DNA from: a virus
Direction: 5' to 3' (one strand)
Virus record (IMG/VR): IMGVR_UViG_3300013131_000243
Coordinates: 1-24,260 of that record
Length of the DNA: 24,260 nucleotides
Under the pieces are notes generated by a model. The model made no database searches, was not told where the DNA came from, and saw only the letters and a list, made by a program, of their open reading frames with translations. Shown here piece after piece: positions 1-24,260 of this stretch (positions are counted from its first letter, which is position 1; each line of letters begins with the position of its first letter). The position numbers and the translations under genes were made by a program.

Positions 1-2084
1 GTCATATCTGCAGGAATAACTGCTTCTCCTGGAGTTAGCATTGCAGGAACAGTATCTTTGTTTCCACTTCCTGGAACTACAACAACACCTTTATTATATT
101 TCTTTGGTGGCATCATCATGCCAGGATTACGTTGTGCAAATTGTTGTAATGCTGCTAGAGCATTACGATATTCATTAGCAAGATTTCTTATAGCCCCTGC
201 TTCAGCATTAAATGTTTGTGTAAGTCTTGCATGTGATTGATCTAGTGAGTGAGCAACTGCAGCAGCCCTTTGTTGCTCTACCGTTAAATAATCTGTTTGT
301 TCTCCAAGAATTTGTGTCTGACCAGTTAATCTTAAATATCCTTGACGTAATACCAGCAATCCTTTAGCACCGTTTGCCAAAGCATTCATCAATAAACCAA
401 ATGTCATAAGGGCTACTGGACCTATTGCACCAATTGCAACTGTTAAAACAACTATTGCTTTTTTTACCCCAGATGAAAGATTATCAAATCTTTCTAATAC
501 TCCACCTACAAATTCTAATATTGGAGTAACTGCTTGAAGAAATGCTTCTCCTACTGGAATTAATGCAAACTTAAGATCTTCTACAGATTTACGGAATTTA
601 ATCATTCCAGAATCAGCGGTCATTCCTAGTTCTGACTCAGCCATTGTTGCTAACTCTTCAGTCGATGCTGTTGCTAAATCAATTACCCTAGATGCCTGAT
701 TCCCATCTTGAATAACGTTTTGAAATAATGTAGACAAACGTGCTAACTGAAACTTGCCAAACAGTTGCTCAATTGCTCTTTGTCTATTTAGGTCTGTCAA
801 ACCATCAAGAGCAGTGGCAAATTCAATAACTGTTTGTTTTACATTTCCTGCATTTTTATTTACAATGGAATCAATATCAATTCCAAAGCCTTTCATCATG
901 TCTCTTGCTTTGTCTGTAGGATTAATAAGAGATGCAAGGCCAGACTTTAATGCGTTAGCGCCTTCAGATGCATTAATACCGCCCTCTTTCATGGCAGTTA
1001 AGAAGAATGCTAAATCTTTTACATCTCCTCCAAGTTGTTTTACAACTGGTGCTGCTTTAGGAATAGCCGTAGTAATGTCATCAAGAGATACAACAGTTTG
1101 GTTCTCTACTGCGTTTAGAAAATTAATTGCCTCTGCTAATTCTTCAGACTGTAACTGAAAAGCATTTTGCAAAGAAATTGTTGTTTCAAGTGCTTTTTGT
1201 TGATCAAGTTGTCCAAGAATTTGAAGCCTTGTTGCCTCTGTTACTTGCCTTTGTAAATCTAAACCTTGAAAACCCGCTGCTGCAGCGTCTGCTGCTAGGC
1301 TAACGGTTTGAGAAACCGCAATACCATATCTAGTAAATGATTGTCCTAAAGCCTCTATATCAGCAAGTGCTTGCTGTCTTTCTGCTTCTGGAGTAAATAA
1401 ATCTCCGTATACCTTTCTAAATTTAATGGCAGCAGTTTCCATATCCATAAATGTTTTTGATGCTGTCATTCCAAGAGTTGCTAGTGGTAAGGTAAAGCCA
1501 ACCATCAACTGACGACCAGCCCACTGTGTATTTTTACCAAAATTTAAAAGATTTGTAGAGCCTTGTTTTACTAGTTGATTAAATAAAGATTGTCTTTGCG
1601 CTGCCATTTGTAACTGAGTTGACATTTTTGACATGTCAAGTTCATTTGGCATAATCGCAATTGCTCGCATTGCCCCGCTTGCATCTCTACCCATCTTAAC
1701 ATACTGAGTTTGAAGACGCTTTACGTTTTGTTCTGCTACTTTATTTATTGTGTCAAATTCAGAACTAAATAACTTACCAAATGTTTTTGTTGATGCACCA
1801 GCAAAGCGGAAGTATTCCCGCATTGAAAACTTATTTTTTTCTAAGGCATCAGTAAAAGACTCTGCTGTTGTTTTAACAGTTCGTAACTCTGCAGAAAAAG
1901 ATCCAATAGCATTTATGCCATTAAGAAAATTCTTCTGCAGATCACGTTGTGCCAGTCCAGCGGTTTCGCTGCTTCTAGCAATTGATGTATGAAATTGTGA
2001 GATCTGACGCTGTAATGCTTTTAGTTGTGCTAATGCATTTGACGTATCAATATTAACGCCAATATTAGCATTAACGTCAGCCAC
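1..2084 (-). CDS. Tail tape measure protein (C-terminus beyond the window)
   Basis: The frame stays open from 2084 to the window edge, giving 694 codons with no stop. The start is GTG at 2082-2084, preceded by GAGGTGAG at a normal distance; the first residues read VADVNANIGVNIDTSNALAQ. The protein sets tail length by acting as a ruler inside the growing tube. The region around residues 175-250 (FRKVYGDLFTPEAERQQALA, then GFQGLDLQRQVTEATRLQ) resembles the TP901-type tape measure core. A strongly hydrophobic stretch lies near residues 537-566 (AIVVLTVAIGAIGPVALMTF), a common feature of these proteins and possibly a membrane-active segment. The last visible residues, VPAMLTPGEAVIPADM, match the GEAVIP-type motif seen in many tape measures. 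It follows the two tail chaperone genes, which is the expected position. The family call is firm; total length is unknown. Confidence 0.93.
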   Translation of the reverse strand, partial: MADVNANIGVNIDTSNALAQLKALQRQISQFHTSIARSSETAGLAQRDLQKNFLNGINAIGSFSAELRTVKTTAESFTDALEKNKFSMREYFRFAGASTKTFGKLFSSEFDTINKVAEQNVKRLQTQYVKMGRDASGAMRAIAIMPNELDMSKMSTQLQMAAQRQSLFNQLVKQGSTNLLNFGKNTQWAGRQLMVGFTLPLATLGMTASKTFMDMETAAIKFRKVYGDLFTPEAERQQALADIEALGQSFTRYGIAVSQTVSLAADAAAAGFQGLDLQRQVTEATRLQILGQLDQQKALETTISLQNAFQLQSEELAEAINFLNAVENQTVVSLDDITTAIPKAAPVVKQLGGDVKDLAFFLTAMKEGGINASEGANALKSGLASLINPTDKARDMMKGFGIDIDSIVNKNAGNVKQTVIEFATALDGLTDLNRQRAIEQLFGKFQLARLSTLFQNVIQDGNQASRVIDLATASTEELATMAESELGMTADSGMIKFRKSVEDLKFALIPVGEAFLQAVTPILEFVGGVLERFDNLSSGVKKAIVVLTVAIGAIGPVALMTFGLLMNALANGAKGLLVLRQGYLRLTGQTQILGEQTDYLTVEQQRAAAVAHSLDQSHARLTQTFNAEAGAIRNLANEYRNALAALQQFAQRNPGMMMPPKKYNKGVVVVPGSGNKDTVPAMLTPGEAVIPADM

Positions 2085-2101
2085 TTCTCACCTCTTTAGT
2101 T

Positions 2102-2416
2102 TTAGTTGCTAAGAACGTCTTCAGCGACAGCAAGTTGTGTACCTGATGCAGCCTCAACAATCTTGTATACGGTTGGCAGATCCAGAATATCCTCAAGTTT
2201 TGAGAGATCAGCCAACTCTGGCTTGTATTGCTGCATTGCAATTGCAACGCATTCCACAAGAAGAGTCATAGACTTCTCGTTATCATCCGCCACCGCTGCA
2301 ACTCCCTCAAACTTCTTCATAAAAGGACGAAGAAGAGAAATTTTTAGAGGGCGAACTGAGATTTTTGTCCCGTCCATAAGCGTGAGTTCTTTAGACTCAT
2401 GCACAGTTGTTGCCAT
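2102..2416 (-). CDS. Tail assembly chaperone, short form
   Basis: A 104-residue acidic protein encoded just before the tape measure gene, with only 17 nt between its stop and the tape measure GTG. By position and composition it is the short tail assembly chaperone, the counterpart of lambda gpG, which coats the tape measure during tail assembly. Nearly the whole protein aligns with the first 95 residues of the upstream neighbour (2472-3185): DGT near residue 15, PLKI, LRxFM, EC, the LDLPTxYKI core and a final ASGTQL-like segment. It has no T-like second domain, and no second frame follows that could be joined by frameshifting. The start is ATG with a strong AGGAGG 6 nt upstream, plus an extended -10 box in the intergenic gap. 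Confidence in the chaperone role is good; the division of labour with its paralogue is inferred. Confidence 0.85.
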   Translation of the reverse strand: MATTVHESKELTLMDGTKISVRPLKISLLRPFMKKFEGVAAVADDNEKSMTLLVECVAIAMQQYKPELADLSKLEDILDLPTVYKIVEAASGTQLAVAEDVLSN

Positions 2417-2442
2417 TATTTCCTCCTATATAGGTTATGTTA

Positions 2443-2451
2443 ATTATAGCA
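2443..2451 (-). promoter_or_regulatory. Extended -10 promoter box before the short tail chaperone
   Basis: On the minus strand the sequence reads TGCTATAAT, a perfect extended -10. It lies 26 nt before the ATG at 2416, and an AGGAGG site sits between them. No good -35 is visible. Confidence 0.5.
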
Positions 2452-2471
2452 CAAAACGCTGTTTTTTTAAA

Positions 2472-3185
2472 TTAAGATTTCATAACAGATGGGTCTCTCA
2501 TATCATCATAATCAAGCCCCATACCTATTCCAAACCCAACTTTTCTAGCATTTTCTCCTTGTAGTGCCAGTATGTCATTACTATCTTTTGCACTACCCTT
2601 GCTAAATACCCTGGCTTTCATGTCTTCCCATTCTTTTTGACCACGCTCAGCGCCAGTAGCCTTGTCTAAATCTACCCCCTGTATTGCAGCCAAAAATTTT
2701 CTTTCCTGATAATCAAGGTCTCTTTTGCTTTCCAATGTTGTTAATAATTCGGGCATTGATAAAGACTTTTCTAATTCTTGATAGTCTTTCCATATGCCCA
2801 ACAAAAATACCTCTGATTCTAATTTTGCCAAATCTAAATCATCCCATGTCTTACCACTATTGGTTGCTTGTTTGGTAACTGTTTCTTCTGATTGTTGATT
2901 TATTTTAATACCCGCTGAAATGTCTAAAATTTTATAGATTGTTGGAAGATCTAAATTATCCTCAATATCTTCAGTTGTTTTTGATATTTGTGGATAATAT
3001 TGTTTCATGCATATCCTTGCACATTCTGTCAATTTTTCAATAGCCTCATCATCACTCTTTGATTGTTTTACATCTTCAAAAGCAATCATAAATTCTCTAA
3101 GGTATTTTATCTTTAATGGAGTTATTTCTAATTCTGTACCGTCAATTAAAAAAATATTTCCACTCTTGTATATTTCTGTAGCCAT
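2472..3185 (-). CDS. Tail assembly chaperone, long form with fused T-like domain
   Basis: A 237-residue protein when started at the ATG at 3185 (MATEIYKSGN). An in-frame ATG lies 24 nt upstream, but it falls in the U-tract of the terminator after the tail tube gene. The 3185 start also aligns exactly with the N-terminus of the short paralogue. Residues 1-95 are the gpG-like domain (IDGTELEITPLKIKYLREFM, LDLPTIYKIL). Residues 96-112 form a polar linker. Residues 113-172 (WDDLDLAKLESEVFLLGIWK, then KSLSMPELLTTLE and LDYQERKFLAAIQGVDLD) are the kind of second domain normally added by a programmed frameshift. Residues 173-237 are an acidic tail. Here both domains are in one continuous frame. No clear Shine-Dalgarno site precedes the ATG; a TAGAAT box lies 7 nt upstream. 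Confidence 0.85.
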   Translation of the reverse strand: MATEIYKSGNIFLIDGTELEITPLKIKYLREFMIAFEDVKQSKSDDEAIEKLTECARICMKQYYPQISKTTEDIEDNLDLPTIYKILDISAGIKINQQSEETVTKQATNSGKTWDDLDLAKLESEVFLLGIWKDYQELEKSLSMPELLTTLESKRDLDYQERKFLAAIQGVDLDKATGAERGQKEWEDMKARVFSKGSAKDSNDILALQGENARKVGFGIGMGLDYDDMRDPSVMKS

Positions 3186-3192
3186 TTTATCT

Positions 3193-3201
3193 ATTCTATC
3201 A
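3193..3201 (-). promoter_or_regulatory. Possible extended -10 box directly before the long tail chaperone
   Basis: The minus strand reads TGATAGAAT followed by 7 nt and the ATG at 3185. It fits the pattern of this window's other promoters, with one change from TATAAT. It lies just past the terminator of the tail tube gene, so it could restart transcription there. Confidence 0.35.
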
Positions 3202-3204
3202 TAC

Positions 3205-3235
3205 AACAAAACCCACCCCGTTTAAGGGATGGGCT
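3205..3235 (-). terminator. Intrinsic terminator after the tail tube gene
   Basis: On the minus strand CCCATCCC pairs with GGGGTGGG (8 bp, one G-U) around the 6-nt loop TTAAAC, followed at once by TTTTGTTG. It lies between the tail tube stop (3260) and the long chaperone start (3185). It probably reduces expression of the chaperones and tape measure relative to the abundant tube protein. Confidence 0.75.
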
Positions 3236-3241
3236 TGTTAT

Positions 3242-3259
3242 TAATCTAAAATTAGATTA
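3242..3259. repeat. AT-rich palindrome next to the tail tube stop codon
   Basis: TAATCTAA and TTAGATTA are perfect inverted arms with a 2-nt spacer. They sit between the tube gene's stop codon and the intrinsic terminator. It may be an added 3' mRNA hairpin or chance AT-rich symmetry. Confidence 0.4.
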
Positions 3260-3895
3260 TTATGATGCTGGAGCCCAAGTACGGTCAATAAGTTTGCCGT
3301 ATGAAGCACTAGTATCTTCAGGAAGAAGACGGAAAGAAACCTCAAACATGGAAGGCTCGTCACGCTTTGCGGATACTGTTACATTCTCAATTGAGAGTGC
3401 ACGGTACGCAGCGTAAACACGCTCTACGTATGCGGAGTCTTCGCAGTCTCCAGTTCCAGGTCCAACAGCAATAATTCCACGCTCAACTGGGCATTCTCCA
3501 ATGTCTCCTGCGGAGAGATTAAGAGTTTGTCCTGCTGAAGTAGACTTTGTTCCTGTTAGGTCGTCGCTTGGAGCAGCAATAGCCAAGAGAAGATTCTCAA
3601 GGGTAGCCTCTGCAAAAGCAGTTGCCATATTTACTTGCATTCCTTGCTTGTATAACTTAGCAACGTCAAGAAGTTGGTCAACCTGTACTTCACCGAAGTC
3701 TGGTTGGAACTGCAATTCAAGACCGTTCATGGTATAACCTACGTTTGTAAAATCTGCATCGTCTGCAAGTGTTTCTCTGTAGGACTCTGAAGATTCAAAC
3801 GCAGGTAGTGTGCCAGAAGTCAATGTTGCATCAGCAACAAAGAAAGCAGCAGCACCAACAATAATGTTGTTTGATGTACCACGTGTATATGCCAT
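3260..3895 (-). CDS. Major tail tube protein
   Basis: A 211-residue protein between the neck genes and the tail chaperones, the standard place for the tail tube subunit of a long-tailed phage. The sequence (MAYTRGTSNNIIVGAAAFFV, then EVQVDQLLDVAKLYKQGMQV and NVTVSAKRDEPSMFEVSFRL) has the alternating beta character and the late 'FEVSFRLLPEDTS' strand typical of tube proteins. The gene has a good Shine-Dalgarno site (AGAGGTGA) before its ATG, an extended -10 box about 59 nt upstream, and a strong terminator downstream, which suits a highly expressed virion component. No tail sheath gene lies next to it, so a non-contractile tail is likely. The call rests on position and general character, not on a catalytic motif. 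Confidence 0.85.
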   Translation of the reverse strand: MAYTRGTSNNIIVGAAAFFVADATLTSGTLPAFESSESYRETLADDADFTNVGYTMNGLELQFQPDFGEVQVDQLLDVAKLYKQGMQVNMATAFAEATLENLLLAIAAPSDDLTGTKSTSAGQTLNLSAGDIGECPVERGIIAVGPGTGDCEDSAYVERVYAAYRALSIENVTVSAKRDEPSMFEVSFRLLPEDTSASYGKLIDRTWAPAS

Positions 3896-3954
3896 ATTTT
3901 CACCTCTATTCTAAATATTTCTATATTAAATTTTTGGCGGGTTTCCTCAAAACA

Positions 3955-3963
3955 ATTATAACA
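3955..3963 (-). promoter_or_regulatory. Extended -10 promoter box for the tail tube gene
   Basis: The minus strand reads TGTTATAAT, just past the stop codon of the preceding gene and 59 nt before the tube protein ATG. The leader carries AGAGGTGA near its end. A separate promoter suits the need for high tube protein levels. Confidence 0.55.
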
Positions 3964-3969
3964 GTGTTT

Positions 3970-4524
3970 TTAGGTGTAAGGGTATCCTGGAGGGTTATTT
4001 GAGTGATAATCGTATTCTACAATGAGTTTATTTGCGTATACCGTTCGTGCTGAGGCCAGTTCAAGTAAATCTCTTGTTTCGTCTGCTTGGTATACCCTGA
4101 TATTATGAAAGAATATGTTGAATGGTAGGGATGCCTGAGACTGTTCAGCACACCAGGCATTTACATCCTGTGCTGCAGCATCTTCACGGTCTAAAGCATC
4201 GCTTATAACTCTATGGGCGTCTGTTATCTTGCTTAGATCTGTGCAATATAAATAATAGACCACCTGCTCTCTTTTACGTCTATAAAAAGCATTAGGTCTA
4301 AATCTAATTAGTCTTTCATACTGAATTAATAGTGGGTCGTCTATTCCTGGAGCCCCTATATAGTTCTTAAATACATCTTCTATATTTGTTGGGGTAGTAG
4401 GAAAAACAGGAACCATTTGTTCAAAACCACTTAAAATATCAAATGTCTTTAATTGTTCAACAACATATTGATTTATAAAGATAGGCGGAAAAGATGTGTC
4501 TGTTATTTTAGATACATAGGTCAT
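3970..4524 (-). CDS. Probable tail terminator / tail completion protein
   Basis: A 184-residue protein in the slot just before the tail tube gene, where siphoviruses usually encode the tail terminator that caps the tube and joins it to the head. The visible sequence (MTYVSKITDTSFPPIFINQY, IRFRPNAFYRRKREQVVYYL, DALDREDAAAQDVNAWCAEQ, LIVEYDYHSNN) shows an alpha/beta pattern with a central basic strand and a conserved-looking VVYYLYCTD segment, compatible with that fold. It starts 4 nt after the stop of the previous gene; the GAGG sequence upstream is a little far (about 12 nt) from the ATG. The function is inferred mainly from gene order. Confidence 0.6.
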   Translation of the reverse strand: MTYVSKITDTSFPPIFINQYVVEQLKTFDILSGFEQMVPVFPTTPTNIEDVFKNYIGAPGIDDPLLIQYERLIRFRPNAFYRRKREQVVYYLYCTDLSKITDAHRVISDALDREDAAAQDVNAWCAEQSQASLPFNIFFHNIRVYQADETRDLLELASARTVYANKLIVEYDYHSNNPPGYPYT

Positions 4525-4528
4525 AATG

Positions 4529-5206
4529 CTATTCTACCTCAATCTTAGCATTGGTAATCCATTTATATCCAGTTGAAATACCTTTTGCTTTACCGTGCCT
4601 TGCACCAGCAGCAAAGTTTTGTTTGAATACCTTTGGTTTTTGGATGTAATCAAATAGACCACTTGCTCTTAAAAATCCCTGAGTAAAATATCTTTGCATA
4701 AATTCATCAAATACTCTTTCAAAAGATCCCTCTACCTCTTCTCCTCCAGGATTTCTAACTGTAATAGGTTTTTTAACAAACACCGTTTGTCCACCTTCAT
4801 AAAATCTTAAAACAGAATTTGCTTTTGGTTTAATTACAACTGGAATACCATCTTCCATTATTTTTGCTTTATTATAAAATGGTGTATTTGTATCTGCTTG
4901 TATTGATCTGGATTGTTTAAAAGTGGAGTTAACAGATAATCCAAGATTGCTGATTGTGTAATCAATGTCAAATAATCTTGCTGCTGGACTTCCTGTTTGA
5001 TACCATTCATATACATGATGCAAAGCGCTACTATTTGCTCTAGCCTCAAGATCTATATATTGACCCAAAGCGCTTATTGTTGCTTTTCCAAGATTATTTA
5101 AAAATACCTTTTTACCACGCTGAGCACCCTCTATAAAGCCAAGAGAATACTGCACAATATTTATAAGTTGCTTTTCAAAACTATTAACTGTAAGAGATGC
5201 CCTCAT
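4529..5206 (-). CDS. Neck / tail-completion protein, HK97 gp10-like position
   Basis: A 225-residue basic protein. The middle (residues about 60-85, SSALHHVYEWYQTGSPAARL) and the later residues GSFERVFDEFMQRYFTQGFL resemble HK97 gp10-type and related neck proteins, which are encoded between the head-tail stopper and the tail terminator. Its ATG overlaps the stop of the upstream gene by one base (TAATG), and TAGGTGA lies just upstream, so translation is probably coupled. It is somewhat longer than common gp10-like proteins of 100-150 residues, with an extra C-terminal segment (FAAGARHGKAKGISTGYKWI). Alternative: another minor head protein. The neck assignment is by position and weak motif resemblance. 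Confidence 0.55.
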   Translation of the reverse strand: MRASLTVNSFEKQLINIVQYSLGFIEGAQRGKKVFLNNLGKATISALGQYIDLEARANSSALHHVYEWYQTGSPAARLFDIDYTISNLGLSVNSTFKQSRSIQADTNTPFYNKAKIMEDGIPVVIKPKANSVLRFYEGGQTVFVKKPITVRNPGGEEVEGSFERVFDEFMQRYFTQGFLRASGLFDYIQKPKVFKQNFAAGARHGKAKGISTGYKWITNAKIEVE

Positions 5207-5655
5207 TAGTCACCTACCGCTTGATTTTCTGTCCTACGCCAGAGCATCTTGTAATATTCTATGCTTCCAAAAGGATTAACAAAAGGTTCAATGGTGCCAA
5301 TTTCATAAATAGTTCCACGACCATTTCTTGGGCCAGCGGTTTCTTTATAAATTAAAGCATCTGCTGCGGTTCTAATATTTGTAACCAAAATATTGCTAAC
5401 AGCATTGTTAGTTCCATCAGAAGATATGCGAAGATCAAACTTAGAGCGAGCAACCAACTTGCCATCATACTGTAAAAATACTTCTGGTTTTAATTCATCA
5501 GTTCCTGCTCCACCTACACTTGTTGCATTACAGGCTACGGTTCTATCAAACACCCATTCCTTGTTTGGCTGACCATATTGATTTTGAGTAATAATAGGAT
5601 AGTAAATATCTGCCTTCATTGGGTATACAAAATCTGTAGTTTCGCAGGCATTCAT
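5206..5655 (-). CDS. Probable head-tail stopper protein
   Basis: A 149-residue protein with mostly beta-type sequence (MKADIYYPIITQNQYGQPNK, LRISSDGTNNAVSNILVTNI, NGRGTIYEIGTIEPFVNPFG). Its size and place, after the adaptor-like gene and before the gp10-like gene, match small beta-barrel stoppers that seal the DNA channel at the neck. The start ATG overlaps the previous stop by one base (TAATG), which points to translation by re-initiation within a neck-gene operon. Two cysteines lie near the N-terminus and at VACNAT, with no evident metal motif. No direct family hallmark was recognised, so the function is a positional inference. Confidence 0.5.
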   Translation of the reverse strand: MNACETTDFVYPMKADIYYPIITQNQYGQPNKEWVFDRTVACNATSVGGAGTDELKPEVFLQYDGKLVARSKFDLRISSDGTNNAVSNILVTNIRTAADALIYKETAGPRNGRGTIYEIGTIEPFVNPFGSIEYYKMLWRRTENQAVGD

Positions 5656-6647
5656 TATAATACCCCAGGCTTACCAAAATTGGTAATATATTTCTCCAAA
5701 ATCTTATCCACTAAAAGATTTCCAGTTCCAAAGAAAGAACCCTTATCCACTTGTATTTTAAATTGATCTGTTGAATAGTTTGTTACATACCTCTTGTGAT
5801 AATCTAATCTACCACATTTAATATCATCAATAAGCATAAGAGTTGCATCTTTAATATCATAAGGTACTACTTTGTATCCCGTCGCCAATTGAAACAGGTA
5901 GTTCCATCCCATAGGAAATGTTACTCCTGGGGCTACGGCAATTGTGTTTGGGCTATCTTCTGAATTATACATATAAATAGAATCGGAGTATGCTAGTGGA
6001 ACCCCTCTTGGGAAACCTGCTTGACGAATATAGGAGTCTGTGATTTGAACCCAGTCTTTAATAATTGCAGTCTTATCTTTTGTTAACAAATAATTCCATT
6101 GTCCATCACCTTGTGCTTGTGGACTATCATCATTATCCCAAACAAGTTCATTATTTTCATATGCCTTAAGAATTAAATAAGTTCTTGACCATAGTGGCAT
6201 AAAGTCGGTATTGTTGCCAATTGTTTCATACCAAGAACGATTATAATAAAATCCGCCAGGAACAATTGAATCAATAATTGCTCTTGCTAGGTTTTCCCAT
6301 TCTGTATATTGAGCCTTTTCTGTAGCGGTAGTGCCAAGAGTATTTGGATCCACATATGGCCTATTTACCTCAAGATTATCTTCTACAACAATGTCGCCCT
6401 CTTCTGCGCTTGTGGAAGCGGTAGTGTAAACTGCATCGTAAATTGTTAAAGAATAAGAATCGTCATAGGTATTAAATAAATCTGGAAGAATGTAGGAGAT
6501 CTGGGAGTCTGCTGAAGATGTTATTGTTTCTTGAACTTCATTAACATTTCTAGTACCCTCATTAATTACTAGGATATAGTCTGTATCTGCTTCTGGCACA
6601 TCATATGTGATAGAAAGGGGATAGGGTGGGAGTCTTAAGATCTGCAT
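5655..6647 (-). CDS. Head-tail connector (adaptor-like) protein with N-terminal beta domain
   Basis: A 330-residue protein. The first 100 residues look like a beta-sandwich (MQILRLPPYPLSITYDVPEA, DDSYSLTIYDAVYTTASTSA). The rest is more helical, with YTEWENLARAIIDSIVPGGF near residue 115 and ATLMLIDDIKCGRLDYHKRY near 275, a helix pair that resembles head-tail adaptor proteins which dock on the portal ring. It follows the SAP-like small gene and precedes the stopper, so it occupies the usual adaptor position, though most adaptors are only 100-150 residues. The extra N-terminal domain is unusual and may be displayed on the neck. The start overlaps the upstream stop (TAATG) and lacks a strong ribosome site of its own. 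Confidence 0.5.
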   Translation of the reverse strand: MQILRLPPYPLSITYDVPEADTDYILVINEGTRNVNEVQETITSSADSQISYILPDLFNTYDDSYSLTIYDAVYTTASTSAEEGDIVVEDNLEVNRPYVDPNTLGTTATEKAQYTEWENLARAIIDSIVPGGFYYNRSWYETIGNNTDFMPLWSRTYLILKAYENNELVWDNDDSPQAQGDGQWNYLLTKDKTAIIKDWVQITDSYIRQAGFPRGVPLAYSDSIYMYNSEDSPNTIAVAPGVTFPMGWNYLFQLATGYKVVPYDIKDATLMLIDDIKCGRLDYHKRYVTNYSTDQFKIQVDKGSFFGTGNLLVDKILEKYITNFGKPGVL

Positions 6648-6997
6648 TATACTTTGCCGTAATGTTTGGCTACTTCTTCAGGCGTTGCTGATCGCACTGC
6701 CTTATGCTTTAGCCACTTTTCGGATACCTCCTTAGTAACAATATTATAACCCCTTTGAAGTTGCCCCACGCCATTCCAATGAAGATTCTTTTCTGAAAAT
6801 ACCGCCACCTTTTCTTGAACGGTACTTGATTTAACTTCCTGATGATCCTCTCTAGGAACAAAAGGTAAAATCGCTTCTAATAAGTCTAATTTTGTAGTTG
6901 CACCAAATGTATCAATATTATTTTTTTTAGCATATGACTTTAACTGTGGTACTGTCTTTTTATTAAATTCTTCTACTACTTCTTTTGTTGTTGCCAT
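6647..6997 (-). CDS. Small protein with SAP/HeH-like helix-extension-helix motif, neck region
   Basis: A 116-residue protein. Residues about 14-43 (TVPQLKSYAKKNNIDTFGAT, then KLDLLEAI) match the helix-extension-helix pattern of SAP or HeH domains, which bind nucleic acid in many proteins and occur in small phage head-region proteins. The C-terminal part (WNGVGQLQRGYNIVTKEVSE, then RSATPEEVAKHYGKV) is a second compact unit often seen in small proteins beside phage connector genes. A GTGGAGGAAA ribosome site and a TGATATAAT box lie directly upstream, so this gene probably heads the neck-gene operon that continues through four coupled genes. Whether it enters the virion or acts in packaging is not visible from sequence. 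Confidence 0.6.
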   Translation of the reverse strand: MATTKEVVEEFNKKTVPQLKSYAKKNNIDTFGATTKLDLLEAILPFVPREDHQEVKSSTVQEKVAVFSEKNLHWNGVGQLQRGYNIVTKEVSEKWLKHKAVRSATPEEVAKHYGKV

Positions 6998-7014
6998 TTT
7001 TTTCCTCCACTGCT

Positions 7015-7023
7015 ATTATATCA
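7015..7023 (-). promoter_or_regulatory. Extended -10 promoter box before the neck operon
   Basis: The minus strand reads TGATATAAT, 17 nt before the ATG at 6997, with GGAGG between them. It sits within 10 nt of the stop of the preceding 70-residue gene. Confidence 0.55.
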
Positions 7024-7029
7024 GAATCC

Positions 7030-7242
7030 CTATCTGTATAAACTTTGTGCTCTTCTTACTCCCGCAGGAGTCCCACTTATAATTACATTTTCACCAAAAT
7101 TAGGTGTTGGTATGCATCCCAATGCATATCTTTCTGTAATAATTCCATTAGGTCCACTAATGATTGTTCCTATACCGCCAACTGCTATAGCGCCGTCACC
7201 ACTGTGTTGATGATTTACTGTTGGTTCTCCTGGATATGACAT
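7030..7242 (-). CDS. 70-residue protein duplicating the capsid protein's N-terminal arm
   Basis: A complete small gene with a good ribosome site (AGGAG, 5 nt spacing) directly downstream of the major capsid gene. Residues 2-50 align without gaps to residues 9-57 of the capsid protein: both have YPGxPTVxHQHxGDGAxAxG near the start and TPNFG about 42 residues later, with 25 of 49 positions identical by hand count. Both then continue with an SGTP or TGTP turn. The small protein ends shortly after, at VRRAQSLYR, without any of the capsid fold. The role is unknown. It could be a minor capsid component, a competitor or regulator of arm contacts, or a decoration protein. A stable hairpin separates it from the capsid gene. 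Confidence 0.8.
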   Translation of the reverse strand: MSYPGEPTVNHQHSGDGAIAVGGIGTIISGPNGIITERYALGCIPTPNFGENVIISGTPAGVRRAQSLYR

Positions 7243-7257
7243 TTGTTCTCCTAATGT

Positions 7258-7292
7258 GATAAAGGAGGACAGTATTACCTGCCCTCCTTATC
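7258..7292 (-). other. Stable hairpin between capsid gene and its N-arm paralogue
   Basis: On the minus strand GATAAGGAGGGCAG pairs with CTGTCCTCCTTTATC around a GTAATA loop. There is one bulged base and one mismatch that becomes a G-U pair only in minus-strand RNA. No U-run follows, so it looks like a 3' stabiliser or processing hairpin for the capsid mRNA more than an intrinsic terminator. Confidence 0.65.
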
Positions 7293-7308
7293 GGTTAGTT
7301 TTTACAAA

Positions 7309-8448
7309 CTATGCGGTTGGATCAACGGCTGCATCTGCGTAAGCAACTGCATCCTGCTCTTCCCATTGTAAGCCAAAACGAACGAATACTGTGTACTCGA
7401 TTGTATCTTTCTTTGGCTTGTACTCACGGTTTACGGTAATATCTCTCTGGAAACCCCATACACGGTTAGCAGGGAATGTCAAATCGACATAATCTGCTGG
7501 GTAGTAAGGAACTTCCATAACATCAATTCCAAGAACACGAGTTGTACGTGCTCCACCGAATGTCTGTCCAACACCATCTAGGTATTGCTGACGATTGCGC
7601 TCTGTACCAGCAGCACGAGGTGCAAACGCTTCAGCAATTGCATCAGCGAGTGTACCGTTGTTTCTAACAATTCCCTGGAAAGCATCTGTACCAGCATAGA
7701 ACTTTAGGTTCTGCTTGATAGCACGATACTTACGTGGCATTGCAAGAATGATGTCCTGCATGACCTCTGTTGTCCAGTTGTCATCAGTAACAGTGACGAG
7801 TGCCTCATGAGCATCTCCATCATTTTGTACTTTGTAAACAAAGCCTTCCATGATTGAGAGGAATGATGCAGTTGTACCATCACCATTAATGGCTAGGTCT
7901 TCGATATCGTTAGCAAATGCATTGGTCATCAAGCGAACTAGATGATCTTCCAACGCACCTCCTTCAATATTGTCTTCAAGTGATTCTGTAGATACTTCCC
8001 AATCAAGACGAATCTTTTTGGTTGTTAACTCTACCTTAGTGAATGTAGCACCTGTGTTTGTATAATCGTTGCTTGCTTGTGCAGCAGCACGAATAACACG
8101 CTCACCAACGTTAACCTTCTCGATTTCCATGGTGTTTGCTCGCATTGTAACTCTACGACCATCTTTGGCGAGAACTGTTGCATCCCACACGTAGTCGATG
8201 AAGCGGCGAGCCTGCTCTGGCAGAAGAATACCACCTGGTGTACCAGTTGGACTTACTGCGTTCGGGCCGTTTGTCACACCAAAGTTTGGTGTAGCAATGT
8301 TACCCAGTTGAGCGCCAACATCAGATGTGGTTGGACTGGTTGCTGTTGCACCGCCAATGTCACCTGAAGCGAAAGCACCATCACCTGCGTGTTGATGCGC
8401 TACGGTTGGAGCACCTGGATAATTTTTTACGATTTCTTGTTCCGACAT
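7309..8448 (-). CDS. Major capsid protein (HK97-type)
   Basis: A 379-residue protein following the protease-scaffold gene, the standard place for the capsid subunit. The ATG at 8448 is chosen because AGGAGGTG lies just upstream; a GTG 9 nt earlier lies inside that ribosome site. Residues 1-60 are a glycine-, histidine- and threonine-rich arm (NYPGAPTVAHQHAGDGAFAS). The body from about residue 75 (LLPEQARRFIDYVWDATVLA) has features of HK97-fold subunits: an early helix-strand arm, a DWEVSTESLEDNIEGG spine-helix region, ANDIEDLAINGDG, and late IEYTVFVRFGLQWEEQDAVA. The N-arm is repeated in the next gene. The protein probably assembles on the scaffold encoded upstream and may be cut by its protease domain. 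Confidence 0.92.
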   Translation of the reverse strand: MSEQEIVKNYPGAPTVAHQHAGDGAFASGDIGGATATSPTTSDVGAQLGNIATPNFGVTNGPNAVSPTGTPGGILLPEQARRFIDYVWDATVLAKDGRRVTMRANTMEIEKVNVGERVIRAAAQASNDYTNTGATFTKVELTTKKIRLDWEVSTESLEDNIEGGALEDHLVRLMTNAFANDIEDLAINGDGTTASFLSIMEGFVYKVQNDGDAHEALVTVTDDNWTTEVMQDIILAMPRKYRAIKQNLKFYAGTDAFQGIVRNNGTLADAIAEAFAPRAAGTERNRQQYLDGVGQTFGGARTTRVLGIDVMEVPYYPADYVDLTFPANRVWGFQRDITVNREYKPKKDTIEYTVFVRFGLQWEEQDAVAYADAAVDPTA

Positions 8449-8466
8449 ATTGTTCACCTCCTAGTG

Positions 8467-8475
8467 AATATACCT
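8467..8475 (-). promoter_or_regulatory. Possible -10 box before the capsid gene
   Basis: The minus strand reads AGGTATATT, 18 nt before the capsid ATG and immediately after the stop codon of the protease-scaffold gene. It lacks the TG of the extended -10 seen elsewhere, so this is a weaker candidate. A strong AGGAGGTG lies between it and the ATG. Confidence 0.35.
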
Positions 8476-9057
8476 TTAATTAAATAGGTCGGCTGTTTTG
8501 AGGAAACGTCCGCCCCATAGGGATTTTTGAGTTTTCATTTCTGGAAACTCCTGCACGATCTCGCCTAGATCGCCAGACTTGCGGAAAGCGGTATCTTTTT
8601 CTACAAGATCTACTCGCTTTCCAAACTCATTAAAAGTTCCCTTTACTTGGCTTACCTCATTTGCTACAGACTTTACTTCGCCTGTAACTGTTTCAAGGGA
8701 CTTTGTGATTGCTTCAACGTTAGCCTGCATAGACTTAACTGTTTCAGCAAGATTGCTCAAGGCATTAGTAAGAGAGTCATTGATTTCAGCAACAGACTTT
8801 GCAATCTCTGCTGCACTATCAACTACTGCATCTACTGACTTTTCCGCTGCGATGTCAACAACAGGAGCATCTGCTACTGGTGCTGAATCTGCCACTGGCT
8901 CTGCAACAGGTGCTTCTGCAGAAACTTCTGCTGGAGCATCTACTGGAGCCTCTGCTACAGCATCTGCTGGAGCCTCTGGAGCAACCTCAACATTTTCAAC
9001 TACTTCTGCTGCATCTGCAACTGGTGCATCTACAACTTCCATTGTTTCTTCTGTCAT
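8476..9057 (-). CDS. Nested scaffold protein from internal in-frame start
   Basis: An in-frame ATG at 9055-9057 (MTEETMEVVDAPVADAAEVV) is preceded by AAGGAGG with an 8-nt spacer, stronger than the ribosome site of the full-length gene. Starting here gives 193 residues: the Ala/Pro/Val-rich linker plus the coiled-coil scaffold, without the protease or the cysteine motif. The start falls exactly at the domain border. This copies the well-known lambda arrangement, in which scaffold Nu3 is translated from within protease gene C. The ribosome-site match could be partly chance, since it also encodes Lys-Glu-Glu. The product is therefore a likely but unproven second protein. Confidence 0.6.
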   Translation of the reverse strand: MTEETMEVVDAPVADAAEVVENVEVAPEAPADAVAEAPVDAPAEVSAEAPVAEPVADSAPVADAPVVDIAAEKSVDAVVDSAAEIAKSVAEINDSLTNALSNLAETVKSMQANVEAITKSLETVTGEVKSVANEVSQVKGTFNEFGKRVDLVEKDTAFRKSGDLGEIVQEFPEMKTQKSLWGGRFLKTADLFN

Positions 9058-9798
9058 AGGATTTTCCTCCTTTGTAATCTTAATTGTCCTAATGCCTTTT
9101 GCACTATCAACTAAGAACTTTACTGTTGTGATATCTTCTTGATCTTCAACAAAGCCAATGTTTTTCATTGAATCATTGCAAGAAGGACAACTCTCATCAG
9201 AATCTTTTGAAAGTCTTACGATATCATCTGTTTTGCACCAATAAACTGTATCAACAACTGCCTTTGCTAAATACCCGCCAAGTTGCCCCTTTTCAATAGA
9301 GATAACATTAGCAAATTGATTTGCTGGGTTGTCAACAAGCGATAATTCATGCAAGTCGTACTCTTTAATTATACGCACTGATTTATCAATTTTTTCATCA
9401 TACATGTCATCAGACTTTGTAATATTTCCGCCAATTGAAAAACCAGTTAAAGTTCCATCAAGGACCTTCTCCCAAGTATCCTGGGCACCTTTTGAAACAT
9501 AGGCAGAAACATAGACTCCGCTATAAAACTTTTTTACCTGTGGATCAAAATAGCGATCCTCTTTAAAAGAAACAACCTTGCCTACAGCACTGGGTTGATG
9601 CATCTCACGAAGGTTGCCACGGAATTTCTTAAATGCGTCTATACTTGCTTCTGTCGTAACGATATCGCCTTGCTTATCTACGTTATCTAGAGTAGCAAAG
9701 CCAGAAACAATACGACGTTCTTGATCTACTTTACCAATGGGCATTGAAAAGCGAACATTGTCGCCATCAGTAACCCAGTGTGCTTTATTTATAGTCAT
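8476..9798 (-). CDS. Prohead protease (XkdF-like) fused to scaffold
   Basis: A 440-residue two-part protein. Residues about 1-170 form a prohead serine protease: IVSGFATLDNVDKQGDIV, His67 in REMHQPSAVGK, Ser121 in TLTGFSIGGN, and ELSLVDNPANQF near 151-162, matching the XkdF-like family that matures phage proheads. Residues 186-207 (C188, C204 and C207 in CPSC) look like part of a zinc ribbon. Residues 248-315 are Ala/Pro/Val-rich and low in complexity. Residues 316-410 are predicted coiled coil (KSVAEINDSLTNALSNLAET), typical of scaffolds. The C-terminal WGGRFLKTADLFN may bind the capsid protein. A second start at M248 has its own strong ribosome site. It follows the portal and precedes the capsid gene. 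The -10 box TATAAT lies 9 nt before the ATG, with no clear Shine-Dalgarno site. Confidence 0.88.
   Translation of the reverse strand: MTINKAHWVTDGDNVRFSMPIGKVDQERRIVSGFATLDNVDKQGDIVTTEASIDAFKKFRGNLREMHQPSAVGKVVSFKEDRYFDPQVKKFYSGVYVSAYVSKGAQDTWEKVLDGTLTGFSIGGNITKSDDMYDEKIDKSVRIIKEYDLHELSLVDNPANQFANVISIEKGQLGGYLAKAVVDTVYWCKTDDIVRLSKDSDESCPSCNDSMKNIGFVEDQEDITTVKFLVDSAKGIRTIKITKEENPMTEETMEVVDAPVADAAEVVENVEVAPEAPADAVAEAPVDAPAEVSAEAPVAEPVADSAPVADAPVVDIAAEKSVDAVVDSAAEIAKSVAEINDSLTNALSNLAETVKSMQANVEAITKSLETVTGEVKSVANEVSQVKGTFNEFGKRVDLVEKDTAFRKSGDLGEIVQEFPEMKTQKSLWGGRFLKTADLFN
9066..9072 (-). promoter_or_regulatory. Internal ribosome binding site for nested scaffold
   Basis: AAGGAGG on the minus strand lies 8 nt before the in-frame ATG at 9057, within the protease-scaffold gene and at its domain boundary. 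Confidence 0.6.
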
Positions 9799-9807
9799 GG
9801 CAGTATT

Positions 9808-9816
9808 ATTATAGCA
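9808..9816 (-). promoter_or_regulatory. Extended -10 promoter box before the protease-scaffold gene
   Basis: The minus strand reads TGCTATAAT, 9 nt before the ATG at 9798, with no Shine-Dalgarno site between. The transcript would have only a very short leader. A small inverted repeat (GCATTA/TAATGC) overlaps its upstream side. Confidence 0.55.
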
Positions 9817-9838
9817 TTAGTTTATAATGCTTTCTCAA

Positions 9839-11494
9839 CTATTGAGACGATCTGCCTTCACCTTGTGCATTTCTTCCAGATATGGTTGTAGGAGAATCTG
9901 ATTCATTATTTGCTCTTTCAGCATCTCTTTCTCTGTTACCCGCCAAGTTTGCTCTGGCATCTGTGGCTTGTCTAGCACTCATTGTAAATGGGTCATCTCC
10001 ATCTGGACGCTGTGACATGTTTAGTATTTCACGTGCCTCATTTGGAGTAATAACCTGAGTCTTGACATACCGCTCAATAATCTGAGATTGGGCAATTTCA
10101 TCTGTAAGTGTAAGTTCATTAAACTTAAGATCAAGAATGTCAGTCTTTTCCTTAACTATCTTATTTACGATCTTCTCTAAATGACGCTGGGCTGGACGAG
10201 AAACCTGCTCTTTAAATGTTCTATCCTGTGCAAGGGCAGCAGCGATAGCAGCAGAGTCAGATCCGCCAAGTTTTGAAATAGGAACTTGATGAGCAACCAA
10301 AATATCATCACGATTCTGTTTACGATATTTTTCAAATGAACCTTCTTGAACACCATTTTCAATAGGTTGCATACTAAACTCAACCTTATTTCCATCTGTA
10401 TCTCCAGGAAGTGGGATATATAGTGTTCTGTGATTTTGTCCTTTTAGACCTGTTTGCATAAAGCGGAACATCTTGTCTTCAGCATCAGCAGATAGTTTTG
10501 CACCCTTTACTGTGATGATATATCTTGGTACCGCTTTGTTTTGGAAATAATCAATATTATACTGAGCAGCAAGAGAGTCTCCAATAAGAGAAGAAACGGC
10601 AGATAAAATATCTGGAACCCCGTAAAATGTATTTAAAGGAGAGTATTGTTTAAGATGTAAAATTTCGTTTGGTCTTTGGTCTGCAGTAAGAGGATTTGTA
10701 TTTTTTGCACCAAAGTTTCTAAAGTACACTAACTTCTGACCAATGATTTGTACAAAGCCATCACGCAAACGACGGACACGAACTGTGGTTGCTGGAATGT
10801 GTCCAACATAACCAATCTCTCCAGTTACGGTACGGCCAATCTCAAGGAAGCCATTTCCTGTAGCCTGAACATCTGTATAGAACTTTTCCATTGTTTGCTG
10901 GAAGGTATCCTCATCATTTAAAGATTCTAGCCAGTCACGAACCTCTAGTTTCATACGCTCTACACGACGACGAGCACGATCAACGGCATCATCATCATCG
11001 TTCATTTCAAACCTTAACATTGTTCTATCTGTTAATTCAAATTTATAACCAAGACCTACAACATTTTCTACCTTTGCATCAATAGCAGCATGATTAGCAA
11101 AAGAAGTATCATAATAACTTGCTAGTTCATAAAGGTTATATGGTGGTGTAATTACATCAAATAAGCCATAGCCATTTTGATATACCGTTCCAGGATTAAT
11201 CTGTTTTGACTGTGCCCCGTCTTTTCCAGAAGGAAAGGCGTTTGCATCATTTAAATATGCAGGAGTTGTAGCAATTGCAGGATAACGAGGATTGTAGGTC
11301 TCTGGAGCCATAGAATACTTGGAAACTGTTCTGCTAGTTCTGCGCTTGAAATTAGTATCTATGCCAGACAGATCTTTAAGTTGGTCCCATGATTTTAAGA
11401 AAGGATCACTCTCAAGAAACTGATTGTTTCCTGTATCTTCTGTGTTTAGACTTGCTTGAATATATTCAAATTCTCTATCCATTTTCGTATGCAT
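9839..11494 (-). CDS. Portal protein (PBSX/HK97-like)
   Basis: A 551-residue protein forming the ring at the capsid vertex through which DNA is packaged. Recognised by the portal core: YDTSFANHAAIDAKVENVVG in the N-terminal part, TGEIGYVGHIPATTVRVRRL, then LHLKQYSPLNTFYGVPDILS, SLAAQYNIDYFQNKAVPRYI, a long clip/stem region, VAHQVPISKLGGSDSAAIAA and VKTQVITPNEAREILNMSQR. These are hallmarks of PBSX-type portals. The C-terminus is polar and disordered (ANNESDSPTTISGRNAQGEG). It is followed by the protease-scaffold and capsid genes, as usual. The start overlaps the upstream 136-residue gene by 20 nt. An in-frame ATG at 11482 is the other option and overlaps less, and ribosome-site evidence does not settle it. 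Confidence 0.92.
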   Translation of the reverse strand: MHTKMDREFEYIQASLNTEDTGNNQFLESDPFLKSWDQLKDLSGIDTNFKRRTSRTVSKYSMAPETYNPRYPAIATTPAYLNDANAFPSGKDGAQSKQINPGTVYQNGYGLFDVITPPYNLYELASYYDTSFANHAAIDAKVENVVGLGYKFELTDRTMLRFEMNDDDDAVDRARRRVERMKLEVRDWLESLNDEDTFQQTMEKFYTDVQATGNGFLEIGRTVTGEIGYVGHIPATTVRVRRLRDGFVQIIGQKLVYFRNFGAKNTNPLTADQRPNEILHLKQYSPLNTFYGVPDILSAVSSLIGDSLAAQYNIDYFQNKAVPRYIITVKGAKLSADAEDKMFRFMQTGLKGQNHRTLYIPLPGDTDGNKVEFSMQPIENGVQEGSFEKYRKQNRDDILVAHQVPISKLGGSDSAAIAAALAQDRTFKEQVSRPAQRHLEKIVNKIVKEKTDILDLKFNELTLTDEIAQSQIIERYVKTQVITPNEAREILNMSQRPDGDDPFTMSARQATDARANLAGNRERDAERANNESDSPTTISGRNAQGEGRSSQ

Positions 11495-11885
11495 CTCTTC
11501 CGTGTGTTTTTAATGTTTTTTGTGCAGCGTCAACAGCGCCTAGATCATTTAGTGAAGGAATAAGTCCTTGATTAAATCTATCTACCTGCTCGCTATACTC
11601 TTCGTCTGTAACTCTGGTTAGACCTGGCACAAATACCGCCTGACCATCACCCTCATCGCCATAGAAAACTGCTGTTTGTTTTAATTTTGCAATCTGGGCA
11701 ATATCTCCACGAAGCGACTCAATGTTTAAAACATTGCCATCTCCATCTGTAAACCACTTGCCATTAGCCTTTTTATAAACATAAAGACCCCAATTGTAGT
11801 CTTTCTCAATCACCTTACGGCGAACATTACTTACAATGGGTTTGCCAGTTTTAGGGTTAATCAATGGATTATTTTTAGAACTCAT
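11475..11885 (-). CDS. Small protein upstream of portal, function unknown
   Basis: A 136-residue protein between the LamG-like structural gene and the portal, overlapping the portal start. The N-terminus is basic and proline-rich (MSSKNNPLINPKTGKPIVSN). The middle reads KDYNWGLYVYKKANGKWFTD GDG, with alternating aromatic and basic residues suggesting a short beta sheet, followed by SLRGDIAQIAKLKQTAVFYG. The C-terminus is helical (VDAAQKTLKTHGRDAYENG). No known family was recognised. Its overlap with the portal gene suggests a role in head assembly, packaging or portal loading. The gene has no Shine-Dalgarno site; a TGCTATACT box ends exactly 6 nt before the ATG, so the mRNA may be leaderless. 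Confidence 0.7.
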   Translation of the reverse strand: MSSKNNPLINPKTGKPIVSNVRRKVIEKDYNWGLYVYKKANGKWFTDGDGNVLNIESLRGDIAQIAKLKQTAVFYGDEGDGQAVFVPGLTRVTDEEYSEQVDRFNQGLIPSLNDLGAVDAAQKTLKTHGRDAYENG

Positions 11886-11891
11886 ACCACA

Positions 11892-11900
11892 AGTATAGCA
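11892..11900 (-). promoter_or_regulatory. Extended -10 box 6 nt from ATG (leaderless-type) for the pre-portal gene
   Basis: The minus strand reads TGCTATACT, then TGTGGT, then the ATG at 11885. Transcription should begin at or near the A of the ATG. A second TATAAT just upstream holds the TAA stop of the preceding gene. Confidence 0.6.
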
Positions 11901-11902
11901 GA

Positions 11903-14900
11903 TTATACTGGTGTTGCAACATTGGTTGACCAGATTACCTCTGAATATATGCTTAATTCGTTCGGTTCAATACTAAGTCCCTCATCATCATCAATAATAA
12001 TCTTATTTGTTCCAAGATAGGTCTTATATACATCTACTGGATTTACCCCATATAATTCAGATGAGGAAATAATAAGAACACCTTCCCAGATAAAATTATT
12101 AAGCCAGAATTCCCATTCAAAGTTTGTTATACCGTCAGTTTCTACCCTAAGCCATGGCCTTGTAAGATTACTCTGGACCTGCTGAAGATTATTTGCTTGA
12201 TAATAAGCAATATTATTAAACACCACTGGACCATTAAGATTAATACCACCCAGATATAAATCAAAGTTAAGAGATGTAGAAAATGCTAGACCAAGAACTC
12301 CCCATTCTTTAATTGTTATTACTGGCTCTCTTACTAAAGTACCGTTCCAATAATAGGCAAGACCATTAAAATTTCCACCAGTTGCTACGCTTTTTGCAAA
12401 TACCCTTGCTCTTGACCCATCGCCATCCAAAGCCTCCATAAAAAACTTAATTGTGTCACCCTTATACTCAACTTCAAATAACTCTGTTTCTGCTAATGGG
12501 AATTTATCTAAATCAGATCTCATCCACATCTGCATTGCGCTTACACGATAGTTATCAGCAATTGTGCTATTAATTGGAATAGCAATTCCACGACTTACCT
12601 GTGGATCATATTGTCCTCGTTTCTCTATGCCAGAAGTTCTATTTAAATATAGATATGGAGTACTGCCCTTGTAAATGCTAAAAGGATTTTTTGCTTTATA
12701 GTCATAGTAAAGACCAGCACGTGTGTATGGGAATAGGTCAACACCAAATCGTGTTCCAACTGGATTAAATGAATTATCATTAAACGCCTGAGATGCAAGT
12801 TCAAGTCTACGAAGTGTAATTGGCTTTGTTAAAATACCACGGATATTAAACTCAAGGTGATAAACAATTGCTAAATCATTAAAGTCAACAGACTTGTTAG
12901 GATAAACCAAGGTGTTATCTACTACCTCAAACTTTGTAACATCCCAATACTGATAATCTGAAATGTCTATAACAGATCCTTCTTTAGGTGGCTCTGTAGT
13001 AGTAAAAGCAGACTGTGGTGAGTTGGCACCCTCAGCAACATACTGGAAAGTTAAATAACTTCTAATTGATGCTTCTGTGGTGTCGTATTCATAAAACTTA
13101 AGAGAATTAGACTCCATATCCTCATAGTTGTTCCAACCAGTAAACAGGTAATTGTCTAAATCGTTATATGTTCTCTGAACTGGATGACGATATTCTTGAA
13201 ACAGTTCTTCATAAGTCCAGGACGATGTAGTTTCATCTTCTAACAGTTTTGATGGCTTTGGATATCCAATATTAAACTGAATAAAGTCTAGATCGTAGTA
13301 TGATCCACCTTCTTCGTTTGTAACAAATTGAGCAAAATAGGATAGTGGCAAATAATCTTCCCAATACCCCGCAACTCCAATATCTAAATAATATGTATCA
13401 TATGCCTCTGTAGGCAAAAGGGTATAACTTGCGGTATGAGCAAGAAGCGCTTTAGCATTTTCTGATTCTGCTGAACCAGTAGCCAAATAACTATCCAAGA
13501 TTGCCGTTCCATTTAACTCAAAATGATCTTCAATCTCAGATGCGTTGTACGATGTTGATAATCCTACAGAATAGATCTTTCCAGTGAACTGATATGTGTC
13601 TGTTCCATCTCCACCAACATACATTTTTAATCCATTTTGATTACCAAAGAATGCTGCCACATTGCCGCCAAAATAACTAGACAGGGCTTGAATCTGAATA
13701 CCAGCAGCATATTTCTCATCTTCTACAATTATGTCTGTAGTGTATATTTCTTCTTCTGTACCATTAAAAGTTAAAGAATAATGAATTTCATCTAAGTCTT
13801 TTCTGATGCTAAAAGAGTTTCCAGTTAGTGGGTTATAAATCTTAAATAAAAGTTCTTCTGTTAATAAATCATCTGAAGAAAATACACCGTAGATGCTATA
13901 AATACCGTCATTTATAATATTAAACTGTGGAAAATTAAAATATGATTGAACAGAAACCCAAGAAGTATTTGGCCTAAAGGTTATAAAAGTATCATCGTTA
14001 ACATCTTGAATTGCCTGATTATCATCATAGAGTTCTTGTAGTGTTTTTGTACCAGTACTTATCTGTGGTAAAGAATAGTTTGGAGTTGTTATAGATGTTT
14101 CTGTTGTTACGAGATTATCAAACGTACCCTGGTCCCAACGAGCAAAGTCTGGATAGTTATAGTTTGCAGTGTAATCAGCAAACGGATAATCAATAAACGC
14201 CTGTGTTCCTCCATAAGCAGAGTTAATAGTTTCTGGAGAAAGAACTCCTTGACCATAAACCCAACGACGCTTTGCTACCGTTACCGCAACAGAGTACGGA
14301 TAGATAGCAACACAATCTAACTCAATTGGACTTACTTCTTCATATGCATAAAATCCAAGCCAGTCCTGATCATCGCCGTATGCGTCTACAATGTTAGGTA
14401 AGTCCAAAGTGTCTGTATTGATGCTTAAGCCTATGACTTCTTCTCCATTAATTAGTACGCTAACATTATTTCTAATCATTCTAATATGAACCAGCATGGG
14501 TCTAAACCATTCGCCAACAAAGTGTGAAGAGAATTGCTTTCCAATAACTAAAGTTAAAAAGCCCCCCTCAATATACAAACCATCTGTTGATGCTATAGGA
14601 CCAAATATTCTTTTAGGGACAAATGTATTTGAGTTTACCCTCATCCAAAATTCAACAGTGTAATCTTTAAACTGACCATCTTTATTTAAAAACCCTTTGC
14701 CAGGAACGATGAGAGATGGCTCTCCATCATTTTCTCTTAGCCTTGTAATATTTGATGCACCATAAACCATTGGAAGGGCAGTATTACGAGCCTTTAGATT
14801 ATTATCATTAATTAAATAATATCCAACCTGTCCACCAAGACCATAGGGGTCTGCAGGAATAGCCTGAGCAGTTGTTAGTGGAATGTTTGATGGCAATGAA

Positions 14901-15511
14901 ACTGGAGTAACACCCAAAGAAACGGTATTAAAATCTTCTGACCATTGTCCAAGAGTAAAACCATTTACATAAAATACATAATCAGATGTAGTTCCGCCCT
15001 GATCATATTGAAACTCTATAACCATTCTTAATTCTGTATCTTCATCTGGTATTTCAAAGGTACCAGAAACAAAACTCCAAGCCTGAAAAGAATTGGTATT
15101 AAAGGTTTGAAGTTTTTCTACAACCTGTGAAGAGGTTGTATCTGTGTACTGATATCCTATTGATACCGCTGTTAAATAGGGACTTTCTGAATAAAAGTAT
15201 GCACCAACACAAAATGTTTTTAGGTATTGATCTATCTCTGTAAAGTTTATAATATTTTGGCTAACACAGACAACGCTTTCTGAGGTTACCGCTGGAACAT
15301 CGCCTTCAATTATAGATGTTACGCTATCTGGAAAGGGCTCATTTGAAAAGGAAGAACTTGTTGCTGTGCCGTTTGTAACTGTCCAAAGACCTAGATCTCT
15401 ATCTGTTTCATCAATAAGACTAATATAGTCAGCCTGATCATCTAACGCCCATAAAATTGTAGGGTGTTCTGCAAATATTTTTTCTGCATATAGGTTAGAT
15501 GGGGTAGTCAT
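11903..15511 (-). CDS. Large LamG-like (concanavalin-fold) structural protein
   Basis: A 1202-residue protein, the largest in the window. The N-terminus MTTPSNLYAEKIFAEHPTIL fits a family of large phage tail or surface proteins that begin with a 'FAEHPTILWALDD' segment. Several beta-sandwich regions of LamG/concanavalin type can be seen: residues about 275-410 (YTVEFWMRVNS, then LVHIRMIRNNVSVLINGEEV), about 500-670 (IYSIYGVFSSDDLL, AAFFGNQNGLKMYVGGDGTD), and about 1010-1150 (SAMQMWMRSDLDKFPLAETE, NFNGLAYYWNGTL). These folds usually bind carbohydrate or mediate adhesion. It is probably a minor tail or receptor-binding protein. It sits upstream of the portal, apart from the tail genes. A GGAGAAA ribosome site and a TGATATAAT box precede the ATG. 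Confidence 0.75.
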   Translation of the reverse strand: MTTPSNLYAEKIFAEHPTILWALDDQADYISLIDETDRDLGLWTVTNGTATSSSFSNEPFPDSVTSIIEGDVPAVTSESVVCVSQNIINFTEIDQYLKTFCVGAYFYSESPYLTAVSIGYQYTDTTSSQVVEKLQTFNTNSFQAWSFVSGTFEIPDEDTELRMVIEFQYDQGGTTSDYVFYVNGFTLGQWSEDFNTVSLGVTPVSLPSNIPLTTAQAIPADPYGLGGQVGYYLINDNNLKARNTALPMVYGASNITRLRENDGEPSLIVPGKGFLNKDGQFKDYTVEFWMRVNSNTFVPKRIFGPIASTDGLYIEGGFLTLVIGKQFSSHFVGEWFRPMLVHIRMIRNNVSVLINGEEVIGLSINTDTLDLPNIVDAYGDDQDWLGFYAYEEVSPIELDCVAIYPYSVAVTVAKRRWVYGQGVLSPETINSAYGGTQAFIDYPFADYTANYNYPDFARWDQGTFDNLVTTETSITTPNYSLPQISTGTKTLQELYDDNQAIQDVNDDTFITFRPNTSWVSVQSYFNFPQFNIINDGIYSIYGVFSSDDLLTEELLFKIYNPLTGNSFSIRKDLDEIHYSLTFNGTEEEIYTTDIIVEDEKYAAGIQIQALSSYFGGNVAAFFGNQNGLKMYVGGDGTDTYQFTGKIYSVGLSTSYNASEIEDHFELNGTAILDSYLATGSAESENAKALLAHTASYTLLPTEAYDTYYLDIGVAGYWEDYLPLSYFAQFVTNEEGGSYYDLDFIQFNIGYPKPSKLLEDETTSSWTYEELFQEYRHPVQRTYNDLDNYLFTGWNNYEDMESNSLKFYEYDTTEASIRSYLTFQYVAEGANSPQSAFTTTEPPKEGSVIDISDYQYWDVTKFEVVDNTLVYPNKSVDFNDLAIVYHLEFNIRGILTKPITLRRLELASQAFNDNSFNPVGTRFGVDLFPYTRAGLYYDYKAKNPFSIYKGSTPYLYLNRTSGIEKRGQYDPQVSRGIAIPINSTIADNYRVSAMQMWMRSDLDKFPLAETELFEVEYKGDTIKFFMEALDGDGSRARVFAKSVATGGNFNGLAYYWNGTLVREPVITIKEWGVLGLAFSTSLNFDLYLGGINLNGPVVFNNIAYYQANNLQQVQSNLTRPWLRVETDGITNFEWEFWLNNFIWEGVLIISSSELYGVNPVDVYKTYLGTNKIIIDDDEGLSIEPNELSIYSEVIWSTNVATPV

Positions 15512-15526
15512 ATTTCTCCTACCTTT

Positions 15527-15535
15527 ATTATATCA
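15527..15535 (-). promoter_or_regulatory. Extended -10 promoter box before the LamG-like gene
   Basis: The minus strand reads TGATATAAT, 15 nt before the ATG at 15511, with AGGAGA in between. It lies 1 nt past the stop codon of the reductase gene. Confidence 0.55.
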
Positions 15536-15536
15536 G

Positions 15537-17567
15537 TTAGGATATTTTTATTTCACAGGTATCAGTGGTGCAATAAGCCTCTCCCAAGGCCTCAAGATTG
15601 TCTACTCCGTCATAAATTGCAGACCAGTTAATCTTCTTTATCTGACCAACATAAGAGTTATACTCGTCTTTTGTAATTTGAGTATATGGTTGTTGTGGAT
15701 ATGTCTTATTGCCCATAGGCAAGAATGATACTGCTTTAAGTTGACCCTCATACATATGAAGTGCTGGAGCAACATGCTCTGTTTCTTTTTCCTTGTCAAA
15801 TGAAAGGGTAACAGAAACACCATTATCAGACCAATACTTCTGAGTTGTAGCAGCAAGGCCAATCTTCTCAAATAAGGTTACATCTTTTTCAGATCTAGCA
15901 TGTCCAGAATGAACTGGAAAATATACAACAGTTGTATTTTGTGATACAAGATCTGCCTCAGTTTTATACCCTGCTGCTTTAAATAAATGAATCATTGGAT
16001 CTGTGTTTCCAAAACGAATTGCACGAAGGAAGAAGTTTCCTCCTGGTCCCCAGTGAACTCCTGGAGTTGCACCAGATAACAATGACACTGAGCCTGAAGG
16101 CTTAACGGTTGTTACACGAATAGACTCACGAACACATAGCCACTCAGAATATGAATGATCGTATTTACGAATAGTCTTATATCCTTCATCCATCCATTCA
16201 CGAACTGCTGGCAAACCTTTTTGATCTGCAAAAGAAGCAATGCCAGTAAGCGATGTTCCAATACGACGGTTGCGTTGCATAATACCGTTTGTAATCTGCC
16301 AATGTGTAGGAACAAGAGTAACGGTCTTGCCATATAGATAAGCAAACTTTAAAGTACGCAAGAAATCTTCTTTAGATTCATGACGATTTAAATGTACCTC
16401 TACAAGTGTGCAGAGTTCATATGATTCTAATGGTTGCTCAGCACAAGGATTGAATCCCATTACACGATAATCTTTTCCATCTGCAGGATCTGCAAGACGG
16501 CCATAGTTACGAGCAACATCAAGCCAAATAAATCCTGGTTCTCCATTGTCTGCAATTAAATCTACATAATTTTCATACTTGGTTCCAACTTCTGCTGCAA
16601 TAGAATTATTACTCATCCATGCCCATCCAGGATTTTCTGGATCAAATGAGTTGCGCTCTGGAAACATCTCTGAATTCTTTAAATTAATAAATCCATCATC
16701 TGATGGACTTCCAAGTGCGAGGGTAGCAGAACGACGAACATTTCCTGCAACCACACAAGTTCCAATAAGATTTACAATATCAACAATTGCACGAGAATCA
16801 AGAATATCTCCTGCTCTATCTCCAATTACTTTACGAATGGTTTTGTGTAATTTAATTAAAGGTGCTGGACCTGAAGCGGTACCGCCAAAACCTTTAATAG
16901 GTGCACCTAATGGTCTAATTAAAGAATAATCAAAATTAATCTTAGCCTGACCTTGTTTCAAATATGAATTAATAAGTAGTCTTACAGATTCTACCCATCC
17001 TTCTCTTGTATCAGGTATTTGATATGATATTTCTTCTTTGGTATTGGTATATATTTCCATACCCTTTTCTTGTCCAAGGGTGTCAAATCCTACTCCTACC
17101 CCAAGCATCAGAGCATCCATAACCCAGCCAAAAAGGGCTCCAGGGTCGTTTCTATCAATGTCCCTAGTAGATACCATGGCACAGTTCTGTAAGGCCGCAG
17201 AATTGCGTCTCTCCATCGTCATAGGGGTACCAAAAGCCCATAGTCCACGACCTGGGGGAGTCCATTTAAGATTAAACATACGATCATAGGCTTCTTGAGC
17301 AGACTTCTGTGCCTTATTGTCATTCCAAGGAAGGCGATTTTCTTTAGCATGATTCTTTTGAACAGAGTACATTCCTTCAATTACCCGCTTACAAACCTCA
17401 TGCCAGCGTTCTTTTGTGCCATCTTCTTTGACTCTTGAATATGTACGGATAAAAGTTATCTCACCTAAAGAGTTGCCACCTGCGTCGGTAAAGCCAAAAG
17501 GAGACTCAACATCTTTATATTTATTAACAAATTCATCCAATAGCCTAAAAGAAAATACATCTGACAT
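15537..17567 (-). CDS. nrdJ: Adenosylcobalamin-dependent ribonucleotide reductase, class II
   Basis: A 676-residue enzyme reducing ribonucleotides to deoxyribonucleotides for phage DNA synthesis, using coenzyme B12. All key cysteines are present. C129 (QNCAMVST) and C386 form the active-site pair; C375 (FNPCAEQPLESYELC) is the thiyl-radical residue, with E377 two residues on. C375 to C386 has the same spacing of 11 as C408-C419 of the Lactobacillus enzyme. C666 and C671 at the C-terminus (YCTTDTCEIKIS) match its redox shuttle pair. GNVRRSATLALG and TTVKPSGSVSLLSGATPGVH are further hallmarks. It is about 60 residues shorter than the Lactobacillus monomer (739). Placement among structural genes is unusual. 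It has its own promoter and palindromes upstream, suggesting separate regulation. Confidence 0.95.
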   Translation of the reverse strand: MSDVFSFRLLDEFVNKYKDVESPFGFTDAGGNSLGEITFIRTYSRVKEDGTKERWHEVCKRVIEGMYSVQKNHAKENRLPWNDNKAQKSAQEAYDRMFNLKWTPPGRGLWAFGTPMTMERRNSAALQNCAMVSTRDIDRNDPGALFGWVMDALMLGVGVGFDTLGQEKGMEIYTNTKEEISYQIPDTREGWVESVRLLINSYLKQGQAKINFDYSLIRPLGAPIKGFGGTASGPAPLIKLHKTIRKVIGDRAGDILDSRAIVDIVNLIGTCVVAGNVRRSATLALGSPSDDGFINLKNSEMFPERNSFDPENPGWAWMSNNSIAAEVGTKYENYVDLIADNGEPGFIWLDVARNYGRLADPADGKDYRVMGFNPCAEQPLESYELCTLVEVHLNRHESKEDFLRTLKFAYLYGKTVTLVPTHWQITNGIMQRNRRIGTSLTGIASFADQKGLPAVREWMDEGYKTIRKYDHSYSEWLCVRESIRVTTVKPSGSVSLLSGATPGVHWGPGGNFFLRAIRFGNTDPMIHLFKAAGYKTEADLVSQNTTVVYFPVHSGHARSEKDVTLFEKIGLAATTQKYWSDNGVSVTLSFDKEKETEHVAPALHMYEGQLKAVSFLPMGNKTYPQQPYTQITKDEYNSYVGQIKKINWSAIYDGVDNLEALGEAYCTTDTCEIKIS

Positions 17568-17603
17568 TTAATTTACGAACCTCTCACTAAAAATAATATT
17601 AGA

Positions 17604-17622
17604 ACTTTACAAATCGTAAAGT
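17604..17622. promoter_or_regulatory. Palindrome A in reductase leader, possible operator or 5' hairpin
   Basis: ACTTTAC and GTAAAGT are perfect arms with a 5-nt spacer, placed just downstream of the reductase -10 box, at or after the likely start of transcription. The octamer AAAGTACT overlaps its edge (17618-17625) and recurs upstream at 17724-17731. Confidence 0.45.
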
Positions 17623-17629
17623 ACTCCCA

Positions 17630-17638
17630 AGTATAGCA
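17630..17638 (-). promoter_or_regulatory. Extended -10 promoter box for the reductase gene
   Basis: The minus strand reads TGCTATACT, 62 nt before the ATG at 17567. This leader is among the longest before a minus-strand gene here and contains palindrome A and a GAGAGG ribosome site. Confidence 0.55.
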
Positions 17639-17680
17639 CGAAATTTTATTTAAAAACAAATTGATTTATAACGATTTTAT

Positions 17681-17700
17681 AAACTTTAACTATAAAGTTT
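17681..17700. repeat. Palindrome B upstream of the reductase promoter
   Basis: AAACTTT and AAAGTTT are perfect 7-bp arms around a 6-nt spacer. Its arms are similar to those of palindrome A (ACTTTA core). In AT-rich DNA some symmetry is expected by chance. Confidence 0.35.
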
Positions 17701-17706
17701 AGGTTG

Positions 17707-17731
17707 AGTACTTTTAATTTTGCAAAGTACT
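17707..17731. repeat. Palindrome C at the end of the fibre gene
   Basis: AGTACTTT and AAAGTACT are perfect 8-bp arms with a 9-nt loop, starting at the fibre gene's stop codon. There is no following U-run on the minus strand, so it is not a standard intrinsic terminator. It shares the octamer AAAGTACT with palindrome A. Confidence 0.45.
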
Positions 17732-18951
17732 TAACTAATTACAAGACCAGACTTACCATCTTTTACTTCTCCCCATGTTAAACCAGGAAGAGCAGCAGAA
17801 ATTGCTGTGTTATTAATCTTAAATGACTTACCAGAAACAAGATTCATATGCTCTGAAGAGGTCCAAGCGTCAGTAGCATCTACCCATGTAAAGGTTTTAT
17901 TGGTTGCTCCTAATAATGTAATACCGCCACCATCAGCACCAGCATCTGTACTGTTTCCATAAGCAAGAACTATGTTCTTATCTTCTACTTGAAGGTGCTG
18001 GGTATCAATTGTGGTAGTAGTTCCATTAACTGTCAAATCTCCAGAAATAGTTACGCTGTTATTAAATGTTGTTGTACCACTGGTTGCACCAATTGACAAT
18101 GTAGTAGCGGCGCTACCAAGATTAATGGTTGTTGCGGTGGTATTAAGAAGATCAAAAGATGTTGATGCAGTGGTCAAAGATGTTCCTACGGAAGGACTTG
18201 TCAATGTCTTATTTGTTAAAGTTTCAGCACCCGCAATAGTTGCAAAGTCAGCATCAGTAAGTGCTGAATTAAACTCTGCTAAAGTTCCAGAAACTGTATT
18301 TGATCCAAGCGCTATTGTTTTATTACTAAGAGTAAGTGTATTGTTTGTGGTAGCAACAACGGTAGTGTCAACATTTAAAGTTACTGTACCGCTTGTGCCC
18401 CCTCCTGTTAAACCTGTGCCCGCTGTAACTCCTTCAATATCTGCTGGTATTAAAATTGTTCCACCAAGAGAAACTGATGTACCATTAATTGTAATTGCAG
18501 AGTTAGAAAGTTTATCGTTTGCAATAGATCCAGAAAGCATGGCATTTGTGACTGTGCCTGTATCTCCAGTTGTAATAATAGTTCCAGTTCTATCTGGAAT
18601 AGTAATAGTACGATCATCAGTAGGATCTACAGAAATAAGAGTTGTTTGATAAGAGTTAGTTGTAGCACCCTCAAAAATTACAGATTCTCTAGTTAAAACA
18701 TTTTTATTAGCATCTAATTCTGCTACGCCATTAACGGCACCCTTTTCAGTTATTTCAACATAACCTGCAAGGCTTGTATTTAGTTCTGACTCTGTAGCAA
18801 GATATGTAAGTTCAGACCATATGGTGCTACCGTCGCCAACCTTAAGTTGAGAAAGAGTAGTATTGTAACCAATTTCACCTTCATTGAGAATCGGGTCTGC
18901 ATCATTCCATTCGGAACTAGTGCCCCTACGCATTTGAATTCTAACAGCCAC
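17731..18951 (-). CDS. Tail fibre / receptor-binding protein with Mtd-type N-terminal domain
   Basis: A 406-residue protein. Residues 1-52 (MAVRIQMRRGTSSEWNDADP, then ILNEGEIGYNTTLSQLKVGD) form the N-terminal domain found in major tropism determinant and many phage fibres, which attaches to the virion. Residues 90-170 and 180-290 carry fibre repeats: VIFEG...DRTITIPDRTGTIITTGD, VTNAML, and ETLTNKTLTSP. The C-terminus (HLQVEDKNIVLAYGNSTDAG, then FTWVDATDAWTSSEHMNLVS) resembles a common marine and freshwater phage fibre ending. The start is GTG with GGAGG upstream and a TGGTATAAT promoter box. No reverse transcriptase or template repeat is nearby, so there is no sign of a diversity-generating system despite the Mtd-like domain. 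Confidence 0.85.
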   Translation of the reverse strand: MAVRIQMRRGTSSEWNDADPILNEGEIGYNTTLSQLKVGDGSTIWSELTYLATESELNTSLAGYVEITEKGAVNGVAELDANKNVLTRESVIFEGATTNSYQTTLISVDPTDDRTITIPDRTGTIITTGDTGTVTNAMLSGSIANDKLSNSAITINGTSVSLGGTILIPADIEGVTAGTGLTGGGTSGTVTLNVDTTVVATTNNTLTLSNKTIALGSNTVSGTLAEFNSALTDADFATIAGAETLTNKTLTSPSVGTSLTTASTSFDLLNTTATTINLGSAATTLSIGATSGTTTFNNSVTISGDLTVNGTTTTIDTQHLQVEDKNIVLAYGNSTDAGADGGGITLLGATNKTFTWVDATDAWTSSEHMNLVSGKSFKINNTAISAALPGLTWGEVKDGKSGLVIS

Positions 18952-18974
18952 AATAAACCTCCAGGTTATCTTCC

Positions 18975-18983
18975 ATTATACCA
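18975..18983 (-). promoter_or_regulatory. Extended -10 promoter box before the Mtd-like fibre gene
   Basis: The minus strand reads TGGTATAAT, 23 nt before the GTG at 18951, with a GGAGG ribosome site in the leader. Confidence 0.55.
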
Positions 18984-18990
18984 AAATTTG

Positions 18991-19389
18991 TCATGCTGCA
19001 CTACCGCCATCTATTACTGATGTAAACGATGTTGTTGCTGGTGTACCACCATCGAGTGAAGTTCCAAGCCAGGGTCCTACTGGACCGTTTCCTTGATATT
19101 GATAAATGCTATCCACAAAACCATCTGCATTATGAGTGTGATCTGTTACTCCAGAAGTGTCATCATAATTTGCTATAGCATACCAAGTAGAACTATAATA
19201 ATAATAGATACGATTTGTATTTGTATCTAAATGCATTGCCCCATTTGATGGGCTTACAGGAAAAGTACTTCCTACAGTAATAGCAGAGCCTGTAAAGGCT
19301 GTGGTTTGAACTGTGTTGTCTGGGAATGTAACTCCAGTAGCGACCTTAAGGCCTTGTTTTACTACAAAGTCTCTATCGGTTGTTGCCAC
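18991..19389 (-). CDS. Small fibre-associated protein
   Basis: A 132-residue protein starting with GTG, as judged by its N-terminus MATTDRDFVVKQGLKV, which parallels that of the 781-residue fibre just upstream (MATVDKAFRIKNGLVV). This shared cap may be a virion-docking element. The middle reads TFPDNTVQTTAFTGSAITVG, SPSNGAMHLDTNTNRIYYYY and SSTWYAIANYDD, a beta-rich pattern common in phage fibre and baseplate-tip proteins. DHTHNADG follows, and the C-terminus is glycine- and threonine-rich. The ribosome site is weak: GAAGGGA lies about 12 nt before the GTG. No enzymatic motif is present. Probably a fibre subunit or tip adaptor; the exact role is unknown. Confidence 0.65.
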   Translation of the reverse strand: MATTDRDFVVKQGLKVATGVTFPDNTVQTTAFTGSAITVGSTFPVSPSNGAMHLDTNTNRIYYYYSSTWYAIANYDDTSGVTDHTHNADGFVDSIYQYQGNGPVGPWLGTSLDGGTPATTSFTSVIDGGSAA

Positions 19390-19418
19390 TGAAGTTCACT
19401 GTCCCTTCGTGGTTCACA

Positions 19419-21764
19419 TTACGCTTCGATTAGCGTTCTGTGCACCTTTACTGTTGTACCATTTGTTGATGTTACGAGTAGACGAACATCTGATCCTGAG
19501 TAGTCTGCATCAATTGCACCAATCTGTGCATTACTTTGAACATCTGCATACTCAGTGATATAAACATTGTTATTTCCATCGACTGTTACAAGGGCCTCTA
19601 GAACTTCAATGTCATCTCCATTACGCATTTGAACTACGTACTTAGCAGACTTAAATGTTGCTGCCGCCCATGCGTCTACTACAGTTGCGCTAGTTGTTGT
19701 AACGCTTGTTGTAGCAGTGCCCATAAGAGCATCTGTAAGTGTTACATATCCAACGCCAATGCTTACGAATGCTGGGCTAGATGTTGTAGCAATGCTTTGT
19801 GGTAAAGATAATGTTACTGCACCAGTTGATGTTGATGCTATAACTTGATCTGCTGTTCCTGCTAGGCTTGTTACGCCTGCGTTTGTAATTGTAAGAACAT
19901 TGTTTGTTGAAGCATAAGATGCTGTGATTCCTGTACCGCCAGTTACTGCGTTACCGAATGCATCAATTGATGTTTCAATATCAGATGTGAAGGCTAGTGT
20001 ACCTGTTGCATCTTGAAGTGTAATTGTACGATCTGCTGTTGGATCCGTTACTGTTAATGTTGTTTCATGATCATTTGCTGTACCCTCAAAAACAATACTT
20101 GAATCATCTAACTTAAGACCAGTTACTGTTGGTGTAGTAAGTGTTGGACTTGTTAGAGTTTTGTTTGTAAAAGTCTGTGCTGTGGTAAGATCTGCTGTAA
20201 CTCCAGTATTGATGCTGAATGAGTTACCAGTTAGTGTTAATCCGTTTCCAGCAACAAATGTTCCTGCTCCAGAAAATTGTGAGAAAGTAATTTCTGTTAC
20301 ACCAATAGTTACAGAATTATTTGTACAAACAAAACCTTTGTCTGCATTTGAAGTTCCTGCCTCAACAAATGTAAAGGCTGATGGAAATTCACTACCTTCA
20401 TTCATATCTAATGAACGAGTTGGTGCTCCAGAGGCTTGAACTACATAAATACCATTAGCAGTTGCATCTGTTTGATCCTTAATAAGAATTCTGTCACCAG
20501 TTGCAAGAGTTACACCATCTATTACACTTCCATTATCAAAATCAGTGGCAAGTGTTCCATTTTCAGTTGTAGCAACTCTTACAGATGCTTTAACGTCTAA
20601 TCCTTGTGCTACAGAATCAACATATTGTTTTGTTGCTGCTTCTAGAGCCTGTGAAGGATCTGCATTTAGAGTTACAGTTCCTGGAAATACTACTGTATTT
20701 GGAAGAGATAGAACAATGTCACCAGTAGTTGAACTTACTGCAATCTGACTTGTTGTACCACTCACGCTAGAAACACCAGCAGTGATATTAATTGATCCAC
20801 CAAGAGAAGTTGCAGTTCCATTAATTGTAATGCTTGAATTTGCAAGCATTGCATTTGTAACAGTGCCTGAATCACCTGTGGTAACTACTGTACCAGTTAC
20901 ATCTGGTAGTGTAATTGTGCGATCTGCAGTAGGATCAGTTACAGTCAAAGTTGTTTCATGATCATTTGCAGTTCCTTCAAAGACAATGCTTGAATCTGAA
21001 AGATATAAGCCAGAAACTTGCGGTGATGTAAGAGTTTTATTTGTAAGTGTCTGTGTTCCAGATGTTGTTGCTACCGTTGAATCAATTGCTACTGTTACCG
21101 CTGAAGATCCATCATAAGATGTTCCTGAAAGGCCAGTACTAATTGTCAACGCATTTGGATTAACTGCTGTAACTGTTGCAGAACCACCAAGAGAAATTGA
21201 AGATCCGTTTACTGTTAGTGAAGAATTTGTTAAAGATCCATTGCCAATATTTGTAATTGTATTTGATGTACCTGAAATAGTTTTATTTGTAAGGGTTTCA
21301 CTACCCGCTAAAGTTGCAAAGTCTGCATCGCTAAGTGCGGTATTAAACTGTGCAATAGTTCCTGAAAGGGTATTGCTTGAAAGATTTATTGTTTTATTTG
21401 TTAGAGTATCTGTTGTTGCCTTACCAACAAGTGTATCTGTAGCATTTGGCAATGTTACTGTTTGATCTTGTGTTGGTTCTGGTGAAAGAAGTGTTAGTTC
21501 ATAATCATCTGGTGTATTTCCTTCAAAGATGATTCTATCTGCAAATGTTGGTGTTTCCGATACTGCTGCATCAATTACGCCTGTTGTATCATTATATGTA
21601 AATGTAATACCTGTTTGTGTACCGCCTGTGAACATCGCTGCAGTAGTATCTTGCAGAAATTCTGTGCTCGCCTCTGTAAGAACGTTTGAGCCATTAACTG
21701 TAGCAGATGATCCTTCTACTACCAGGCCGTTCTTGATGCGAAAGGCTTTGTCGACTGTGGCCAT
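19419..21764 (-). CDS. Large tail fibre protein with internal repeats
   Basis: A 781-residue fibre. Residues 1-25 form a docking-type cap. Three VFEG-type repeats lie at 77-114, 256-294 and 553-592; the last two share IVFEGTANDHETTLTVTD and the following DPTADRTITL. LTNKT motifs recur near residues 121, 159, 241 and 533. Residues 377-501 form a widely shared phage fibre domain (KQYVDSVAQGLDVKASVRVA, GDRILIKDQTDATANGIYVV, ITFSQFSGAG). Residues 695-781 (KYVVQMRNGDDIEVLEALVT, then YITEYADV and the final VKVHRTLIEA) are a C-terminal domain shared with the protein at 21784-22221. A good AAGGAG site precedes the ATG. It probably recognises the host surface. Confidence 0.87.
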   Translation of the reverse strand: MATVDKAFRIKNGLVVEGSSATVNGSNVLTEASTEFLQDTTAAMFTGGTQTGITFTYNDTTGVIDAAVSETPTFADRIIFEGNTPDDYELTLLSPEPTQDQTVTLPNATDTLVGKATTDTLTNKTINLSSNTLSGTIAQFNTALSDADFATLAGSETLTNKTISGTSNTITNIGNGSLTNSSLTVNGSSISLGGSATVTAVNPNALTISTGLSGTSYDGSSAVTVAIDSTVATTSGTQTLTNKTLTSPQVSGLYLSDSSIVFEGTANDHETTLTVTDPTADRTITLPDVTGTVVTTGDSGTVTNAMLANSSITINGTATSLGGSINITAGVSSVSGTTSQIAVSSTTGDIVLSLPNTVVFPGTVTLNADPSQALEAATKQYVDSVAQGLDVKASVRVATTENGTLATDFDNGSVIDGVTLATGDRILIKDQTDATANGIYVVQASGAPTRSLDMNEGSEFPSAFTFVEAGTSNADKGFVCTNNSVTIGVTEITFSQFSGAGTFVAGNGLTLTGNSFSINTGVTADLTTAQTFTNKTLTSPTLTTPTVTGLKLDDSSIVFEGTANDHETTLTVTDPTADRTITLQDATGTLAFTSDIETSIDAFGNAVTGGTGITASYASTNNVLTITNAGVTSLAGTADQVIASTSTGAVTLSLPQSIATTSSPAFVSIGVGYVTLTDALMGTATTSVTTTSATVVDAWAAATFKSAKYVVQMRNGDDIEVLEALVTVDGNNNVYITEYADVQSNAQIGAIDADYSGSDVRLLVTSTNGTTVKVHRTLIEA
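19989..20108 (-). repeat. Fibre VFEG repeat, copy 3
   Basis: Encodes residues 553-592 of the large fibre (DDSSIVFEGTANDHETTLTV and onwards). It is almost identical in protein to copy 2 at 20883-20999, and also similar in DNA, with synonymous differences. Confidence 0.8.
20883..20999 (-). repeat. Fibre VFEG repeat, copy 2
   Basis: Encodes residues 256-294 of the large fibre, followed by a TTGDSGTVTNAML segment. The same segment follows the VFEG unit of the neighbouring Mtd-like fibre, linking the two genes by shared modules. Confidence 0.8.
21423..21536 (-). repeat. Fibre VFEG repeat, copy 1 (divergent)
   Basis: Encodes residues 77-114 of the large fibre (RIIFEGNTPDDYELTLLSPE and onwards). 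It is recognisable but diverged from copies 2 and 3. Confidence 0.65.
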
Positions 21765-21783
21765 TCTTTATCTCCTTGTGGGT

Positions 21784-22221
21784 CTATGCCTTCAAACCAG
21801 TACGGTAATACCTTATGGTCATCGGCGTTAGGGTTGGTGTAACCGTCATGCTAATTGTACCAGAATTTAAACTAGCAGTTATATTTCCTACATTATTACC
21901 TGTATTGGCAACTGAGGCAAATTCTGTTACATTTTGATTGGTACCATCAAAAACTAAGTTTATTTCAGTGCTTCTATAAGCACTTCCTGAAGCATTGGAT
22001 AGTTGAATAAGGTATTTAACTGTTCTCCAGGTAGATGTTTCTATTGTGTCAAATACTGTGGCTGATTCAATACCGTTGATTGTTACGGAGTTGTTTCCAT
22101 CTGCCCCCATGGAATCGGCACGGTATGAAGTAGTATCAATTAGATCTGTAAAGTCTTGACCATCAGGCGTATCGCCTGTTTCAAACCTTGCTTTTAATTG
22201 ATTAATTGGTAGGATGGCCAT
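21784..22221 (-). CDS. Virion surface protein with fibre-type C-terminal domain
   Basis: A 145-residue protein. The N-terminal part (MAILPINQLKARFETGDTPD, then GQDFTDLIDTTSYR) matches a short segment, 'FETGDxPxxxDFxDLID', found at the start of many phage fibre-associated proteins. Residues about 58-145 (WRTVKYLIQLSNASGSAYRS, NLVFDGTNQNVTEFASV, and IRYYRTGLKA at the end) are a domain shared with the last 85 residues of the large fibre encoded next. Proteins with this unit are widespread in aquatic phages. It is probably a small virion protein displayed with the fibre. A TGATATAAT box ends 6 nt before the ATG and there is no Shine-Dalgarno site. Confidence 0.75.
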   Translation of the reverse strand: MAILPINQLKARFETGDTPDGQDFTDLIDTTSYRADSMGADGNNSVTINGIESATVFDTIETSTWRTVKYLIQLSNASGSAYRSTEINLVFDGTNQNVTEFASVANTGNNVGNITASLNSGTISMTVTPTLTPMTIRYYRTGLKA

Positions 22222-22227
22222 ATTAGG

Positions 22228-22236
22228 ATTATATCA
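22228..22236 (-). promoter_or_regulatory. Extended -10 box 6 nt from ATG (leaderless-type) for the 145-residue gene
   Basis: The minus strand reads TGATATAAT, then CCTAAT, then the ATG at 22221. The TGA is the stop codon of the preceding gene, so coding and promoter signals share bases. Confidence 0.6.
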
Positions 22237-22434
22237 TAAAATGTAGTTATTAATACCAATGATAGCAAGTCCAATTGGTGGAGGATTTAAAGGGGTATAA
22301 GAAGGAACCGTAATATTAGTAACCCTAATATAAAACGGTAAGTCAGAAATAACAACTGCTTTTCTAGATCTACAAGTTTGGATTACCTCAATGACTCTTT
22401 TACTGTCAGTAGGTATGACAGTTGCTGTAGCCAT
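22234..22434 (-). CDS. 66-residue protein, function unknown
   Basis: A small protein between two surface-protein genes (MATATVIPTDSKRVIEVIQT, then VVISDLPFYIRVTNITVPSY and a proline-rich stretch YTPLNPPPIGLAIIG). Its ATG overlaps the previous stop by one base (TAATG), with GAGGAT about 11 nt upstream, so translation is probably coupled to the Ig-like gene. The pattern of short strands around a proline-rich loop suggests a small beta structure. No family is recognised with confidence. Given its neighbours it is likely a virion or fibre-accessory component. Confidence 0.6.
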   Translation of the reverse strand: MATATVIPTDSKRVIEVIQTCRSRKAVVISDLPFYIRVTNITVPSYTPLNPPPIGLAIIGINNYIL

Positions 22435-22811
22435 TAGTCTGTAATATCCTCAACCATATTTATAGTACCCTGCAAAACTGTCCATACAATTGCATTGGCT
22501 GTAGTAGCCATCTGAATATCAAATTCATCATCTGTTTCTAAAATTTCTGTTTCATCATATTCTAAATATACCGTGAATTCTCCTGGACCGTCATCTTCGT
22601 CTGCTTCTGGGGTAACTGTCAAAACAACGCTGGTAGTTGAAGGACGATAAAAATCCATTTCAATTGTCCAATCAGAAATGTCTAAAGGTTCTCCTGCATC
22701 ATCTTGGACATACATTTTAAAAGAAGCAGTGTCGCCTCTTACGATTGTCCATATAGATTGTGGTGGCTCAGAACCAATTTGATATGGTGATTGATTTCTA
22801 TATTGTGCCAT
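22434..22811 (-). CDS. Ig-like beta-sandwich virion protein
   Basis: A 125-residue acidic protein starting at the ATG at 22811 (MAQYRNQSPYQIGSEPPQSI). The start is supported by GCAGGA 9 nt upstream and by a one-base overlap with the previous stop (TAATG); an ATG 30 nt further upstream lies inside the preceding gene and lacks this support. The sequence (IWTIVRGDTASFKMYVQDDA, GEPLDISDWTIEMDFYRPST, EFTVYLEYDETEILETDDEF) resembles the N-terminal Ig-like unit of phage baseplate upper proteins, with the 'RGDTxxFKxxVxDxxGxPLDISxW' pattern. It may bridge fibre and tail. The acidic loop (PEADEDDGPGE) could bind calcium, but that is speculation. Confidence 0.7.
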   Translation of the reverse strand: MAQYRNQSPYQIGSEPPQSIWTIVRGDTASFKMYVQDDAGEPLDISDWTIEMDFYRPSTTSVVLTVTPEADEDDGPGEFTVYLEYDETEILETDDEFDIQMATTANAIVWTVLQGTINMVEDITD

Positions 22812-23344
22812 TATGATAATCCTGCTTTCATTGATCCCCAAGTTCCGTTGCCAGTAACTGTCCCTACAAGTATAATTCCATTTACGTTAACATATGCAAC
22901 AACGCCAACTGCACCAGAGCCTGAACTTGGTTGAACATCTGTAAGACCCCCACCATCGGCGGTATACAAAATAGAACTAGAAGTAAAAGCAGCAGTATTA
23001 ACTCCTGAAAATACACCAGATAAAACAATTACTCCACTAGATCCATCTGCTATTGCTGTTTGGGCTAATCCTGCTACAGGAAAAGTATTTATATCTGTTG
23101 AATCACATCTAGATATTTCTGGTTTGTTTTCTACTGAATCATATCCTGATATAAATACAGGATCACCTTTAGAAATATTTTCTCCACTATTATTTGAAAC
23201 TTCAAGGGTATGTAAAGGAAGTCCAATAGAAGGCAAAACATTTTCAATTTGTTCTGCTAATTGCTGTATATCTCCTGCAACATCTACGCTATCAGAGTTA
23301 ACGGGAAACGGCAAATCATAGGTGCTAGTTCTTCCAGAGGCCAT
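22811..23344 (-). CDS. Beta-rich virion surface protein
   Basis: A 177-residue protein. Residues 1-40 contain a short helical segment (VAGDIQQLAEQIENVLPSIG) preceded by a proline-rich start (STYDLPFPVN). The rest is a glycine-, serine- and valine-rich beta domain (NISKGDPVFISGYDSVENKP, FPVAGLAQTAIADGSSGVIV, VGVVAYVNVNGIILVGTVTG), of a type common in aquatic phage tail-fibre or capsid-surface proteins. It is followed without a gap by the Ig-like gene. The upstream element is TGGTATAAT, 6 nt from the ATG, with no ribosome site, so its mRNA may be leaderless. Whether it belongs to fibre, baseplate or capsid surface is not visible. Confidence 0.7.
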   Translation of the reverse strand: MASGRTSTYDLPFPVNSDSVDVAGDIQQLAEQIENVLPSIGLPLHTLEVSNNSGENISKGDPVFISGYDSVENKPEISRCDSTDINTFPVAGLAQTAIADGSSGVIVLSGVFSGVNTAAFTSSSILYTADGGGLTDVQPSSGSGAVGVVAYVNVNGIILVGTVTGNGTWGSMKAGLS

Positions 23345-23350
23345 TCTTAC

Positions 23351-23359
23351 ATTATACCA
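23351..23359 (-). promoter_or_regulatory. Extended -10 box 6 nt from ATG (leaderless-type) for the 177-residue gene
   Basis: The minus strand reads TGGTATAAT, then GTAAGA, then the ATG at 23344. The TAA stop codon of the HNH gene lies inside the TATAAT. Confidence 0.6.
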
Positions 23360-23915
23360 TTTCTCGTGGTTTTTTATTTAAGTTACATTTAGCATGACTT
23401 GGTCTAACGTTTGATAAAGTATCTGGTCCACCAAGGGCTATGTCCACAACATGCTCTATATGAAGACCATTTTGCCAGCCTATTTGACCACATCTACGTG
23501 TGGCATTCATATCAATTGGCTCTGCACAAATATAACAGTTTGTACCATATAAGGCTAAAACCTGTTCTTCAGTATATGGTTCATATCCATTGTTTTTTAA
23601 CTTAGCCCTTCTTCGTCTTTTTGACATTCTAGAATATTCTGGATATTTTTTATGATACTTTTTAGATGCATCTAGCCTCTTTTCTTTGTTGTTTATATAT
23701 GAGTTAGACCTGTACCTTTTTAATTTCTCTGGATATTTTTTAAAATATTCACTTTTATACTTTTCAATTTTTTCTTTATTTTTTTTATAATACTCTCTTC
23801 TTTTAGCATTAGTTTTTTCTCTATTTTTTTTATAATAATAAGACTGATAGTGTTTATTACACATACCCCGCTTTATTGCCTTAATATTACAGTTATCAAT
23901 AGAACAAATTTTCAT
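23352..23915 (-). CDS. HNH endonuclease with N-terminal zinc motif and basic repeats
   Basis: A 187-residue, highly basic protein. Residues 4-22 hold a probable zinc site (C4, C9, C19, H22). Residues 24-100 consist of repeated lysine/tyrosine-rich units (REYYKKNKEKIEKYK, EYFKKYPEKLKRYR, KKYHKKYPEYSR), likely a DNA-binding helical array like those in homing nucleases. Residues 127-178 form the HNH nuclease core: C127 and C130, HIEHVVDIALGGPDTLSNV with H152, H155 and N169, and SHAKCN near 173-178. Its AT-rich, lysine-rich coding differs from its neighbours, which suits a mobile gene. It is most likely a free-standing homing endonuclease; a role in DNA packaging is the alternative. TGGTATATT lies 6 nt before the ATG, again a leaderless layout. 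Confidence 0.88.
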   Translation of the reverse strand: MKICSIDNCNIKAIKRGMCNKHYQSYYYKKNREKTNAKRREYYKKNKEKIEKYKSEYFKKYPEKLKRYRSNSYINNKEKRLDASKKYHKKYPEYSRMSKRRRRAKLKNNGYEPYTEEQVLALYGTNCYICAEPIDMNATRRCGQIGWQNGLHIEHVVDIALGGPDTLSNVRPSHAKCNLNKKPREMV

Positions 23916-23921
23916 AGATTA

Positions 23922-23930
23922 AATATACCA
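23922..23930 (-). promoter_or_regulatory. Extended -10 box 6 nt from ATG (leaderless-type) for the HNH gene
   Basis: The minus strand reads TGGTATATT, then TAATCT, then the ATG at 23915. It lies back-to-back with the plus-strand promoter at 23959, about 30 nt away, so the two could interfere. Confidence 0.55.
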
Positions 23931-23937
23931 CACAAAC

Positions 23938-23967
23938 TTGCTTTGTTACCCGAAAGTATGGTACACT
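23938..23967 (+). promoter_or_regulatory. Promoter for the plus-strand secreted protein gene
   Basis: TGGTACACT at 23959-23967 is an extended -10 like the minus-strand ones. TTGCTT at 23938-23943, with 18 nt between, is a weak -35 candidate. Transcription would start near 23974. Confidence 0.5.
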
Positions 23968-23977
23968 TGGTGTTAAG

Positions 23978-24007
23978 AACACCATAGTTTATGGTGTTTT
24001 TGTTCTT
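23978..24007 (+). terminator. Terminator-like hairpin in the leader of the secreted protein gene
   Basis: AACACCATA and TATGGTGTT are perfect 9-bp arms with a 3-nt loop, followed by TTTTGTTCTT. It lies between the promoter and the AGGAGG ribosome site, so it could act as an attenuator; a second pairing of outer arms AAGAAC/GTTCTT is also possible. Confidence 0.6.
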
Positions 24008-24021
24008 ATAAGGAGGACATA

Positions 24022-24260
24022 TTGAGAAACAGAGTATCAATAGGGGTGCTTGTCACAGCCTTTGGTCTTACTTCCCTTTTGGGTAGTATGCCCATGGCTA
24101 ATGCCAAGAACAATTTACTTGAACCTGTAAAGACAACTGTCAATGCCGCCCCGCAAGAGGCGGCTTTAGTTGTTTTTAAAGAGGATAGTGAATTAAAACT
24201 TAAGAAATATGAGAACTCATATAGTCTTACCGATTCTGAATTGGTAGATCTACTTAAGAC
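24022..24260 (+). CDS. Secreted lysin-like protein, N-terminal part
   Basis: The only plus-strand gene, cut by the window edge after 79 codons. The start is TTG at 24022, chosen because AGGAGG lies 5 nt upstream and because it yields a full signal peptide: RNR, then hydrophobic VSIGVLVTAFGLTSLLG, then the cleavage motif ANA with a cut expected after residue 28. An export signal means the mature protein acts outside the membrane. The visible mature part (KNNLLEPVKTTVNAAPQEAA, then LKLKKYENSYSLTDSELVDL) resembles the region before the lysozyme or transglycosylase domain of secreted actinophage cell-wall hydrolases. The catalytic part is not in the window, so the enzymatic role is inferred. A GC-rich hairpin lies inside the coding sequence. 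Confidence 0.7.
   Translation, partial: MRNRVSIGVLVTAFGLTSLLGSMPMANAKNNLLEPVKTTVNAAPQEAALVVFKEDSELKLKKYENSYSLTDSELVDLLK
24145..24164 (+). other. GC-rich hairpin inside the secreted protein gene
   Basis: GCCGCC and GGCGGC are perfect 6-bp arms around an 8-nt loop, followed by TTTAGTTGTTTTT. It stands out in AT-rich DNA and has the shape of an intrinsic terminator, but lies in the coding linker after the signal peptide. Confidence 0.5.

Follow-up and report, generated by a model that had tools for sequence, protein, structure and literature searches.

A free paralogue of the capsid arm encoded behind the major capsid gene: a candidate accessory capsid protein of tailed phages

What is the role of a 70-residue protein that is encoded directly behind a major capsid protein (MCP) gene and resembles the N-terminal arm of that same MCP? 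The question is raised by IMG/VR record IMGVR_UViG_3300013131_000243, a tailed-phage fragment of 24,260 nucleotides, analysed here over its whole length (the window). Nearly every gene lies on the minus strand, where the order is portal, head maturation protease, MCP, small gene, Rho_N/SAP-like protein, and then the connector and tail genes. The head genes are the following.

9839..11494, minus strand: portal protein (PF04860, E=9.2e-29; phrog_12).
8476..9798, minus strand: head maturation protease with a coiled-coil-like C-terminal part (phrog_9427, E=9.7e-121; Peptidase_S78; weak coiled-coil matches at 320-400).
7312..8448, stop codon 7309-7311, minus strand: MCP, 379 aa, HK97 type (phrog_1623, TIGR01554, tblastn to Streptomyces phage MCPs).
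7030..7242, minus strand: small gene for a 70-aa free paralogue of the capsid arm, MSYPGEPTVNHQHSGDGAIAVGG...SGTPAGVRRAQSLYR (homology; at least 65 distinct homologues behind MCP genes).
6647..6997, minus strand: Rho_N/SAP-like next gene (profile matches; the N-terminal match is weak).

The coiled-coil-like part of the protease is probably the scaffold. In phages without the small gene, the Rho_N/SAP-like gene follows the MCP gene immediately. Elsewhere in the window, a B12-dependent class II ribonucleotide reductase (15537-17567, minus strand) is located amid the structural genes. Large fibre-like proteins with repeated TLTNKTLTSP units occupy 17731-21764 (minus strand), one of them matching both head-decoration and tail-fibre PHROGs, and the gene at 22811-23344 (minus strand) weakly matches the head-decoration family phrog_122 (E=1e-4), making its product a second candidate accessory head protein. 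Two neighbours in the tail region, 2102-2416 and 2472-3209 (minus strand), appear similar by eye over their first 100 residues (MATTVHESKELTLMDGTKISVRPLKI and MATEIYKSGNIFLIDGTELEITPLKI) and are possible tandem paralogues.

Profile matches to known families place the MCP among the HK97-fold major capsid proteins (TIGR01554, E=9.6e-13, above the cut-off; phrog_1623, E=1.1e-71). Its best tblastn matches among phage records come from Streptomyces phages of the Stanwilliamsviridae, at about 40-45% identity. The ATG at 8448 is the likely start, since a GTG nine bases upstream falls within the MCP Shine-Dalgarno sequence AGGAGGTG. The N-terminus has two features of interest.

8212..8448, minus strand: N-terminal arm of the MCP, residues 1-79, ending LLPEQ before the capsid fold.
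8389..8397, minus strand: HQH (HxH) motif of the MCP arm, residues 18-20.

The TIGR01554 alignment begins at MCP residue 68, corresponding to profile position 108 of 385, so the arm sits where HK97-type MCPs have their N-terminal pro-region. In the Streptomyces phages Karp and BillNye, about 25 unrelated residues stand in its place, and neither such an arm nor a small gene was found with the Streptomyces phage MCPs. The AF2 model of the MCP is poor (pLDDT 35) and gives no inside or outside placement of the arm; searches of solved structures returned no MCP relative above noise.

The relationship between the small protein and the arm is clear. Residues 2-50 align with MCP residues 9-57 over 49 positions, with 0 gaps and 25 identities, exactly as counted by hand in an earlier, sequence-only reading of the locus. 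BLASTP extends the match to 30 identities over 66 columns (composition-corrected E=4e-14), and the Smith-Waterman score of 124 lies 17.8 SD above those of 3000 shuffles (30.8±5.2, best 56), with the next-best window protein at 39. The corrected BLAST value and the shuffles rule out a low-complexity artefact, which the sequence-only reading had named as a possible pitfall. The block that it described as ending at TPNFG is genuinely homologous, but the match continues past this point to GTPxG(I/V), and among relatives it reaches the final arm residues (GTPxGIxLPxQ). In three small proteins (L030, L063 and L153), GPNAVNPSGTPNGIRLPxQ is retained as such or with slight variation, and the match to the MCP arm GPNAVNPTGTPGGILLPEQ extends to the residues immediately preceding the capsid fold ARRFIDYVWD. 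With 70 aa and homology that stops at GTPxG(I/V), the small protein falls outside the HK97 fold with its E-loop and its P and A domains; significant homology, a conserved separate gene and a single origin make it a partial, arm-only paralogue of the MCP. No match was found in Pfam, PHROGs or NCBIfam, and profile searches of Pfam and PHROGs linked it to no known decoration family. The tblastn search against 50,697 phage records returned nothing even at E<=10, and solved-structure searches gave no relative. The 25 large related contigs contain no arm homologue elsewhere, except for one weak match (E=0.005) that lies antisense to a fibre gene.

The small protein also has features of its own.

7204..7212, minus strand: HQH (HxH) motif, residues 11-13, identified by alignment with the MCP HxH.
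7135..7167, minus strand: hydrophobic strand-turn-strand TIISGPNGIIT, residues 26-36, from column comparison and a low-confidence AF2 model.
7033..7056, minus strand: basic C-terminus RRAQSLYR, where the MCP continues LLPEQARRFIDY (sequence comparison).

The first MCP residues, MSEQEIVKN, are reduced to MS in the small protein, to which the peptide YALGCIPTPNFGENVIISGTPAGVR belongs. The segment TIISGPNGIIT is specific to it, the MCP arm being polar at this place (ATATSPTTS). The C-termini of related small proteins (RASRR, SRRRR, YRRRTR) are likewise Arg/Lys-rich where the MCP enters its fold. Thus, the description of the gene product as a free copy of the arm requires qualification: the hydrophobic hairpin and the basic C-terminus show that it is not a plain copy, whereas a separate-gene paralogue of the arm is supported by the conserved pairing, the single origin, purifying selection and correlated change. 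Modelled alone by AF2, the small protein reaches a pLDDT of 46 with no confident fold, and the sole strands of three or more residues are those at TIISGPNGIIT. The lack of a stable fold in isolation fits an arm that folds on binding. Among the paired small proteins, only those of L039 and L066 lack the HxH, and there the MCP arm lacks it too; HxH pairs of this kind could perhaps bind metal.

Relatives were collected by three IMG/VR scans of up to 80 loci each and a motif scan that added more loci; the counts reflect loci returned by the scans and are not abundances. Among the matches listed, at least 65 distinct small proteins are encoded directly behind MCP genes of IMG/VR phages, the small gene starting about 65-80 bp past the MCP stop. 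Arm types were compared for the 165 distinct complete MCPs with sufficient downstream sequence. Among the matches listed, the small gene is found behind 58 of 72 HxH-armed MCPs, 2 of 21 NxxG-armed MCPs, none of the 66 with a YQGQG arm and none of 6 others, two of them armless. It therefore occurs, among these matches, only beside arm-bearing MCPs and nearly always beside the HxH type, and the capsid-plus-arm gene pair anticipated from the single locus is indeed conserved among phages.

The distribution is nevertheless patchy. On the MCP-core tree, presence of the small gene takes 12 changes on the best tree, at least 5 of them forced by well-supported branches. Two pairs of loci (L034 and L035, L076 and L237) have near-identical MCP ends and flanks, and the small gene is cleanly missing from L034 and L076. 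Near-identical MCPs with and without it indicate that the small gene is an accessory cassette, dispensable for assembly. Absence or breakage in related phages had been put forward as grounds for doubt: where present the gene is intact, but it is absent from many relatives, which fits accessory status. At L013:4001-5146 (and also in L017), an arm without HxH (PPGPLNGQG) coincides with the absence of the small gene, both having changed together; the L013 MCP is close to HxH-armed relatives that carry it.

A tree combining 51 small proteins with 76 arms, built from few columns and including two long small-protein rows (L039 and L066), places the small proteins on one side of a branch with support 100/98. 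A single clade apart from the MCP arms implies one old origin, and repeated independent or recent duplications are ruled out by it. For the direction, partial duplication of the MCP arm region into a small gene seems the simpler reading, and the reverse capture appears less likely. The locus L073:3647-5808 carries an exact 1081-bp tandem duplication of most of the MCP gene and the start of the small gene, which is either a fresh duplication or an assembly artefact.

Could the small gene be a relic or selfish by-product of such a partial duplication, with no function? Its absence from many relatives would agree with this, and L073 illustrates that such duplications arise or are mis-assembled. 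Against this stand at least 65 distinct intact versions, one old origin in place of repeated young duplications, and the co-variation with the MCP arm described below. In addition, purifying selection acts on the small gene, whose pN/pS of 0.43 compares with 0.27 for the arm and 0.15 for the MCP core (values from pairs that are not independent). We regard a functionless relic as highly improbable, the data already disfavouring it.

The two proteins change in step. In 59 of 59 pairs the two proteins match in how many residues separate YPG from HxH, with 0 discordant: the spacing is 5/5 in 50 pairs and 4/4 in 7, and HxH is missing from both proteins in 2 (L039 and L066) and nowhere else. On the MCP-core tree, both of the well-supported independent contrasts show matching spacing changes; with 2 (supported) to 4 contrasts in all, a sign test cannot reach 0.05. 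Small-protein distances follow those of the arm (Mantel r 0.83) more closely than those of the core (0.70), with a partial Mantel r=0.64 beyond the MCP-core distance. Recent gene conversion is an unlikely cause, because the small gene shows no special similarity to its own MCP gene, either in third-codon identity (own arm 0.525, other arms 0.520) or in nucleotide identity of the N-part (own MCP 0.63, others 0.61). Part of the co-variation could reflect co-inheritance of a tightly linked segment.

Tracking of the arm of the same phage would also be expected of a counter-defence decoy, in which the free arm occupies a host immune sensor of the MCP arm. Some bacterial defences sense capsid proteins, and the patchy gain and loss seen on the MCP-core tree would be expected of a decoy as well. 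However, the small gene lies among the head genes and is probably expressed at a late stage, later than would suit a decoy, mimicry would require neither the hairpin insertion nor the basic tail, and we know of no defence system against these phages. A decoy is, in our view, very unlikely.

The expression context has three features.

7258..7292, minus strand: stem-loop after the MCP gene (folding; position conserved in relatives).
7248..7252, minus strand: AGGAG Shine-Dalgarno sequence of the small gene, five bases upstream of its ATG (sequence).
7015..7042, minus strand: promoter-like site with TGaTATAAT, directly after the small gene and before the next head gene.

Both the ribosome site of the small gene and the hairpin behind the MCP gene, as noted from the sequence alone, are present. 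AGGAG-like sites also precede the small genes of relatives, and the 106-nt stretch after the MCP gene has an MFE of -31.7 kcal/mol (z=-4.5). The further claim that the hairpin causes separate expression is weak, because the hairpin also occurs without the small gene and its tail in the window is not U-rich. Post-MCP folding energies in HxH phages average -25.0 kcal/mol with and -24.7 kcal/mol without the small gene, and the stem-loop is common to relatives of both kinds, including Streptomyces phage Karp. It is thus a general feature of the MCP 3' end in this lineage and gives no evidence for a special arrangement of the pair; a role as special separator of the two genes is ruled out. A TG-TATAAT-type motif is found at the same place in relatives, including those without the small gene, as read by eye, and in the window promoter scan the overall motif count was not above that of shuffles. 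The small gene, which has a Shine-Dalgarno sequence of its own, is flanked by a terminator-like element on the MCP side and by a promoter-like site ahead of the next gene. Lying behind the MCP 3' hairpin and ahead of that site, it would be expected to yield less protein than the MCP gene.

A conserved relative of the arm that changes in step with the MCP arm suggests an accessory part of the shell. We propose, at about even chances, that the small protein is a minor accessory component of the capsid, sub-stoichiometric to the MCP and joined to the MCP arms via the shared motif. The gene would have arisen once from partial duplication of the MCP arm region, and the free arm would co-assemble with MCP arms in the head via the shared YPGx(4-5)HxHxGxGA, the arm clusters perhaps binding metal via their HxH pairs. 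The hydrophobic hairpin and the basic tail would add a contact beyond the reach of the MCP arm, for which vacant arm sites at the portal vertex, bracing of capsomer junctions, and DNA on the inner face are candidates. A more specific and more tentative version of the proposal holds that only the arm of the MCP was duplicated, and that the product, now a free subunit that has acquired a hairpin and a basic tail, supplies the arm in trans. The copies would be kept in register, and free and tethered arms would co-assemble at special head positions, perhaps around a shared metal site.

Alternatively, the small protein may act outside the virion as an assembly regulator, the free arm competing with or nucleating arm–arm contacts in the prohead, thereby setting rate or size, and then leaving or being degraded. 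It would in effect be a free piece of an HK97-delta-like N-terminal region. The position of the MCP arm, at the N-terminal pro-region of HK97-type MCPs by TIGR01554, is consistent with this, and dispensability and gene order suggest a modulatory role. However, the arm is Gly-rich and, unlike the HK97 delta domain, gives no hint of a coiled coil; the protease already seems to carry a fused scaffold-like segment, and the conserved HxH and Arg-rich tail resemble virion contacts more than a transient scaffold. We consider a regulator of this kind rather unlikely.

A third possibility is an exposed decoration that aids adhesion to cells or iron-scavenging surfaces, in which arms and small proteins would together build short trimeric spikes that carry iron in their HxH pairs. 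Iron coordination by HxH pairs is known from trimeric fibre tips such as that of T4 gp37 (PMC11705849), several decoration proteins mainly help host attachment (PMC7602432), and the HxH occurs at matched spacing in both proteins here. Each chain, however, contains a single HxH in place of the multiple motifs of fibre tips, and the basic tail fits inner-face or DNA contact equally well or better. This role appears distinctly unlikely, and a minor capsid component joined to the MCP arms remains our preferred reading.

The hosts are probably aquatic (freshwater) actinobacteria, because 8 of the 9 large related contigs (80-108 kb) carry WhiB genes, and an Actinomycetota MAG includes one phage contig with a related MCP. 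If the proposal is true, an arm-only paralogue kept in step with the MCP arm would represent a simple route by which a phage derives an accessory component of the shell from the very protein that builds it. Natural pairs of phages whose MCPs are nearly alike, one having the small gene and the other lacking it, offer ready-made comparisons.

To our knowledge, accessory capsid proteins are usually either unrelated to the MCP or full-length paralogues of it. No arm-only MCP paralogue was found described in our literature searches, which covered mainly open-access papers. The delta domain of HK97 gp5 is helical, fused and cleaved off. Like it, the MCP arm lies N-terminal to the mature HK97 fold (an approximate position, from TIGR01554); unlike it, the arm is Gly-rich, part of the MCP, and also found as a separate gene. 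The vertex protein gp24 of T4, a minor component of the capsid, originated when the gene for the MCP, gp23, was duplicated. The small protein is likewise an MCP paralogue, but gp24 is full-length, has the HK97 fold and replaces the MCP at vertices, whereas the small protein consists of the arm only, without the capsid fold. In Bacillus phage SPP1, gp12 is a small protein whose gene lies beside the MCP gene, and the small protein proposed here would similarly be a small Gly-rich accessory protein encoded beside the MCP. SPP1 gp12 is a collagen-like auxiliary capsid protein that makes a small contribution to capsid integrity (PMC7602432). Whereas gp12 contains collagen-like repeats and is not known to be related to an MCP arm, the small protein is an arm paralogue, and no GXY collagen repeats were found in the small-protein alignments. 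The 'Dec-arm' of P74-26 gp87 and P23-45 gp88, disordered in the free state, becomes ordered once bound to the capsid, where it connects neighbours across the threefold axes (PMC7602432). It is an extension of a folded beta-tulip protein that has no relation to the MCP, whereas here the arm is nearly the whole small protein and an MCP paralogue. As in T4 gp37 and marine phage fibre tips, a His-x-His pair lies in a Gly-rich segment, but the HxH is not repeated, there is no fibre context, and the metal site is putative. The small protein is thus similar in size and genomic setting to SPP1 gp12 and, like T4 gp24, is a paralogue of the MCP, yet it is neither.
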